NCBI RefSeq assembly: GCF_029865925.1 | Contig: NZ_JARXAI010000061.1 | Coordinates: 1-59,798 of the forward strand | Source: Sphingorhabdus sp. | GTDB taxonomy: Bacteria > Pseudomonadota > Alphaproteobacteria > Sphingomonadales > Sphingomonadaceae | Direction: 5' to 3' | DNA: 59,798 nt | Shown here: piece after piece, positions 1 through 59,798 of the stretch | How positions within the stretch are numbered: position 1 is the first letter of the stretch | Layout of the letters: the number at the start of each line of letters is the position of its first letter | The notes under the pieces: model-generated | Told to the model about the DNA's origin: nothing | Databases searched by the model: none | What the model saw: the letters and a program-made list of their open reading frames with translations, nothing else | Position numbers and translations under genes: made by a program

Positions 1-303
1 GAGAAGCAATGGCACGGTCAGCAACCAATCGACATAACGATAGGCGTCGTTAAATGCATAGCCGCTTGCGGTCACGATGCCGCCTTCAACGGAATATGCA
101 CCTTCCCAGCTTTCGAAAATGCGGAAATAGTGATATGCGGCAATGGCTGTAACCAAGCCGGAAATGGTAAGCGCGGTCTTGTAGGCTGGACCTACTTGCG
201 ACCGGCCAAGCCACAAAAACAGCGTAGCCGCTGCCATGGTGGCAAATGTAAATGAAAATGCGTTATAGACCAATGAATATTGGCCAAATGTTAAATTTTC
301 CAT
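1..303 (-). CDS. Microbial rhodopsin (proteorhodopsin/xanthorhodopsin-type ion pump), 3' part beyond the window
   Basis: Light-driven retinal-binding membrane pump; only the first 101 residues (helices A to C) lie in the window. The ATG at 303 is preceded by a GGGAGA ribosome binding site. Helix C reads RYVDWLLTVPLLL, giving Asp92 as the presumed counterion/proton acceptor, Arg89 before it, and Thr96 at the second position of the pump motif. His58 in AAYHYFRIFE matches the helix-B His that pairs with the counterion in proteorhodopsin and xanthorhodopsin. An Asp-Thr start of the motif excludes the Na+ pump (NDQ) type and favours an outward proton pump. The third motif residue (expected near 103) and the Schiff-base Lys in helix G are outside the window, so pump type is inferred. 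Confidence 0.9.
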   Translation of the reverse strand, partial: MENLTFGQYSLVYNAFSFTFATMAAATLFLWLGRSQVGPAYKTALTISGLVTAIAAYHYFRIFESWEGAYSVEGGIVTASGYAFNDAYRYVDWLLTVPLLL

Positions 304-369
304 GTTTCTCTCCCTTTTTGCGACCCATTACAAATGTAAGAATCCGCAACGGTAAGCTAAGGATTCGAG

Positions 370-669
370 GTGTCAACCCATCCTATATACCGTGTTTTCA
401 CTATACTTGAGCTTGGCCAAATGCCGACCGATATTTCGACGCGCATCATATGGATGCGCAAATATTTGCGTTCCAGGCTACAGTCGCGGCGTATCACTCA
501 AAACAGTGCGCAATATGCCCGCCGCGAACTAACCGCGATTGAGGCCCAGAACCGCCAGTTCAACCGCGATGGTCGCTTTACGCAGCGTGAAGCGCAGATG
601 ATTGAAAAACGGCGGGACCGGTTGACAAAGCGGCTTGACAAAAACTGGTGCCAAGCCCTCAATTACTGA
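370..669 (+). CDS. Small basic hypothetical protein
   Basis: An open frame of 99 residues with a GTG start; an ATG in frame at 421 (MPTDIS) is an alternative start and no convincing ribosome binding site separates them. The protein is rich in Arg and Gln. Its C-terminal half reads as a charged helix with QFNRDGRFTQREAQMI, resembling the short basic helical proteins common in sphingomonads, where an x-DG-R-x-x-RE core is typical. No catalytic motif, signal peptide or membrane segment is seen. It is divergent from the rhodopsin gene and convergent with glnA, with a terminator between. Function unknown; coding status is likely but not certain. Confidence 0.5.
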   Translation: MSTHPIYRVFTILELGQMPTDISTRIIWMRKYLRSRLQSRRITQNSAQYARRELTAIEAQNRQFNRDGRFTQREAQMIEKRRDRLTKRLDKNWCQALNY

Positions 670-709
670 GCTGCCTAATAAAAGGTCCGCATAGCAGTTG
701 TAAAAAGAT

Positions 710-741
710 AAGGCCCGGCAGTCCCCCAACTGCCGGGCCTT
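710..741. terminator. Intrinsic terminator between glnA and the small basic gene
   Basis: A strong inverted repeat, AAGGCCCGGCAG paired with CTGCCGGGCCTT around a loop of about eight bases. Read on the minus strand it is followed by TATCTTTTT, so it should end glnB-glnA transcripts; it may also serve the plus-strand gene ending at 669. Confidence 0.8.
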
Positions 742-766
742 TAGCTAGCGATCCGATGCGTCGGGA

Positions 767-2179
767 TCAGTAGCTATAGTACATGTCGAACTCGACGGGG
801 CTTGGCGTCATTTCCCAACGGGCGACGTCTTCCATCTTCAATTCGATATAGCTTTCAATCTGGTCCTTAGAGAACACGTCACCCTTCAACAGGAAGTCGT
901 GATCTGCGGCCAGACAATCCAATGCTTCACGAAGCGAACCAGCGACAGTTGGAACCTGCGCAAGCTCTGCAGGTGGCAGGTCATAAAGGTTTTTGTCCAT
1001 CGCCTCGCCGGGGTGGATCTTGTTCTGGATGCCGTCAAGGCCGGCCATAAACAAAGCGGCATAGCATAGATACGGGTTTGCCATTGCGTCGGGGAAGCGC
1101 ACTTCCACGCGCTTAGCCTTGGACCCTGCGCCATAGGGAATACGGCATGAGGCCGAACGGTTACGTGCCGAATAGGCAAGCAACACAGGCGCTTCATAGC
1201 CTGGAACCAAACGCTTGTAGCTGTTCGTAGTCGGGTTTGAAAAAGCGTTGATCGCCTTGGCATGCTTGATGATGCCGCCGATGAAATACAGGCACATGTC
1301 GGAGAGACCGGCGTAACCGTCGCCAGCAAAGAGAGGTGTTTTGCCTTCCCAGATCGACAAATGGGTGTGCATGCCCGAGCCATTATCTTCCTTGATTGGC
1401 TTCGGCATAAACGTTGCGGTCTTGCCATATGCATGCGCCACCTGATGCACGACATATTTGTAGATTTGCATGCGGTCAGCGGTCTCTGTCAGCGTGCCAA
1501 AGGTCAAACCAAGCTCATGCTGAGCTGCGGCAACCTCATGATGGTGCTTGTCGCAAGGCAGACCCATTTCCAACATGGTCGAAACCATCTCGCCACGGAT
1601 ATCCATCGCGCTATCAACAGGTGCTACCGGGAAATAGCCGCCCTTGGCACGTGGGCGATGCCCCATGTTGCCGCCTTCATATTTCGTGCCGCTGTTGGTG
1701 GGCAGTTCGATATCGTCAATCTTGTAATAGGATGTGCTGTAGCTATTTTCGAAACGCACATCGTCAAACATGAAGAATTCAGCCTCTGGGCCTACATAGA
1801 CCGTGTCGCCAATGCCAGTTGTTTTCAGATAGGCTTCGGCGCGCTTGGCAGTCGAACGTGGGTCGCGGCTGTACAGTTCGCCAGTCGATGGTTCTACGAT
1901 GTCGCAGAAAATGATCATCATCGGCGTGGCCGAGAACGGATCGATGTACACCGCTTCAAGATCTGGCTTAAGGATCATGTCGGATTCGTTGATTGCCTTC
2001 CAGCCCTCGATCGACGAACCGTCAAACATCAGGCCGTCTTCCAGCTCATCTTCACCAATGACGCCAGCGCACATCGTTAGATGCTGCCACTTGCCCTTGG
2101 GATCGGTGAAACGGACATCGACCCACTCGATTTCCTCGTCCTTAATACGCTTGACAATGTCCTTGGCTGAAGTGCCCAT
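767..2179 (-). CDS. glnA: Glutamine synthetase type I
   Basis: Makes glutamine from glutamate, ammonia and ATP in the cytoplasm; the central step of nitrogen assimilation. The 470-residue product has the usual GlnA length. [18 protein letters not shown] and the catalytic domain with NRSASCRIP are visible. Tyr399 in NLYDLPPAE is the expected adenylylation site, so activity should be under GlnE/PII control. The start at 2179 (MGTSAKDIV) has GAAGGAACG upstream. The frame stays open for 68 more codons into glnB, but that extension is Lys-rich, lacks family similarity and is rejected. It follows glnB by 46 bases, making a glnB-glnA operon. Confidence 0.97.
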
Positions 2180-2225
2180 AGTGCGTTCCTTCTTTTGCTT
2201 GTCTTTTTTGACTGATTTGGATTTT

Positions 2226-2624
<399 letters not shown>

Positions 2625-2626
2625 TT

Positions 2627-2642
2627 ATCAAGCATCGTGCCA
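2627..2642 (-). promoter_or_regulatory. Candidate sigma-54 promoter of glnB-glnA
   Basis: On the minus strand the bases read TGGCACGATGCTTGAT, matching the -24 element TGGCACG perfectly with a four-base spacer. The -12 element is TTGA where TTGC is expected. Placement gives a leader of about 50 bases before glnB, and nitrogen-regulated sigma-54 promoters are known for glnB-glnA. The one mismatch at -12 keeps confidence moderate. Confidence 0.45.
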
Positions 2643-2687
2643 GATCACGTTGCACACAAACACTGGATTTAAAGGCTATCCAAACGC

Positions 2688-2718
2688 TGGCATCTGCCTA
2701 AATTTTAGGCAGATGCCA
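2688..2718. terminator. Perfect 15-bp hairpin downstream of the PQQ dehydrogenase gene
   Basis: TGGCATCTGCCTAAA and its exact complement are separated by one base, forming a long stem starting 19 bases past the dehydrogenase stop codon on the minus strand. There is no U-run after the stem apart from the A/T stem top, so it may be a terminator or an mRNA 3'-end stabiliser; it isolates this gene from glnB. Confidence 0.5.
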
Positions 2719-2736
2719 GATTCATGGGCAGCAGTT

Positions 2737-4929
2737 TTACTTGGCCGCCTTTTTGCTGCCCCCGCCCAAAGCGGCGTCGTTTGCCTTGGCGTAATGCGCG
2801 CGGCTCACAACATAAGCGCGCATTTGCTCTGCCTCTTTCGGGGTAAGCACGGAGCTAAAGCTGACCATGCCGTTGCCCTTCAATATTCCGTCGATGACAA
2901 CAGATTTCCAGACCGCGGCATCTGCAATGGTTCCAGATTTGCGCAGATCGGGCAGGACGCCGTTTCCAACCGCACCTGGGCCGTGGCAGACAAGGCAATA
3001 GCGCTGATAGTTTGATCCACCTGCTGCGATATCGGCTGGTGTGCCGAACTGCTTGGGCGGTGCCCAGACATAAGGCGGCGTTTCGGGCACGGCGGGTAGC
3101 GCAATCTTGCCACCCAGCTTAAGCACGATCAAACGGGGCAGATTGGGCACCGCGGCGCTGGTTGCACCAGCATAACCCGACACAAGCGGGAATGCGCCTC
3201 CCTTGCTGGTCAGGAACGCGACATATTGTTCGCCATCAACGGTATAGGTAGAGGCGCCTGATAGCACACCTGACTGCACATTAAGGTTTAGCAATTGCTT
3301 GCCTGTGTCTGCAGCATACGCGCGGAATTCACCCATCGCCGTGCCTTGAAATACCAAATTGCCCGCAGTGGTCATCGTGCCACCATTCCAGGATGCAGGA
3401 TGATCAACAGTCCATTTCGCTTTGCCAGTTTTGGGATCGAACGCCACCAGCTTGCCCGTTGTTGCTGCTTTCACGGCCTTCACAAAATTGGTGTCATCGG
3501 GAAGGTCGGCCGTGGCCATTGCCCCGCCGACATTAAAACCAATCGGTTTGCGCTCCTGTTCATTCGGCGCAACCGGTGGGAGATACGCGCCGCCGATGTA
3601 CATAGCAGGAATATAAACAAGTCCAGTGGCCGGGTTATAGCTCATCGGGTGCCAGTTATGTGCGCCCAGTGCCGACGGGTTGGCCAAAAAGAGCTTGCCG
3701 GTTTTTTCATAACGCGCTGCGGGATTTTCAATCGGCCGTCCGGTCTTCAGGTCGTAACCCGTTGCCCAGGTGATGCCGTCAATAAACGGGTTTGCCGACA
3801 ACAACTTGCCATTCAAACGGTCGATCGTGAAGAAAAAGCCGTTTTTGGGCGCGTGATAGAGAACCTTCCGGTCCTTGCCGTCCCGCTTTTCGGTGGCCAA
3901 TATGATGGGCTGGGTTGCCGTATAATCCCAACTTTCGGCTGGTGTTTCCTGATAATGCCAGACATATTTGCCCGTATCTGGCTTTAGCGCGACAATGGAG
4001 GACAGGAATAAATTGTCGCCTTCGCCATTTGAACGAATGCCGTGGTTCCATGGGTTGCCGTTGCCAACGCCAAGATAGAGTTGATCAAGTTCCGCATCAT
4101 ATACAATCGCGTCCCAAACCGTCCCGCCGCCGCCGCTTTCACGCCAGTCGCCCTTTTTGGGCTTGCTGCTCCAAGTACTGGTTGCTGCCGTTTTCAGGAT
4201 GTCGTCGCTCGCGGCATTGTCGGGTTTGCCCGCAGGGTTTGGCGTCGTGTAGAAGCGCCAAGCTTGCGCGCCAGTGGCGGCATCGTACGCCGTGACATAG
4301 CCTCGTGCGCCAAATTCCGCGCCGCCGAATCCGATGACAACCTTGTCCTTCACCACGCGGGGAACGCCCGTAATCGTGCCATTGGATTTGAGATCAAGCG
4401 TCTGGACGCTCCAGTTCTGCTTTCCGGTGCTGGCATCAAGTGAAATCAGGCGGCCATCAATTGTGCCAACGAAAACACTGCCCTTCCAAAACGCAACTCC
4501 GCGATTGACCACGTCGCAGCAGGCTTTGACGCCGCGCGCTTTGTCGACTTTGGGGTCGAAGCTCCACAATGGCTTGCCGGTTTTGGCATCATAGGAAAAG
4601 ACTTTCGACCATGCCGTTGATACAAACATCTTGCCGTCAACTACGACCGGTGTGGCCTCTTGCCCGCGCGCATCGGGCAGGTCGGCAAACCAAGCGATGC
4701 CCAAATCTTTTACGTTGCTGTCATTGATCTGCGTGAGCGGACTGTGCCGTTGTTCGTCATAATTGAAACCGGTCATTGCCCAGTTGGACCCGTCGCCGCC
4801 GGTTTTCAGATAACCACCATCAATCGCTGCAAACGCTGGATTATCAGACTCTAGCGTCGTTTTTTGGCAAGATCCCAATAACAATGCCGCGCCTGCAAAT
4901 GCTGTTGCGACCAAAAGCTTCTTTATCAT
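2737..4929 (-). CDS. PQQ-dependent quinohaemoprotein alcohol dehydrogenase, lipoprotein
   Basis: A 730-residue type II quinohaemoprotein: an eight-bladed PQQ propeller (about 35-600) followed by a cytochrome c domain. It oxidises alcohols or aldehydes outside the cytoplasm and passes electrons to the respiratory chain. Visible: an N-terminal lipobox ALLLGSC with Cys21, so membrane anchoring rather than free periplasmic export; the adjacent Cys137-Cys138 pair (RGVKACCDVV) that forms the vicinal disulfide ring in this family; repeated tryptophan-docking motifs such as YDAKTGKPLWSF; a WDY catalytic region; haem site CLVCH at 645-649 with Met688 as likely sixth ligand. No PQQ synthesis genes are in the window. 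Substrate cannot be read from sequence; downstream fatty-acid genes suggest an alcohol entering beta-oxidation. Confidence 0.9.
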   Translation of the reverse strand: MIKKLLVATAFAGAALLLGSCQKTTLESDNPAFAAIDGGYLKTGGDGSNWAMTGFNYDEQRHSPLTQINDSNVKDLGIAWFADLPDARGQEATPVVVDGKMFVSTAWSKVFSYDAKTGKPLWSFDPKVDKARGVKACCDVVNRGVAFWKGSVFVGTIDGRLISLDASTGKQNWSVQTLDLKSNGTITGVPRVVKDKVVIGFGGAEFGARGYVTAYDAATGAQAWRFYTTPNPAGKPDNAASDDILKTAATSTWSSKPKKGDWRESGGGGTVWDAIVYDAELDQLYLGVGNGNPWNHGIRSNGEGDNLFLSSIVALKPDTGKYVWHYQETPAESWDYTATQPIILATEKRDGKDRKVLYHAPKNGFFFTIDRLNGKLLSANPFIDGITWATGYDLKTGRPIENPAARYEKTGKLFLANPSALGAHNWHPMSYNPATGLVYIPAMYIGGAYLPPVAPNEQERKPIGFNVGGAMATADLPDDTNFVKAVKAATTGKLVAFDPKTGKAKWTVDHPASWNGGTMTTAGNLVFQGTAMGEFRAYAADTGKQLLNLNVQSGVLSGASTYTVDGEQYVAFLTSKGGAFPLVSGYAGATSAAVPNLPRLIVLKLGGKIALPAVPETPPYVWAPPKQFGTPADIAAGGSNYQRYCLVCHGPGAVGNGVLPDLRKSGTIADAAVWKSVVIDGILKGNGMVSFSSVLTPKEAEQMRAYVVSRAHYAKANDAALGGGSKKAAK

Positions 4930-4998
4930 TTTTTCTCTCCCGAAGAGAGAAACTATGCCGATGCTTGGCCTGCGTCCAGTCGAAATCTAATCAACGGA

Positions 4999-5664
4999 TT
5001 AAATTATGTTTTTAATCACGATTTCCATTTCTGCCGCAGCCTTGTCGTAGACGCTTGCGCGCAGATGACGAACAGTTTCATGGTTAGAGCGCGCGAGTGA
5101 ACCACCACCAAAAGGCGGGGCGGGATCATATTCCAATGCAAGCTGAATAGTTCGGGCTAAGGCCTCGCCCGAGATCGCCGCAATAAGCTCAAGCGCGAAA
5201 TCAATGCCTGAGGTCACGCCACCTGCCGTGATCACATTACCATCACGCACGACCCGCGCTGGCTGGTGCATGGCGCCGAATAGGGGAAGAAACTGCGTGT
5301 AAGCCCAATGGCACGTTGCCTTTTTGCCTTGAAGTAAGCCAGCGGCGCCAAGGATGAACGCGCCTGTACACACGCTGGTGATGTAATCGGCACCCTTGGC
5401 TTGCTGGCGCACAAAATCGACGAGGGCTGTATCTGCAATCGCGTCACGTACGCCATGGCCGCCGGGTACGCATAAAACATCCGCTTGCAGGCATTGCCCA
5501 AATCCAGATCGCGGCAGGATTGAAAAACCGCAATCAGTCTTAACCGCTGCGCCGTCTTTGCTAACAACATGTACCTTTGCGCCGGGCAGGCGCGACAGAA
5601 ACTGCACTGGCCCGGTAAAATCGAGTTGGGTGACATTGTCGAACAAGACGAAAACGATATTCAT
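4999..5664 (-). CDS. DJ-1/PfpI family protein, isonitrile hydratase-like
   Basis: A 221-residue flavodoxin-like DJ-1/PfpI domain protein. The N-terminus MNIVFVLFDNVTQLDFTGP and the nucleophile elbow SVCTGAFILGAAGLLQG with a reactive Cys resemble Pseudomonas isonitrile hydratase and the amidase-like half of GlxA regulators. No C-terminal AraC DNA-binding domain follows, so this is the stand-alone enzyme type. It lies between the PQQ dehydrogenase and thiolase genes on the same strand, 21 bases from the latter. True substrate unknown; many members of this family act on isonitriles or as glyoxalase-like proteins. Confidence 0.82.
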   Translation of the reverse strand: MNIVFVLFDNVTQLDFTGPVQFLSRLPGAKVHVVSKDGAAVKTDCGFSILPRSGFGQCLQADVLCVPGGHGVRDAIADTALVDFVRQQAKGADYITSVCTGAFILGAAGLLQGKKATCHWAYTQFLPLFGAMHQPARVVRDGNVITAGGVTSGIDFALELIAAISGEALARTIQLALEYDPAPPFGGGSLARSNHETVRHLRASVYDKAAAEMEIVIKNII

Positions 5665-5685
5665 ATTGCCGGGCGTTGTAGACGT

Positions 5686-6873
5686 TTAGATAAGCTCAAT
5701 TGCGAGCGCAGTCGCTTCGCCGCCACCAATACAGAGCGAGGCAAGCCCGCGTGTCTTGCCATGGCGTTGCATTGCGGCGACCAAGGTCGTGATGATCCGG
5801 GCACCCGATGCGCCAATGGGATGACCAAGCGCAGTGGCACCGCCATGGACGTTGATCTTGTCATGCGGAATGCCAAGGTCGTGCATCGCAAACATCGCGA
5901 CGCAGGCAAAGGCCTCGTTCACTTCGAATAGATCAACATCGTCAATGGTCCAGCCTGCCTTTTCGAGGCATTTGTTTATCGCACCAATAGGGGCCGTAGT
6001 GAATGCCGAAGGCTCCTGCGCATGCGCGGCGTGCGCCACGATACGAGCAATAGGGGACTGTCCGTTGGCAGCCGCCACCGACTGACGGGTCAGGACAAGC
6101 GCAGCAGCACCGTCGGAGATCGACGAACTCGTTGCCGCAGTAATCGTGCCGTCTTTGGCAAAGGCAGGCTTCAGCGTTGGAATCTTGTCGGGCATGCCCT
6201 TGCCGGGTTGCTCGTCCGTGTCGACAATGACATCGCCTTTGCGGGTGGCGACGGTCACGGCGACGATTTCTTGCTTAAACGCGCCATCGGCAATCGCGCT
6301 TTGGGCGCGGCGCAGCGATTCAATCGCATATGCGTCTTGCGCCTCGCGGGTCAGTTTATAATCGTTGGCGGTGTCCTGCGCGAACGTGCCCATAGCGCGG
6401 CCGGCTTCATATGCATCTTCAAGGCCATCAAGGAACATGTGGTCATAAGCCGTATCATGACCAATGCGCGCGCCGCCGCGATGTTTTTTCAGCAAATAGG
6501 GGGCGTTTGTCATGCTTTCCATACCGCCGGCGATGACATAATCAACGGAACCAGCGGCCAACGCTTCGCTGCCCATGATGACGGTCTGCATGCCTGAACC
6601 GCATACCTTGTTTACCGTCGTTGCCTGCACGGACTTGGGTAAGCCAGCCTTAATCGCGGCCTGACGGGCAGGGGCTTGCCCCAAGCCTGCGGGTAAGACG
6701 CAGCCCATGTAGATCCGCTCAATCATTGCGCCATCAACGCCAGAGCGCTCAACCGCAGCCTTAACAGCAGTCGCGCCAAGGTCGGTCGCTGAAACGTCAG
6801 CCAATGCTCCTTGCATCGCACCCATTGGCGTTCGGGCGTAGGACAGGATTACGACGGGATCGGCATGGCTCAT
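5686..6873 (-). CDS. Acetyl-CoA C-acetyltransferase (thiolase)
   Basis: Thiolase of 395 residues that condenses two acetyl-CoA or cleaves acetoacetyl-CoA. The three catalytic signatures are in place: nucleophile Cys91 in VNKVCGSGMQ, His351 in GGATALGHPIGASGARI, and Cys381 in LCIGGGEATA. N-terminal ILSYARTPMG is the usual family opening. Start at 6873 (MSHADPV) has GGAAATCTCCC-type purine-rich DNA just upstream. It follows the acyl-CoA synthetase gene on the same strand, 84 bases apart, consistent with fatty-acid degradation; a biosynthetic (polyhydroxybutyrate or ketone body) role is possible as no phaB/phaC is nearby. Confidence 0.93.
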   Translation of the reverse strand: MSHADPVVILSYARTPMGAMQGALADVSATDLGATAVKAAVERSGVDGAMIERIYMGCVLPAGLGQAPARQAAIKAGLPKSVQATTVNKVCGSGMQTVIMGSEALAAGSVDYVIAGGMESMTNAPYLLKKHRGGARIGHDTAYDHMFLDGLEDAYEAGRAMGTFAQDTANDYKLTREAQDAYAIESLRRAQSAIADGAFKQEIVAVTVATRKGDVIVDTDEQPGKGMPDKIPTLKPAFAKDGTITAATSSSISDGAAALVLTRQSVAAANGQSPIARIVAHAAHAQEPSAFTTAPIGAINKCLEKAGWTIDDVDLFEVNEAFACVAMFAMHDLGIPHDKINVHGGATALGHPIGASGARIITTLVAAMQRHGKTRGLASLCIGGGEATALAIELI

Positions 6874-6957
6874 GGGAGATTTCCTTTAATTCTGATTTAG
6901 CGCCCTATAGTGCGCCGCAGCATCAAAAACAAATCGGAATACGCCAGTTGCGCCGCG

Positions 6958-8694
6958 TCAGAACAGTGCCTTTAATTCGCGTTTCAGGATTTTGCCGTTC
7001 GCGTTGCGTGGCAAAGTATCCTGCGTAAAAATGATTTTCACCGGAACCTTAAACTTGGCCAGCCGTTCGCTGACCCAGCTGCGAAGTTCGTCCTCTGTGG
7101 CGCTGGCGCCCGGTGCCAAATGCACGACAGCAGCTGGTTCTTCACCTAATGTCTGGTGCGGAATACCCACCAAGGCAGCGTCCGTGACCGCCGGATGTTC
7201 ATAGAGAATATTCTCGACTTCCGACGAATAGATATTCTCGCCGCCGCGGATAATCATGTCTTTGGCGCGGTCAACGATGAAGCAAAAACCTTCGTCGTCT
7301 ACCCGCGCAAGATCGCCCGTGCGAACCCAGCCATCTACAAAAGTCTCTGCGGTGGCATCTGGCCGGTTCCAATAACCTTTAACAATTTGTGGACCGCGCG
7401 CCCATAATTCGCCGACCTCGCCGATGGGTAGTTCGGTGGCACCGTCCTCCGACATGATTTTCAGGTCTGACACGGCGACAGCAGGGCCGCAGCTGTCGGG
7501 ACGGTTTAGATAATCTTCGGCAACATGTGACGTAACTGTCGCCATGGTTTCCGTCATGCCCCAGCCATTTCCCGGGAATGCGCCAAAGATTTCGTAAATC
7601 TTGCTAACCAGTTCAGGCGCCGACGGCGCGCCGCCATAGCTTATCGCGTCTATGGAGCTGAGATCATATTTTGCGCGGTCGGGATGTTCGATCAACTGCC
7701 AGGCAATGAAAGGCACGCCGCCCGTGGCATTTATCTTCTCGCGCTCGATAATCTCAAACGCCTTCACGGCATCCCATTTGTGCAAGAGTACGATTTTGTG
7801 ACCCGCTTGGATCGTAGGCATCATCGATGCGGAGCAAGCCGTGACGTGGAACATCGGGATAACAAGCAATGAAGCCCGAATGCTTGGCTCAGGCAAAGCA
7901 TCACCTCGACGCAGCACTGTCGCGGCGCCTGAATAGGCGCTGGAAAGGCCATTGGTGAGCAAATTGCGATGCGACCCTAATGCGCCTTTGGGTTTGCCAG
8001 TTGTGCCGCTGGTGTAAAAAATAGTGACTGCATCGTCGGGCGCAATTGCGACGTCGGGCAACGCCAGGTCAGGCAAATCGGCATAGCTTTTTGGTCCGCC
8101 AATCACGCTTTCGAGAGTTATTGCGGGTGCGGCCATCGCAGTGTCGTTTGTGCGGGCCACCAACACATGTTGAAGCGCAGGCATCTCTGCTTTGTGAGGC
8201 GCGATGCGGTCCCAGCGTTCGGCATCGCAGATTAGAACCGCCGCGCCCGAATCGGCTAAGCCGAAGGCAAGCTCTTCGCCCGTCCACCACGCGTTTAATG
8301 GCACGACAATCGCGCCTATTACCGCGCCGGCAAAAAAGGCGACGGGCCATTCGGGTAAGTTGCGCATGGCAAGCGCAACGCGGTCGCCCTTTTTGACGCC
8401 GCGGTCTTGCAGCGCTTGTGCCAGCGTCGCAACCGCACGGTGCCACGCCGCATAGGTCACGCGTTCATCGTCATAGACCACGAATTCACGTTCACCGAAA
8501 GATGTCTTGGCATGTTCGGCAAGTACCGCGAGATTGGGCAAAGCGTTCTTCCAAACGCGCGTTGGCACGCCTTCGATCTCGGCAGTTTCCATCTCGAATG
8601 GCATACCCGGCGCGCACAAAGCGGCCTTGACCTGATCGCGCGTGATCACTGGCCAACCCGCAGGTGGCGTCCATTTTTTCCCTGCCTCGATCAT
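6958..8694 (-). CDS. Acyl-CoA synthetase (AMP-dependent fatty-acid--CoA ligase)
   Basis: ANL-superfamily ligase of 578 residues that activates a carboxylic acid as acyl-AMP and then acyl-CoA. The P-loop-like motif IFYTSGTTGKPKGALGSH starts at residue 225. Later motifs GWGMTET, VRTGDLARVDDEGF and the catalytic lysine region LPRNANGKILKREL at the C-terminus are intact. It is divergent from the aldehyde dehydrogenase gene across a 118-base spacer and upstream of thiolase on the same strand. Together with the aldehyde dehydrogenase it could turn an aldehyde into an acyl-CoA. Chain-length preference cannot be told from sequence. Confidence 0.92.
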   Translation of the reverse strand: MIEAGKKWTPPAGWPVITRDQVKAALCAPGMPFEMETAEIEGVPTRVWKNALPNLAVLAEHAKTSFGEREFVVYDDERVTYAAWHRAVATLAQALQDRGVKKGDRVALAMRNLPEWPVAFFAGAVIGAIVVPLNAWWTGEELAFGLADSGAAVLICDAERWDRIAPHKAEMPALQHVLVARTNDTAMAAPAITLESVIGGPKSYADLPDLALPDVAIAPDDAVTIFYTSGTTGKPKGALGSHRNLLTNGLSSAYSGAATVLRRGDALPEPSIRASLLVIPMFHVTACSASMMPTIQAGHKIVLLHKWDAVKAFEIIEREKINATGGVPFIAWQLIEHPDRAKYDLSSIDAISYGGAPSAPELVSKIYEIFGAFPGNGWGMTETMATVTSHVAEDYLNRPDSCGPAVAVSDLKIMSEDGATELPIGEVGELWARGPQIVKGYWNRPDATAETFVDGWVRTGDLARVDDEGFCFIVDRAKDMIIRGGENIYSSEVENILYEHPAVTDAALVGIPHQTLGEEPAAVVHLAPGASATEDELRSWVSERLAKFKVPVKIIFTQDTLPRNANGKILKRELKALF

Positions 8695-8812
8695 GTTCTC
8701 TCCAATTAATTGTCACGCTTTTCGCGTGTTCGCGACTTCGATACGCCAAAATGGTTTCAATGTGCAACGCTTCGCGCTAGCAATTCACCAACTGATTAAA
8801 CGGAGAGAGAAA

Positions 8813-10234
8813 ATGACAGCAAAAATGCAGACTGTATTAGAAAAGCAGCGCGCTGCGTTCACCGCCGCGATGCCAGAATCAATGGCGATGCGCCGCGACC
8901 GAATCGACCGCGCCATTGCGATGTTGATTGACCATGCCGAGGATTTTGCAAAGGCCGTTTCCGCAGATTTCGGTCATCGCAGCCGTGAACAAACACTGCT
9001 GACGGACATCATGCCATCGGTCAGCGCGATGAAGCATGCCAAGAAGCATTTTGAGAGCTGGGCTAAGGGTGAAAAGCGCAAACCTACCTTTCCGCTTGGC
9101 CTGCTCGGGTCAAAAGCTGAGATTGTATATCAACCAAAGGGCGTTGTCGGCGTTGTTGCGCCTTGGAACTTCCCTGTTGGTATGGTGATGGTGCCTATGG
9201 CTGGTATTCTTGCCGCTGGTAACCGGGCCATGATTAAGCCGTCGGAATTTACTGAGCGCGTATCGGCCTTGTTTGAAGAGGTCGTCCCGAAATATTTTAC
9301 TGAAGAGGAAATGGCGGTTTTTACCGGCGATGCTGAAGTGGGCATGGCGTTTTCGAAATTGGCCTTTGACCATATGATCTTTACCGGCGCGACGGGCGTT
9401 GGACGGCATATCATGCGCGCAGCCGCGGATAATCTGGTGCCTGTAACGCTCGAACTTGGCGGCAAGTCGCCGACTATCGTTGGTCGTAGCGCAGACAAGA
9501 AAAAGGCAGGCGAACGAATCGCGTTGGGCAAGATGATGAACGCCGGACAGATTTGCCTCGCGCCGGATTACCTGCTGGTTGCTAGCGATCAGGAGGATGA
9601 TATCATTGAAGCCGTGAAGGCTGGCGTCACCGCGCAATATCCGACATTGCTGCATAACGACGATTACACGTCGGTTGTGAATGGCCGCAATTATGAGCGG
9701 CTTCAGAGCTATCTTGATGATGCGCGGGAAAAGGGCGCGGAGTTGATTGAGGTCAATCCCGCTGGCGAAGATTTTGAATCGTCTAATGGTAACAAGATGC
9801 CATTGACCATTGTCCGCAACGTCACCGATGATATGAAGGTGATGCAGGAGGAAATCTTCGGTCCAATCCTGCCAGTGATGACCTATTCATCGATGGACGA
9901 AGCGATTGATTATGTGAACGCCCATGACAGACCTCTAGGGCTATATTATTTCGGTTCCGACAAAGCCGAGGAAGAGCGCGTACTAACGCGCACGGTCTCC
10001 GGTGGCGTTACTATTAACGATGTTGTTTTCCATAATGCCATGGAAGACCTGCCCTTTGGCGGAGTCGGGCCATCCGGCATGGGCAATTATCATGGCGCCG
10101 ACGGTTTCAAAACCTTTAGCCATATGCGCGCGGTATACCGCCAAACCGGGGTTGATGTCGCCGGCATTGGCGGGTTCAAGGCCCCTTATGGCAAAGCAAC
10201 GCTCAAGACGTTGGCAAAAGAGCTGAAGAAATAG
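8813..10234 (+). CDS. Coniferyl aldehyde dehydrogenase-type aldehyde dehydrogenase
   Basis: NAD(P)-dependent aldehyde dehydrogenase of 473 residues. Glu214 in VTLELGGKSP and the nucleophile Cys248 in NAGQICLAPDYLL are present, as is the cofactor-binding APWNFPVGMVM segment. The short N-terminus, AQ(Q/E)IF-like EEIFGPILPV and the hydrophobic C-terminal tail ending TLKTLAKELKK resemble the coniferyl aldehyde dehydrogenase (CalB) and fatty aldehyde group. The ATG at 8813 follows GGAGAGAG closely; the frame is open further upstream through the promoter region but without similarity. Divergently transcribed from the acyl-CoA synthetase gene. Substrate may be long-chain or aromatic aldehydes. Confidence 0.9.
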   Translation: MTAKMQTVLEKQRAAFTAAMPESMAMRRDRIDRAIAMLIDHAEDFAKAVSADFGHRSREQTLLTDIMPSVSAMKHAKKHFESWAKGEKRKPTFPLGLLGSKAEIVYQPKGVVGVVAPWNFPVGMVMVPMAGILAAGNRAMIKPSEFTERVSALFEEVVPKYFTEEEMAVFTGDAEVGMAFSKLAFDHMIFTGATGVGRHIMRAAADNLVPVTLELGGKSPTIVGRSADKKKAGERIALGKMMNAGQICLAPDYLLVASDQEDDIIEAVKAGVTAQYPTLLHNDDYTSVVNGRNYERLQSYLDDAREKGAELIEVNPAGEDFESSNGNKMPLTIVRNVTDDMKVMQEEIFGPILPVMTYSSMDEAIDYVNAHDRPLGLYYFGSDKAEEERVLTRTVSGGVTINDVVFHNAMEDLPFGGVGPSGMGNYHGADGFKTFSHMRAVYRQTGVDVAGIGGFKAPYGKATLKTLAKELKK

Positions 10235-10267
10235 GGGGCTGAGGAAATAAGGATGCACTTGCATCAC

Positions 10268-10297
10268 AGCGGAGGCTCGGTTAGAGGATCCTCCGCT
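10268..10297. terminator. Weak hairpin after the aldehyde dehydrogenase gene
   Basis: AGCGGAGG pairs with CCTCCGCT across a 14-base loop, 34 bases after the stop codon and just before tRNA-Leu. It lacks a following T-run, so it is only a possible terminator or processing structure. Confidence 0.35.
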
Positions 10298-10323
10298 TCG
10301 ACGGGTTCACCTGTCAAAGATGT

Positions 10324-10407
10324 GCCCCAGTGGTGGAATGGTAGACGCGCTGGATTCAAAATCCTGTTCTGAAAGGAGTGCCCGTTCGAGTCGGGCCTGG
10401 GGCACCA
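10324..10407 (+). tRNA. tRNA-Leu (anticodon CAA), CCA encoded
   Basis: The acceptor stem GCCCCAG pairs with CTGGGGC, followed by discriminator A and encoded CCA. The anticodon loop is TTCAAAA, giving CAA for UUG codons. There is a long class II variable arm (TCTGAAAGGAGT) and the T-arm GCCCGTTCGAGTCGGGC. One stem position in the anticodon arm is a T-T mismatch (CTGGA against TCCTG). The length with CCA is 84 bases, normal for tRNA-Leu. Confidence 0.96.
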
Positions 10408-10454
10408 CCACAATTTTCTTACATTGATGGCTCTCGGCACTTGCGAGCAATAAG

Positions 10455-10479
10455 GCATTAGCGGTCACGCCGCTAATGC
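10455..10479. terminator. Perfect hairpin between tRNA-Leu and the minus-strand reductase gene
   Basis: GCATTAGCGG, a five-base loop and CCGCTAATGC form a 10-bp perfect stem 16 bases past the reductase stop. The next bases on the minus strand are CTTATTG. Likely ends the reductase transcript and insulates it from the convergent tRNA gene. Confidence 0.55.
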
Positions 10480-10495
10480 TGCTCAATGCGCACCT

Positions 10496-11218
10496 TTAAA
10501 ATTTGATCATGATCCGCCGGGTCAGCGCTGGCGATATCGAATAAACCAGCCGAAGCAGCTTCACCATGCCGACATTGGCCTCCTTGGAATTGGCCGCAAT
10601 GGCGTCAACGATCTCCGCCGCGCACCCTTGTGCAGACATCTTTTTACCGTTCACGCGGCCACGCGTCATTGCGGTGTCTACCACTGGTGGAAGCGCCTCA
10701 ATCACATGGACATTCGTGTCCCGCAAATTGTGGCGGAGTGACTGCGTAAAGCTACGCAGGCCAGCTTTTGTGGCGCAATAGACCGGCCCACCGGAGCGCG
10801 GGGCGATGGCAAGGCCCGACGTGACGTTAACGACCACTGCTTCAGGGCGTTGCAACAAGCCCGGCAGGAAATGTCCGATCAGATGCAACGGCGCATTAAG
10901 ATTAAGAAATATGGCCTGATCAGTCAGCGCCAGATCCAGCGGTTCACCGGGACCAAAGTTACCGCTCATCCCCGCATTGTTGATGAGCATATCGATCGGC
11001 CGGCCTGATAATGCAGCGGCGAGCGCAGAACAACCATCGGCGGTCGATAGGTCGGCTTGTATCGCCTCGAGGCCCTCCAGACGTGCAGACTCCAGCAGGT
11101 CTTCGCGGCGACTACAAACAATTACCTTAGCGCCTTTGGCCAGCAATTGGCGCGCGATTTCGAGACCAATGCCTTCTGTGCCGCCCGTGACCAATGCAGT
11201 CTTGCCGTTGATATCCAT
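10496..11218 (-). CDS. Short-chain dehydrogenase/reductase, DltE-like
   Basis: Classical NAD(P)-dependent short-chain dehydrogenase of 240 residues. The cofactor motif TGGTEGIG near the N-terminus (MDINGKTALVTGG), NNAG in the core (DMLINNAGMSGNFG) and the catalytic YxxxK in PVYCATKAGLRSF are visible. The ID of the first strand plus SRR after beta-2 favours NADPH. Overall layout resembles the DltE-like group of uncharacterised oxidoreductases. Start at 11218 has GAAGGGAAG upstream. It is alone between a terminator hairpin and the quinone oxidoreductase gene 64 bases upstream; substrate unknown. Confidence 0.85.
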   Translation of the reverse strand: MDINGKTALVTGGTEGIGLEIARQLLAKGAKVIVCSRREDLLESARLEGLEAIQADLSTADGCSALAAALSGRPIDMLINNAGMSGNFGPGEPLDLALTDQAIFLNLNAPLHLIGHFLPGLLQRPEAVVVNVTSGLAIAPRSGGPVYCATKAGLRSFTQSLRHNLRDTNVHVIEALPPVVDTAMTRGRVNGKKMSAQGCAAEIVDAIAANSKEANVGMVKLLRLVYSISPALTRRIMIKF

Positions 11219-11282
11219 GAACTTCCCTTCTTATAAAGGCTAGATATCTAGCGGTTACGCAGGGACATACCAGACCGAATCG

Positions 11283-12272
11283 TCACTTTATACCGGATGG
11301 AATCAGCACCGATGAACCAATGGTCTTGCGTGCTTCCAAATCGCGGTGCGCCTGCGCAGCACCTTCGAGTGCATAACGTTGCCCGATGGTCATCTCAATG
11401 ACTCCCTGCCGGAACATGTCGAACACATATTCGGCGCCTGCCGCGCGTTCGGCTGGGTTATGGTAATAATCAAATAAGGTGGGGCGCGAGACATAAAGCG
11501 ATCCCTTTTGGGCAAGCGTGGCGAGATTAACACCGCTTACGGGACCGCTGGCATTGCCATAACTGACGATCAAGCCGCGCCGCGCTGTTGCGATAAGCGA
11601 CGTTTCCCAAGTCTCCAGTCCAACACCGTCGAAGGAAACCTCAACGCCCTTGCCACCGGTCAATTCGCGCACCTGCCGTGCGACATCTTCCTTGCCGTAA
11701 AGGATCACATGGTCTGCGCCCGCCGCGCGCGCCAGTGCCGCTTTTTCGTCCGTGCTGACCGTACCAATTACGCGCGCGCCAACATGCTTAAGCCATTGGA
11801 CAAGCAATAATCCGACGCCGCCAGCGGCGGCATGGACCAAGACGTCCCATTGCGGTTGCACTTTGGCACAGCGTTCGACCAAAAATTCTGTAGTGCATCC
11901 CTTCAGCAAACCCGCCGCTGCCACCTCGTGGCTGATATCGTCGGGTACCCCGAACAGGCTATTGGCCGCGATGTTTCGCGCCGTACAATAAGCGCCAATC
12001 GTCGGTCCAAAAGTAGCGACTCGGTCGCCTACTTGCCAGTCGCTGACCCCGTCACCAACAGCTTCTATAATACCCGCAGCCTCCATGCCCAATCCGCACG
12101 GCTTCGCCATCGGATAAAGCCCGCTGCGATGATAGGTATCGATAAAGTTGAGGCCTACCGCAAGATTGCGCATCCGGACCTCGCCAGGCGCAGGTTCGGT
12201 AAGCTGCACATCGGCCCACTCAATAACCTCTGGTCCGCCGGTGCGTTGAATTTGAGCAAATCTTTCCATCAT
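11283..12272 (-). CDS. NADPH:quinone oxidoreductase, zeta-crystallin type
   Basis: Medium-chain dehydrogenase/reductase of 329 residues lacking zinc ligands, typical of quinone oxidoreductase (Qor). Features: N-terminal catalytic GroES-like domain ending GDRVATFGPTIGAYC, then the Rossmann fold with HAAAGGVGLLLVQWLKHVGA (AxxGGVG), and C-terminal tail IGSSVLIP. It reduces quinones or enones one or two electrons at a time with NADPH. Two adjacent ATG codons open the frame; GGAG seven bases before the first supports 12272. No operon partner is clear. Confidence 0.9.
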   Translation of the reverse strand: MMERFAQIQRTGGPEVIEWADVQLTEPAPGEVRMRNLAVGLNFIDTYHRSGLYPMAKPCGLGMEAAGIIEAVGDGVSDWQVGDRVATFGPTIGAYCTARNIAANSLFGVPDDISHEVAAAGLLKGCTTEFLVERCAKVQPQWDVLVHAAAGGVGLLLVQWLKHVGARVIGTVSTDEKAALARAAGADHVILYGKEDVARQVRELTGGKGVEVSFDGVGLETWETSLIATARRGLIVSYGNASGPVSGVNLATLAQKGSLYVSRPTLFDYYHNPAERAAGAEYVFDMFRQGVIEMTIGQRYALEGAAQAHRDLEARKTIGSSVLIPSGIK

Positions 12273-12437
12273 CCGACAACTCCTGATTTAAACCACGCAA
12301 CTTAACAGACACATAACCTAACCGCCACCTTCAGTCGGTTTGGGGCGCACGGCGCCGCAATGGAAGTCTTTGCAGAAAAGGGAAAAGCCTAACTGTTAAT
12401 GCTCATCCTCGGGACTTTTTTGGGGCGCTCACGCGTT

Positions 12438-13733
12438 TTATTGCGTGACCTGAAGCTCAGCGATAACGCAGGCTTTGTGAAGGCGCCAAGCAATCCATGC
12501 AGACACCAAACAGGCCGCGGCGATCATGAACAAAGTATCGGCGATGCTGACGCCGGCGCTTACCAGTAGGCCGTAAACAATCGCGCCGATCACCATCGCG
12601 CCCGAATTCACGATGTTATTGGCGGCAATCGTGCGCGCGGTCTGCGACTTTGCTACCGTGGTGGTCAAAAATGCATAGAGTGGAACCACAAACATCCCGC
12701 CGGCGATAGAGATGCCCAAGAGGTCGACTATTAAACGTTCTCCAGCGCCGAGCTTCAGGAATGTCAGCCAATTCATGAGCTCGGCACCGACCGGTCCCCA
12801 ATGGCTTACGGTCCACCATAGATCGAGGACAAACAACCCCATCACGATCACCGATGCCGGAGCATATTTTGCCGATACTGCACCCTTTAGAAGGCGGTTG
12901 ACGGCGATTGAGCCAATCGCGATTCCGATAGAGAAAAACGCCGTGAACAAGGTTGCAACCGTGTTATCGCCACCAAGTGCGTTCTTGACCATGGGTGGAA
13001 AAATAGATCCGAATACTGCGCCGATACCCCAGAAAAAGCTGATCGCTATAATTGCCAGGAACAGATGTGGGACATGCATGGTGTCACGCACAAGCTGCCA
13101 GCTGCTGCGGACGATGTTCCAATCCATTTTGGCGGTCGGCGCGTCGTTTTCCGGTGGAGCGGCTGGAACGGATTGGGCCGTAACTCGCCCTATGACTGCG
13201 ACAAGTACGATGCAGACGCCCGCAATCTTTCCCGGGATGATCCCGCCTGCAATCGAGCCAGCCAATATGGCAAGATAGGTTCCAGCCTCCACAAGACCCG
13301 TTCCGCCGAGCACTTCGTCTTTTTCCAGATGCTGCGGCAAGATTGCGTATTTGATAGGCCCGAAAAAGGTCGAGTGCACACCCATCGCAAACAAAGCGAC
13401 AAGCATCAGCGGGATATTGTGCAGATAGATACCGGCGGCACCAAAAAGCATGATGAAAATCTCCGCCGTTTTCACCATGCGGATGACCTTTGTCTTTTCA
13501 ATGGTGTCTGCCAATTGTCCGGCCAGCGCAGAAAAAAGGAAAAACGGCAGGATGAACAATGCCCCTGCAATCGCGTTAAAACTAGCCTCTTGCGTTGGAT
13601 CTGAGTAGATCTCGTACGTGACCAATATCACCATGGCCATTTTGTAAAAATTATCGTTGAAGGCGTTTAGAAACTGGGTGACGAAAAGCGGCAAAAACCT
13701 GCGCTTATTCATCAAAGACATTACGGTGGCCAT
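12438..13733 (-). CDS. MFS transporter, lysophospholipid transporter (LplT)-like
   Basis: Integral inner-membrane protein of about 431 residues with 12 predicted hydrophobic segments. The opening LFVTQFLNAFNDNFYKMAM and the segment FFGPIKYAILPQHL match the LplT group, which flips lysophospholipids inward for re-acylation. The acyltransferase/synthetase (Aas) domain sometimes fused to LplT is absent. The frame extends 50 codons upstream, but that stretch is not hydrophobic and reaches into the pgsA promoter; the start MATVMSLMNKRRF at 13733 is preferred, with 13721 possible. It is divergent from pgsA, a phospholipid synthesis gene, which fits the assigned role. Substrate remains inferred. Confidence 0.78.
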   Translation of the reverse strand: MATVMSLMNKRRFLPLFVTQFLNAFNDNFYKMAMVILVTYEIYSDPTQEASFNAIAGALFILPFFLFSALAGQLADTIEKTKVIRMVKTAEIFIMLFGAAGIYLHNIPLMLVALFAMGVHSTFFGPIKYAILPQHLEKDEVLGGTGLVEAGTYLAILAGSIAGGIIPGKIAGVCIVLVAVIGRVTAQSVPAAPPENDAPTAKMDWNIVRSSWQLVRDTMHVPHLFLAIIAISFFWGIGAVFGSIFPPMVKNALGGDNTVATLFTAFFSIGIAIGSIAVNRLLKGAVSAKYAPASVIVMGLFVLDLWWTVSHWGPVGAELMNWLTFLKLGAGERLIVDLLGISIAGGMFVVPLYAFLTTTVAKSQTARTIAANNIVNSGAMVIGAIVYGLLVSAGVSIADTLFMIAAACLVSAWIAWRLHKACVIAELQVTQ

Positions 13734-13863
13734 ATCTGTATCAGATCCCTGTGCGAACGTTGCACGTGCCTTAGCCGCCCCACTGAAACATGGCAAAGCG
13801 CATTTAGGCAGATGGTTAAATAGCTGCGTGATTTTGCTATGATATGGCGCTATCACATAAATC

Positions 13864-14436
13864 ATGTTTAGCCTGCCCAACATCTTGACGATGTCACGTA
13901 TCTTCGCCGTGCCGATATTGGTTTTCCTGTTGTGGCCAGGAACAAAGCCATTCGGCGTGCAGCCAGTCCCCCTCGATTATGCGTTTGCCTTCATCTTATA
14001 CTGCCTGATGGGCATTACCGATTATTTCGACGGCTACCTTGCCCGGGCGCAGGGAACGGTATCCAAGCTGGGGGTCTTTCTTGATCCAATTGCCGACAAA
14101 ATCATGGTGGCCGCTGTTATATTGATGCTCGTTTTTACCCGCGATGTTGATGGCTGGCATGTGATTGCGGCGTTAGTCATATTGCTGCGTGAAATGATAG
14201 TATCGGGCCTACGCGAATTCCTTGCTGGATTGCAGATTTCAGTTCCCGTGTCGAAGCTCGCGAAATGGAAGACAACATTTCAACTCGTGTCGCTTGGGGG
14301 CATCATATTGGCCGGATCGCTGCCCGATTGGATATTGCTTAAGCAAGCGGCGCTGGCGTTGTTGTGGATTGCAGCGGTGCTGACGATGATTACCGGTTGG
14401 GATTATTTGCGCGTCGGCATCAAGCATATGGATTGA
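13864..14436 (+). CDS. pgsA: CDP-diacylglycerol--glycerol-3-phosphate 3-phosphatidyltransferase
   Basis: Membrane enzyme that makes phosphatidylglycerol phosphate, precursor of phosphatidylglycerol and cardiolipin. The 190-residue protein has the CDP-alcohol phosphotransferase signature DYFDGYLARAQGTVSKLG, then FLDPIADKIM with the paired aspartates, and hydrophobic helices through to the C-terminus. It opens MFSLPNILTMSRIFAVPILV, the standard PgsA start. No strong ribosome binding site is seen before the ATG. moaD follows after four bases, so pgsA-moaD-moaE form one transcription unit. Confidence 0.95.
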   Translation: MFSLPNILTMSRIFAVPILVFLLWPGTKPFGVQPVPLDYAFAFILYCLMGITDYFDGYLARAQGTVSKLGVFLDPIADKIMVAAVILMLVFTRDVDGWHVIAALVILLREMIVSGLREFLAGLQISVPVSKLAKWKTTFQLVSLGGIILAGSLPDWILLKQAALALLWIAAVLTMITGWDYLRVGIKHMD

Positions 14437-14440
14437 CCGC

Positions 14441-14692
14441 GTGAAACTTGTTTACTTTGCCAGCGTACGCGAAGCTATCGGGCTATCTTCGGAAGACCGT
14501 GATATTCCTTATGGTGCGCGCACGGTGGGCGATTTTGTGGTTTGGTTGCGTGGGCAATCCCAAGGACACGCCGTTGCTTTGGATGACTTATCACGTCTGC
14601 GTTTTGCCTTGGACCAGAATATGGTCACAGCCGATGCGTTGCTGGTCGATGGGGAAGAGCTTGCGATTTTCCCACCGGTAACCGGCGGATGA
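14441..14692 (+). CDS. moaD: Molybdopterin synthase sulfur carrier subunit
   Basis: Ubiquitin-like carrier of 83 residues that donates thiocarboxylate sulfur to precursor Z in molybdopterin synthesis. The protein ends in the required Gly-Gly (IFPPVTGG), the site of thiocarboxylation by MoeB. Initiates at GTG four bases after pgsA and overlaps moaE by four bases, which suggests coupled translation of the two synthase subunits. No other moa genes are in the window. Confidence 0.94.
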   Translation: MKLVYFASVREAIGLSSEDRDIPYGARTVGDFVVWLRGQSQGHAVALDDLSRLRFALDQNMVTADALLVDGEELAIFPPVTGG

Positions 14693-15129
14693 AAAAGGTG
14701 CGCATCAGTAATACACCGATTACGACTGAGGCGGAGCTCTCGACGCTTGCAGGTATAGGTGGCGGTGCGCTGTCCAGTTTCACTGGCATTGTGCGGGATG
14801 ATGGCGGGGTAACTGCCATTGAGTTGGAACATTATCCCAGTATGACCGAGGCGTGCCTCTCGCGGGTCATAGAGGCTGCTACAGCGCGATGGTCGCTGCT
14901 CGGCGCTGTCGTCACCCATCGCGTCGGTATTGTTCCTGTGGGGGATCCTGTGGTCGTCGTGGGGGCGGCGTCGTTGCACCGGGCAGAGGCACTTGAGGCC
15001 ACGGCTTTTCTCATTGATCGCCTAAAGACTGACGCGCCATTTTGGAAGCGTGAACATTACGCCGATGGCACCGCCAAATGGGTGGAAGCCAAATTGAGTG
15101 ATGACACACGTTCCGAACGCTGGGCCTAG
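14689..15129 (+). CDS. moaE: Molybdopterin synthase catalytic subunit
   Basis: Large subunit of molybdopterin synthase, 146 residues, which forms the dithiolene of molybdopterin together with MoaD. The conserved FTGIVRDD segment, ELEHYPSM, HRVGIVPVGD and the active-site region KTDAPFWKREHYADG with its lysines are present. Its ATG overlaps the moaD stop (ATGA). It is convergent with oxyR, whose stop lies only three bases away, so a shared bidirectional termination would be needed; no hairpin is evident there. Confidence 0.95.
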   Translation: MKKVRISNTPITTEAELSTLAGIGGGALSSFTGIVRDDGGVTAIELEHYPSMTEACLSRVIEAATARWSLLGAVVTHRVGIVPVGDPVVVVGAASLHRAEALEATAFLIDRLKTDAPFWKREHYADGTAKWVEAKLSDDTRSERWA

Positions 15130-15132
15130 CTT

Positions 15133-16038
15133 TCAGTTTCCGTGCAAGCCCCGAAGCGCATCTGCCAGCAACTCAAATTCTTCGCGGCGCGGGCTGTTGG
15201 TTCGCCACACCAAAGCAATTTCGCGTGACGCATGTTCGGCGTTTAATGGACGGGCTTGGACGTCAGTTCCATTGAGTAAGCCGGCTTTCACAGCCATTTC
15301 CGGGATGATCGTCAGGCCAAGGCCATTGTCGACCATCTGCACCAACGTGTGCAATGAAGTGCCCAGCATCGTCGCAAAGGCCCGCATTTCGGGCCTGTTA
15401 CAGGCTGCAAGCGCATGGTCCTTAAGACAATGGCCATCAACCAACAGCAGCATCCGGCTTTCATCGATCAATTCGGGCGTAATGCTCTCGGGCGGATCGC
15501 GCGGGTCGTCCTTAGGAAATGCAACATAAAGACGGTCCTCAAAAAGCGTAGCCTTTTCAACATCGCCGGACGCAAAAGGAAGCGCTAAGAGGACGCAATC
15601 GACCTGCCCGTGATGGAGTGCCTCAATCGCGGCGGCGCTGGCTTCTTCGCGCAAGTATAGCTTGAGATCAGGATATTGCTTGCGGAGCGCGGGTAATAAT
15701 TTGGGTAGCAGAAATGGTGCGATTGTTGGAATGACGCTCATGCGCAGGTCATCAGCCAAGGGCTTACCCACCGAGCGCGCCATTTCGGCTAGCTCTTCTG
15801 CTTCACGCAATATGCGGTGCGCCTTTGCGGCCATTTTGTTACCAAGCGGGGTAAAGCGCACAACGCGGCGTGTACGTTCGACCAGCATTAAACCAAGCAG
15901 AGATTCAAGCTCGCGGATCCCTGCCGAAAGCGTAGACTGGGTCACGAAACACGCCTCTGCGGCTTTGCCGAAATGGCCATGCTCTTGCAGCGAGACCAAA
16001 TATTGCAGTTGCTTCAACGTCGGCAAGTAGGTGCTCAT
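15133..16038 (-). CDS. oxyR: LysR-type peroxide sensor OxyR
   Basis: Hydrogen peroxide-responsive LysR-family regulator of 301 residues. An N-terminal winged helix (LQYLVSLQEHGHFGKAAEAC) is followed by a substrate-binding-like sensor. Cys204 in DGHCLKDHALAAC and Cys213 nine residues later align with the redox pair Cys199/Cys208 of E. coli OxyR, which identifies it more precisely than LysR alone. It is divergent from cysE over 157 bases, in which two ATAG half-sites 10 bases apart may be its own operator. No peroxidase gene is adjacent in the window. Confidence 0.93.
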   Translation of the reverse strand: MSTYLPTLKQLQYLVSLQEHGHFGKAAEACFVTQSTLSAGIRELESLLGLMLVERTRRVVRFTPLGNKMAAKAHRILREAEELAEMARSVGKPLADDLRMSVIPTIAPFLLPKLLPALRKQYPDLKLYLREEASAAAIEALHHGQVDCVLLALPFASGDVEKATLFEDRLYVAFPKDDPRDPPESITPELIDESRMLLLVDGHCLKDHALAACNRPEMRAFATMLGTSLHTLVQMVDNGLGLTIIPEMAVKAGLLNGTDVQARPLNAEHASREIALVWRTNSPRREEFELLADALRGLHGN

Positions 16039-16092
16039 AAATCGACCTTGTTAATTAATATCAGTCATATAATCGCTTTTGCCGATTTTTAC

Positions 16093-16106
16093 ATAGTTAT
16101 TTATAG
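16093..16106. promoter_or_regulatory. Possible OxyR operator half-sites
   Basis: ATAGTTATTTATAG contains two ATAG half-sites with 10-base periodicity, as in OxyR sites, 55 bases upstream of the oxyR start in an A/T-rich oxyR-cysE spacer. Only two of the usual four half-sites are evident, so this is tentative. Confidence 0.35.
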
Positions 16107-16195
16107 CAAAGATACATCCTTCGCTGGAAAAGCTCCCACGAAAGTCTTAACTTGGAACCAATCATCAGGTCCTTCAAAGGACAGCAGGGTCATTT

Positions 16196-16918
16196 ATGTT
16201 TATTTCTAATCTCATCGATTATCTGGACTCGATCAAAGAGCGAGACCCAGCGCCGCGTTCGCGGTGGGAAATATTGTTGTATCCTGGCGTCTGGGCGGTG
16301 GGCTATCATCGCCTGGCGCACTGGCTGTTTCTAGGCCAAATGTTTTTCCTGGCGCGACTGGTAAACCATTTCGCCCGTTTTATAACCGGAATTGATATTC
16401 ACCCCGGCGCGAAAATCGGAAGCAATTTTTTCCTCGACCATGGTTTTAGCGTCATTGGCGAAACCGCGGAAATTGGTGACAACGTAACCATGTATCAAAA
16501 TGTCACGCTTGGCGGCACGAACCCGACAACGGGGATGGGCGGCAAGCGGCACCCAACGATATTAGATAATGTCATCATTGGTTCGGGCGCGCAGATACTT
16601 GGACCAATCACAGTGGGCGAACGGGCGCGGATCGGGGCTGCTGCCGTTGTAACCGACGACGTGCCAGCTGGCGCAACAATGATTGGGCAAAAAGCACGTT
16701 CGACATTGGTGCAGGCAGAAACCTATGCGCGTGACTTTATGCCCTATGGCACGCCCTGCCGCGAGATGTTTGACCCCGCGACCCAAAGCCTTGAGATCAT
16801 GCAATGCGAGATTGAGACTTTACGCAAAAAGGTTGCGGAGATGATGGAAGAACGCGATGCCACGGCCCTTGACGCGCCAGCCAAGCCGCGCCGATCCAAA
16901 GGAAGTACGGCCAGTTGA
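16196..16918 (+). CDS. cysE: Serine O-acetyltransferase
   Basis: First committed step of cysteine synthesis: O-acetylation of serine with acetyl-CoA. The 240-residue protein is of the short (EpsC-like) form. It shows hexapeptide-repeat left-handed helix sequence from about residue 65 ([16 protein letters not shown] with catalytic-type Asp-His, [20 protein letters not shown]) and a charged C-terminal tail with helix [16 protein letters not shown]. Starts at 16196 with AGCAGGG upstream. Its stop overlaps the TTG start of the DUF2794 gene, so the two are co-transcribed. Divergent oxyR suggests a link between peroxide stress and thiol supply, inferred only. Confidence 0.93.
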
Positions 16919-17259
16919 GCGCGGTCATCACGCCCTTTCCCGGGCTCAGCCGACATAATCAGGTCGGCTTCGAAAAGAGCGAACTGACACAGATCCTGAA
17001 CCTTTATGGGCGGATGGTTGCGGCGGGCAACTGGCGGGATTACGCCATTGACCTGGGCCGAGACGCCGCTGTGTTCAGCATGTTCCGGCGCGCTACCGAA
17101 CGGCCCGAATATCGCATCGAAAAACGACCCGCTTTGCGCAACCGTCAGGGCATGTGGGCTTTGGTTGGCGAGGGTGGCGCAATACTCAAGCGTGGCCATG
17201 ATCTTGGACCAGTGCTGGCGCCTGTCGAACGCAAGCTCATGAAATTGGTCGACGCATAA
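16915..17259 (+). CDS. DUF2794 family protein
   Basis: A 114-residue cytoplasmic protein of the alphaproteobacterial DUF2794 family. The recognised core runs from [21 protein letters not shown] through [21 protein letters not shown] to [10 protein letters not shown]. No enzyme motif is known. It starts at a TTG that overlaps the cysE stop codon, so translation is probably coupled to cysE. Function unknown in all members I recall. Confidence 0.85.
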
Positions 17260-17261
17260 AA

Positions 17262-17284
17262 AAGCCCGGCCAATGACCGGGCTT
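17262..17284. terminator. Bidirectional intrinsic terminator
   Basis: AAGCCCGG and CCGGGCTT form a stem around a seven-base loop between the convergent DUF2794 and dehydrogenase genes. On the minus strand the stem is followed by a TTTT run, on the plus strand by TTGTTCG, so it mainly ends the minus-strand gene. Confidence 0.8.
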
Positions 17285-17307
17285 GTTCGATTTGCTATTG
17301 GCGGATC

Positions 17308-18210
17308 TTAACCGAGCGCTTGCAACGCCTTCATCACGGCGATCGATTGTTCGCCACCCGACTGGGGAACGGTCTCACCAGTGCGATCGATGATTTTGTC
17401 CCATGCTCGTGCGAAACCTTCTACATTACGGTCTTCTTGACGCAGTGCGACGCCGGGGGTCATGGTGACATAGGCTGCGTGGTATCCGCCGCCGCCAGCT
17501 CCAATGATCATGTTGGTCGGCGCGTCTTCGCTCACCAAGTAAAGCGCGGCTGGCACGACATTTTCAGGTGTAAACTGTTCGAAAAGACCTTCTGGGAAGA
17601 TGTCTTCGGTCATCCGTGTGCCAGCAACCGGCGCGAGTGAATTGACGCGAACATTATACTTCGCACCTTCAAGATGCAGCGTCTTGGTAAAGCCAGCAAG
17701 GCCAAGCTTGGCAGCGCCATAATTGGCTTGTCCAAAGTTTCCGTAGAGCCCAGTCGACGACGTGGTCATCAAGATGCGGCCATAAGCCTGGTCACGCATG
17801 GTATCCCAAACCGCCTTTGTGCAGTTGGCGGAACCCATGACATGCACCTGAAGCACGAGGTTGAAGTCAGGCATATCCATCTTGGCAAAGCTCTTGTCAC
17901 GCAAGATACCAGCGTTGTTAATCAGTATGTGCACGCCGCCAAAGGCCTCTTTCGCCTTGGCTACCATTTCGACCATCTGTTCATATTCGGTTACGCTGCC
18001 GCCATTGGCCATCGCTTCGCCACCAGCGGATTTGATCTGCTCAACGACTTGCGCCGCTGCATCAGATGTACCGGTACCATCGCGTGCGCCGCCCAGATCA
18101 TTGACCACCACTTTGGCACCACGCTTGGCGAGTTCAAGGGCATAAGCCTTGCCCAAACCGCCGCCTGCACCCGTTACAATTGCAACCTTGTCTTTAAAAC
18201 TGATGGTCAT
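17308..18210 (-). CDS. Short-chain dehydrogenase, 3-hydroxyacyl-CoA dehydrogenase (MFE-2 N-domain)-like
   Basis: A 300-residue SDR close to the (3R)-hydroxyacyl-CoA dehydrogenase domain of peroxisomal multifunctional enzyme type 2. Motifs: TGAGGGLGKAYAL for NAD binding with VVVNDLGGARDGTG following (the diagnostic loop), NNAGILRDKSF, catalytic Ser in TSSTGLYG and YGAAK. The extended C-terminus after about 250 is seen in this group. The likely reaction is NAD-linked oxidation of 3-hydroxyacyl-CoA or a steroid-like substrate in beta-oxidation. It stands alone between a terminator and a 269-base spacer before phoB. That spacer shows no convincing gene, only a 25-codon open frame. Confidence 0.88.
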   Translation of the reverse strand: MTISFKDKVAIVTGAGGGLGKAYALELAKRGAKVVVNDLGGARDGTGTSDAAAQVVEQIKSAGGEAMANGGSVTEYEQMVEMVAKAKEAFGGVHILINNAGILRDKSFAKMDMPDFNLVLQVHVMGSANCTKAVWDTMRDQAYGRILMTTSSTGLYGNFGQANYGAAKLGLAGFTKTLHLEGAKYNVRVNSLAPVAGTRMTEDIFPEGLFEQFTPENVVPAALYLVSEDAPTNMIIGAGGGGYHAAYVTMTPGVALRQEDRNVEGFARAWDKIIDRTGETVPQSGGEQSIAVMKALQALG

Positions 18211-18479
18211 AGTCTATCTCCAATATGCACAACGGACAAAACCGCCATATTTGCCCGCGTCTTGGCATGGCCAGTCACTTGACGCAAGCGTAAAGCAGGG
18301 TCGGAAAGGCTGGTACGAAAAGAGAATTTAATCCTAAAGACACAATCACCAAATTGCCTTCCACGCGTCATCAATGGATGATCTATTTTGTAGGAAGTCG
18401 CAATGAATCCCCACTGTCTTGCCACCGCACCTGCAACGCTGATTGGGTTTGGCGTTGGCGTGTTCGACCAGATTTCCTA

Positions 18480-19175
18480 TTAGACGGCGTCTTGGTCCAA
18501 TGAATAGCCCGCCGAACGGACCGTCCGGATGATGTCGCTGTCAAAGCCTTCGTTCAAGGCCTTGCGCAGACGGCGGATATGTACATCAACGGTGCGGATT
18601 TCGATGTCGCTATCATGGCCCCAGACGCTATCGAGCAAGCGCTCACGCGAAAAGACATGGCCTGGATATTCGAGGAAATGCTTGAGCAACCGGTATTCGG
18701 TCGGACCCAAAGGCACATGCTTACCACCGCGTTTCACCCTATGCGCGACGGTGTCCATTTCGACATCACCGAAGCGCAAGGCTTCGCCAGCCAGGGCTGG
18801 GCGTACGCGGCGGAGGACGGCCTTGGCACGGGCAACGAGCTCGCGTGGTGAAAACGGCTTGGTGACATAATCATCAGCACCGATTTCAAGTCCACGTATC
18901 CGGTCATCCTCTTCACCACGCGCGGTTAGCATGATGATTGGTACATTGGCGGTGTTGTCCGACTTGCGCAATTGGCGGCATACTTCGATGCCGGATAAAT
19001 TCTCCAGCATCCAATCGAGCAATACCAAATCAGGAGTGCGCTCCTTGGCCATCAACAGCGCCTCTTCACCGTCGCCGGTGTGTTGGACGTCGAATTCTTC
19101 GCGTTCAAAATGCCAGCGTACCAACTCGGCAAGCGCACTGTCGTCTTCAACCAATAGCAATTGCGCCTTGGGCAT
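18480..19175 (-). CDS. phoB: Phosphate regulon response regulator PhoB
   Basis: OmpR-class response regulator of 231 residues that binds Pho boxes when phosphorylated by PhoR under phosphate starvation. The receiver has acidic pocket Glu10-Asp11-Asp12, phosphorylated Asp54 (LVLLDWMLE) and Lys106 (YVTKPF). The winged helix domain ends with RTVDVHIRRLRKAL and TVRSAGYSL. The start at 19175 (MPKAQLLLVEDD) is supported by GGAG upstream; the frame extends 12 codons further without similarity. It is the last gene of phoR-pstSCAB-phoU-phoB, 13 bases after phoU. Confidence 0.97.
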   Translation of the reverse strand: MPKAQLLLVEDDSALAELVRWHFEREEFDVQHTGDGEEALLMAKERTPDLVLLDWMLENLSGIEVCRQLRKSDNTANVPIIMLTARGEEDDRIRGLEIGADDYVTKPFSPRELVARAKAVLRRVRPALAGEALRFGDVEMDTVAHRVKRGGKHVPLGPTEYRLLKHFLEYPGHVFSRERLLDSVWGHDSDIEIRTVDVHIRRLRKALNEGFDSDIIRTVRSAGYSLDQDAV

Positions 19176-19188
19176 ATATATCTCCGCT

Positions 19189-19860
19189 TTAAGCGTCAGG
19201 CAGGTTTTCACCCGTTTCGGTAAAATAAATCATTTGCGCCACATTAGTGGTGTGATCGCCAATCCGTTCAAGGTTTTTTGCGGTGAACAGCAAATGCGCA
19301 ACTTCCGTCGCATTTTGGGGATTTTTGACGACATAAGCGACGAAGTCTACGAATAAATCCTTGTTAAGCTGATCCACCACATCGTCGCGAACGGTGACCG
19401 CGCAGGCCAGATCGACGTCACGCTTGGCATAAGCGTCCATCGCCATGCGGATCATTTCGACGACGATTTCGCCCATGCGGCCCAATTGCTCAAGCGCGGA
19501 GGACGGTATCTTGCCATTCATCTGCGGCACGCGCTTGGCGATATTTTTGGCATAATCGCCAATGCGTTCAATGACGGCCGACATTTTGAGCGCGGCGATT
19601 AGCTCACGCAAATCATCCGCCATTGGTGCGCGCAATGCGATGGTCCGGACCACCAATCGTTCGACTTCGGTTTCGAGTGTGTCGATGATTTTGTCATCAG
19701 CGCGGATGGTTGCGGCTGTGTCGGTATCATGCTCGCGCAACGCCTTCATCGCCGCAATGACCGCAGCTTCGGCCCGCGCACCCATTTCGGCAATGAGCCC
19801 ACGGATTTCGTCCATGTCATCGTCAAATGCCGTGATTGTGTGCTTTGTGCCAGTGGTCAT
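19189..19860 (-). CDS. phoU: Phosphate signalling protein PhoU
   Basis: Peripheral membrane protein of 223 residues that couples PstSCAB occupancy to PhoR and limits phosphate uptake. It has the two tandem three-helix bundles with metal-binding motifs E/DxxxD: EVERLVVRTIALRAPMADDLRELIAALK and the second-half MKMSAVIERIGDYAKNIAKR-type and NLERIGDHTTNVAQM repeats. It lies between pstB (12 bases) and phoB (13 bases). Confidence 0.97.
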   Translation of the reverse strand: MTTGTKHTITAFDDDMDEIRGLIAEMGARAEAAVIAAMKALREHDTDTAATIRADDKIIDTLETEVERLVVRTIALRAPMADDLRELIAALKMSAVIERIGDYAKNIAKRVPQMNGKIPSSALEQLGRMGEIVVEMIRMAMDAYAKRDVDLACAVTVRDDVVDQLNKDLFVDFVAYVVKNPQNATEVAHLLFTAKNLERIGDHTTNVAQMIYFTETGENLPDA

Positions 19861-19872
19861 GTCGTAATCTTT

Positions 19873-20667
19873 CTAACCGTAACGGCCGGTAATATAATCT
19901 TTGGTGCGGTCTTCGCGTGGATTGGTAAATATGTCGGACGTTTGGCCAAATTCAATCAAATCGCCCAAATGGAAAAAGGCGGTGCGTTGCGATACGCGCG
20001 CGGCCTGTTGCATATTATGGGTCACGATGATGATAGCATATTTTCCGCGCAGGTCGTGAATTAACTCCTCAATCCGCGCAGTCGCGATTGGGTCAAGCGC
20101 GGAGCAAGGTTCATCCATCAATATCACTTCAGGGTCCACTGCAATGGCGCGGGCAATACACAGGCGTTGCTGCTGACCGCCGGAAAGCGCCGTTCCGCTC
20201 TCGCCCAGGCGATCCTTGACCTCAGTCCACAATCCAGCGCGGGTGAGTGACGTCTCGACGATTTGATCCAACTCGGCCTTGCCGCTGGCCAGACCGTGGA
20301 TACGCGGACCATAAGCGACATTGTCGTAAATCGATTTCGGGAATGGATTTGGCTTTTGAAACACCATTCCAACGCGCGCGCGCAATTGCACGACATCCAT
20401 GCCAGATGCATAAATGTCTTCGCCGTCGAGCAATATCTGGCCTTCGACACGGGCCCCGGCGACGGTGTCGTTCATTCGGTTCAAAGACCGCAGAAAAGTT
20501 GACTTTCCGCAACCGGATGGACCGATAAACGCAGTCACATTCTCCCGATCAACGTCAATCGAGACGTCGTGAATGGCTTGCTTCTCGCCATAATATACAT
20601 TCACATTGCGAGTGGATATTTTGGATATTCCAGGGGTTACGCCCACATTACCGTCCTTTGTTTTCAT
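19873..20667 (-). CDS. pstB: Phosphate ABC transporter ATPase
   Basis: Cytoplasmic ATPase of the high-affinity phosphate importer, 264 residues. Walker [10 protein letters not shown], signature [14 protein letters not shown], Walker [14 protein letters not shown] and the switch histidine in [20 protein letters not shown] are all intact. The C-terminus [12 protein letters not shown] is the PstB hallmark. Follows pstA by three bases. Confidence 0.98.
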
Positions 20668-20670
20668 AAG

Positions 20671-21936
20671 TCACCAACGCGTTTCGAAACGGTTGCGAAG
20701 ATAGATGGCAAGGGCGTTCATGCCCAACAAGAATATCAGCAACACAATGATTGCGGCACTGGTTTTTTCGACAAAGCCCTGATTGACCTCGTCCGACCAA
20801 AGATAGATTTGCACAGGCAAAGCGGTTGTCGCCTCGGTGAAGCCTTCAGGCGCAGCCGGGATGAAGGCGCGCATGCCGATCATCAACAATGGTGCAGTTT
20901 CACCCAAAGCGCGCGCCATGCCGATAATCGTGCCGGTTAATATGCCCGGAAGGGCAAGCGGGAGCACATGGTGGAACACGACTTGCACAGGCGAGGCACC
21001 AATACCCAATGCCGCATCACGGATCGACGGCGGCACGGATTTGACAGCATTGCGGCCCGCAATGACGATGACCGGCATCGTCATCAGCGCAAGCGTCAAA
21101 CCGCCGACCAATGCAGACGACCGTGGCATACCGAACATGGTCAGGAAAACCGCCAAACCCAGCAGACCAAAGATGATGGAGGGCACGGCCGCCAAATTGT
21201 TGATCGACACCTCAATAATATCAGTCAGCTTATTCTTGGCGGCATATTCCTCAAGATACAAAGCGGCCAATATGCCGACCGGGAAGGCAAGCATCAGGGT
21301 AATCACCATGGTCATCAGCGATCCCTTGAACGCTGCCCATATGCCTACCGCAGATGGGTCCGTGGCGTCTGCACCTGTCAAGAACGTCCAGTTAAAGCCA
21401 GTGCGCAACGCGTCTTTTTGCGCCAGCGCTGCAACTGTTTGTTCGGCTGCAGGCTCCCCATCGCGTTTGAACGCAACATCCAATCGCGAGTCCACTGGCA
21501 ACCACAGTTGCTGCTTTGCTGTCACGAGGCTGGGATTATCCAGCAGCATCTGCCGCGCATTGCCCGCAGCACCCGTTGTCAAAAGGCCTTCACTTAGTTC
21601 GCCATATTGCTCACTGACCGCAAGTTCAACGATGCCGGGAATATCCATCGAATTGAGCGCAGCATCGGCGTTCGGGCCGCTGATCGAAGCTGCCGTTGCG
21701 CCAGACGTTAACGCCGGAAAGTCAAAATCAACCGCAATCTCTGTGCGCTGAAAACCGCGCAAGCCTTGGCCCATCATTGTGAACAGCAAAAAGGCGAGGA
21801 ACAAAGTCGACAGCGCAACAGCCAGAAAGCCCATTGCCTTAAACCGACGCTCGGCCGCATAGCGGCCTGCGATGCGCTTTTGCATGATTTGCCCGTTCCA
21901 ATCGGTGGGCGTTGGCTCCATGATGGCGTTACTCAT
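20671..21936 (-). CDS. pstA: Phosphate ABC transporter permease PstA
   Basis: Inner-membrane permease of 421 residues with one N-terminal segment (about 35-58) then a periplasmic insert, and about five helices from residue 200. The insert of about 140 residues between them makes it longer than E. coli PstA (about 296) but is common in alphaproteobacteria. The permease loop carries the EAA-type motif AALGIGASPVQVVFHHVLPLA. The start overlaps the pstC stop by eight bases, indicating coupled translation. Confidence 0.95.
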   Translation of the reverse strand: MSNAIMEPTPTDWNGQIMQKRIAGRYAAERRFKAMGFLAVALSTLFLAFLLFTMMGQGLRGFQRTEIAVDFDFPALTSGATAASISGPNADAALNSMDIPGIVELAVSEQYGELSEGLLTTGAAGNARQMLLDNPSLVTAKQQLWLPVDSRLDVAFKRDGEPAAEQTVAALAQKDALRTGFNWTFLTGADATDPSAVGIWAAFKGSLMTMVITLMLAFPVGILAALYLEEYAAKNKLTDIIEVSINNLAAVPSIIFGLLGLAVFLTMFGMPRSSALVGGLTLALMTMPVIVIAGRNAVKSVPPSIRDAALGIGASPVQVVFHHVLPLALPGILTGTIIGMARALGETAPLLMIGMRAFIPAAPEGFTEATTALPVQIYLWSDEVNQGFVEKTSAAIIVLLIFLLGMNALAIYLRNRFETRW

Positions 21937-23317
21937 ATGCTTCCCGATATTTTTTTACGGCGCGTAAAGCGACATAATTGAGGAAGAATGTCGTCACGAA
22001 CAGCGCAAGCCCGAGGGCAAATGCGGCAAGCGTATGCGGGCTTCCGAAATCTTGGTCACCCGTCAGAAGCGCGACAATCTGGACGGTAACAGTGGTGATG
22101 GTCGCAAAAGGGTTCGCGGTCAGGTTCGCGGTATAACCCGCCGCCATCACAACAATCATGGTTTCGCCAATCGCGCGGCTGACGGCCAGCAATACACCCC
22201 CGACAACGCCCGGTAATGCGGCGGGCAGCAAAACTTTCTTGATAGTTTCGCTCTTGGTTGCGCCCATGGCAAGGCTACCGTCGCGCATGGCATTGGGCAC
22301 AGCGGCGATGCTGTCATCGGACATGGACGACACCAATGGAATAATCATGACGCCCATGACGATGCCAGCGGCCAAGGCATTGTCGGACGCGGCATTGCTG
22401 ACGCCAAGCATGACGGCAAAGTCACGCACCGCAGGCGCCACCGTTAACGCTGCAAAATATCCATAAACCACCGTTGGCACACCAGCGAGAATTTCGAGGA
22501 TCGGCTTCATCCATTTGCGCACCGTCGCGGACGCATATTGGGTCAAGAAGATTGCGCTCATCAAGCCGAGCGGAATGGCAACAACCATCGCGATAATGGC
22601 TCCAATGAAAATCGTACCCCAGAATAAAGGTATCGCGCCATAACCATTGTCCGCGCCCGGGGTCACAGTCGATTTGGGATTCCATTCCGTGCCAAACAGA
22701 AACTCAAATGGAGATACCATCGAGAAGAAACGCCATGATTCAAAGATCAACGAGGCAAAAATGCCGAGTGTCGTGAGGATTGCGATCAACGATGCAACCA
22801 GCAATCCGAACATGACAATGCGTTCGACCTTGCTGCGGGCGCGAAAGTCGGGCTTTATGCGGGTGAATGCAAACGCGCCGCCAGCGAAGAACAGCACTAA
22901 CGTCGCGGCTACGCCAATCCATTGATAATAGGCCAATGCGCCTTGGTATAACGGGACGAGCTTTTCGCTCTCACCCTGAAACGCAGCGGTTTGAAAACCT
23001 TGTGCAATCGCCCGCGCTTCCGACAGGATCGCGGCGCGCGCAAAACCGTCTTGCGGCAAGTCGGCGGCCGCAGGGGCCGACAGCACCATGTTGGTGACCA
23101 ATGACGGAGAAATCGACTGCCAGATGAACATGAACACAAGCGCCGGAGCAATGGAGCAAATCGCCACAAACCAGCCGTGATAATAAGGCAGGCTGTTTAC
23201 GGTGCCCCGCGGGCCACCTTTTGCACTACGCACAAACGCGGCAGCACGCGCACGCCCAGCGATCCAAGCAATAAGGCCGAGACCAAGGACAAGGAAGAGC
23301 AATGCCGTTCCAGTCAT
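21929..23317 (-). CDS. pstC: Phosphate ABC transporter permease PstC
   Basis: Inner-membrane permease of 462 residues, partner of PstA. Two N-terminal hydrophobic segments flank a periplasmic domain, then about five helices starting near residue 165 with GTEWNPKST before the permease domain and the coupling loop AMGATKSETIKKVLLPAALPG. The length is above the E. coli form (about 319), again typical of alphaproteobacteria. It is 126 bases after pstS, and a hairpin in that spacer may reduce permease relative to PstS expression. Confidence 0.96.
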   Translation of the reverse strand: MTGTALLFLVLGLGLIAWIAGRARAAAFVRSAKGGPRGTVNSLPYYHGWFVAICSIAPALVFMFIWQSISPSLVTNMVLSAPAAADLPQDGFARAAILSEARAIAQGFQTAAFQGESEKLVPLYQGALAYYQWIGVAATLVLFFAGGAFAFTRIKPDFRARSKVERIVMFGLLVASLIAILTTLGIFASLIFESWRFFSMVSPFEFLFGTEWNPKSTVTPGADNGYGAIPLFWGTIFIGAIIAMVVAIPLGLMSAIFLTQYASATVRKWMKPILEILAGVPTVVYGYFAALTVAPAVRDFAVMLGVSNAASDNALAAGIVMGVMIIPLVSSMSDDSIAAVPNAMRDGSLAMGATKSETIKKVLLPAALPGVVGGVLLAVSRAIGETMIVVMAAGYTANLTANPFATITTVTVQIVALLTGDQDFGSPHTLAAFALGLALFVTTFFLNYVALRAVKKYREAYE

Positions 23318-23386
23318 AAACTTAACTCTGCCCCCTTGGACCCGATGATCCGAAACCCGTCATACCCAGCGCCCAGAAATAGCATA

Positions 23387-23418
23387 GGCCTGGATCAAAC
23401 ACCGAATCGATCCAGGCC
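23387..23418. promoter_or_regulatory. Hairpin between pstS and pstC, possible attenuator or mRNA stabiliser
   Basis: GGCCTGGATC and its exact complement GATCCAGGCC are separated by 12 bases. It sits in the 126-base spacer after pstS. Such structures are known downstream of abundant binding-protein genes, where they protect the upstream mRNA or partly terminate. No T-run follows on the minus strand. Confidence 0.6.
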
Positions 23419-23443
23419 CATAGACGCCATCATTGTTGCACTT

Positions 23444-24496
23444 TTATTTCAAATCCGCGCCCGTCATAACGGTCAGGCCGTTCGCAGAATCGCTGGCCAC
23501 CTTGTAATCGGCATCGCTGGACGCAATCATGCCCAATTTTGTAAGATAACCACCAACGACACCGCCCTTCAGGAATTCGAGGACGAAATCTTTAATACCC
23601 GGAATTTTGTCGACATGCGCTTTCTTCACATAAATAAACATCTTGCGCGCGCCGGGGTAGCTGCCATCTGAAATCGTGCCGATTGTTGGGTTCACACCAT
23701 TCATATTGATGCCATGCACCTTCGATGCATTTTCTTCCATATAGCTATAACCGAAGATGCCGACCATGTTCGGGTTGGAGCTCAGCTTCTGCACGATCAG
23801 ATTGTCGTTTTCGCCCTGTTCCTTGAACGCACCATCATTGCGCACTTCGGTGCATATCGCCTTATACTTGTCTTCGTCGCTATCTTTCAGCGCCTTGGTC
23901 GCGGCGTCGGTCTGGCAGCCGACTTCCATGATCAGCTCATGGAAGGAATCGCGTGTGCCAGATGTCGTTGGCGGGCCGTAAACCGAAATCGGCAGTTTCG
24001 GCAGCGATGGATTTACATCGGACCAAAGCTTAGCGGTCTGTGGTTTGCCAAACGGGTTTGCGGCAAGCGCCTTGTACACGTCGGCGGTGGACAATGCGAA
24101 TTTCGTGCCGGTGTTGGACTGCGCAAGCGCGAGCCCGTCAATACCAACCTGAACTTCGATTATGTCCTTCACGCCATTTTTCTGGCAGTTATCGAACTCG
24201 CTCTTTTTCATGCGACGCGAGGCATTAACGATATCCGGCTTATCTGCTCCGACACCCTTGCAGAACTGCTCAATACCACCGCCGGTACCAGTCGATTCAA
24301 GTACGGGCGATTTGCGCGTTGGGTCTACCTTGGCAAATGCCTCTGATGCGGCCTTGGCGAAAGGGAACACCGTCGAAGAACCCACAATCCGGATTTCCTG
24401 ACGCGAACCACCGGCAGCACCGCCAGTGCTGGCTTGGTCATTACAGGCCGAAAGGGCGAGTGCACTTACGGCAATGAGCGATAATTTCTTCAACAT
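23444..24496 (-). CDS. pstS: Phosphate-binding lipoprotein PstS
   Basis: Periplasmic phosphate receptor of about 350 residues, here as a membrane lipoprotein: signal MLKKLSLIAVSALALSACND with lipobox ALSAC. Phosphate-binding segments VGSSTVFPFA and TSGTRDSFHELI are visible. It is one of the PBP_like_2 family with the SGS/T loops of PstS. Start 24496 is chosen because it gives a proper signal peptide and has GGGA nine bases upstream; longer reading frames from 24532 lack a ribosome site. Expression is expected to be driven by the upstream Pho box under phosphate limitation. Confidence 0.95.
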   Translation of the reverse strand: MLKKLSLIAVSALALSACNDQASTGGAAGGSRQEIRIVGSSTVFPFAKAASEAFAKVDPTRKSPVLESTGTGGGIEQFCKGVGADKPDIVNASRRMKKSEFDNCQKNGVKDIIEVQVGIDGLALAQSNTGTKFALSTADVYKALAANPFGKPQTAKLWSDVNPSLPKLPISVYGPPTTSGTRDSFHELIMEVGCQTDAATKALKDSDEDKYKAICTEVRNDGAFKEQGENDNLIVQKLSSNPNMVGIFGYSYMEENASKVHGINMNGVNPTIGTISDGSYPGARKMFIYVKKAHVDKIPGIKDFVLEFLKGGVVGGYLTKLGMIASSDADYKVASDSANGLTVMTGADLK

Positions 24497-24575
24497 ATTG
24501 GCGGTTCCCATAAACGATTTGGCGCATTTCAAACAACACTTTGACAGGTCATTAGACGACCCCGATGGCCGATAA

Positions 24576-24604
24576 ATGACTATTGTATTACATTATTATG
24601 ACAG
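24576..24604 (-). promoter_or_regulatory. Three-repeat Pho box controlling pstS
   Basis: On the minus strand three heptamers CTGTCAT, ATGTAAT, TAGTCAT lie at exact 11-base periodicity, matching the PhoB repeat (the first perfect, the other two 5 of 7). The first overlaps the last codons (Leu-Ser-stop) of phoR. A possible -10 (TCTAAT) lies about 20 bases downstream. Confidence 0.8.
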
Positions 24605-25843
24605 ACCTGTTGGCGCAACCGGTAACAATATTGACACGGTCGTGCCTTTGCCGACTGTGCTGCGGATTTCCAGATGGCCGCGATGCCGATCAACGATATG
24701 TTTGACAAGGCTTAAGCCTAAGCCAGTTCCGCCAACCAAGCGGCTTCTTCCAGAATCCACACGATAAAACCGTTCGGTAAGGCGCGGTAAATGTTCAGGG
24801 GCAATGCCGTCCCCCACATCCGCTACCGTAAGTTTAATCATTGCGCCAGATCGCGAACGCACCAGCGAGACCGTTACCGGCGTTCCAGCGCGACCATATT
24901 TCAGCGCATTGTTCAAAATGTTGCTCGCCAACTGCCGCAATTGTCCGGAGTCTCCCAAGACAGGCGGCAGACCTGCCATCACATCAATCATGATATCCGC
25001 GCCACGTTCCTTTTGGCTGTTGCGTAACTGATCAACGGTTTCCATGACGACATCGGAAAAATCAACCGGCGTTTGCGGGGGATCATATTTCTCGGCCTCA
25101 ATCCGGCTCAACGACATCAGGTCTCGAACCAGCGCCTGCATCCGATCGGTCTCCGTGGCCATGATGCCTAGAAAGCGGCTGCGCGTGGCGACGTCGTCAC
25201 CCGCCGCTGGGTCATCCAGCGTTTCGATAAAGCCCTTGATAGCGGCCAGTGGTGTCAATAATTCGTGGCTCGCGTTGGCGACAAAATCGACCCGCATTTT
25301 TTCGGCGGCCTGCGTTCCGCTGCGATCTGCCATGTGCACGATTTTCTGTGATGGACCCATGGTTTGAATCCGCATGTCCCATAATTGGTTTTTCTGGCCA
25401 ATGCCTACGAGCCGAATCGGGTGTCCGCTATGCTGCGCATCTGGGTCTGTCAGCCGCTCAATCGCGCCTGCGTGACGAAACGCCATGCGCACATTTTGGC
25501 TAACAACATTTGGTCCAAGCAAACGCAACGCAACTTGGTTAGCAGCGGTTACACGGGCATTTTCGACCATCAATATGGCATCGGTCGACGAATCGATAAA
25601 CGCCTGCAACTGGGGATGTGAGCTAATCGCCAGGACTTCTGTTTCCGTTGCTGTTGGCTTATCGTTCTCCTGAGGTGCATCTTCGCGATCATGCGGATCA
25701 GCGGCGATGAACAATGCAATCAACATTGAGACAAGAATGACGAGAACGCGCTCGGCGGAGCCCGCCATTTGGTCCGCGAACATGGCACCGACAAGTGCCA
25801 AGGCAAATGCCACAATCATGCGGGGAGACAACCAACTGTTCAC
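24596..25843 (-). CDS. phoR: Phosphate regulon sensor histidine kinase PhoR
   Basis: Membrane kinase of about 415 residues that phosphorylates PhoB when phosphate is low. Two N-terminal hydrophobic segments (about 8-24 and 32-48), a PAS-like region (about 75-170), then HisKA with His193 in FVANASHELLTPL, and the ATPase boxes NILNNALKYG (N), VGDGIAPEHLPRL (G1) and GGTGLGLSLVKHIV (G2). Start chosen as the GTG at 25843, preceded by AGGG at a good distance; the open frame continues 22 codons upstream. The pstS Pho box overlaps its 3' end. Confidence 0.93.
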   Translation of the reverse strand: MNSWLSPRMIVAFALALVGAMFADQMAGSAERVLVILVSMLIALFIAADPHDREDAPQENDKPTATETEVLAISSHPQLQAFIDSSTDAILMVENARVTAANQVALRLLGPNVVSQNVRMAFRHAGAIERLTDPDAQHSGHPIRLVGIGQKNQLWDMRIQTMGPSQKIVHMADRSGTQAAEKMRVDFVANASHELLTPLAAIKGFIETLDDPAAGDDVATRSRFLGIMATETDRMQALVRDLMSLSRIEAEKYDPPQTPVDFSDVVMETVDQLRNSQKERGADIMIDVMAGLPPVLGDSGQLRQLASNILNNALKYGRAGTPVTVSLVRSRSGAMIKLTVADVGDGIAPEHLPRLTERFYRVDSGRSRLVGGTGLGLSLVKHIVDRHRGHLEIRSTVGKGTTVSILLPVAPTGLS

Positions 25844-25960
25844 TTTGTACCCTGCTGCAATTCCTGTGAGATCGCCACACATATAGATACAGCGATTTGG
25901 CGCAAGCAACGGCGATCAAAAAATGTCAGGGGCTGTGTGTGCTCTCCGCCTCTGCGTGAT

Positions 25961-26635
25961 CTAATGCGATGCCATCCGCTTTAGGCAATCAAGCAATTCG
26001 TCAAAATGATCAATGACAGCATCGGCGCACATATCCTCGACCGGCCCATGCAAAAACCCGAAACTGACGGCCACGCTTGGCACGCTGGCATTCTTCGCCG
26101 CCATGACATCATAGATTGAGTCACCGACATAAGCTGCGCGTCCGCCGCCACAGCGCTTAATCATTTCAAAGATTGGTGCGCCGGACGGCTTGGCATTTTC
26201 CTTACCCAAAGTATCCGCGCCCAAGATGCACCCCATACGGTCCGCTAGATTCAGGTCAGTCAGCAATTTGACCGCAAGGCTTTCAAATTTGTTGGTCACG
26301 ACGGCGTAACGCACACCCATATTGTCGAGCGCATCCAACAACGCCAGCGCGCCGTCAAACGGACGGCTGTGTTCCGAGACGTTCGCTTCGTAGTAATTAA
26401 GCATCTGGCGATACAGTGGTTTGAAATCATTATCGGGGATGCCGCCGGTTGCCTCAAGCCCCTGTTGCAGCATCAACTTCGCCCCGCCGCCAATATGCTG
26501 CTTTACAGTATCGGCGGAAAGCAGCGGTCTGCCTGCGCTTCCCAGCACATGGTTGACTGCAGCCGTTAAATCGCCGCTGGTGTCGATCAAAGTGCCATCA
26601 AGATCAAAACCGATGATGTCGAAAGGAAAATCCAA
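25961..26635 (-). CDS. gph: Phosphoglycolate phosphatase-like HAD hydrolase
   Basis: HAD-superfamily phosphatase of about 224 residues that dephosphorylates 2-phosphoglycolate, a by-product of DNA 3' end repair. HAD motifs: GFDLDGTLIDTS (I), VVTNK (II), and GDSIYDVMAAKNA (IV) with cap domain between. The start is a TTG at 26635 giving MDFPFDIIGFDLDG, the usual family opening, with a perfect AAGGAG seven bases upstream; the frame is open 48 codons further but unsupported. Divergent from glmU. Confidence 0.85.
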   Translation of the reverse strand: MDFPFDIIGFDLDGTLIDTSGDLTAAVNHVLGSAGRPLLSADTVKQHIGGGAKLMLQQGLEATGGIPDNDFKPLYRQMLNYYEANVSEHSRPFDGALALLDALDNMGVRYAVVTNKFESLAVKLLTDLNLADRMGCILGADTLGKENAKPSGAPIFEMIKRCGGGRAAYVGDSIYDVMAAKNASVPSVAVSFGFLHGPVEDMCADAVIDHFDELLDCLKRMASH

Positions 26636-26800
26636 ACCCAAACTCCTTAACAATCCATTAGTGCCGAGCGAGAGCGGGACGCTAAAATTAAACATGTTTT
26701 CCATCCTGTCTCGACCGGGATCAACACGAACGGGAATAATTACAATGCTCTTGGCTGCAAGTTCTGGAAACCGCAACAATTTGCTGGCATGGAGATGCTC

Positions 26801-28162
26801 ATGACCGAATTAGCCGCCATCATCCTCGCCGCGGGCAAAGGCACGCGAATGAAATCCGACCTGCACAAGGTGCTGCATCCCATCGCGTGCCGGCCAATGC
26901 TGATGCACCTGATGGCTTCGGTCGATGCCTTGATCCCGACCAAAAAGGTTGTGGTTGTCGGTAGCGGCAAAAGCCAACTGGAAACCGCTCTGGCGGGCTC
27001 AGCAGAGCTTGCAGTGCAAGAACCGCAATTTGGTACTGGGCATGCCGTACAGCAGGCACGGGGCTCTCTGGAGGGGTTTGAGGGCGATGTTCTCATTCTC
27101 TATGGCGACGTTCCGTTTGTGCCGACTGCAATGATGCAGGCGATGGTCGCGCGGCTTAACGCGCCTGATGCGCCCGCGGTGGTCGTGTTGGCGTTCGAGC
27201 CAGAAAATTCCTCGGGCTATGGCCGCGTAATCGTCGAAGATGGCCGCATCATCAAAATGGTCGAGCAAAAGGACGCAACCGAGGCGGAAAAAGCCGCGAA
27301 ACTGTGCAATTCCGGCCTGATGGCAGTGAAAGCACGCGACCTGTTCTCGCTTCTGGATCGCGTCACCGACGACAATGCGCAGAAGGAATATTATCTCACC
27401 GATATCGTCAACATAGCCAGCGAAGATGGGCGGATTTGCGTGGCTATCATTACCGAGCCCTACAACGTCGCGGGCATCAATAGCCGGGCGCAATTGGCGG
27501 AGATGGAGCAGGCGTGGCAGCAGCGCCGCCGGGTGCAGGCCATGGATGATGGTGCAACCTTAATTGCGCCGGAAACGGTCTGGTTTGCGTGGGATACGCA
27601 GCTTGGCCGCGATGTCCTGATTGAACCTAATGTCTTTTTTGGCCCCGGCGTCAGCATATCCGACAATGCAAAAATCCGCGCAAACAGCCATATTGAAGGC
27701 GCGATAATCGCCAGCGGCTGTGAGGTAGGCCCCTTTGCGCGGCTGCGGCCCGGAACCGTGTTGGAAGAAAAGGCCAAGATCGGCAATTTCGTCGAAACCA
27801 AGAAAGCGCATCTGGGTAAAGGCGCGAAGGCGAACCATCTGACCTACTTGGGCGACGCGATAATTGGCGCGGGCGCGAACATCGGCGCTGGTACCATAAC
27901 CTGCAATTATGACGGATATTTCAAATATCAGACGGTAATCGGCGAAGGTGCGTTCATCGGCAGCAATTCAGCTTTGATCGCACCTGTGAAGATTGGCCGC
28001 GATGCGATTGTGGCGGCAGGCAGCGCGGTATCCCGCGACGTCGCCGACGGCGAACTCCGCATGGTCCGCGCCGAGCAGCTTGTGAAGCCCGGCTGGGCAG
28101 ACCGCTTTCATGACGCGATGCGGAAGAAGAAGGCCGACAAAAAGGCCCTTGATCAAAATTGA
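26801..28162 (+). CDS. glmU: Bifunctional N-acetylglucosamine-1-phosphate uridyltransferase / glucosamine-1-phosphate acetyltransferase
   Basis: Makes UDP-GlcNAc, precursor of peptidoglycan and lipid A, from glucosamine-1-phosphate in two steps. The 453-residue protein has the N-terminal pyrophosphorylase domain starting LAAGKGTRMKSDLHKVLHPIA and the C-terminal left-handed helix with GNFVETKKAHLGKG and NYDGYFKYQTVIG. Start 26801 follows GGAGATGCTC (GGAG six bases before ATG). It is separated from glmS by the two-gene RHH/PIN module and probably shares an operon with it. Confidence 0.97.
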   Translation: MTELAAIILAAGKGTRMKSDLHKVLHPIACRPMLMHLMASVDALIPTKKVVVVGSGKSQLETALAGSAELAVQEPQFGTGHAVQQARGSLEGFEGDVLILYGDVPFVPTAMMQAMVARLNAPDAPAVVVLAFEPENSSGYGRVIVEDGRIIKMVEQKDATEAEKAAKLCNSGLMAVKARDLFSLLDRVTDDNAQKEYYLTDIVNIASEDGRICVAIITEPYNVAGINSRAQLAEMEQAWQQRRRVQAMDDGATLIAPETVWFAWDTQLGRDVLIEPNVFFGPGVSISDNAKIRANSHIEGAIIASGCEVGPFARLRPGTVLEEKAKIGNFVETKKAHLGKGAKANHLTYLGDAIIGAGANIGAGTITCNYDGYFKYQTVIGEGAFIGSNSALIAPVKIGRDAIVAAGSAVSRDVADGELRMVRAEQLVKPGWADRFHDAMRKKKADKKALDQN

Positions 28163-28174
28163 CATGATATCATG
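28163..28174. promoter_or_regulatory. Palindrome upstream of the antitoxin gene, likely autoregulatory operator
   Basis: CATGATATCATG is a perfect 12-base palindrome directly after the glmU stop codon (CATGATATCATG then a TGATAT repeat). RHH antitoxins usually bind such sites upstream of their own operon. It is inside what would be the glmU-glmS transcript. Confidence 0.55.
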
Positions 28175-28195
28175 ATATGAAATCACTATATCGTT

Positions 28196-28468
28196 ATGGC
28201 TAGATTTCTTGTAGATGTTCCGGCGGACGATGTTCGCAAGCTGGATGAAATCGCGAAGCGCGAGGGAAAGTCGCGCGCGGCTGTGTTGCGCGAGGCAGTG
28301 TCCAATTATCTCGAAGAAAGTCGCAAAGAAGGTTTCGAAAAATATTTTGGCCTTTGGGAGCGATATGGTTCAACTGTAGATGGTCTCGAATATGAACGCG
28401 AGTTACGCGCCGAGTGGCCCGACGTTGGCGAAATTGCGTCTCTCAAAAAGAAACGCAGCGCGGCGTGA
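28196..28468 (+). CDS. Ribbon-helix-helix (CopG-type) antitoxin
   Basis: A 90-residue protein with an N-terminal ribbon-helix-helix fold (ARFLVDVPADDVRKLDEIAK, then REGKSRAAVLREAVSNYLEE) and a C-terminal tail that would bind the toxin. It is the expected antitoxin of the following PIN protein and probably represses its own promoter at the adjacent palindrome. It has a four-base overlap with the toxin gene, whose GTG overlaps this stop. Which antitoxin family is unclear. Confidence 0.85.
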   Translation: MARFLVDVPADDVRKLDEIAKREGKSRAAVLREAVSNYLEESRKEGFEKYFGLWERYGSTVDGLEYERELRAEWPDVGEIASLKKKRSAA

Positions 28469-28848
28469 GTGAGCGCTTTTTCGATACCAATATCGTGATC
28501 GACATGCTGCACAATCGGCCAGCGGCATGGGCGGAGGTGCGCAATGTCACCCGCGCATGGATTAGCCGGATGACGTGGATCGAAGTTATGTCCGGCGCTC
28601 CCGATGATGCGGCGACCGAAACGGAACAATTTTTGCGCTTCTTTGCAATGAGTGAAATCGACGAGGAAATTGCTAGGCGCGCCGCTGTGTTGCGGCAGCA
28701 GCGCACGTCATTAAAATCCCCGTACGCCGTGATCCTCGCCTCGGCGCAGGTGTCGGGGCGCATACTCGTTACACGAAATACGAAGGATTTCCCGCCAGAG
28801 ATGCCGGGTATTAGGGTCCCCTACAAAGCAGATTGGGAAACAAAATAA
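28465..28848 (+). CDS. PIN-domain protein, VapC-like toxin with one catalytic Asp replaced
   Basis: A 127-residue PIN domain, the ribonuclease fold of VapC toxins, started at GTG 28465. The first acidic residue is Asp7 in FFDTNIVIDML, the second Glu40 in MTWIEVMSG and the last Asp108 in TRNTKDF. The third position, normally Asp in DAxIAATA, is Tyr87 (KSPYAVILASAQ). Loss of one metal ligand could reduce or abolish activity, or shift metal use. The gene abuts the glmS ATG with no gap, so a ribosome reading it may directly re-initiate at glmS. The antitoxin-toxin order and overlap are normal for TA modules. Confidence 0.87.
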   Translation: MSERFFDTNIVIDMLHNRPAAWAEVRNVTRAWISRMTWIEVMSGAPDDAATETEQFLRFFAMSEIDEEIARRAAVLRQQRTSLKSPYAVILASAQVSGRILVTRNTKDFPPEMPGIRVPYKADWETK

Positions 28849-30672
28849 ATGTGCGGAATTATCGGAATTGTTGGCAAATCACCCGTCTCGGACCGGCTGG
28901 TCGATGGGCTGAAGCGGATGGAGTATCGAGGCTATGACAGTGCCGGTGTCTGCACTGTGTTTGATGGCCAACTGGTGCGTCGTCGCGCGGAGGGCAAGTT
29001 GGCCAATCTCGTCAACGTCCTAAAAACCGATGACGCTGCGGGTAACATAGGCATCGCGCACACCCGCTGGGCGACGCATGGCGCGCCTACGACGAGCAAC
29101 GCGCATCCGCATGCCTCCGGCGAAGTGGCTTTGGTCCACAATGGTATCATCGAAAATTTCAAGCAGTTACGTGACGAACTGACCGCGCGGGGCCGGACGT
29201 TTGAAAGCGAAACCGATACCGAGGTTGTTGCGCATCTTGTCTCCGAACAGGTTGAGGCTGGCCATGCACCCGCCGATGCGGTGAAGGTTGTGCTCCCCCG
29301 CTTGCGCGGCGCCTTTGCGCTGGCGATTGCGTTTCGGCAATTCCCGGATTTCCTGATCGGCGCACGGCTGGGCAGCCCGTTGGTTGTGGGTTATGGCGAT
29401 GGCGAAACCTATCTGGGTTCCGACGCTCTCGCTCTTGCGCCACTGACGCAGAGGATTGCCTATCTGGAGGAAGGCGATTGGGTAATCGTCACGCGCGGTG
29501 GCGCGCAGATTTTCGATAAAGACAACACTTCGGTGGAACGCGAAGTGACCATATCGGGTGTATGCGCCGCGCAGATCGAAAAGGGCAATTACCGCCATTA
29601 TATGCAGAAAGAGATTTTTGAGCAGCCCATTGTGGTCGCGCAAACACTCTCAAGCTACATTCGTCCACTGGAACAGACCGTTGCCTTGCCGCAGATGGAT
29701 TTCGACTTGGCGGGCGTAAAGCGCATTACCATAGTTGCCTGCGGAACCAGCTATTATGCCGGCATGGTCGCAAAATACTGGTTCGAAACCTTCGCCCGCG
29801 TGCCCGTCGATATCGATGTTGCGTCGGAATTCCGTTATCGCGCCCCCGTGTTGGAGGAAGGCGGCCTTGCGCTATTCATATCCCAATCGGGCGAGACCGC
29901 AGATACGCTGGCGGCGTTGCGCCATTGCAAGGAAAACGGCCAGACTATCGCGGTTGTCGTCAACGTGCCGACATCGAGCATGGCGCGCGAGGCGGACCTT
30001 TTGTTGCCCACGCATGCGGGCCCCGAAATCGGTGTTGCGTCGACCAAGGCGTTTACCTGCCAACTTGCGGTTCTCGCTGCGCTGGCAGCACATCTGGCGC
30101 TCGTTAAAGGCAAGTTGAGCGCTGAGGAAGAACGTGCAATTGTCCGGCATCTTATTGAGGCGCCAGCAGCGCTCAACGCCGCGCTGGCGCATGATGATGA
30201 CATTGCCGCTATGGCACACTTGATCGCGCCCGCGCGCGACGTGCTCTATCTTGGTCGTGGCCCGGACTATCCGTTGGCGATGGAAGGCGCGTTAAAGCTG
30301 AAGGAAATCAGCTACATTCATGCGGAAGGTTATGCCTCAGGCGAAATGAAGCATGGGCCAATCGCGTTAATCGATGAGGCGGTGCCCGTCATCGTTCTTG
30401 CTCCAAGTGGACCGTTGTTCGAAAAAACCGTTAGTAACATGCAAGAAGTCATGGCGCGGGGCGGCAAGGTTGTTTTGATCTCCGATGCCGAAGGGATTGC
30501 CAAAGCAGGCGAGGACTGCCTCGCCACCATCGAAATGCCGACCGTCCATCCGCTCATTGCGCCATTGGTCTATGCCGTGCCCGTCCAGTTGCTTGCTTAT
30601 CATGTGGCGTGCGCCAAGGGCACGGATGTGGACCAACCACGCAATCTTGCAAAGTCTGTTACAGTGGAGTGA
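28849..30672 (+). CDS. glmS: Glutamine--fructose-6-phosphate aminotransferase (isomerizing)
   Basis: First step of amino-sugar synthesis: forms glucosamine-6-phosphate from fructose-6-phosphate and glutamine. The 607-residue enzyme starts with the nucleophile Cys2 (MCGIIGIVG) of the N-terminal glutaminase, and has two SIS isomerase domains with ACGTSYYAGM and SGETADTLAALRH. It ends DVDQPRNLAKSVTVE, the standard tail with catalytic Lys. Start directly abuts the PIN gene's stop with no gap. No glmS ribozyme is seen upstream; control would be through the TA-containing operon. Confidence 0.97.
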   Translation: MCGIIGIVGKSPVSDRLVDGLKRMEYRGYDSAGVCTVFDGQLVRRRAEGKLANLVNVLKTDDAAGNIGIAHTRWATHGAPTTSNAHPHASGEVALVHNGIIENFKQLRDELTARGRTFESETDTEVVAHLVSEQVEAGHAPADAVKVVLPRLRGAFALAIAFRQFPDFLIGARLGSPLVVGYGDGETYLGSDALALAPLTQRIAYLEEGDWVIVTRGGAQIFDKDNTSVEREVTISGVCAAQIEKGNYRHYMQKEIFEQPIVVAQTLSSYIRPLEQTVALPQMDFDLAGVKRITIVACGTSYYAGMVAKYWFETFARVPVDIDVASEFRYRAPVLEEGGLALFISQSGETADTLAALRHCKENGQTIAVVVNVPTSSMAREADLLLPTHAGPEIGVASTKAFTCQLAVLAALAAHLALVKGKLSAEEERAIVRHLIEAPAALNAALAHDDDIAAMAHLIAPARDVLYLGRGPDYPLAMEGALKLKEISYIHAEGYASGEMKHGPIALIDEAVPVIVLAPSGPLFEKTVSNMQEVMARGGKVVLISDAEGIAKAGEDCLATIEMPTVHPLIAPLVYAVPVQLLAYHVACAKGTDVDQPRNLAKSVTVE

Positions 30673-30852
30673 CTTTGCGCGAAAGGCTATAAACTATCCA
30701 GTCGATGTCCCGCTAGATCGTCAACCTTACAATTGGGCCGTGATGCCGATAATAAGGCCATTATGGCATGCAAACCCCATGTGTCGCTTGATACCGGATT
30801 ACTGTAACAATTCGGGGTTGTTCGCGGTAGGGTCGGCGTTATGGAGGCGGGT

Positions 30853-30978
30853 ATGAGCCCTGCTGCCAAAATGATTATCATATTCATCCTGCTGTGGGTG
30901 GGGTTTCATCTGCTTTTATACGGATATGTGCGGCGCAGCATCGCCGCCGCCAAGCCCGACAAGGACGCTGAGGCATAA
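30853..30978 (+). CDS. Small single-pass membrane protein, 41 residues
   Basis: An open frame too short for many searches. It has one strong hydrophobic helix (MIIIFILLWVGFHLLLYGYV) followed by RRS, which fits an N-out anchor by positive-inside rule, and a charged tail rich in Lys/Asp. The ATG at 30853 is preceded by GGAGGCGGGT, an excellent ribosome site, which supports it being real; an upstream in-frame ATG at 30841 is less likely. It lies alone between glmS and argD; a terminator follows. No family recognised. Confidence 0.6.
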   Translation: MSPAAKMIIIFILLWVGFHLLLYGYVRRSIAAAKPDKDAEA

Positions 30979-31022
30979 CTTGATTTGCCATTTTCGCATG
31001 CCTATAGCGATAGGGCAGAAAC

Positions 31023-31047
31023 AAGCGGTCCCATGTGGCCGCTTTTT
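31023..31047 (+). terminator. Intrinsic terminator before argD
   Basis: AAGCGG and CCGCTT form a short stem around 10 bases, followed directly by a five-base T-run, 44 bases after the small membrane gene's stop. It should end the glmU-glmS-small ORF transcript. Confidence 0.65.
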
Positions 31048-31091
31048 GGCTTTTGGAATATGCCAACTATTCGGTCGGAAGGAAGAAAACC

Positions 31092-32279
31092 ATGTCGATT
31101 ACGCCCCTGATGCCAGTCTATCCGCGCTGCGGTTTTCGGCCGGTCCGTGGTGAAGGCGCTTGGTTGATTTCCGAAGACGGCAGCCGAGCGCTGGACTTTG
31201 CAGCGGGCATCGCTGTGAACCTGCTCGGTCACGGTCATCCGCATTTGACCAAAGCGATTCAAGACCAAGCGGCAACGCTTATCCATGTGTCGAACCTTTA
31301 TGGCAGCCCGCAGGGGGAAGCCTTTGCCCAGCGGCTTGTGGATACCACCTTTGCTGATACGGTATTCTTTAACAATTCCGGCGCTGAGGCGGTGGAGTGC
31401 GCGATTAAAACCGCCCGTGCCTATCACCAAAGCCAAGGCAGTGACCGCTTTGAGATCATCACCTTTAAGAACGCCTTTCACGGCCGGACGATGGCGACGA
31501 TTTCGGCCAGCAATCAGGAGAAGATGCACAAGAGCTTCCTGCCTTTGCTGGAAGGCTTCAAATATGTTGATTTTGACGATCTTGAAGGCGCCAAGGCGGC
31601 CGTGGGGCCAAAGACCGCTGCGTTTTTGGTTGAGCCTATTCAGGGGGAGGGTGGAGTGCGCCCCGCATCAGACGCCTTTATGCAAGGCCTTCGGGCCCTG
31701 GCCGATGAACACGGCATCATGCTGATCTTGGATGAGGTTCAGTGCGGTGTAGCACGTTCTGGCACGCTATATGCCTATGAACAATATGGCATTATTCCGG
31801 ACATCATGGCGACCGCAAAGGGCCTTGGTGGCGGATTTCCGGTGGGTGCCTGCCTTGCCACTGAAGAGGCGGCACGCGGCATGGTCGTTGGTACGCATGG
31901 ATCGACCTATGGCGGCAATCCGTTCGCCATGGCGGCCTGTCAGGCGGTTTGGGATGTCGTGGCGAATGAGGAATTTTTGGCGCAAGTGCGTTCGACAGGC
32001 GAAAAATTACGTTCAACGCTTGAACAATTCATCGGCAATTATCCCGACCTGTTTACCGGCGTTCGGGGCAAAGGGCTTATGCTCGGCGTGATGATGACGC
32101 ATGAAACGCGGGCCTTTGTGGCGCATTTGCGCGACAATCACGGTTTGTTGCTGGTAGCGGCGGGAGACAACACGTTCCGCGTGCTGCCGCCGTTGAATAT
32201 TGGCGACGCCGAAATCCAGACATTTATGGAAAAGCTGTCCGCCGGTGCCGCTAGCTATCAAATGCCGCAAGCTGCATGA
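31092..32279 (+). CDS. argD: Acetylornithine aminotransferase
   Basis: PLP enzyme of 395 residues, class III aminotransferase, which converts N-acetylglutamate semialdehyde to N-acetylornithine (and can serve in lysine synthesis). The PLP-binding region has [29 protein letters not shown] and the Schiff-base Lys in [13 protein letters not shown]. The start at 31092 ([12 protein letters not shown]) follows GGAAGAAAACC. It is followed by argF with a four-base overlap, an arginine operon argD-argF-hslO. Confidence 0.95.
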
Positions 32280-33202
32280 CGCGCCATTTCCTCAATTTGA
32301 GCGACGCGGGCGGCGATGCAATTGCAGCTATGCTGAACAACGCCATAGACAGGAAAAATGCGCGGCAAGGGTGCCCCAAGGGTCAGGCAGATGCCGACGC
32401 GCCGCTTGCGGGGCACACGCTGGCGATGGTGTTTGAGAAAAACTCGACCCGCACCCGCACGTCTTTTGAAATGGCGATGAAGCAATTGGGTGGCGACAGC
32501 ATATTCATGGCGTCTGGACAGATGCAGCTTGGTCGCGGTGAGACTATTGCCGACACAGCCCGCGTGCTGTCACGCTATGTCGATGCCATCATGATCCGCA
32601 CCGATGACCATGACAAGGTTTCAGAACTGGCACATTACGCCAGCGTGCCCGTCATCAACGGCCTGACTGATCTGTCGCATCCCTGCCAGATCGTTGCCGA
32701 TCTTCTGACCGTAATGGAGCATCGAAAAACTTTGCCCGGTCTTGAGCTTGCATGGCTTGGTGATGGTAATAATGTGCTGAATTCGGTAGTTGAGGCAGCA
32801 GGGTTGTTTAAGTTCAACCTTCGCATAGCCGTCCCAGAAGGCTATGAAAGTGACAGCAACTTTATCGAGATTGCAAAGGCCGCTGGCGCGAACATAACCC
32901 TGACCCGCGATGCACGCGAAGCAGTGGCGGGCGCAGACGTTGTTGTGACCGACACCTGGGTGTCGATGGGGCAGGATCATGCCCATAACAAGATGGCGGC
33001 AATGATGCCCTATCAGGTGAACGAACGCCTTATGGCCACGGCAAAAGCAGATGCAGTGTTCCTGCACTGTTTGCCTGCGCATCGTGGTGAAGAAGTGACC
33101 GACGCGGTGATTGACGGGCCGCAGTCGCTTATCTGGGACGAAGCAGAAAACCGTCTTCATGCGCAAAAATCGATTTTATTATGGTGCCTTGGGAAGTTGT
33201 AA
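32276..33202 (+). CDS. argF: Ornithine carbamoyltransferase
   Basis: Makes citrulline from ornithine and carbamoyl phosphate; 308 residues. The carbamoyl-phosphate loop [13 protein letters not shown], the HPCQIVADL motif and the ornithine-binding [11 protein letters not shown] are intact. The usual tail of this family is slightly short, ending ILLWCLGKL. Starts in the argD stop codon (ATGA) and its own stop TAA overlaps the hslO start ATG by one base, so translation is coupled along the operon. Confidence 0.97.
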
Positions 33203-34122
33203 TGGCGGAACAATCCGAAACATTGTCCAATCAGCCATTGCGCTTTTCCATACCCACGCGCGATGCGCGCGGGCGTCTGGTTCGGCTTGACGATGTCCTT
33301 GCCGAAATTTTGGCGGCCCACGCCTACCCCCCCGTGATTGAACGCATCTTGGCAGAGGCATTGGTTTTGACCGCCTTGTTGGGATCTTCGTTGAAGGAAA
33401 AGGGCAGCCAGCTTACGCTGCAAACACAAACTGAAAAGGGTGCGATCCGCCTTCTGGCGTGCGACTATAAAGACGGTGCGTTGCGCGGCTATGCGCAGTT
33501 TGATGCAGCGACTGCTGCGGCCTTGCCGCGGGATGCAACGCTGTTTGGTGTATTCGGGCAAGGTTATCTTGCGATTACCTTTGACCGTATGAAGCCGGCC
33601 AGCGAAGGCGGTGGCCGCTATCAGGGCATTGTCCCGCTTGAGGGCGAAGCGCTGGCCGATGCGGCGCAAAATTATTTCATGCAGTCCGAACAAATCCCAA
33701 CCTTTATTCGCGTGGCGGTGGACCGTGTTGATGGCCGCTGCGTTGCTGGTGGTCTGTTGGTGCAGCATTTGCCAGAGGGCGAAGAAGGCCGTGAACGGCT
33801 CCACGTGCGGCTCGACCATCCGGAGTGGGCGCATATTGAGGTAATGTCCTCAACCATCGCTGCTGCTGAGTTAGCTAACCCTGCGCTTTCGCTTGAGGAA
33901 ATCGTCTGGCGGCTTTTTCACGAAGAACAAGAAGTGCGCATTGAACAAGGCGATCGGTTGTCGAAGGGGTGCCGGTGCGACCCGGTGCACATCCGCGATG
34001 TAATTGCGAAGTTTCCCGCAGAAGGCCGTGCCGAAATGGCCGATGACGACGGCGATATTGTCGTTGATTGCCAATTTTGCTCGCGCCGGTTTCCGATCAG
34101 CCTTGCCAGTTTCAACAATTAA
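33202..34122 (+). CDS. hslO: 33-kDa redox-regulated chaperone Hsp33
   Basis: Holdase chaperone activated by oxidation, protecting proteins from oxidative unfolding. The C-terminal zinc module is intact: Cys257 and Cys259 (CRC) with Cys290 and Cys293 (CQFC). Length 306 residues from the ATG at 33202 that overlaps the argF stop. An arg-hslO arrangement is frequent in alphaproteobacteria. Contents of 34123-34261 after it are non-coding; nothing recognised. Confidence 0.95.
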   Translation: MAEQSETLSNQPLRFSIPTRDARGRLVRLDDVLAEILAAHAYPPVIERILAEALVLTALLGSSLKEKGSQLTLQTQTEKGAIRLLACDYKDGALRGYAQFDAATAAALPRDATLFGVFGQGYLAITFDRMKPASEGGGRYQGIVPLEGEALADAAQNYFMQSEQIPTFIRVAVDRVDGRCVAGGLLVQHLPEGEEGRERLHVRLDHPEWAHIEVMSSTIAAAELANPALSLEEIVWRLFHEEQEVRIEQGDRLSKGCRCDPVHIRDVIAKFPAEGRAEMADDDGDIVVDCQFCSRRFPISLASFNN

Positions 34123-34261
34123 CTGGCGCACCGCAGAACAGTGAGCGCCAACTGTCGTTCGAAGAGCATAATCTGCCGTGCAAAATGCAAAAATTTATGG
34201 TAACGAAACCGCAAACTATAGATTTTTTCGCTGAAACGGACTGGTTTACGGACGTAAGATT

Positions 34262-34660
34262 ATGCAACTTCGATATTATCCTATTAGCCTGTTTTTACCG
34301 TTGGCGGCAGGTGCCGCTTTTGCCGTCTCTCCAAATGATGATTTGGCGCTGCTTGATACATTAGAGCGCGGAAACTGGCAATTGCGCGCAACTGGCGGCG
34401 ATCAGCCACTTACCAAAATTTGTCTTGGAAATCCCGGCGCCTTAATTCAAATCCAGCATAGCGGTGTCGCCTGCGAGCAATATATTGTCCGCACAAGCGC
34501 GAACTCGGTTACCGTTAGTTACACCTGCAAGGGACAAGGACAGGGTCTGACGACCATCCGCAAGGAATCGAACCGGATTGTCCATATTCAATCGCAGGGT
34601 ATCCGGGATAACGCACCTTTTTCGTTTGCCGTGGAAGGCCGAAGAACTGGACCTTGCTGA
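34262..34660 (+). CDS. DUF3617-type secreted protein
   Basis: A 132-residue protein with an N-terminal signal peptide (about 1-22, LPLAAGAAFA) and then a secreted domain with four cysteines. Cys-containing segments ICLGNP, GVACEQYIV, VSYTCKGQGQG and the terminal RRTGPC suggest two disulfides, with GNWQLRATGG as the usual opening of the DUF3617 family. Secreted sphingomonad DUF3617 proteins have no assigned function. The ATG at 34262 has no strong ribosome binding site. It lies just before the recombinase remnant. Confidence 0.75.
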   Translation: MQLRYYPISLFLPLAAGAAFAVSPNDDLALLDTLERGNWQLRATGGDQPLTKICLGNPGALIQIQHSGVACEQYIVRTSANSVTVSYTCKGQGQGLTTIRKESNRIVHIQSQGIRDNAPFSFAVEGRRTGPC

Positions 34661-34785
34661 GCAGGAAAAGCAACTCGCAGGCCTTAACCAGATATTGACC
34701 ATCACTAGGTGATAAAGATGACGTGTCTTTTACGAGACACAATTTCCTCCCTGGTAAGCTGAAAAGCCGGGCGGCCCATTTTTTG

Positions 34786-34860
34786 TTAGAATGCCGCAAT
34801 GCCGGTAATCGCGCGACCCAATATGAGTGCATGGACATCATGCGCGCCTTCATAGGTGTG
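34786..34860 (-). pseudogene. gcdH: 3' fragment of a glutaryl-CoA dehydrogenase gene
   Basis: Read on the minus strand, 24 codons end with a TAA at 34786. They encode [17 protein letters not shown] and a short remainder ending GIAAF, matching the C-terminus of glutaryl-CoA dehydrogenase (acyl-CoA dehydrogenase family), where the [20 protein letters not shown] block is highly conserved. Similarity ends abruptly near 34860. The remaining gcdH gene is absent from this window. Presumably a leftover from a rearrangement or an element that captured the gene end. Confidence 0.85.
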
Positions 34861-35664
34861 CTGGTAGGCCTTATATACGATGGCGAGGGCAGGGCGATGG
34901 TCCTTACCCATACGCAGAAAGGCAATCGCCGCTTCCATTATTATGCGAACCGCTATGAAACTTTGGGCGACAATACAGCGTCACGGGTCAGCGCTCGGGA
35001 TATCGAGAACATAGTCGTTGACCAGCTCTCCCAGACGCTGGCGTCCGGCAGCCAGATGCAGAGCATGTTGCTTCACGGCTCCTACACAAGTGAACAACTG
35101 CACAATGTGATCTCGCGATGCGGCAAAGTGGCGACTGAACTGGGCGTTGCGAAATATGCATGGAAACAGGAATTGCTGCGGAATGTGATGAACCGTGTCG
35201 ACCTGCATGACGACCGTGTGATTATCCGGATAGATAACCGCGGTCTGCTCAACGTCATTAAGGCAGACATCTCAGTCCAACCCTCGAGCACAAATCTAAC
35301 GATCGAACGTCAGGCCTTAAGGCTGCGTCGAGGGAAAGCCCTAAGACTAGTCATTCCGGCAACGCTATCAGGTGACCGTGTCCAGATGCGAGACGAGAAA
35401 CTTATCGCTCTCATCGCGGAGTCCCGGGCAATCATGCAACAGATTACCGCTAATCTCGGTAAATCGATTCCGGCTCTAGCAGCCGAACGAGGCCGTTGCC
35501 GTGTTCGAATGATGAAGGTAGCCAAGCTGGCATGCCTAGATCCAGATATTGTCACTGCAATTGTGGAAGGGCGACAGCCATTAAAGCTTAGCCCAAGCAA
35601 ACTTCTGGCCGCTGATTTACCGCTGGCGTGGGCAGATCAGAGGCGAGTCCTCGGGTTCGGCTAA
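34861..35664 (+). pseudogene. C-terminal remnant of a large serine recombinase
   Basis: About 268 codons match the C-terminal half of sphingomonad site-specific recombinases of the resolvase/invertase family. They begin at the zinc-ribbon-like segment [21 protein letters not shown], continue with [12 protein letters not shown] and DIENIVVDQLSQTLASG, and end in the characteristic EGRQPLKLSPSKLLAADLPL and QRRVLGFG. The catalytic N-terminal domain (with its active Ser) and the recombinase domain are missing, so it cannot be active. The frame is open upstream to 34723, but that part is antisense to the gcdH fragment and lacks similarity. No intact partner is nearby. Confidence 0.85.
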
Positions 35665-35857
35665 GACCCAGCGTACATTAAAAGAAGTCTGTTTTTTGGG
35701 CCCGTGAGACGGTCCCTATTTTTTGGCTAATCGGTCTCACAACAGAGACAAGTTTGGCTTCTGCACGAATTTAGGCGCCGCCAAGGCCCGCAGAACTCCG
35801 CCGTCTTCGGCGCTCGGCGACAGAAGTCTCTGGAAAGGTGTGATGTCGCGGACTGCG
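35665..35857. other. Non-coding scar between recombinase remnant and tRNA-Arg
   Basis: No gene is visible. It holds an inverted repeat (GTGAGAC at 35704-35710 with GTCTCAC at 35734-35740, loop 23 bases) and the octamer AGAAGTCT twice (35683-35690 and 35822-35829). The same octamer lies in the adjacent tRNA-Arg anticodon arm (35898-35905). These may be remains of attachment-site recombination, but could be chance. Confidence 0.4.
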
Positions 35858-35934
35858 TGGCGCGCCCTACAGGAGTCGAACCTGTGGCCTCAAGATTAGA
35901 AGTCTCGCGCTCTATCCAGCTGAGCTAAGGGCGC
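35858..35934 (-). tRNA. tRNA-Arg (anticodon UCU), CCA encoded
   Basis: On the minus strand the acceptor GCGCCCT pairs with AGGGCGC, followed by discriminator G and encoded CCA. D-arm has GCTCAGCTGGATAGAGC. The anticodon loop CTTCTAA gives TCT for AGA codons. The T-arm is CACAGGTTCGACTCCTGTA. 77 bases including CCA. Located beside the recombinase remnant, a common setting for integrated elements. Confidence 0.96.
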
Positions 35935-35955
35935 GCGCTGCGAGGTGCAATAACG

Positions 35956-35977
35956 GCTTTGCGCTCGAACGCAAAGC
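35956..35977. promoter_or_regulatory. Hairpin in the leader of the queuosine transporter gene
   Basis: GCTTTGCG, six-base loop, CGCAAAGC: a perfect 8-bp stem, 16 bases before the ATG at 35993. It does not match the preQ1 riboswitch consensus, so role unknown; an RNA-level control or a tRNA-promoter element on the other strand is possible. Confidence 0.4.
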
Positions 35978-35992
35978 TGCTTATGTCGATTT

Positions 35993-36724
35993 ATGCACGA
36001 TGCCCCTATTCTCTCCGAAAGCGGAAGTGCGGTTACTGGCCGTCAGTTTCGGTATTATGATTTCGTTATGGCGGCCTTTGTCGCCATATTGTTGCTGTCC
36101 AACATCATCGGTGCCGCGAAACCCGCGGCGCTGACGCTGAACGGCGAGCAATGGATATTTGGCGCCGGAATATTATTTTTTCCCTTGGGCTATGTCATTG
36201 GTGACGTCTTAACTGAAGTATATGGCTACGCTCGTGCGCGCAGGGTTATTTGGGCTGGCTTTGCCGCATTGCTGTTCATGGCATTCATGAGCTGGGTTGT
36301 GGTTGCCCTCCCGCCCGCACCCGGTTGGCCGGGGCAGGCCGCTTATGAAAGCGTGTTTGGTCAAGTCTGGCGGATCGTCTTTGCGTCGATCACCGCGTTT
36401 TGGGCAGGCGAGTTCATCAACAGCTATGTCATGGCGCGTATGAAGATATGGACCGCCGGAAAGCATTTGTGGTCGCGCACCATTGGGTCGACTGTCGTAG
36501 GGCAAGGCACTGATAGCATCATTTTTTACCCACTCGCCTTTGGGGGTATATGGAGCAACGAGCAGGTCATCAGCGTTATGTTCACAAACTGGTTGTTGAA
36601 AGTGGGCTGGGAAGTGGTGCTGACGCCTGTTACTTATGGTGTTGTTGGCTGGCTTAAGCGAAAAGAAGGCGTCGACATATTCGACGAGGGAACCAACTTC
36701 TCGCCTTTTAAAACTAAAGTTTAG
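35993..36724 (+). CDS. Queuosine precursor transporter, YhhQ/VUT family
   Basis: Inner-membrane importer of queuosine precursors (preQ0/preQ1-type) of 243 residues with about six hydrophobic segments. The family (formerly DUF165) hallmarks LLSNIIGAAK near residue 34, FFPLGYVIGDVLTEVYGYARAR and IGSTVVGQGTDSIIF with a conserved acidic-Gly core are present. Supplies queuine-type base for wobble modification of tRNA-Asp, -Asn, -His and -Tyr. The ATG lacks an evident ribosome binding site; a later in-frame Met at 36068 (MAAFV) would truncate the N-terminal tail only. Next gene is six bases away. Confidence 0.88.
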   Translation: MHDAPILSESGSAVTGRQFRYYDFVMAAFVAILLLSNIIGAAKPAALTLNGEQWIFGAGILFFPLGYVIGDVLTEVYGYARARRVIWAGFAALLFMAFMSWVVVALPPAPGWPGQAAYESVFGQVWRIVFASITAFWAGEFINSYVMARMKIWTAGKHLWSRTIGSTVVGQGTDSIIFYPLAFGGIWSNEQVISVMFTNWLLKVGWEVVLTPVTYGVVGWLKRKEGVDIFDEGTNFSPFKTKV

Positions 36725-36730
36725 GATCGC

Positions 36731-37135
36731 ATGCAAGACATATTGTTGCAGCTGGTCGAACGATGGATCGGCTATAAAACATGGCTTATTGCAGCAGTCG
36801 GCCTGACGAATGACGCGATGCATGTACATGGTTCGCTGTTGATATTGTTCCTATCTGCAGTCGTGCTTCGGCGGCGTCCAGACAGTGTCTGGTGCTGGTT
36901 GATTGTTTTGATGGCCGAACTGTCTAACGAATATGCGGACTTGCGCGGCCAAGCACCAGGCGAAGCGACATTAAACGCGTCATTACATGACCTGTACAAC
37001 ACGATGTTCTGGCCCACGATTATTCTATTAATGGGTCGCTTTTTATTCCCGCGCAAAAAACCGGAAAAAGTGCTGGATTCGGCACAATCAAGCGATCTGG
37101 CGGACCAGCCCCTCGAACAAGCGGCGACCGCCTGA
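36731..37135 (+). CDS. Small integral membrane protein, VanZ-like in layout
   Basis: 134 residues with three hydrophobic segments (about 35-50, 57-68, 90-105) and a hydrophilic Ala/Gln/Asp-rich tail. [21 protein letters not shown] and the polar [11 protein letters not shown] before it resemble the N-x-x-x-D arrangement of VanZ-like and other small sphingomonad membrane proteins. No function assigned. The gene follows the queuosine transporter by six bases, and its last 48 bases overlap the end of purQ on the other strand. The tail is therefore partly fixed by purQ coding. Confidence 0.6.
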
Positions 37136-37753
37136 CCCGCCGTGTACGGCTTCGGTCATGCGTTCGGGATGGGGCATCATACCCAAGACATTGCCTGCTG
37201 CGTTAAGCACGCCAGCGATGTTCCGCGCGGAGCCATTGACGTTTTCGGCATAGCGGAAGGCGACGCGACCATCCCCTTCAAGTCTGTCGAGCGTATCGCT
37301 ATCCGCGAAATAATTGCCATCATGATGTGCTACGGGAATGCGGACCTGTTCACCATCGGTGTAGCCTCGGGTAAAGGCAGATTGGCTATTTTCGACCGTC
37401 AAGGCGACGGTGCGGCAGACGAACCGTATGCCGGCATTGCGCATTAACGCGCCGGGCAGCAGTCCTGCCTCAGTCAATATTTGGAACCCATTGCAAACAC
37501 CCAGAACAGGCACGCCGCGTCCAGCTGCTGCTATGACCGCTTGCATTACAGGTGATCTGGCCGCCATCGCACCGGAGCGTAGATAATCGCCATAGGAAAA
37601 ACCCCCCGGAATGGCGATGAGGTCAAGTCCGTCAGGCAATTCGGCAGTACGATGCCATACAAGTTTCGTTTCCGTACCTGTGATGTCGCGAATCGCCACC
37701 ACCATGTCGCGGTCGCAATTGGAACCGGGGAACTGAATAACTGCGGCCCGCAT
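37088..37753 (-). CDS. purQ: Phosphoribosylformylglycinamidine synthase, glutaminase subunit
   Basis: Class I amidotransferase of 221 residues that supplies ammonia to PurL in purine synthesis. Catalytic triad: Cys in [13 protein letters not shown], His and Glu in MPHPERM near the C-terminus. The substrate loop [18 protein letters not shown] is present. The ATG at 37753 overlaps the purS stop (TGATG), so coupled translation with purS is expected. The C-terminal 48 bases overlap the small membrane protein gene on the opposite strand. Confidence 0.97.
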
Positions 37754-37983
37754 CAAGCCTGCTCGATTTCAAAATTTTCGATCACCATATTGGCGAGCAA
37801 CTTGGTGCACATCGCCTCAAGGTCTGACGTCGAAAGACCCTGCTCATGTTGGATTTCGATAAGTCGACCGGCGCGCACGTCTTGCACGGCCGAAAAACCT
37901 AGGCCTTCAATGGCATGATGGATGGCTTTGCCTTGTGGATCGAGCACACCGTTTTTTAGTGTTACAAAAATGCGCGTTTTCAT
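37753..37983 (-). CDS. purS: Phosphoribosylformylglycinamidine synthase subunit PurS
   Basis: Small bridging subunit (76 residues) of the PurLQS complex that connects glutaminase and synthetase. The sequence [20 protein letters not shown], then [10 protein letters not shown] and [17 protein letters not shown] is the recognisable PurS fold. It leads the operon purS-purQ. The preceding 172 bases (37984-38155) to purC are A/T-rich and contain no gene. Confidence 0.95.
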
Positions 37984-38155
37984 TTTGGATCCATCCGCTT
38001 GATTGTTTCAATTGCCTATAGAAGCCAGGTCGAGCGATTCAAGCCTAAGCTGACTGCAGCGAAATTTTAACTATCTTTGGAAAGCCCGTTTTTAGTGTAC
38101 TGATTATATCGTAAATTTTTGGATTTTGTAATATTGTCTTGTGTAAACTATTGAT

Positions 38156-38935
38156 TTACTTACCTTTCCGAAGCCGGTGACTGACCATATCAAGCACTGC
38201 GCCTTCGCTTTCATCGGGCATCAGGCCGAGGCGACGGGCGACTTCTTGATAGGCTTCTGCTTCGCCGCCAAGGTCACGGCGGAACCGATCCTTGTCAAGC
38301 TTCTCTCCTGTTTCAATATCCCACAGGCGGCAGCCATCCGGGCTGATTTCGTCGGCAAGAATGATCCTCGAGAAATCGCCATCGAACAGGCGTCCAAACT
38401 CCAGTTTAAAGTCGACGAGCCGAATGCCGATGGCCGCAAACATGCCGCACAGAAAATCGTTGATGCGAATTGCCATGGACGAAATGTCCTGCATTTCCTC
38501 CTGCGTTGCCCAACCAAAGCAAGCGATATGTTCTTCGGCTACCAGCGGGTCACCTAGGCTGTCGTCCTTATAGCAATATTCGAGCAATGTATGCGGAAGC
38601 GGTGTGCCCTCTTCAATGCCCAGACGCTTGGACAAGGTTCCTGCGGCTACATTGCGCACAATGACTTCAATCGGCACAATCTCCACCTGACGTATCAATT
38701 GTTCGCGCATGTTGAGGCGGCGGATGAAGTGCGTCGGAATGCCAATATGGCTCAGCCGGGTGAATACATGCTCTGACACACGATTGTTGATGACGCCCTT
38801 ACCGGAAATCGTACCCTTTTTCTGGGCATTAAAGGCGGTGGCATCATCCTTGAAATATTGGATCAACGTGCCGGGTTCAGGGCCTTCGTAAAGAATCTTG
38901 GCCTTGCCTTCGTATATTTTGCGGCGGCGGGTCAT
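38156..38935 (-). CDS. purC: Phosphoribosylaminoimidazole-succinocarboxamide synthase
   Basis: SAICAR synthetase of 259 residues, step eight of purine synthesis. Key segments: [20 protein letters not shown] at the N-terminus, [27 protein letters not shown] and [12 protein letters not shown] with LADEISPD. The start at 38935 ([10 protein letters not shown]) has AGGGA upstream; the reading frame continues another 54 codons with no similarity into the aat promoter. It is upstream of purS-purQ on the same strand after 172 bases, consistent with a purine gene cluster. Confidence 0.97.
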
Positions 38936-39089
38936 ATGCGGTCCCTGACTTTGCTTGAAATGACGCGCCCCGGCGGGGTTGGCTCTCACTGAGCCTAACT
39001 CTGCTGGGGCAATTGTGACTACTATAATCCATTGCATGCGTCGGCGCAATTCGAGATAGGCAATTACCTCGGACGCGAAAGGACATGTT

Positions 39090-39842
39090 TTGCCCATCGA
39101 TCTGGATTTGCTGCTTCAGGCGTATGCCAATGGCATATTTCCGATGTCCGATGCGCGGGATGACCCCGACACCTTTTGGATTGAACCGGAATTTCGCGCT
39201 GTTATGCCGCTTGATGGCTTTCGCTTGTCAAAGTCTCTTGCCAAAACAATTCGGCAAGACCGGTTTGTTGTAACTTCCGATACTGCCTTTGCGCAGGTCA
39301 TTGGCACATGTGCTGAGCCGCAGGCCGATCGGCAGGACACCTGGATTAACTCGGACATCCAAGAGGCCTTTTGCCGGCTGCACAGCCTTGGCTGGACGCA
39401 CAGCGTTGAATGTTGGTCGGAAGGCCGCCTTGTGGGTGGGCTTTATGGACTTGTATTGGGACGCGCGTTCTTCGGCGAAAGCATGTTTTCGAGGGTGACC
39501 AATGCTTCCAAGGTTGCTCTGGCATGGCTGGTTGCGCGGCTTAACATTGGCGGTTTTGAATTGTTGGATTGCCAGTTTATGACTGACCATTTGGAGGGTT
39601 TAGGGGCGATTGAGATGACTCAAGGCGCGTATCTAAAGCTACTCGAAGCCGCGCTTACAAAGTCAGTTCAGATCGCTGCCGGGGTTGCTTCGTCAGGTGC
39701 CCTAGTCCCCGGTTCGGTCGGCAATTGGGGCGCACTTGATGGCGCTTTGGGCTCTGGGGTCCCCGTATCCGATGATTTCTCCTCGACAGGCGCTTCTTCG
39801 CCGGGGAAATTCATTTTGCAAGCCTTAACCCAGACATCGTAA
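39090..39842 (+). CDS. aat: Leucyl/phenylalanyl-tRNA--protein transferase
   Basis: N-end rule enzyme that adds Leu or Phe to N-terminal Arg/Lys of proteins for ClpS/ClpAP degradation; 250 residues. Family features: [39 protein letters not shown], and [21 protein letters not shown]. The start is TTG (39090) with AGGA seven bases upstream. The C-terminal 58 residues (after the usual end near KLLEAAL) form a Gly/Ser/Ala-rich extension ending [14 protein letters not shown], which is read from DNA that is also coding on the opposite strand for DUF2155 (39668-39842). This extension with LTQTS is familiar from sphingomonad Aat proteins. Confidence 0.92.
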
Positions 39843-40288
39843 ATCGGATGTTCGACAACATTAGCAGCGGGATTTTCTTTAAATAACCAGCCGGAGAAAA
39901 CATTACGCCATCTCTCTGCCTCGGTAGTGCCAGGAGGGCGTTCGTTGACGAGGAGTTGAACAAATGCACCTTCGTCGGGATAGGTTTCCCATGGTGCTGT
40001 TTTTTCGCAAGCGCGAAGTCTGACAACAACCTTGTCAAACCGAATAGCTTCACCGGGCTTTAGCTCGATATCGCGGGTCTGACCGTTCCGCTTGTTCAAA
40101 AGGCCGAGAACTGCAACGCGTTCAGCCATCGGCGTCCCAATGGATCCGCCAGTTGCGGTAGCAATTTTATCATTTGTAGCCTGTGCCTTTCCCGACTGTG
40201 CCGGCGCCTCCAGCGCATCCGTAGAAGATCCACACGCGACCAGCGTCGCCAGCAACGGCAGAACAAATAGACCGCGCATGCGGATCAT
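39668..40288 (-). CDS. DUF2155 domain lipoprotein
   Basis: 206 residues with lipoprotein signal [20 protein letters not shown] (lipobox LVAC), a linker and the DUF2155 core (about 60-160) from [21 protein letters not shown] to [11 protein letters not shown]. The core has paired cysteines. The last 40 residues are low-complexity Pro/Glu/Thr. Starts in the NDUFA12 gene's stop codon (ATGA), so they are coupled. The C-terminal part, including part of the conserved DVWVKAC motif, overlaps 175 bases of aat on the other strand. In alphaproteobacteria this family sits beside complex I accessory proteins; its role is uncertain. Confidence 0.85.
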
Positions 40289-40671
40289 AATGCGTCGGGA
40301 CTCCACGCCTCATAATCGCCAGTTGCGCGCGCGCGGTGGCCGCCGCGCTCAATCGATCCTGCGGGGCGATATGCCCCTTCAGTCCCTGTCAGATTGGGAA
40401 CAGCCGCAGTTTCATAACCGCGATGCGGCGGGAGGTAACTCTCCGGATCACCATCATGCGTGCCATGGAGCCAACCATGCCAATCAGGTGAAACGCGGCT
40501 GGCGTCATTGGGACCATTATAAATTACCCAGCGGCGATTGCCGTCGGATGATTGATAATATTTGTTGCCTTCGGTGTCGGTGCCCACAGCCTTGCCTTTA
40601 CGCCAGCTATAGATTGCCGTGCCGATCGTAGCGCCGTCCCACCACGTGAAGATTTTACCGAGTATTCCCAT
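40285..40671 (-). CDS. NADH:ubiquinone oxidoreductase 17.2-kDa subunit (NDUFA12) family protein
   Basis: A 128-residue alphaproteobacterial relative of the mitochondrial complex I accessory subunit B17.2/NDUFA12. The segment FTWWDGATIGTAIYSWRKGK, DTEGNKYYQ and RRWVIYNG with VSPDWHGWLHG typify the family. It is thought to help assemble or stabilise respiratory complex I. Start at MGILGKIF (40671) rather than the longer frame at 40707. Its stop overlaps the DUF2155 start; the DUF192 gene is upstream by 49 bases on the same strand. Confidence 0.92.
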   Translation of the reverse strand: MGILGKIFTWWDGATIGTAIYSWRKGKAVGTDTEGNKYYQSSDGNRRWVIYNGPNDASRVSPDWHGWLHGTHDGDPESYLPPHRGYETAAVPNLTGTEGAYRPAGSIERGGHRARATGDYEAWSPDAL

Positions 40672-40720
40672 GGCTTCGCGATTAGGGGCAAGCACGCTGC
40701 CGCGCAATCCTTATTTGTCC

Positions 40721-41233
40721 CTATTTGGCGGCCCATTTCACGGTGTCGCCCGCGGCTATGCCCAATTCAGCCGCAAGACCGCCACGCAATTCCAGCACGG
40801 CAACTACCGGTTCACCCGCTTCTACAGGTATAGTTGAATATGGGATGGTGTTATCCGCGATACTCTCAATCGTGCCGTTTGCGCGGATGAAGATGATGTC
40901 CAAGGGGATGACGGTGTTTTTCATCCAGAAACTGGCGATGCGCGGCTCGGGGAAAGGAAAGATCATCCCTGCATTGTCGGCAAGCTCGGTTCGGAACATC
41001 AACCCTTTGGCTTGCTGCGCCGAGGTTTCGGCGACCTCAACATTGAAGGCGCGAGTCGTTTTGGCGCTGGAAATGCACAAAGTTACCTGTTCTATCCCGG
41101 CGGCTGACTGACCGGCAGCTGCGCCTGGGGTGCAGCCAGCAACCTCACTTCCACCATTGGCGGGCATTGTGCATGCGGTAAGCGATAATGCAATTGCGCA
41201 GACACTGCGGCGGCTGAATTGGCTGAACTTCAT
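40721..41233 (-). CDS. DUF192 family lipoprotein-like protein
   Basis: 170 residues: signal sequence with SLTACTMP (possible lipobox near residue 21), then the DUF192 domain from about residue 60. Its core has GLMFRTELADNAGMIFPFPEPR, FWMKNTVIPLDIIFI and NTIPYSTIPVEAGEPVVAVLEL. DUF192 (YceD-like in some alignments) has no settled function, though it is extracytoplasmic. Starts in the last codons of the GIN-domain gene (ATGA), and precedes NDUFA12. All genes here run in one tight minus-strand chain. Confidence 0.88.
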   Translation of the reverse strand: MKFSQFSRRSVCAIALSLTACTMPANGGSEVAGCTPGAAAGQSAAGIEQVTLCISSAKTTRAFNVEVAETSAQQAKGLMFRTELADNAGMIFPFPEPRIASFWMKNTVIPLDIIFIRANGTIESIADNTIPYSTIPVEAGEPVVAVLELRGGLAAELGIAAGDTVKWAAK

Positions 41234-41991
41234 TTACGTGATCCTTTTTCAATTCGGGTACAATTAATTGCGGCGCTTCCTGCTTGCTTAATAAAACAGC
41301 TTCCACTTCCGCCAACCGTAATGTTGCCTGAACCGCGATTAAATATATCCGCTTCTTCCATGGCTTGGACGTTGGATGTGGCATTTCCGTTATGCTCAAG
41401 ACGAAGAGTACGCATTTTGACGTTCGGCGCATCAAACCGACCCGCGCCATCAAGCAACACTTTTCCATCCCGAACATTGCCGCTTTTAATGTCTATGTGC
41501 CCATTGCCGGCAATATTCGCCGAAAATTTATCGGTAATCAGTTTTTCAACAGCGATTGAGCCGTTGCCTGCAACAAGCATGCGAACCGCATCTGATTGAG
41601 CGACATTTGATATCTTCAATGTGCCATTGCCGGCTATGGATATGCTTTTCATGCTTTGGGTTGTTAGCTGCACGGTAATGGGTCCGGTCATCGGGGCTCC
41701 CTTGGCGTCGTTTAAGGCGCCTTGAAGGCGCACCCGCAGCGTCATGCCGACCCGCTCCAGTTTTAACCCATCAAGCAAGCGCTTTTCACCTATCGCCTGA
41801 GCGGTGGGTTACTTCCCCGTTAAAATCTCGACGTTAATGTCACCAAATACCTGAATATCTTCAAAGCTGCCAACGAGCATTTTGCGTTCTTCAGCAGACG
41901 CGGGGCCTGCTGCGGCCAAAGCCGCGGCCAGACATAAAGCACCGCTTAGTCCGCCAACCTTGCCTCGCCCCATTCCACCCAGCCGAGCCAT
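41230..41991 (-). pseudogene. GIN-domain (DUF2807) auto-adhesin-like gene, interrupted by one in-frame stop
   Basis: The frame reads signal-peptide-like MGRGKVGGLSGALCLAAALA and then SFEDIQVFGDINVEILTGK, meets a TAA at 41811-41809, and continues in the same frame as GEKRLLDGLKLERVGMTLRV with the repeating NG/GN-rich beta-helix of DUF2807 (IAGNGTLKISNVA, VAGNGSIAVEKL, IAGNGHIDIKSGNV). No frameshift is needed: a single base change to TAA (for example AAA to TAA) is enough. The product may be truncated or the stop may be a sequencing error; re-initiation at the TTG (41778) could make a fragment without signal. It overlaps the methyltransferase stop and DUF192 start. Confidence 0.8.
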
Positions 41992-42569
41992 TTCGGTGTC
42001 CTTTTCATATAATGTCCCTGCGGTGCATTACACACAAAACCAGCGTCAGATATGGCCTGCGTTACGGGCCGGGTCAAATGACAACCGCCGGCAATCCGCT
42101 TCCAAACGGGCTCAAGCCGTCTCTGCCAAGTAGCGGCATCAGTATCGGGTGCACGACCATGTTCAACGAACAGCAATCGACCACCCGGCTTAAGCACACG
42201 CTTCGCCTCCGACAGCGCGGCGTGAGGGTCCTGCACCGAACACAGCGTGAAGGTTGTGACCACGCAGTCGAAGCTGTTGTTTGCGAAAGGAAGCGCTTCT
42301 GCGATGCCGGGAATGAAGTTTGCTGTCATCCCTTTGCTTTCCAAAGCCAGTTTTGCGCGGGTAAGCAATTCAGCAGATGGGTCTACGCCGGACAGCGAAC
42401 GCACATTGTTACGGTTATAAAAATCGAGATTAGGCGCGCCGCAGCCCAGCTCCAGAACATCGCCGGAAGCGAACGGCACCACCTTGGCTCGGTCATGCAT
42501 CACCGCAGGTTGCGTACATGCGCAACCGATTAAGCGCGGAACTACGTTCCGGTCCCACCAATTGCTCAT
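41946..42569 (-). CDS. Class I SAM-dependent methyltransferase
   Basis: 207 residues with the Rossmann-like SAM-binding motifs: VLELGCGAPNLDFY (motif I), SGVDPSAELL (II), VTTFTLCSVQD (III-like) and VLKPGGRLLFVEHG. Resembles the UbiE/METTL7-like group. The conserved MSNWWDRNVVPRLIGCACTQ opening is typical of this lipid-associated group in alphaproteobacteria. Substrate unknown. Its 3' end overlaps the GIN-domain gene by 46 bases on the same strand. Confidence 0.85.
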   Translation of the reverse strand: MSNWWDRNVVPRLIGCACTQPAVMHDRAKVVPFASGDVLELGCGAPNLDFYNRNNVRSLSGVDPSAELLTRAKLALESKGMTANFIPGIAEALPFANNSFDCVVTTFTLCSVQDPHAALSEAKRVLKPGGRLLFVEHGRAPDTDAATWQRRLEPVWKRIAGGCHLTRPVTQAISDAGFVCNAPQGHYMKRTPKWLGWVEWGEARLAD

Positions 42570-42654
42570 GCTTTAGGGTTGCCTTGGTTTAGAAGGAATT
42601 GACATTGTCCGAACAATACGCCCGCGCGTTTTTCACGCAACAGATATCTGCAGC

Positions 42655-43854
42655 CTATCGCGAAAGGCCCATGTCTTTAAGAATTTTGGGAATATGTTCT
42701 TTGAAAGGGAAGAAGCCTTTCGTTGCATGTGGCCAGAAGTTTTCGTCCCAAGCGCGTCGGATTTGAACCAACGGAACGCCTTCGGCGGCCAATATTGGAG
42801 CGATACGGGTCAGCGCATCGGCCACTGGGCCGATTGGGGCGTAAGGTGTGATTATTTGCTCTGCCCCTGCCGCGCGTGCTTGTGCAATCAGGGCCGCCGT
42901 ATCGAAGTTACAGAGCACCGTTGTTGGGCATTTGAACGCTTTGCCAACGCGTTCAACAGCGTCTTCGGTCGCGGCCTCGACAAAGGCTCTGGCATTATTG
43001 CCCCACAGGGTTTCAGGGTCGTGTAAAACGCCGGTGCTGTTGATTTTGGTAGATACGCCAAAGACAGACTCAGGGTGCAAATCCTCCGGCGTCACTAGCA
43101 GATATGCAGGCTTATGTGCGTCGAAAAATGTGGCTTGCGGCAAGGGCCGAAGCTCCGGTGAAGCCATGTCAGCAGGCATCGTTGCTGTGATTGCCAAGCC
43201 CTTTGGTGCAAATCGGCCATTCGTAAAGCGGGCGATGTTTTCCGAAGTCGCAAGGTACGTCTTGCCAGCCGTTTGCAAGCCAGCCACCCAGCGCCATGAT
43301 AAGGTGTTGCTTGCCGCATCTGCATCCACCAAATGCCGCAGGAAGAAGTCCGCGCCCAAGGCCCATGGCAGGCGCAGGGTGAAGATCCAGATTGATGCAA
43401 ACCACATTCTTGCGTGGTTATGTAAATAGCCGGTCTCGACCAATTCGCGCGCCCAATCGTCAAAGCCTTCGATACCTGTTTCGCCAGCTTCTGCGCTGCG
43501 GACAGCGCGGGCGTTGGGAAAGCTGTCGCGTTGGTGGCCGCGCTCTTGTTGGAATTGCGTCCACACCGACGGGCGCATCTCAAGCCAGCCCTTCCAATAT
43601 GTGCGCCACAATACTTCCTGCACATATTTCTCGGCAGCCGGAAGGCTGTTTCGTCCCAATGTCGCGCCAATGACGTCTTGCTCAGTTATCAGGCGATAGC
43701 GCAAATACGGCGACAGCTTCGAAACGGCGCCCGCTTGGTCTGGCCCGGGGTCCGTATTGCGGCCGGACGCATAAGCCTGACCTGCGCGCGGCGCGAAGTG
43801 CGTGAGGCGAGCCAGCGCAGCAGTGCGCGTCGCGGGGAAGCTTTCGGGGATCAT
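42655..43854 (-). CDS. Photolyase/cryptochrome-like flavoprotein with inverted (permuted) domain order
   Basis: About 399 residues. The N-terminal part (about 35-240) is the photolyase FAD domain: SKLSPYLRYRLITEQDV, EVLWRTYWKGWLE, GYLHNHARMWFASIWIFTLR, HLVDADAASNTLSWRWVAG. The alpha/beta antenna domain that should precede it is absent there. Instead a Rossmann-like stretch follows (about 250-395): PAYLLVTPEDLHPES, TTVLCNFDTAALIAQARAAG, QIITPYAPIGPVADAL and KGFFPFKEHIPKIL, in the order expected of that domain. This suggests a circular permutation. The ATG at 43854 overlaps the DCC gene region; a TTG at 43860 is possible. Repair or signalling function not known. Confidence 0.85.
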   Translation of the reverse strand: MIPESFPATRTAALARLTHFAPRAGQAYASGRNTDPGPDQAGAVSKLSPYLRYRLITEQDVIGATLGRNSLPAAEKYVQEVLWRTYWKGWLEMRPSVWTQFQQERGHQRDSFPNARAVRSAEAGETGIEGFDDWARELVETGYLHNHARMWFASIWIFTLRLPWALGADFFLRHLVDADAASNTLSWRWVAGLQTAGKTYLATSENIARFTNGRFAPKGLAITATMPADMASPELRPLPQATFFDAHKPAYLLVTPEDLHPESVFGVSTKINSTGVLHDPETLWGNNARAFVEAATEDAVERVGKAFKCPTTVLCNFDTAALIAQARAAGAEQIITPYAPIGPVADALTRIAPILAAEGVPLVQIRRAWDENFWPHATKGFFPFKEHIPKILKDMGLSR

Positions 43855-43856
43855 GT

Positions 43857-44201
43857 TCAATCCAGTAATTTTTGCAGGCGCGGCCTGATCATGAGGAAGC
43901 GGTTATAGAGCCGTTCGAGAAGTCCAAGAACGAAGGCATTGCGTGCAATTAAGCCAAGTGGTTTCAGCAATGGTATGGCTCGCCACATTGCTGCGAAGGC
44001 GGCTGCACCGGATAGGATGACTCCATCTTCGCTGGCATGAAAACGGGCAAGCATCAATTGACGGTCAAGCGGACAAATCGCATCGGTGGGTGCTATATCC
44101 AGAAAGTCGATGGCACAGCGCTGATCAAGCCGACGCATCAATGCAATCTCGCGAATGCACAGGGGGCATGCCCCGTCATACCAGATGATTACTTTGGCCA
44201 T
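43857..44201 (-). CDS. DCC family thiol-disulfide oxidoreductase-like protein (DUF393)
   Basis: 114 residues. WYDGACPLCIREI carries the family's DGxCPxC motif and an extended helical C-terminus (FVLGLLERLYNRFLMIRP). DCC proteins look like thioredoxins by sequence but lack demonstrated activity. Start 44201 (MAKVIIWYDG) chosen over upstream in-frame positions because the family starts there. It ends within a few bases of the photolyase-like gene start, so the two are probably co-expressed; similar DCC/photolyase pairs would support a joint role. Confidence 0.85.
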   Translation of the reverse strand: MAKVIIWYDGACPLCIREIALMRRLDQRCAIDFLDIAPTDAICPLDRQLMLARFHASEDGVILSGAAAFAAMWRAIPLLKPLGLIARNAFVLGLLERLYNRFLMIRPRLQKLLD

Positions 44202-44269
44202 AAATTTCCTTACCACCGACGATAGCTGTATGTCAGGCTGGGCGTTTCGCGGCATGGCTGTGCCGAAAA

Positions 44270-44293
44270 AAGGGCGCCGTTGCCAGCGCCCTT
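44270..44293. terminator. Intrinsic terminator after carD
   Basis: AAGGGCGC and GCGCCCTT form an 8-bp stem around eight bases. On the minus strand the stem runs into TTTTTT, so it terminates carD transcripts. It lies between carD and the DCC gene. Confidence 0.8.
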
Positions 44294-44313
44294 CAGATTT
44301 TTTTAAGGAAGCC

Positions 44314-44841
44314 TTATTCCGCTTTTTCGTAATATTGCGGTGCCGCCTCATTCAAGATGACGAGAATTTTCTGGAGTGCCGCTTTTTCATCGGTCTTTTC
44401 CATGGCGGCGAGCTCGCGAGCCAAACGGCTTGATGCGGCTTCGAAAATTTGCCGCTCGGAATAGCTTTGCTCTGGCTGATCGTCAGGACGGAATAGATCG
44501 CGCGTTACTTCGGCAATAGATACCAAATCGCCAGAGTTTATCTTTGCTTCATATTCCTGCGCACGGCGGGACCACATGGTGCGCTTAACCTTGGGTTTGC
44601 CCGTCAATGTGTGCATAGCTTCCTTGAGCGTCTTATCGCTCGACAGTTTACGCATGCCAACGCCTTCGGCTTTGTTAAACGGCACGCGAAGCGTCATTTT
44701 TTCTTTTTCAAAACGCAGGACATAAAGCTGAAGCTGCATCCCTGCGATTTCGGAATCCTGAAGTTCGATTACGCGTCCGACCCCGTGCTTGGGATACACC
44801 ACATAATCGCCTACATCAAACATCGCCGCGTTGGACGTCAT
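44314..44841 (-). CDS. carD: CarD/CdnL family transcription regulator
   Basis: RNA polymerase-binding global regulator of 175 residues that stabilises open complexes, notably at rRNA promoters. N-terminal RNAP-interaction domain FDVGDYVVYPKHGVGRVIELQDSEI and C-terminal helices with TMWSRRAQEYEAKINSGDL and SYSERQIFEAASSRLARELAAME are intact. A terminator follows; the 209-base upstream spacer has an A/T-rich hairpin. Confidence 0.95.
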   Translation of the reverse strand: MTSNAAMFDVGDYVVYPKHGVGRVIELQDSEIAGMQLQLYVLRFEKEKMTLRVPFNKAEGVGMRKLSSDKTLKEAMHTLTGKPKVKRTMWSRRAQEYEAKINSGDLVSIAEVTRDLFRPDDQPEQSYSERQIFEAASSRLARELAAMEKTDEKAALQKILVILNEAAPQYYEKAE

Positions 44842-44879
44842 ATTACGACCTTTCTGAATATTCGGGAGAAGAGCTTTTT

Positions 44880-44898
44880 GGACAACAAAATGTTGTCC
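44880..44898. promoter_or_regulatory. Perfect hairpin in the carD leader
   Basis: GGACAACA, AAA loop, TGTTGTCC: an 8-bp perfect stem about 40 bases upstream of carD. It could be a protein-binding palindrome or an RNA structure; there is no direct evidence. Confidence 0.4.
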
Positions 44899-45050
44899 CT
44901 AAGACTTTCCTGTTCGCCCCTTGCGTCATGAACCTGTATCAACCCGGTTTAGGTACACAGTCATCGGCCTTTCTTGGCCTGTAGATGCGGAGTGTAACAG
45001 ATTCGCAACAAAAATTCAACGGCTGCTTTACTATGTGTCAGTAGCGCACA

Positions 45051-45569
45051 TTAAATTGCGCTCAGTTTCCTGACGCGGTCGCCCATATCGTCGTTTGCAT
45101 CCGCTCTGATAGGCGCGATGTCCACTGAGTTCATCCAGCTTAGATCCATATAACCAAGCACCCTTTCATCATGGCTGCGGATGGTAACTGGCAATATTGG
45201 CTGGCGGTCACGGTCGTCGACCAAAACGGGATTGGACAAAACGCCCGTACCCCATTTTTCGCCCCATTGGCGCAAAGCAATCATGGTGGGCAGCAGGTCC
45301 AGCCCCTTATCCGTTAGGCGATACTCAACCTTACGCCGGTCATCGGGGCAGGGGGTACGGTGCAATATACCGCTTTCCGTCAGGCGGGTGAGACGATTGG
45401 CCAATATATTGCGCGCGATACTGATTTCGGAGAGGAACTCCTCAAAATGGCGCACACCGTTAAAGGCCGCGCGCAGGATCATGAACGACCAACGTTCCCC
45501 CATCGCCTCCAGCGCAGTCGGAAGACCGCATTCTGCGAGCTGCTGTAACGGTTCGCGCAATTCAACCAT
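45051..45569 (-). CDS. HxlR family transcriptional regulator
   Basis: 172-residue winged-helix repressor. The HxlR domain spans about 10-110: CGLPTALEAMGERWSFMILRAAF, GVRHFEEFLSEISIARNILANRL, GILHRTPCPDDRRKVEYRLTDKG. The C-terminal 60 residues are an extension, not typical. The start at 45569 (MVELREPLQQL) follows GAGGATATGAC; the upstream open frame of about 99 codons spans the divergent gene's leader and is not coding. Divergent from the CC_3452-type gene. Ligand and targets unknown. Confidence 0.87.
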   Translation of the reverse strand: MVELREPLQQLAECGLPTALEAMGERWSFMILRAAFNGVRHFEEFLSEISIARNILANRLTRLTESGILHRTPCPDDRRKVEYRLTDKGLDLLPTMIALRQWGEKWGTGVLSNPVLVDDRDRQPILPVTIRSHDERVLGYMDLSWMNSVDIAPIRADANDDMGDRVRKLSAI

Positions 45570-45759
45570 GTCATATCCTCTTTGCCGCAGATTGGGACCG
45601 TCATCAGAAATAATCAACCGAATACGTATTTTAAGTTGCAAATAGAAACTTAAAATACTAAGTAGTGTTTCGCAACTGAATTTCAGAAGCGCAAATCGCA
45701 GGCGAAGGATCAAAAATTCCCGTCTGCCTTTTGGAATGTTAGCAAAGCTAAAGGAAAAC

Positions 45760-46107
45760 ATGATGACCCTCTCCCATTTCTCCGCTCGTTTGGGCGCCCT
45801 TGCTGCTGCCTCTGCCTTGAGCGCAGCGCTTGTTTTCGTCGCGCCGCAGGCACATGCCGCGACCAACGGTAGCTACTATAAAATTGAACTGGCCCAGCCT
45901 ACCGCTGCAAAGCCTGAATTACTGCGTAGCGTTTTTGTAACGTGCGAAGGCACCAACTGCCGTGCGCCGATGGCGTCGACCGCGCCCAAGAATATGTGCG
46001 TCAGCATTGCTCGCAAGTTCGGCGCGGTTGTAGCTTTCACAGCTGGTGAACGCGTGTTCACAGCCGATGAAGTTGCGGCATGCAACGGAGACAACGTAAA
46101 GAAATAA
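45760..46107 (+). CDS. CC_3452-family secreted protein
   Basis: 115 residues with a signal peptide (about 1-34, ending PQAHA) and a small Cys-rich secreted domain. The motif FVTCEGTNCRAPMAST, then PKNMCVSIARKFGAVVAFTAG and ADEVAACN, matches the CC_3452 family of uncharacterised alphaproteobacterial exported proteins with four conserved cysteines. The ATG at 45760 follows AAGGAAAAC. Divergent from the HxlR regulator; a good terminator follows. No known function. Confidence 0.72.
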   Translation: MMTLSHFSARLGALAAASALSAALVFVAPQAHAATNGSYYKIELAQPTAAKPELLRSVFVTCEGTNCRAPMASTAPKNMCVSIARKFGAVVAFTAGERVFTADEVAACNGDNVKK

Positions 46108-46190
46108 AGCGTTAACCGATCTTTTCGGCTCCACTCTCTCTGTTATCCCAAGGCGGCATGTTTTGTGCAGGTTCTGGGGCCGAACCAGAC

Positions 46191-46224
46191 TGCGCCGGAG
46201 GGAACACCCTTCCGGCGCATTTTT
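46191..46224 (+). terminator. Intrinsic terminator after the secreted protein gene
   Basis: TGCGCCGGA and TCCGGCGCA form a strong stem around an inner GGG/CCC pairing and AACA loop, followed by TTTTT. It ends the transcript of the CC_3452-type gene. Confidence 0.85.
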
Positions 46225-46377
46225 GTTAAGCCTCTGTTTCTCATTGGTCCAGCGGTGCCTGCCTTTGTCACATCCATTACCGCTTTTACCGGTTCTTTTT
46301 CTGGGCCTAACTGAGTACGAATGCGTGTGGATTAACTTTACGGTTGCATCGCAGCGTAAAAGACCCAACTTGGGCTG

Positions 46378-48471
46378 ATGATGCGGCAATATGAACTGGT
46401 TGAACGGGTGCGGGCTTATACGCCTGACGTCGATGAAGATCGGCTGAACCGGGCGTATGTCTTCACGGTTCAGATGCATGGGGCGCAAAAACGTGCGTCG
46501 GGTGATCCCTATTTCAGCCATCCCGTAGAGGTCGCTGGCCTGATGACTGACCTCAAAATGGATGAGGACACGATAATCACGGCGTTGCTGCATGACACGG
46601 TGGAAGATACGCTGACCTCGATCGAAGACATCGAAAGCCGCTTTGGCCCTGAAGTGGCGCGCTTGGTTGATGGCGTCACTAAGCTGTCGAGAATTGAAGC
46701 CCAGACCGAGGACGAGCGTGCAGCAGAAAATCTGCGCAAGTTTTTGCTCGCGATTTCCGATGATATCCGCGTGCTTTTGGTCAAGCTTGCTGACCGCCTG
46801 CATAATATGCGGACGCTGCACTTCATCAAAAGCCCCGAAAAGCGCAGTCGTATCGCCAAAGAAACCATGGATATCTATGCGCCGCTGGCCGAGCGGATTG
46901 GCATGTATGAATATATGCGCGAGATGCAGTTGCTCGCGTTTGAACAGTTGGAGCCCGAGGCGTATCAGACGATCACAGGGCGCCTAAAGCAAATTCGCGA
47001 TAAGGCCGATGTCGAAATTGACCAGATCAACCAGACCATCGCTTGGGAAATGGAGCAAGCTGGGCTGAAAATCAAAATTTCGGGGCGTGAGAAACATCCC
47101 TATTCCATCTGGAAAAAGATGCAGGAACGCCATGTCGCGTTTGAACAACTGACCGATATCAACGCATTTCGGGTAATAACAGAAACGACCGAAGATTGTT
47201 ACCGTGCTTTGGGTGTGCTTCATCGCCGGTGGCAAATGGTGCCCGGGCGTTTCAAAGACTTCATCTCTACACCCAAGCGCAATGGCTATAAATCGGTTCA
47301 TACCACCATCATGTTCGCCAAAAACATGCGCGTTGAGGTGCAGATCAGAAGCGCTGAGATGCACCGCGCCTCCGAGCATGGCTTTGCCGCGCATTGGGCA
47401 TATAAACAGGTGGATAAGCCCGATGGGCAAGCGGGGTGGTTGCGCGACCTGATTGAGATTCTGGATACCAGTCAAGACGCAGAGGATATGCTCGAAAACA
47501 CGCGTATGGCGATGTATCAGGACCGCATTTTTGCGTTCACACCCAAAGGCGCTCTACATCAGCTGCCGAAGGGATCAACCGTCGTTGATTTCGCTTATGC
47601 TGTGCACACTGACCTAGGCGACAAGGCCGTTGGCGGGAAAGTGAACGGCCGGCATGTTCCGTTGCGTACGCAATTGCACAATGGCGACATGGTCGAAATA
47701 CTAAAATCAAAGGCGCAAGAACCACAACAAGCCTGGATGAATTTTGTGACCACGGGCAAGGCGCGCGCCGCCATCCGCCGCCATGTCCGGCATCGCGAAC
47801 GGCACGAGTTGGTCGCGATTGGCCGCAAATTATATGAAGAAGTGGCCGCGCGCATGCCAGGCAAAATTGGTAAAAAGGCGCTGACGGCGGCAGTCACCCG
47901 GTTGAAGTTGGAGGACGAGGATGAGTTGATGCGTCGCATTGGCTTAGGCAAAATCAACGACCGCGCGTTGATGGAGGCACTGGTGCCCGGGTTTGACGTA
48001 AATGGCATTGCCTTAGATTTTCCGGGGCAGGAGCATGCGATTTCGATCCGTGGACTGACCCCTGGAGTGGGTTATCATCTGGGCGAATGCTGCCACCCTA
48101 TCCCGGGCGATCGGATTGTTGGATTACGTTTGCTGGACCAGCCAGTTGAGGTCCACACGATCGAATGCGAACGGCTGGCAAGCGGAATGGATGCCGACTG
48201 GGTCGATTTAAGTTGGGGGCAGGGTAGCGATGGCGCGTCCGCCCGACTCCGTGTTATTATCCACAACAGGCCCGGTACATTGGGCGAAATTGCAGGGATA
48301 TTTGGTTATCACAAGGCCAATATCATCAACTTGCGGATGATCGCGCGGGATGAGGAATTCCATACGTTCGAGGTAGATCTTGAGGTGCATGATCTCCAGC
48401 ACCTGATGCGTATAATTTCCGCGTTGCGCGCTTCCGAGGCAGTGGCGACAGCGGACCGTGTTTATGACTAA
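46378..48471 (+). CDS. rsh: Bifunctional (p)ppGpp synthetase/hydrolase
   Basis: 697-residue RelA/SpoT homologue, the sole Rsh of many alphaproteobacteria, which sets the (p)ppGpp alarmone level. Hydrolase HD domain is intact (YFSHPVEVAG, ALLHDTVEDT), so both activities are likely. Synthetase domain has INAFRVITETTED and FKDFISTPKRNGYKSVHTT. TGS domain about 390-450 (IFAFTPKGALHQLPKGSTVVDF) and a C-terminal ACT domain (LRVIIHNRPGTLGEIAGIFG) follow. Two ATG codons open the frame. No strong ribosome binding site is visible. recX is convergent with two bases between stops. Confidence 0.96.
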   Translation: MMRQYELVERVRAYTPDVDEDRLNRAYVFTVQMHGAQKRASGDPYFSHPVEVAGLMTDLKMDEDTIITALLHDTVEDTLTSIEDIESRFGPEVARLVDGVTKLSRIEAQTEDERAAENLRKFLLAISDDIRVLLVKLADRLHNMRTLHFIKSPEKRSRIAKETMDIYAPLAERIGMYEYMREMQLLAFEQLEPEAYQTITGRLKQIRDKADVEIDQINQTIAWEMEQAGLKIKISGREKHPYSIWKKMQERHVAFEQLTDINAFRVITETTEDCYRALGVLHRRWQMVPGRFKDFISTPKRNGYKSVHTTIMFAKNMRVEVQIRSAEMHRASEHGFAAHWAYKQVDKPDGQAGWLRDLIEILDTSQDAEDMLENTRMAMYQDRIFAFTPKGALHQLPKGSTVVDFAYAVHTDLGDKAVGGKVNGRHVPLRTQLHNGDMVEILKSKAQEPQQAWMNFVTTGKARAAIRRHVRHRERHELVAIGRKLYEEVAARMPGKIGKKALTAAVTRLKLEDEDELMRRIGLGKINDRALMEALVPGFDVNGIALDFPGQEHAISIRGLTPGVGYHLGECCHPIPGDRIVGLRLLDQPVEVHTIECERLASGMDADWVDLSWGQGSDGASARLRVIIHNRPGTLGEIAGIFGYHKANIINLRMIARDEEFHTFEVDLEVHDLQHLMRIISALRASEAVATADRVYD

Positions 48472-48473
48472 GC

Positions 48474-49007
48474 TTAATCTTCCCTGATGTCATCGCCGGG
48501 TTCTGCGTAGACAAACCGTTTCGCCAAATCGAAACCATGTCCAGCGCGCAAGAAGGCGTTTAGCTGCTTTTGCCGCTTTTCAGGCGGTGCCGCGTCTTGC
48601 GCAAAAGGCCCAAGCCGCTTGCGCCGCGCAAAGTTTTCGGCAGCGCTGAAAATGCTTTCTTCCATATGCGCTTTGGCCGCAATGGCATCTGCGTTGCCGA
48701 TGCCGCTGGCACGCAAATCCTCGTTAAGGCGTCGTTCGCCAAAGCCCCTGCGGACGAAGGACCGACTGCGCGCCTCCGCAAATTGGGCGTCGTTTATATA
48801 ACCAAGTGCAGCGAATTGTTCGGTCAAAGCTGCGATATCCGCTGGGCGTTCATCATCCCACCCCCGCTCGCGGGTCTTACGCGCCAGATAGCCGGATAAT
48901 TTCGCCTGCGTGGTCGCATATTTTCCAACATAAAACAGCGCCAACTGGCGCATCCGTTCCTCATTTAACGGTGGAGCGGGCTTTTTTGCAGGGCGCGGAC
49001 GGTTCAC
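48474..49007 (-). CDS. recX: RecX family regulatory protein
   Basis: 177 residues; inhibitor/modulator of RecA filaments. Three-helix RecX repeats are visible: LFYVGKYATTQAKLSGYLARK, ADIAALTEQFAALGYINDAQFAEA and SRSFVRRGFGERRLNEDLRASG. The start is GTG at 49007 (VNRPRP), with no strong ribosome binding site. recA is not in the window. Convergent with rsh. Confidence 0.85.
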   Translation of the reverse strand: MNRPRPAKKPAPPLNEERMRQLALFYVGKYATTQAKLSGYLARKTRERGWDDERPADIAALTEQFAALGYINDAQFAEARSRSFVRRGFGERRLNEDLRASGIGNADAIAAKAHMEESIFSAAENFARRKRLGPFAQDAAPPEKRQKQLNAFLRAGHGFDLAKRFVYAEPGDDIRED

Positions 49008-49117
49008 GCCCTATTCTTGCCACAGTCGGGTCGAAATTTGAACTGCTATCCTTAGCTATTAAGACACGCTAATAGAGACATCTCGGGTGGTCACCCGAAC
49101 ATGCTATGGGAAAATTT

Positions 49118-50845
49118 ATGAGCGAACTCGCACCCACGCCAACGCAGGACAGCTTGCCGCGCCGGTTTTCCGACTTTGCCACCTTGGGTGCGGCGCTTGA
49201 TTACGCCGCTTTAGGTAAGCGCGGGCTGAACTTCCACGACATGCGTGGTCAGCTATCGCAGCCTTATGCCTACAGCGAAATGCGTGAAGACGCCCTCAAA
49301 ATGGCCTATCGCCTTATCAGCCATGGCATTCGCAAGGATGACCGTGTCGCCTTGGTTGCCGAAACCGGCCCAAATTTCGCTGCGCTGTTCTTTGGCTGCG
49401 TTTATGCTGGCGCATGGCCAGTGCCGCTTCCGCTGCCGACTTCCTTTGGCGGCAAGGAAAGCTATGTCGACCAATTGTCGGTGCAGTTGAAAAGCTGCGA
49501 TCCCAAGATCCTCTTCTTCCCTGCGGAACTTGCCGACATGGCAAATGACGCAGCGCGCGCTTGCGATGTGGAGGGCATTGATTGGGAAAGTTTCGGCGAC
49601 TTGATTGCCCTGAAAAGCGCATTGCCCGAGGCGAACACCGACGAAGTTTGCTACTTGCAATATTCCAGCGGGTCGACCCGGTTCCCGCACGGCGTTGCGG
49701 TGACGCACAAGGCGTTGTTGAATAATTTGTCGGCACACTCGCACGGTATGGAAGTGACCGATAATGATCGCTGCGTGTCGTGGCTGCCATGGTATCATGA
49801 CATGGGTCTCGTCGGTTGTTTCCTATCACCGGTGGCAAATCAGGTTTCGACCGATTATATGAAGACTGAGGATTTTGCGCGGCGTCCACTGGCCTGGCTT
49901 GACGTGATTAGCGCGGCCGACGGGACGGTCATCAGCTACTCGCCGACATTCGGCTACGACATTTGTGCGCGGCGGATTTCAAGCCAGAGCAATGTGAGCG
50001 ACCGCTTTGACCTGTCAAAATGGAGGCTTGCGGGCAATGGCGCGGATATGATCCGCCCAGACGTAATGCAGGCATTTGTAGATGCCTTCGGCGATGCCGG
50101 CTTCAAGGCGTCATCGTTCTTGCCCAGCTATGGCCTTGCCGAAACGACGCTGGCGGTATCGATTATGCCGCCGGGCGAAGGTATTCAGGTTGAGCTGGTC
50201 GAAGAGACCGAACTGACTGGCCATCCGGGCTCGCCTGACCGCCCGATCCGGTACCGCGCAATCGTCAATTGTGGACGTGCCGTGAAAGACATGACCATCG
50301 AAATCCGCGACGAGAACCACAAGCCACTTGCCGATAAGACCATTGGCAAAGTGTGGTGCACTGGTCCGTCGTTGATGAAAGAATATTTTCGCGACAAGGA
50401 ATCGACCGATGCGTGTTTGGTCGATGGCTGGCTGGATACCGGCGACATGGGATATTTGTCGAACGGCTATATTTACATCGTTGGCCGCGCCAAGGATATG
50501 ATCATCATCAACGGCAAAAACCATTGGCCGCAGGACATTGAATGGGCGGTGGAGCAATTGCCGGGCTTCAAGGCTGGCGACATTGCGGCCTTCTCGGTCA
50601 CAACACCTGGCGGTGAAGAAACGCCAGCGGTGTTGGTGCAGTGCCGCACCACCGACGAAGTCGAGCGCGCAAAGCTGCGCGAACAGATCCGTGACAAGGT
50701 GCGATCTGTCACGGGTATGAACTGCGTTGTGGAACTGGTGCCGCCACGCACCTTGCCCCGCACAAGCTCAGGCAAGATGAGCCGTGCCAAGGCGCGCAAC
50801 CAGTATCTTTCGGGTGAGATACAACCTTATGCAATCGCGGCCTGA
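49118..50845 (+). CDS. Fatty acyl-AMP ligase (FAAL)
   Basis: 575-residue ANL-family enzyme that activates fatty acids as acyl-AMP for transfer to an acyl carrier protein or lipid route, not CoA. The core motif YLQYSSGSTRFPHGVAVTH contains FAAL-type substitutions, and the N-terminal PYAYSEMREDALKMAYRL is typical of sphingomonad members. SWLPWYHDMGLVG and SLGLAETTLAVS-like segments (SYGLAETTLAV) are clear. C-terminal LPRTSSGKMSRAKARN has the catalytic Lys. The start at 49118 is favoured by GGGA six bases upstream; 49106 is also possible. The next DNA is a broken EAL domain. Confidence 0.88.
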   Translation: MSELAPTPTQDSLPRRFSDFATLGAALDYAALGKRGLNFHDMRGQLSQPYAYSEMREDALKMAYRLISHGIRKDDRVALVAETGPNFAALFFGCVYAGAWPVPLPLPTSFGGKESYVDQLSVQLKSCDPKILFFPAELADMANDAARACDVEGIDWESFGDLIALKSALPEANTDEVCYLQYSSGSTRFPHGVAVTHKALLNNLSAHSHGMEVTDNDRCVSWLPWYHDMGLVGCFLSPVANQVSTDYMKTEDFARRPLAWLDVISAADGTVISYSPTFGYDICARRISSQSNVSDRFDLSKWRLAGNGADMIRPDVMQAFVDAFGDAGFKASSFLPSYGLAETTLAVSIMPPGEGIQVELVEETELTGHPGSPDRPIRYRAIVNCGRAVKDMTIEIRDENHKPLADKTIGKVWCTGPSLMKEYFRDKESTDACLVDGWLDTGDMGYLSNGYIYIVGRAKDMIIINGKNHWPQDIEWAVEQLPGFKAGDIAAFSVTTPGGEETPAVLVQCRTTDEVERAKLREQIRDKVRSVTGMNCVVELVPPRTLPRTSSGKMSRAKARNQYLSGEIQPYAIAA

Positions 50846-50855
50846 TTTATTCAGG

Positions 50856-51023
50856 GTGGAAACCGAAGCTGAACTTGCCATGGCCCAGCAATTGGGCTGC
50901 AAGAACATCCAGGGCTATTATTTTGGGCGGCCAATAGGTTTTGCTGACAGCCTTGGGCTATTCCCAATCCCGCGGCCCGCCGTCGTGAGACCACTTTATA
51001 ATATTTCGCGCACTTTGTCCTGA
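50856..51023 (+). pseudogene. Remnant of an EAL (c-di-GMP phosphodiesterase) domain
   Basis: The frame encodes VETEAELAMAQQLGCKNIQG then YYFGRPI, matching the end of EAL domains (GVETxxQ and QGYYFGRP). Everything upstream of it (the EAL catalytic core) is missing, and the frame runs to a stop at 51023 through an unremarkable tail. The fragment begins 11 bases after the FAAL stop. Either a deletion removed the start of a diguanylate phosphodiesterase gene or the gene was pushed aside. Its last bases overlap arsC on the other strand. Confidence 0.8.
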
Positions 51024-51343
51024 GGTCGGCAGAGGCGAACACCTTTATCGGTTCTTACAAAGGGGCGCTCGACCAAAATGGGATGCTCTACCATCGCGTC
51101 GAGAATATGGTCTGCCGACGCGCCATCAATAATACCCAGTTCCTCCGCGGGTGAACCGCGCGTCCGAAGTGCTTCACGCGGCGTTAGTCCCGCGTCTTCG
51201 CACAACTTGACCAGCGTTGCGCGGTCAAATGACTGTTTGCGGTATTCAATGACGTTAACTGTGACGCCGTCTGTTTCCTGAAGGATGGCAAGCGTCTTAC
51301 GCGATGTTCCGCAATCGGGATTGTGCCAGATTGTTGCATGCAT
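50996..51343 (-). CDS. arsC: Arsenate reductase, glutaredoxin-type
   Basis: 115-residue glutathione/glutaredoxin-type ArsC that reduces arsenate to arsenite. Catalytic Cys11 is in NPDCGTSRKTL; the RP motif is in LVERPFVRTDKGVRLCRP with conserved arginines. No ars operon partners (arsB, arsR) are adjacent, so it may serve another redox role (YffB/Spx-like members are close); substrate inferred. Its 3' end overlaps the EAL remnant. Confidence 0.88.
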   Translation of the reverse strand: MHATIWHNPDCGTSRKTLAILQETDGVTVNVIEYRKQSFDRATLVKLCEDAGLTPREALRTRGSPAEELGIIDGASADHILDAMVEHPILVERPFVRTDKGVRLCRPQDKVREIL

Positions 51344-51432
51344 TTTTCGAGTTCTTCCTAAGAGGCCGCAATCGTTACCGCATCTACGTTTGCCTGTAGC
51401 AAAAACAAACCAAAATACGTAAATTTTTAGTT

Positions 51433-51451
51433 GTAAATGATAACGATTCTC
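51433..51451. promoter_or_regulatory. Fur box upstream of the TonB receptor
   Basis: The bases GTAAATGATAACGATTCTC match 14 of 19 positions of the E. coli Fur consensus (GATAATGATAATCATTATC). It is 53 bases upstream of the siderophore receptor start, so iron-dependent repression is expected. Confidence 0.75.
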
Positions 51452-51503
51452 AATAGGTGCCAGTAATCAATTTTGCGAACTATTATCAATAAAAAGGTTT
51501 TTT

Positions 51504-53609
51504 ATGTTCCGGCTGTCTTCGTCGCTTATCGCTGTGTTGTCAGCATCCTTATGTGCGCAACCAGTCTTTGCCGAAGAAGCTGCTTATGATGTCGATGCAA
51601 CCGATGATAGCCGAACAATCATCGTTACCGGCATGGGTGATGGCTATCTTGCATCAAACTCGGTCACGGCAACGAAGACTGATACGCCGCTGATCGACAT
51701 TCCCCAGACAATCAATGTCGTCACGCGTGAACAATTGGATGATCAGGCGCACCATTCTTTGGCCGACATATTGCGTTATGTCCCCGGTACCACCGTCGGC
51801 CAGGGTGAGGGCAATCGCGACCAGATTACCTTGCGTGGTCAAAACACCACCGCAGATTTCTTCCTCGATGGCGTACGTGACGATGTGCAATATTATCGCG
51901 GCCTATATAATATTGAGCGCGTCGAGATACTCAAAGGGCCCTATGCGTTGATCTTTGGTCGCGGCGGCGGCGGCGGTATCATCAACCGTGTTCAGAAATC
52001 TCCGGTGATCGATGATTTCATTTATGCCGGGCCAGCCAGCATCAACAGTTTTGGGGCATATGATGCGTCAGTAGATTTGAACACGCCTTTAAGTGGGGCC
52101 GCAGCAGTGCGGATCAATGCGGTCTACGAAAGTCTCGACAGCCACCGCGATTATTTTGGCGGAGAACGCTATGCATGGAATCCCTATATCGCTTTTAACC
52201 TCAACGATGCTTGGAAGCTCGGGTTCTCCTTTGAATATGTGAATGACGACCGCACAACAGACCGAGGCATCCCGTCCATCGCGACTGCGGCAGGTCAGCC
52301 GAACCGCCCCATTTCTGGCTATCGTGACCAGTTTTTTGGAACGCCCGGCGTTAACCGTACCCGATTTGAGGCGCAAATTGCGAAGCTTCGGCTTGATGGC
52401 CAATTGGCGGCTAACCTTACCTTCAGCGGTACGATGTTGTATGGCGACTATGACAAGACTTATATGAACGTCTATGCAAATGGTGCTGCCAGTGCCCAGA
52501 ATGGCACCGTCGCCTTGGCCGCGTACAGCGACCCGACACAACGGGAAAATTTCATCGCGCAGGCTAATCTTGTCTGGGATGTTGAAACCGGTCCATTGGC
52601 ACATAAAATCCTCATCGGCGCCGAATATGGTGACCAGCAATCCGCGAACCGCCGTTTCAATGGGGTACTTTCCAGCAGCACGCTGAACCTTGCCAATCCG
52701 GTATTCCCGACCGTTGCTTTCAACATGCTGACTCGTGACACTGTGTCAGATGTCACCTTCTCCTCAGTCTATGTTCAGGACCAGATCAGCCTTGGCGACC
52801 ATATCGATTTTGTCGCTGGCCTTCGCTATGATAGTTTCGACATCAACGGTTCGGATTTGCTTCCCGCAATCGACCGGCCCTTTGCGCGAAAGGATGAAAA
52901 GGTAAGCCCACGGCTTGGTGTCATCTTTAAGCCACAGGAAAATATCTCGCTTTACAGCAGCTTCAGCCAGTCTTTCCTGCCACGTTCAGGCGACCAGTTT
53001 TTGGCGCTGACGGTTTCGCAGGAAAACCTCGCGCCGGAGAAATTCACGAACTATGAAGTGGGCGCAAAATGGGATGCGCAGCCGAATTTGAACCTTACGC
53101 TTGCGGTCTTTCAGCTGGAACGCAGCAACGCCACTACGCCTGACCCACTCAATCCGTTGGCGAGCATCAATATCGGCAAAACCCGGACGCAAGGCGTTGA
53201 ACTGGCAGCGACGGGTAAGATTACGTCCCATTGGCAAGTACATGGCGGCTACAGCTATCAAGATGCGCAATTGGTGGGCAATGACAGCGTGCGTTTGGGG
53301 CAAGTACCCAAACAACAGGCGAGCCTATGGAACCGCTATGACCTCCATTCCAACTTTGCGGTCGGTCTTGGGATCATCCATCAATCGAGCCAGTTTGCCG
53401 CCATAAGGACGACCGCGAACACGACTAAGCTACCTGCATTCACGCGGATTGATGCCGCATTATTTTATGACGTAAGCGACACGGTGCAGTTGCAGATGAA
53501 CATCGAAAACCTGTTTGACGCCAATTATTATTCGGACGCGCACAACAATAACAATATCTCAACGGGCGCGCCGATCAACGGCCGCTTGACAATTCGCGCG
53601 CAGTTTTAA
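51504..53609 (+). CDS. TonB-dependent siderophore receptor
   Basis: 701-residue outer-membrane receptor for a ferric siderophore. N-terminal signal peptide to about residue 24 (SAS... AQPVFA), then a plug domain (about 45-150: DIPQTINVVTREQLDD, SLADILRYVPGTT, DQITLRGQNTTADFFLDGVRDD) and a 22-strand barrel ending in Phe (RLTIRAQF). The plug resembles FhuA/catecholate receptor groups. The barrel has the YEVGAKWD and LFDANYYSDA blocks. A Fur box is upstream. Its stop overlaps the gamma carbonic anhydrase stop by four bases (convergent). Confidence 0.93.
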   Translation: MFRLSSSLIAVLSASLCAQPVFAEEAAYDVDATDDSRTIIVTGMGDGYLASNSVTATKTDTPLIDIPQTINVVTREQLDDQAHHSLADILRYVPGTTVGQGEGNRDQITLRGQNTTADFFLDGVRDDVQYYRGLYNIERVEILKGPYALIFGRGGGGGIINRVQKSPVIDDFIYAGPASINSFGAYDASVDLNTPLSGAAAVRINAVYESLDSHRDYFGGERYAWNPYIAFNLNDAWKLGFSFEYVNDDRTTDRGIPSIATAAGQPNRPISGYRDQFFGTPGVNRTRFEAQIAKLRLDGQLAANLTFSGTMLYGDYDKTYMNVYANGAASAQNGTVALAAYSDPTQRENFIAQANLVWDVETGPLAHKILIGAEYGDQQSANRRFNGVLSSSTLNLANPVFPTVAFNMLTRDTVSDVTFSSVYVQDQISLGDHIDFVAGLRYDSFDINGSDLLPAIDRPFARKDEKVSPRLGVIFKPQENISLYSSFSQSFLPRSGDQFLALTVSQENLAPEKFTNYEVGAKWDAQPNLNLTLAVFQLERSNATTPDPLNPLASINIGKTRTQGVELAATGKITSHWQVHGGYSYQDAQLVGNDSVRLGQVPKQQASLWNRYDLHSNFAVGLGIIHQSSQFAAIRTTANTTKLPAFTRIDAALFYDVSDTVQLQMNIENLFDANYYSDAHNNNNISTGAPINGRLTIRAQF

Positions 53610-54169
53610 GCTTCGGAGATGGCAGCGGCGTGGGCCCTGGCGTTGAGGACATAATGCGCAACGCCAACCCGCATCCCCATGATGGCGGCGTCGTCAAGTT
53701 CGCGGACAAAGCGCGCAGGCGACCCTGCCCATAATTGCCGCGTTTCGATCCTCTTGCCTTGTGTTAGCATCGCGCCAGCGGCCAGCATTGCATCGCCTTC
53801 AATCACTGCGCCGTTCATCACGGTCGCGGATAGGCCGACAAAGGCACGGTCATGCAAAATACAACCGTGCAGCATAACATTATGCCCAACCAGCACATCA
53901 TCGCCGATGATGGTTGGAAAGCCGTCCTCAACCCCCGGCATGGGGCCGTCGCAGTGGATGCTGCTGCCGTCCTGAATATTTGTTCGCGCGCCAATAACCA
54001 CACGGTTTACCTCCGCACGGATGACGCAATTGTACCAAATGCTGGCCTCTGCGCCGATGGTAACATCACCGATAATTCGGCAACCCGGCGCGATGAAGGC
54101 ACTATCGTGAATTTGGGGACTTTTGCCATTCAACGTGATGATGCTGACATCTGCGCGGGGATTGGTCAT
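53606..54169 (-). CDS. Gamma-carbonic anhydrase family protein
   Basis: Left-handed beta-helix protein of about 187 residues related to gamma carbonic anhydrase and PaaY-type hexapeptide acyl/thioesterase-like proteins. Zinc ligands: His in SSIHCDG and the two His of GHNVMLHGC. NIQDGSSIHCDG and LWAGSPARFVRELDD are family blocks. Start 54169 (MTNPRADV) preferred over 54181 because GGA lies just upstream. Enzyme activity not proven by sequence; function may be carbon dioxide hydration or a metal-dependent thioesterase. Confidence 0.88.
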   Translation of the reverse strand: MTNPRADVSIITLNGKSPQIHDSAFIAPGCRIIGDVTIGAEASIWYNCVIRAEVNRVVIGARTNIQDGSSIHCDGPMPGVEDGFPTIIGDDVLVGHNVMLHGCILHDRAFVGLSATVMNGAVIEGDAMLAAGAMLTQGKRIETRQLWAGSPARFVRELDDAAIMGMRVGVAHYVLNARAHAAAISEA

Positions 54170-54215
54170 TTGTTTTTCCATAGCTTAAAGTGCGGAGGAC
54201 GGTTGCGTTTACGCG

Positions 54216-55217
54216 TTACCCTTTAAGCAAACGCGCCGCCAATGCCGCGTGATAGGTTAGAATTCCTGAACACCCAGCACGCTTGAAAGCCATGAGCGTT
54301 TCGAGCACAAGTGCATCGCGGTCGCCAGCACCCACTGCGGCAGCGGCCTCGACCATCGCATATTCGCCGGACACTTGATACGCGAACACAGGCACATCGA
54401 AGCGTTCACGCACGCGGCGAACGATATCTAGATATGGCAGGCCGGGTTTCACCATGACACTGTCTGCGCCTTCGGCAATGTCCATTGCCACCTCACGCAT
54501 GGCTTCATCGGTGTTTGCCGGATCCATTTGGTAACATTTCTTGTTACCCTTTAGCAGGCCGCGTGATCCCACCGCATCGCGGAACGGGCCGTAAAAGGCG
54601 CTGGCATATTTGGCAGCGTAGGACATGATCTGGACATTATGGTGCCCGTTCATTTCAAGCGCCCTGCGAATGGCGCCCACACGTCCATCCATCATGTCGC
54701 TTGGCGCAATGATGTCAGCGCCTGCATTGGCCTGATTGATCGCTTGGTCGACGAGCACCGCGACGGTTTCATCGTTCACAACATAGCCGTCATCATCGAT
54801 CAAACCGTCTTGTCCATGGGTGGTATACGGGTCAAGCGCGACATCGGTAAGGACGCCAATCTGGTCGCCATGCGCTTCCTTGATCGCACGAATGGCGCGG
54901 CACATGAGGTTATCGGGATTAGACGCCTCGGCACCATCCCCGCTGCGCCGCTCAGCCTGGGTATTTGGGAACAATGCGATGCAGGGTATGCCCAATTCAA
55001 TGGCTTCGGCAGCACGCATTACAATCTGGTCAACTGACCAACGCGAAACACCCGGAAGCGTCGCAATCGGATCTTCAACGGCCTGCCCCTCGGTCACAAA
55101 TAATGGCCAGATGAGATCGGCAGGAGAAAGCATGGTCTCGCGGACCATCGATCGGCTCCAGCCAGTTTTGCGGGTGCGGCGCAGGCGGCTGTTTGGAAAA
55201 GAAGATATATCGCTCAT
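54216..55217 (-). CDS. hemB: Delta-aminolevulinic acid dehydratase (porphobilinogen synthase)
   Basis: Condenses two 5-aminolevulinate to porphobilinogen in haem synthesis; 333 residues. Active-site lysines in YAAKYASAFYGPF and VMVKPGLPYLDIV are conserved. The metal loop reads LTDVALDPYTTHGQDG: positions that are Cys in Zn-type enzymes are Ala, Asp and Asp (131-137 region), marking the Mg2+-type alphaproteobacterial HemB. ATG at 55217 (MSDISSF) is used; a GTG three codons earlier is an alternative. It precedes the gamma carbonic anhydrase by 46 bases on the same strand. Confidence 0.96.
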   Translation of the reverse strand: MSDISSFPNSRLRRTRKTGWSRSMVRETMLSPADLIWPLFVTEGQAVEDPIATLPGVSRWSVDQIVMRAAEAIELGIPCIALFPNTQAERRSGDGAEASNPDNLMCRAIRAIKEAHGDQIGVLTDVALDPYTTHGQDGLIDDDGYVVNDETVAVLVDQAINQANAGADIIAPSDMMDGRVGAIRRALEMNGHHNVQIMSYAAKYASAFYGPFRDAVGSRGLLKGNKKCYQMDPANTDEAMREVAMDIAEGADSVMVKPGLPYLDIVRRVRERFDVPVFAYQVSGEYAMVEAAAAVGAGDRDALVLETLMAFKRAGCSGILTYHAALAARLLKG

Positions 55218-55256
55218 CCACTCCACTTAGCGTCGATGGTAAATATCCTCAACGCC

Positions 55257-56888
55257 TTATCCGCCGGTCGGCAAGCGGCCATCCCGAAGCGTTAGCCGAT
55301 CGATTTCCCGCTTGGGCGCTTCGTCTTTCTTTGGCGCAGTCTGCAACGGTGTCAGTGCTGCGCCTGCCTTCACCGATTTCAAACGCTGCAAGTTACCCTT
55401 AAACCGCGCGAGGTCGCTGCCCGAAAGCTGCGCACGTTGTGTGAATTTGACTGACATCGGGTTTATAGCCCGCCCATTGCGATACAGTTCATAATGCAAA
55501 TGCGGACCAGTCGACAGGCCAGTCGACCCCACATAGCCAATGATTTGCCCGCGCCGCACTCTGCTGCCGGGACGCGCGGCAATCCGGCTCATATGGCCAT
55601 AGCCGCTGGCAAGGCCGCCGGCATGATTGAGCTGGACAAAATTGCCATATCCACCTTTGCGACCTGCATAAGCAACAACGCCGTCGGTTACGGCAAAGAT
55701 TGGTTGGCCATAGCTAGCCTTGAAATCAAGACCACTGTGCATGCGCATATAACCCAAGATCGGGTGCCGCCTGCTACCAAATCCTGATGTTACTCCGCCG
55801 TTAACGGGGCTACTGAACGCGCCTTTGGATTCGCCAACACCAGATGCCTCAAACCATTGGCTGCTGTCTCCTACTGCCCATTTCAACATCTGGATCGCAG
55901 GTTTACCATTACGGTCAACGCCGGCATATAACAGATTGCCCACTTTGACCTCGCCGGTCTCGGCGCGTTTGTAGTCCAATATGATGTCGAATTCATCGGT
56001 GGGGCGAATAGATGATAATGATGTCCGCCCGGCAATAACCTTCAGATAATCCTGAATAGCGGCGGTTGGTGCACCCGCTGCCCGTGCCGAACGGTAAATG
56101 CCCTGACTGCCTACCGTTCCACGAATACGCAACGGTGTGTTGTCGACGTTAATTGGCTTGCTGTTCAGTCTTAAGCTGCCGCCTTCACGATTTATTTCAA
56201 GATTGAGGTCAAAGCGTGCGCGAAACGCAACCGATTCAAGCGGTCGTGCCTGGTCTTTAGACTGCCGCTGGCCAAGGACGATATCAATGGGAGTGCCAGG
56301 TTCAATGTCGGACAAAGTGGTAACAGCTGACACCATATTGACGATGTTCGCCGCCTCGTCGCCGCCAACGCCAGAGCGTTGCAGCATGCGGGCGAAGCTG
56401 TCACCGCGGCCCAAGGATGCGGTGAGTTCGATACGCGGCCGTTCCGGGCTTCCGGCTAGCGCGACGACAGCGTCTGTGGCGGCCATTCTTTTACCGCTGT
56501 CGCTACCGTAAGCGATAGGCATGATCATTTGCGCGCGGGCTTCTTCAAACTCGGCCGCTGTCGGCATTGATGGTTGCGCGCCATAGATTGGACCATAATC
56601 TGGAGCTAGTGCAAGCGCGGCAACGCTTAACAAAGTCAAGGTAGCCAGGCCGCGGAACCAGCGGACTGAGCCGATATCCTCGCCAAGGTCCGGCACAAGA
56701 TCGAAATTCGCAAGACGCGAACGCCAGCTTACCCCAGAAGTGCGGGTTTCGGGGCTGTACCGCATTGATGGGGTGACGGAGTTAGGCAGCATAATGGAGG
56801 CATCCCAGCCAGGCCCAGATAGCCGTGTCTCTCCGCCTTCAAACATCAAATGTGTAATCCACGACCCTGTCCCCAAACAATCGGGCAT
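55257..56888 (-). CDS. M23 family metallopeptidase, peptidoglycan-associated
   Basis: 543-residue M23/LytM protein. An N-terminal membrane-anchor-like helix lies around 75-95 (RGLATLTLLSVAALALAPDY). A linker and OapA/LysM-like region follow (EPGTPIDIVLGQRQ), then the LytM catalytic domain (about 370-480): HPILGYMRMHSGLDFKA with the first Zn ligands, HLHYELYRNG with the last. All residues for a zinc endopeptidase are there, so it is probably an active peptidoglycan hydrolase, anchored in the inner membrane. Start 56888 has GGTGG upstream; the frame extends 33 codons further. Confidence 0.9.
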   Translation of the reverse strand: MPDCLGTGSWITHLMFEGGETRLSGPGWDASIMLPNSVTPSMRYSPETRTSGVSWRSRLANFDLVPDLGEDIGSVRWFRGLATLTLLSVAALALAPDYGPIYGAQPSMPTAAEFEEARAQMIMPIAYGSDSGKRMAATDAVVALAGSPERPRIELTASLGRGDSFARMLQRSGVGGDEAANIVNMVSAVTTLSDIEPGTPIDIVLGQRQSKDQARPLESVAFRARFDLNLEINREGGSLRLNSKPINVDNTPLRIRGTVGSQGIYRSARAAGAPTAAIQDYLKVIAGRTSLSSIRPTDEFDIILDYKRAETGEVKVGNLLYAGVDRNGKPAIQMLKWAVGDSSQWFEASGVGESKGAFSSPVNGGVTSGFGSRRHPILGYMRMHSGLDFKASYGQPIFAVTDGVVAYAGRKGGYGNFVQLNHAGGLASGYGHMSRIAARPGSRVRRGQIIGYVGSTGLSTGPHLHYELYRNGRAINPMSVKFTQRAQLSGSDLARFKGNLQRLKSVKAGAALTPLQTAPKKDEAPKREIDRLTLRDGRLPTGG

Positions 56889-57082
56889 TTTAACGCCACC
56901 GTCCCTGTGACGCCTTATGGTTAAAGTCAAATTAAGACAGGCTATGGTCAAGCATAAGTAAGGCAAATGGTGCAAATTCAGGGACAAGCGCAGGAACCTG
57001 TGGCCAAGCGCCGCAGTCTGGAATATTCGGCTTCAATTAATGAACGGCGATGCTATTGCTGATCGCGCGAACGGAGAATGAT

Positions 57083-57703
57083 ATGGGCGGCAACCGCATC
57101 GAGTTTTTCTATGATCTTTCAAGCCCATGGACCTATATCGCTTTCCACAATCTTGCAGGCGTAATGGAACGCACTGGTGCGTCAGTGCGCTTGCGGCCGA
57201 TATTGGTTGGCGGGGTGTTCAATGCGGTCAATCCGTCGGTATATGCTGCGCGAGAAGCGGCGGATAACCCCAAATTCAAACATAGTTGGCGCGTGATGAA
57301 GGATTGGGCGGCGCTGGCGGGCATTGAAATCAATTTCCCAAGCGCGTTTCATCCTGCAAAAAGTATCAATGCCATGCGGATGGCGTGTACGTTGGACTGT
57401 GACCAGCAAGCACTGACAAATTTCACGCGGGCCGCGTTTGAAAGCTATTTTGGCGCGCAGGAAAATCTCGACGATCCCGATGTTTTGATCGCTGTAGCGA
57501 ACAAGATTGGTCTCGACGGCGAAGCGATGCGCGCTGAATCACAGACTGATGCAGTTAAGGCCCGTCTGCGCGCCAACACCGATGAGGTTATCGCGCGCGG
57601 CGGCTATGGATCGCCGACGATATTTGTCGACACTATGAAAATGTATTTTGGCAATGACCAATTGCCACTTGTAGAATTTGCACTGAACAGGAGCCTTGCA
57701 TGA
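57083..57703 (+). CDS. 2-hydroxychromene-2-carboxylate isomerase-like DsbA-family protein
   Basis: 206-residue DsbA-fold protein, kappa-GST-like. IEFFYDLSSPWTYIAFHNL has the Ser of the active site (SSPW) in place of a CxxC motif, and the C-terminal part GGYGSPTIFVDTMKMYFGNDQL is the typical end. The family member in naphthalene degradation is NahD; many relatives have unknown substrates. Start 57083 has GGAGAATGAT upstream. The stop overlaps the enoyl-CoA hydratase start, suggesting both act in one degradation route, perhaps aromatic or fatty acid. Confidence 0.87.
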   Translation: MGGNRIEFFYDLSSPWTYIAFHNLAGVMERTGASVRLRPILVGGVFNAVNPSVYAAREAADNPKFKHSWRVMKDWAALAGIEINFPSAFHPAKSINAMRMACTLDCDQQALTNFTRAAFESYFGAQENLDDPDVLIAVANKIGLDGEAMRAESQTDAVKARLRANTDEVIARGGYGSPTIFVDTMKMYFGNDQLPLVEFALNRSLA

Positions 57704-58497
57704 ACGACCGCGTTTCCATTGCTATCGATAATCACGTCGCTGACGTCCGGCTTACCCGCGCGGACAAGATGAACGCGCTTGATCCAGCGATGTTTCAGGG
57801 GATCATCGCCGCAGGTGAAGAGCTTGCATCCATGAAGGGCGTGCGCGCGGTGGTTCTCTCGGGTGAGGGGCGCAGCTTCTGTGCCGGGCTTGATATGGCC
57901 AGCATGGCGAATGGCGGCGCGAGTGCAAGCAGCGGTATGGGCAGCCTGACCGACCGGACGCATGGCAACGCCAACACATTCCAGCAAGTCGCGATGCTTT
58001 GGCGCAAACTTCCAATGCCAGTCATCGCGGCTGTCCATGGCGTGTGTTTTGGCGGCGGATTGCAAATTGCCAGTGGTGCTGACATCCGCGTGGTCGCGCC
58101 AGATGCGCGGATGGCCGTGATGGAGATGAAGTGGGGCCTTATCCCCGATATGGGAGGCTATGCCTTGTGGCGCGGCATGGTGCGTGAAGATATGCTGCGC
58201 GAACTTACCTACACCAACCGCGAATTTTCAGGGGCCGAGGCGCTAACGTTAGGCTTTGCAACATTCGTGGATGACAACCCCCATAACCGCGCTATGGCGA
58301 TTGCCCGCGAGATTGCGGATCGCAACCCAGAGGCAATGTGCGAAGCAAAGGCACTTTTTAACGAATATGCCGATATGGACGAAGACGCGATATTAATGGC
58401 AGAAAGCGTCCGTCAAGCGCGCGTCATTCGTCAACCCAACCAAATTGAAGCGGTCATAGCCGGAATGCAGAAACGGGCAGGGGTTTTTACCGATTAA
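57700..58497 (+). CDS. Enoyl-CoA hydratase/crotonase family protein
   Basis: 265 residues, crotonase fold. SLTRADKMNALDP-like N-terminus (RLTRADKMNALDPAMF), the oxyanion-hole region GRSFCAGLDM and the second block VCFGGGLQIASGADIRVV are clear. The usual second catalytic Glu position lies in RMAVMEMKWGLIPDMGG. The likely reaction is hydration of 2-enoyl-CoA, with other crotonase reactions possible. Its start overlaps the isomerase stop (ATGA), so the two genes are coupled; its stop overlaps the thioesterase stop, as they are convergent. Confidence 0.92.
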   Translation: MNDRVSIAIDNHVADVRLTRADKMNALDPAMFQGIIAAGEELASMKGVRAVVLSGEGRSFCAGLDMASMANGGASASSGMGSLTDRTHGNANTFQQVAMLWRKLPMPVIAAVHGVCFGGGLQIASGADIRVVAPDARMAVMEMKWGLIPDMGGYALWRGMVREDMLRELTYTNREFSGAEALTLGFATFVDDNPHNRAMAIAREIADRNPEAMCEAKALFNEYADMDEDAILMAESVRQARVIRQPNQIEAVIAGMQKRAGVFTD

Positions 58498-58928
58498 GCG
58501 GACTTAACGTGCAACCGTTCAAATTCGCCGCGCAGATCCTTTGGGATTACGGTCGGGCCATTGGCGTCGGTTAGGACGACGGTGGTGATGCAGGTCGCCT
58601 TGCATTCTCCGCCTTGAAATGCGGCGGACGCGATGTCCCAACTGCTGTTCCCGATCCGCAATATGCCACTGGCAATTTCGACATGCTCGGGGAAATGTGC
58701 CTCGGCAATGTAATCAAGTGCAACGCTTACGATCAGCCAGCGTTGCCCCGGCGCACGGCGCTCAACCGCAATAGCGTGGTTGAACATACCGCGGCCATGT
58801 TCGAATAATCCAGCCATTGCGACATTGTTGATATGCCCCAACAAATCCTGATCCGCAAAGCGCGTTTGGGTGCGGTGGTTGAAAGGATAGCTTGCAGGGT
58901 CAAGCTGCCAGCTTTGCGGTTTGGGCAT
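58494..58928 (-). CDS. Acyl-CoA thioesterase, 4HBT hotdog fold
   Basis: 144 residues. RTQTRFADQDLLGHINNVAMAG carries the catalytic Asp of 4-hydroxybenzoyl-CoA thioesterase-type hotdog enzymes. Start at 58928 (MPKPQSWQL) has GAGG upstream at a good distance; the longer frame from 58943 lacks it. Cleaves an acyl-CoA to acid and CoA. Adjacent to acyl-CoA dehydrogenase and hydratase genes, in keeping with fatty-acid turnover. Confidence 0.85.
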   Translation of the reverse strand: MPKPQSWQLDPASYPFNHRTQTRFADQDLLGHINNVAMAGLFEHGRGMFNHAIAVERRAPGQRWLIVSVALDYIAEAHFPEHVEIASGILRIGNSSWDIASAAFQGGECKATCITTVVLTDANGPTVIPKDLRGEFERLHVKSA

Positions 58929-58954
58929 AGAATGGAACCTCAATAGAATATGTA

Positions 58955-58975
58955 ACCCTGAAACAAGTTCAGGGT
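58955..58975. repeat. REP-like palindrome between thioesterase and acyl-CoA dehydrogenase genes
   Basis: ACCCTGAA, loop ACAAG, TTCAGGGT: a compact stem whose sequence (CCTGAAACAAGTTCAGG) resembles a common intergenic palindrome in sphingomonads. Only one copy is seen in this window, so the repeat status is from memory of the clade. It may terminate or stabilise the thioesterase or dehydrogenase transcript. Confidence 0.5.
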
Positions 58976-59000
58976 GAAGGGTGTTGTATAGACAGTGGTT

Positions 59001-59798
59001 TTACAAACCCCGACCGATCAGTTCCTTCATGATCTCGTTCGTACCCCCAAAGATCCGCGTTACGCGCGCTGCGCGCCACATGCGGGCGATGGGATATTCG
59101 TTCATATATCCTGCACCGCCATGGAGTTGCAGGCAGGCATCAACGACTTCCCACTGAAGGTCGGTGTGCCACAATTTTGCAGCAGCGCCTTCTTCGGCAG
59201 TGAGTTCTTTCTTGTAATGGCGGTTCAATGCCCAATCGAGGTGCGCCCACCCGACCTGAAGTTTCGTCTTGATATCGGCCAGCACGAAGCGGGTGTTTTG
59301 GAAGTCGAGCAACGGCTTACCAAAGACGATCCGGTCGCGGCAAAAGGCAACGGTTTCGTCAAATGCCTTTTGTGTGCTCGCCATGGACGACACTGCGATG
59401 GAAAGGCGTTCCTGCGGCAGTTCGCTCATTAGATAAATGAAACCCTTGCCCTCTTCACCCAAGCAGTTGGTTATGGGGACGCGGACATCTTCGAAGAACA
59501 ATTCCGATGTGTCGGCTTCGTCCATGCCGATTTTATCAAGGTTGCGGCCGCGCTTAAATCCTTCGCGCTCAGCTTCAACGAGGACGATCGACATGCCCTT
59601 ATAGGCAGGTTGAATCTCGGTGTCTGTTTTGACGCAGACAAGGATCAGGTCCGCATTCTGACCATTGGTGATGTAGGTTTTGCTGCCGTTGATCACGTAA
59701 TGATTACCGTCTTTTTTGGCAGTAGTCTTCATAGCCTGAAGATCGCTGCCGGTGCCGGGCTCAGTCATCGCTATAGCGGTGATGACCTCGCCTGAGTT
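59001..59798 (-). CDS. Acyl-CoA dehydrogenase (5' end beyond the window)
   Basis: Flavin-dependent dehydrogenase for the first step of beta-oxidation. The window carries the C-terminal 265 residues and the frame is open to the edge. Visible: FAD/substrate loop TEPGTGSDLQAMKTTA, GSKTYITNG, RIVFGKPLLDFQ, DACLQLHGGAGYMNEYPI and ARVTRIFGGTNEIMKELI with catalytic-region Glu. The last residues RIFGGTNEI indicate an active enzyme with short to long chain range; no specific substrate assigned. Confidence 0.95.
   Translation of the reverse strand, partial: NSGEVITAIAMTEPGTGSDLQAMKTTAKKDGNHYVINGSKTYITNGQNADLILVCVKTDTEIQPAYKGMSIVLVEAEREGFKRGRNLDKIGMDEADTSELFFEDVRVPITNCLGEEGKGFIYLMSELPQERLSIAVSSMASTQKAFDETVAFCRDRIVFGKPLLDFQNTRFVLADIKTKLQVGWAHLDWALNRHYKKELTAEEGAAAKLWHTDLQWEVVDACLQLHGGAGYMNEYPIARMWRAARVTRIFGGTNEIMKELIGRGL

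Follow-up and report, generated by a model that had tools for sequence, protein, structure and literature searches.

A VapBC-like toxin-antitoxin locus probably docked and entrenched before glmS in many Sphingomonadaceae, with toxin types swapped in place

Many Sphingomonadaceae carry a VapBC-like locus directly in front of glmS, and we consider it likely that its promoter also serves glmS, that its types are swapped between species and that the locus has become entrenched at this address. The copy analyzed here in detail lies in the window, the whole stretch of 59,798 nucleotides from a Sphingorhabdus sp. contig. The swapping of alleles is the most unusual feature of the locus and was absent from the first-pass annotation of this DNA, which had placed a ribbon-helix-helix (RHH) antitoxin gene and a PIN-domain gene between glmU and glmS.

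Open reading frames and Pfam matches confirm this gene order on the forward strand. It starts with glmU (26789..28162; bifunctional UDP-GlcNAc pyrophosphorylase/GlcN-1-P acetyltransferase; Pfam Hexapep and NTP_transf_3), continues with the CopG/VapB-like antitoxin of 90 aa (28196..28468; RHH_1, E 4.8e-10) and the VapC-like toxin (28465..28848; PIN, E 1.3e-10), both exceeding the gathering score, and ends with glmS (28849..30672; glutamine-fructose-6-phosphate aminotransferase; SIS and GATase_6). The junctions are also as first described: the antitoxin stop and the toxin's GTG start at 28465 share the four bases GTGA (28465..28468), an overlap length found in 125 of 166 module loci, and the toxin stop TAA (28846-28848) touches the glmS ATG at 28849. 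In profile searches the two proteins match the two chains of a solved complex, the antitoxin the CopG chain (7by2/7by3; PDB 7by2 chain A, E 4.3e-18) and the toxin the VapC chain (7by2 chain B, E 1.1e-30). Two features that define VapBC systems are thus present, a PIN-domain toxin and a small DNA-binding antitoxin gene directly upstream that overlaps it. Named NCBIfam subfamilies were not reached, neither for VapC (best 30.4 bits, curated cut-off 140) nor for VapB (23.3 bits against 60); the best NCBIfam model for the antitoxin is RelB-like (24.2 bits against 50), and PADLOC gave no match. Judged by its genes and its position, the window pair is a VapBC-like type II toxin-antitoxin system and not a random insertion.

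The position is kept in many relatives. Within the genus, 28 of 30 fetched glmS loci, the window's own included, have the full pair directly upstream; of the other two, one retains a remnant (L005, genome G017) and one nothing (L032, genome G035). Two additional congeners differ as well, G030 with the pair and G013 without, and in G035 and G013 glmS is present with no pair within 1.5-2 kb upstream. A search with the PIN protein over 296 genomes of the order yielded 70 matches in 69 positive genomes, 68 of which have a single match. Fifty of these matches were fetched: glmS follows a full pair in 44 and a remnant in two (L081, L082), and four have no glmS alongside (L075, L078, L079, L080). A scan of named genomes, in which the best 80 out of 325 relatives were kept, places the match within 160 nt of glmS in 78; the exceptions are a stretch that stops 50 bases past the match (L232) and one that shows no glmS (L277). 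The genera with a match include Sphingorhabdus, Sphingobium, Novosphingobium, Sphingopyxis, Sphingomonas, Altererythrobacter, Croceibacterium and Blastomonas. The varied genomic sites of a randomly inserting mobile pair are not what is found, with 46 of 50 fetched loci and 78 of those best 80 named loci before glmS. One 45-base match elsewhere in the window's genome (L002, contig C5) lies, by eye, in a polysaccharide deacetylase-like frame and was set aside as chance and not a second copy. A side observation concerns L225, deposited as Actinobacteria bacterium 21-64-8, whose sphingomonad-like glmU-RHH-PIN-glmS stretch makes it probably misbinned or mislabelled.

An even sample of the family gives a measure of how dispensable the pair is. 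It covered 122 of 129 genomes (G167, G326, G336, G347, G348, G353 and G368 were left out; L122 and L152, which could not be oriented, are included in the 122). The full adjacent pair occurs in 36, a pair about 0.5 kb away from glmS in one (L124) and a broken one in three (L082, L121, L130), and 80 have no PIN profile match in the fetched stretch of 1.5-2 kb upstream. Congeners without the pair exist, and no more than 36 of the 122 family genomes have it complete and adjacent, so the pair is dispensable. The first-pass annotation had proposed to compare the glmU-glmS spacing in close relatives, and the comparison finds the pair conserved in the genus and absent from all 18 genomes sampled from other families of the order. 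There the glmU match ends at most 65 nt from glmS in 17 of 18, which suggests that the glmU-glmS order is the older state and that the pair probably entered it later; a loss of the pair from the outgroups is less likely. Two observations describe the surroundings. When the nearest genes upstream of glmS in pair-free genomes were clustered, the largest cluster held 11 loci (L098-L101, L104, L106, L146, L148-L150, L153), which have in common a gene for a membrane protein of about 300 aa, EamA-like by eye, directly upstream of glmS. In part of the genus (L004, L006, L011, L015 and others) a second hexapeptide-repeat gene lies between glmU and the operator, and its product of about 207-210 aa is 31-35% like a C-terminal part of GlmU.

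The palindromic operator attributed to the pair in the first-pass annotation appears to be real, with repeated half-sites at the putative promoter and a match to a consensus. In the window this promoter/operator, ttgacatgatatcatgatatgaaatcactatatcg, spans 28159-28193 on the forward strand, overlaps the glmU stop and contains TTGACA and GATATC half-sites. Almost every copy has a conserved 35-base block, TTGACATGATATCATGATATGATATCAGTATATCA, ahead of its antitoxin gene, with no conservation over the preceding 20 bases. The consensus is fitted at 24 or more of 35 positions by 141 of 149 distinct module sequences, the window scoring 32, and the top score among 60 shuffled stretches was 21. At position 23 (28181) the window departs, alone among the 141 copies, from a second half-site that is otherwise invariant. 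A search for the 21-base operator core with at most two mismatches found it in 30 of 61 genomes, where every match lies about 0.6-1.6 kb upstream of glmS, with coordinates matched by eye, and none elsewhere; the reversed core gave no match. TTGACA would fit a -35 box with a weak matching -10, and a promoter scan of 27900-29000 returned no sigma-70 site by its rule. As the block reaches almost to the antitoxin ATG, a leaderless antitoxin mRNA is possible. A glmS ribozyme, a riboswitch or another listed leader RNA was rejected, since Rfam gave no match upstream of glmS in 27900-29100 up to E 1.

How closely is glmS tied to the module in its expression? Of 168 loci (146 distinct PINs), 165 have a gap of -1 to 21 nt between the PIN gene and glmS, and the other three have gaps of 30, 135 and 144 nt. 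Particularly informative are loci in which the nearest upstream ORF of at least 80 aa runs on the opposite strand. There are nine with an opposite-strand nearest upstream ORF, three of which were tested against Pfam and matched, the other six resembling chance frames or being too short to assess. The three (L025, L219 and L264, in this order) have divergent genes for a TPR protein, a type II/IV secretion ATPase and a family 2 glycosyltransferase. This orientation leaves no read-through from glmU, so that transcription of glmS would have to begin either within the module or in the stretch of 30-200 bases ahead of it. Their operators agree with the consensus at 35, 30 and, in L264, just 20 of 35 ungapped positions. 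It is very probable that the pair and glmS are transcribed as a single unit from a promoter and operator of their own. We have strong confidence in co-transcription of module and glmS and moderate confidence in autorepression of glmS via the module operator. The earlier placing of the pair in the transcript for UDP-GlcNAc synthesis is supported for the unit shared with glmS, and read-through from glmU is excluded in these three loci.

Translational coupling from the PIN gene to glmS is plausible. A general dependence of glmS translation on reading of the toxin, as first proposed, is not borne out, given the gaps of up to 144 nt and the broken PIN genes before glmS in five loci (L005, L081, L082, L121, L130). 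All five broken genes keep at least their last 43-68 codons beside glmS; the 5' part is missing in four and the frame is broken in L121. The retained toxin 3' ends may reflect chance, or that end may be used for glmS translation. At four-fold sites, third-base identity amounts to 0.49-0.50 over PIN codons 106-122 and to 0.32-0.51 elsewhere in the gene; in diverged pairs it is 0.49 at the 3' end against 0.32-0.43, and glmS itself shows 0.49-0.53. As the rise in the diverged pairs reaches the level of glmS and no more, it was not taken as a cis-acting constraint. Open frames of 735-779 aa tabulated for some PIN matches (e.g. G170, G212) raised the possibility of PIN-GlmS fusions, which was ruled out in L062-L066, where the PIN frames end before glmS on the fetched DNA.

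The toxins at this address fall into distinct types that follow their hosts poorly. Clustered at a chosen threshold of 68% identity, residues 1-92 of the PIN proteins from 124 loci fall into 17 groups; the window's own, type 2, is present in further genera as well (L036, L037, L209, L213). Exchange is best seen between close hosts: ten of 304 different-type pairs of congeners have glmS proteins at least 97% identical over the first 230 aa. Across these ten pairs, identity is 98.0% in glmS, 77.8% in the DNA-binding part of the antitoxin (codons 1-37) and 79.3% in PIN residues 93-120, and it falls to 34.5% in the antitoxin tail, 49.5% in PIN residues 1-50 and 44.5% in residues 51-92. On these identities by part, codons 38-90 of the antitoxin are the presumed toxin-binding tail, exchanged together with the toxin. 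Conversely, in 346 same-type pairs of a genus locus with a distant locus, PIN residues 1-50 and 51-92 are 68.8% and 72.4% identical and glmS 80.9%; for type 2 alone (64 pairs) the values are 83% in the PIN parts and 80.1% in glmS. Genome copies were removed from these cross-genus identities, which were restricted to glmS below 90%.

Thirteen loci whose genomes duplicate, or probably duplicate, others in the set were picked out by hand and excluded from the Mantel correlations and from the glmS tree. The antitoxin tail correlates closely with the toxin (r 0.74 for 111 loci, 0.89 for 28 of the genus); the correlation of glmS with the toxin (0.15 and 0.34, respectively) is weak yet above nearly all permutations. 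A glmS tree built on 108 rows requires at least 52 type changes, against a minimum of 14 and a shuffled mean of 64.7, and none of 200 shuffles was as low; the types are not fully random on this tree. Within the genus, 15 changes against a shuffled 16.6, with 40 of 200 shuffles as low, amount to a scatter like that of shuffled labels. A single clade for the window's type on the glmS tree, calculated as a quick tree, was rejected with a p-AU of 1.2e-10. Read together, these comparisons indicate that antitoxin tail and toxin change jointly between distant types and that operator and glmS stay.

Crossovers can also fall inside genes. L008 has a toxin whose body is type 2 and whose end and junction are those of other loci, and an antitoxin DNA-binding part unlike that of congeners with the same tail is common to the window and L004. 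In four loci (L014, L015, L006, L280) a first antitoxin, complete, deleted or truncated, precedes the present pair; these extra genes are relics of previous occupants. Such a pattern brings to mind an anti-phage or competition locus under diversifying selection, in which types would differ in RNA target and rare types would be favoured. The few types common to several genera, the constraint within types, the co-exchange of toxin and antitoxin tail and the resemblance of the relic antitoxins to orphan immunity genes speak for it. PADLOC found no match, however, and the glmS address would be left unexplained, so that we regard defence or competition as unlikely.

The module is under purifying selection, as judged from substitution ratios, which are rough for single comparisons because of saturated dS (nan or above 1). 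Within types, dN/dS of the PIN gene is 0.01-0.12 in 13 of 15 pairs, two being saturated, against 0.02-0.13 for glmS, and six control pairs with intact acids give 0.11-0.25. These intact acids are the four presumed active-site positions, which we assigned by the PIN motif and which include 28723..28725. All four are present in 121 of 146 distinct PINs, and 25 are without at least one: the Asp of the third position is kept in 129 and absent in 17, that of the fourth is absent in eight, with one PIN devoid of both, and the Glu is absent in one. In a Bosea VapC, alanine at any of the four acids abolished toxicity, according to an excerpt of PMC8522696. Some acid-lacking groups are nevertheless strongly constrained, with dN/dS of 0.009-0.039 (L214-L216) and 0.049 (L073/L262) or no amino-acid change against ten silent ones (L039/L040); in the remaining groups values of 0.09-0.26 resemble the intact controls. 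This constraint supports either functions of the complex beyond RNA cleavage or a site that is altered and still working.

The ratios also bear on the view of the pair as a neutral hitchhiker, a mobile toxin-antitoxin pair that landed by chance and whose link to glmS is polarity only, a view argued for mazEF and other pairs within E. coli operons. Toxin-antitoxin pairs within housekeeping operons are known, with the pair-free form thought functional, in the section of PMC7167474 concerned; the nearest matches in a plasmid collection are VapBC systems of Rhizobium plasmids (48%), and there is decay in the window with remnants elsewhere. A hitchhiker should, however, occupy several sites, yet 68 of the 69 positive genomes have a single match and the operator pattern occurs only upstream of glmS. 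The within-type and control dN/dS are low, and the phage records contained no match, leaving a phage origin without support. We judge neutral hitchhiking to be quite improbable.

The window's own copy illustrates both exchange and decay. Compared with G006, dS is 0.25 for the RHH gene, 0.18 for the PIN gene and 0.70 for glmS, and the raised identity runs from the operator to the glmS ATG. The lower values of the module imply that it was common to the window and G006 more recently than glmS. At 28723..28725, the presumed third catalytic acidic position, the window toxin has a tyrosine, unique among the 146 PINs; with three of four acids it deviates from the four conserved active-site acids of VapBC toxins. 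All six amino-acid differences to the G006 toxin fall on the window branch and none on the G006 branch, set against silent changes of about five and about nine, respectively, by an approximate assignment (hypergeometric p 0.012). Antitoxin amino-acid changes number two on the window branch and four on that of G006, with two unassignable, so that decay is visible in the toxin only. The tyrosine, the unique operator change and the one-sided toxin changes lead us to read the window toxin as probably decaying and its nuclease activity as probably lost; with the genome in 103 contigs, the tyrosine and the operator change could also stem from assembly error. Intact copies of the module exist in relatives.

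A rival reading is a dedicated glmS regulator, in which RHH-PIN autorepression would set glmS transcription and tie precursor supply to antitoxin stability, with the nuclease secondary. One dedicated operator site upstream of glmS agrees with this reading, as do the 25 PINs short of an acid with very low dN/dS in some groups, the loci L082 and L130, where an antitoxin and a scrap of PIN gene stand before glmS, and the Sulfolobus VapB14, which regulates beyond toxin neutralisation in the portion of PMC10127717 that describes it. Yet 121 of 146 PINs retain the four acids, the swapping of specificity would be needless for a mere regulator, relatives without the pair retain glmS, and the window operator is itself changed. 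A dedicated regulator remains a real possibility that we lean against; it ranks next after an entrenched, allele-swapping VapBC, and dispensability and swapping oppose regulation as the whole story. The earlier suggestion that the toxin-antitoxin state controls UDP-GlcNAc supply is conjectural; the pair-free G035 and G013 speak against its necessity, and the window toxin is probably inactive.

The entrenched, allele-swapping locus that we favour would work as follows. The autoregulated promoter/operator of the module would also read glmS. Homologous recombination at the conserved outer parts, namely the operator, the DNA-binding part of the antitoxin, the toxin 3' end and glmS, would swap the inner part, antitoxin tail and toxin, between species, so that a few types circulate largely independently of host phylogeny. 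Entrenchment would be the likeliest reason for the glmS address, because recombination comes easily next to an essential gene that is conserved, and losing the pair cleanly would take the promoter of glmS with it; we place moderate confidence in this explanation. In the window, the nuclease of the toxin would probably be lost and the transcription unit would remain. A more far-reaching version, which we put forward tentatively and with some doubt, is that this VapBC permanently controls the transcription of an essential cell-wall gene, that its specificity is polymorphic by inter-species exchange, much like an incompatibility locus, and that its dead alleles are kept for glmS regulation.

The locus is a natural setting in which to ask why bacteria retain toxin-antitoxin pairs on their chromosomes. 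One address with several exchangeable types, copies both intact and decayed, and close relatives free of the pair allow a direct comparison of selfish, regulatory and defensive explanations. If the toxin-antitoxin promoter does read glmS, antitoxin turnover would bear on the entry into cell-wall precursor synthesis, a step with no regulator known to us in sphingomonads.

Polymorphic toxin/immunity loci are characterized by conserved ends, a variable specificity part and orphan immunity genes. The locus before glmS resembles them in its conserved ends, variable specificity part and relic antitoxins and differs in that its proteins are intracellular type II toxin-antitoxin proteins in which no delivery domain was seen. 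VapBC systems, toxin-antitoxin pairs in housekeeping operons and VapB antitoxins with wider regulation (PMC10127717) are already known. New would be a glmS-docked locus that is polymorphic and whose types are swapped in place; no report of a glmS-docked or type-swapping VapBC locus was found in the open-access literature, and glmS is not mentioned in the main text of PMC2701414 as far as it was accessible. The solved VapBC with a CopG/RHH antitoxin (PDB 7by2/7by3) is like the window pair in both proteins by profile, whereas the locus described here is set apart by its fixed position before glmS, its near-invariant operator found only there and a toxin and antitoxin tail that are exchanged between species. 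The CopG/VapC pair of Rhizobium etli plasmid p42f has a PIN protein 47.9% identical, the antitoxin first with an overlap of seven bases, and a GATATC motif upstream (L283, bases 2201-2300), which suggests that the operator type may predate docking at glmS; in contrast to the glmS-docked pairs it is plasmid-borne, and none of the nine features annotated in the stretch is glmS. In Escherichia coli, mazEF lies between relA and mazG and ccd between folA and apaH, likewise toxin-antitoxin pairs within a housekeeping gene order as outlined in part of PMC7167474. Unlike these, a single toxin-antitoxin family here holds one address over many genera, followed by glmS with little or no gap and with its types swapped in place.
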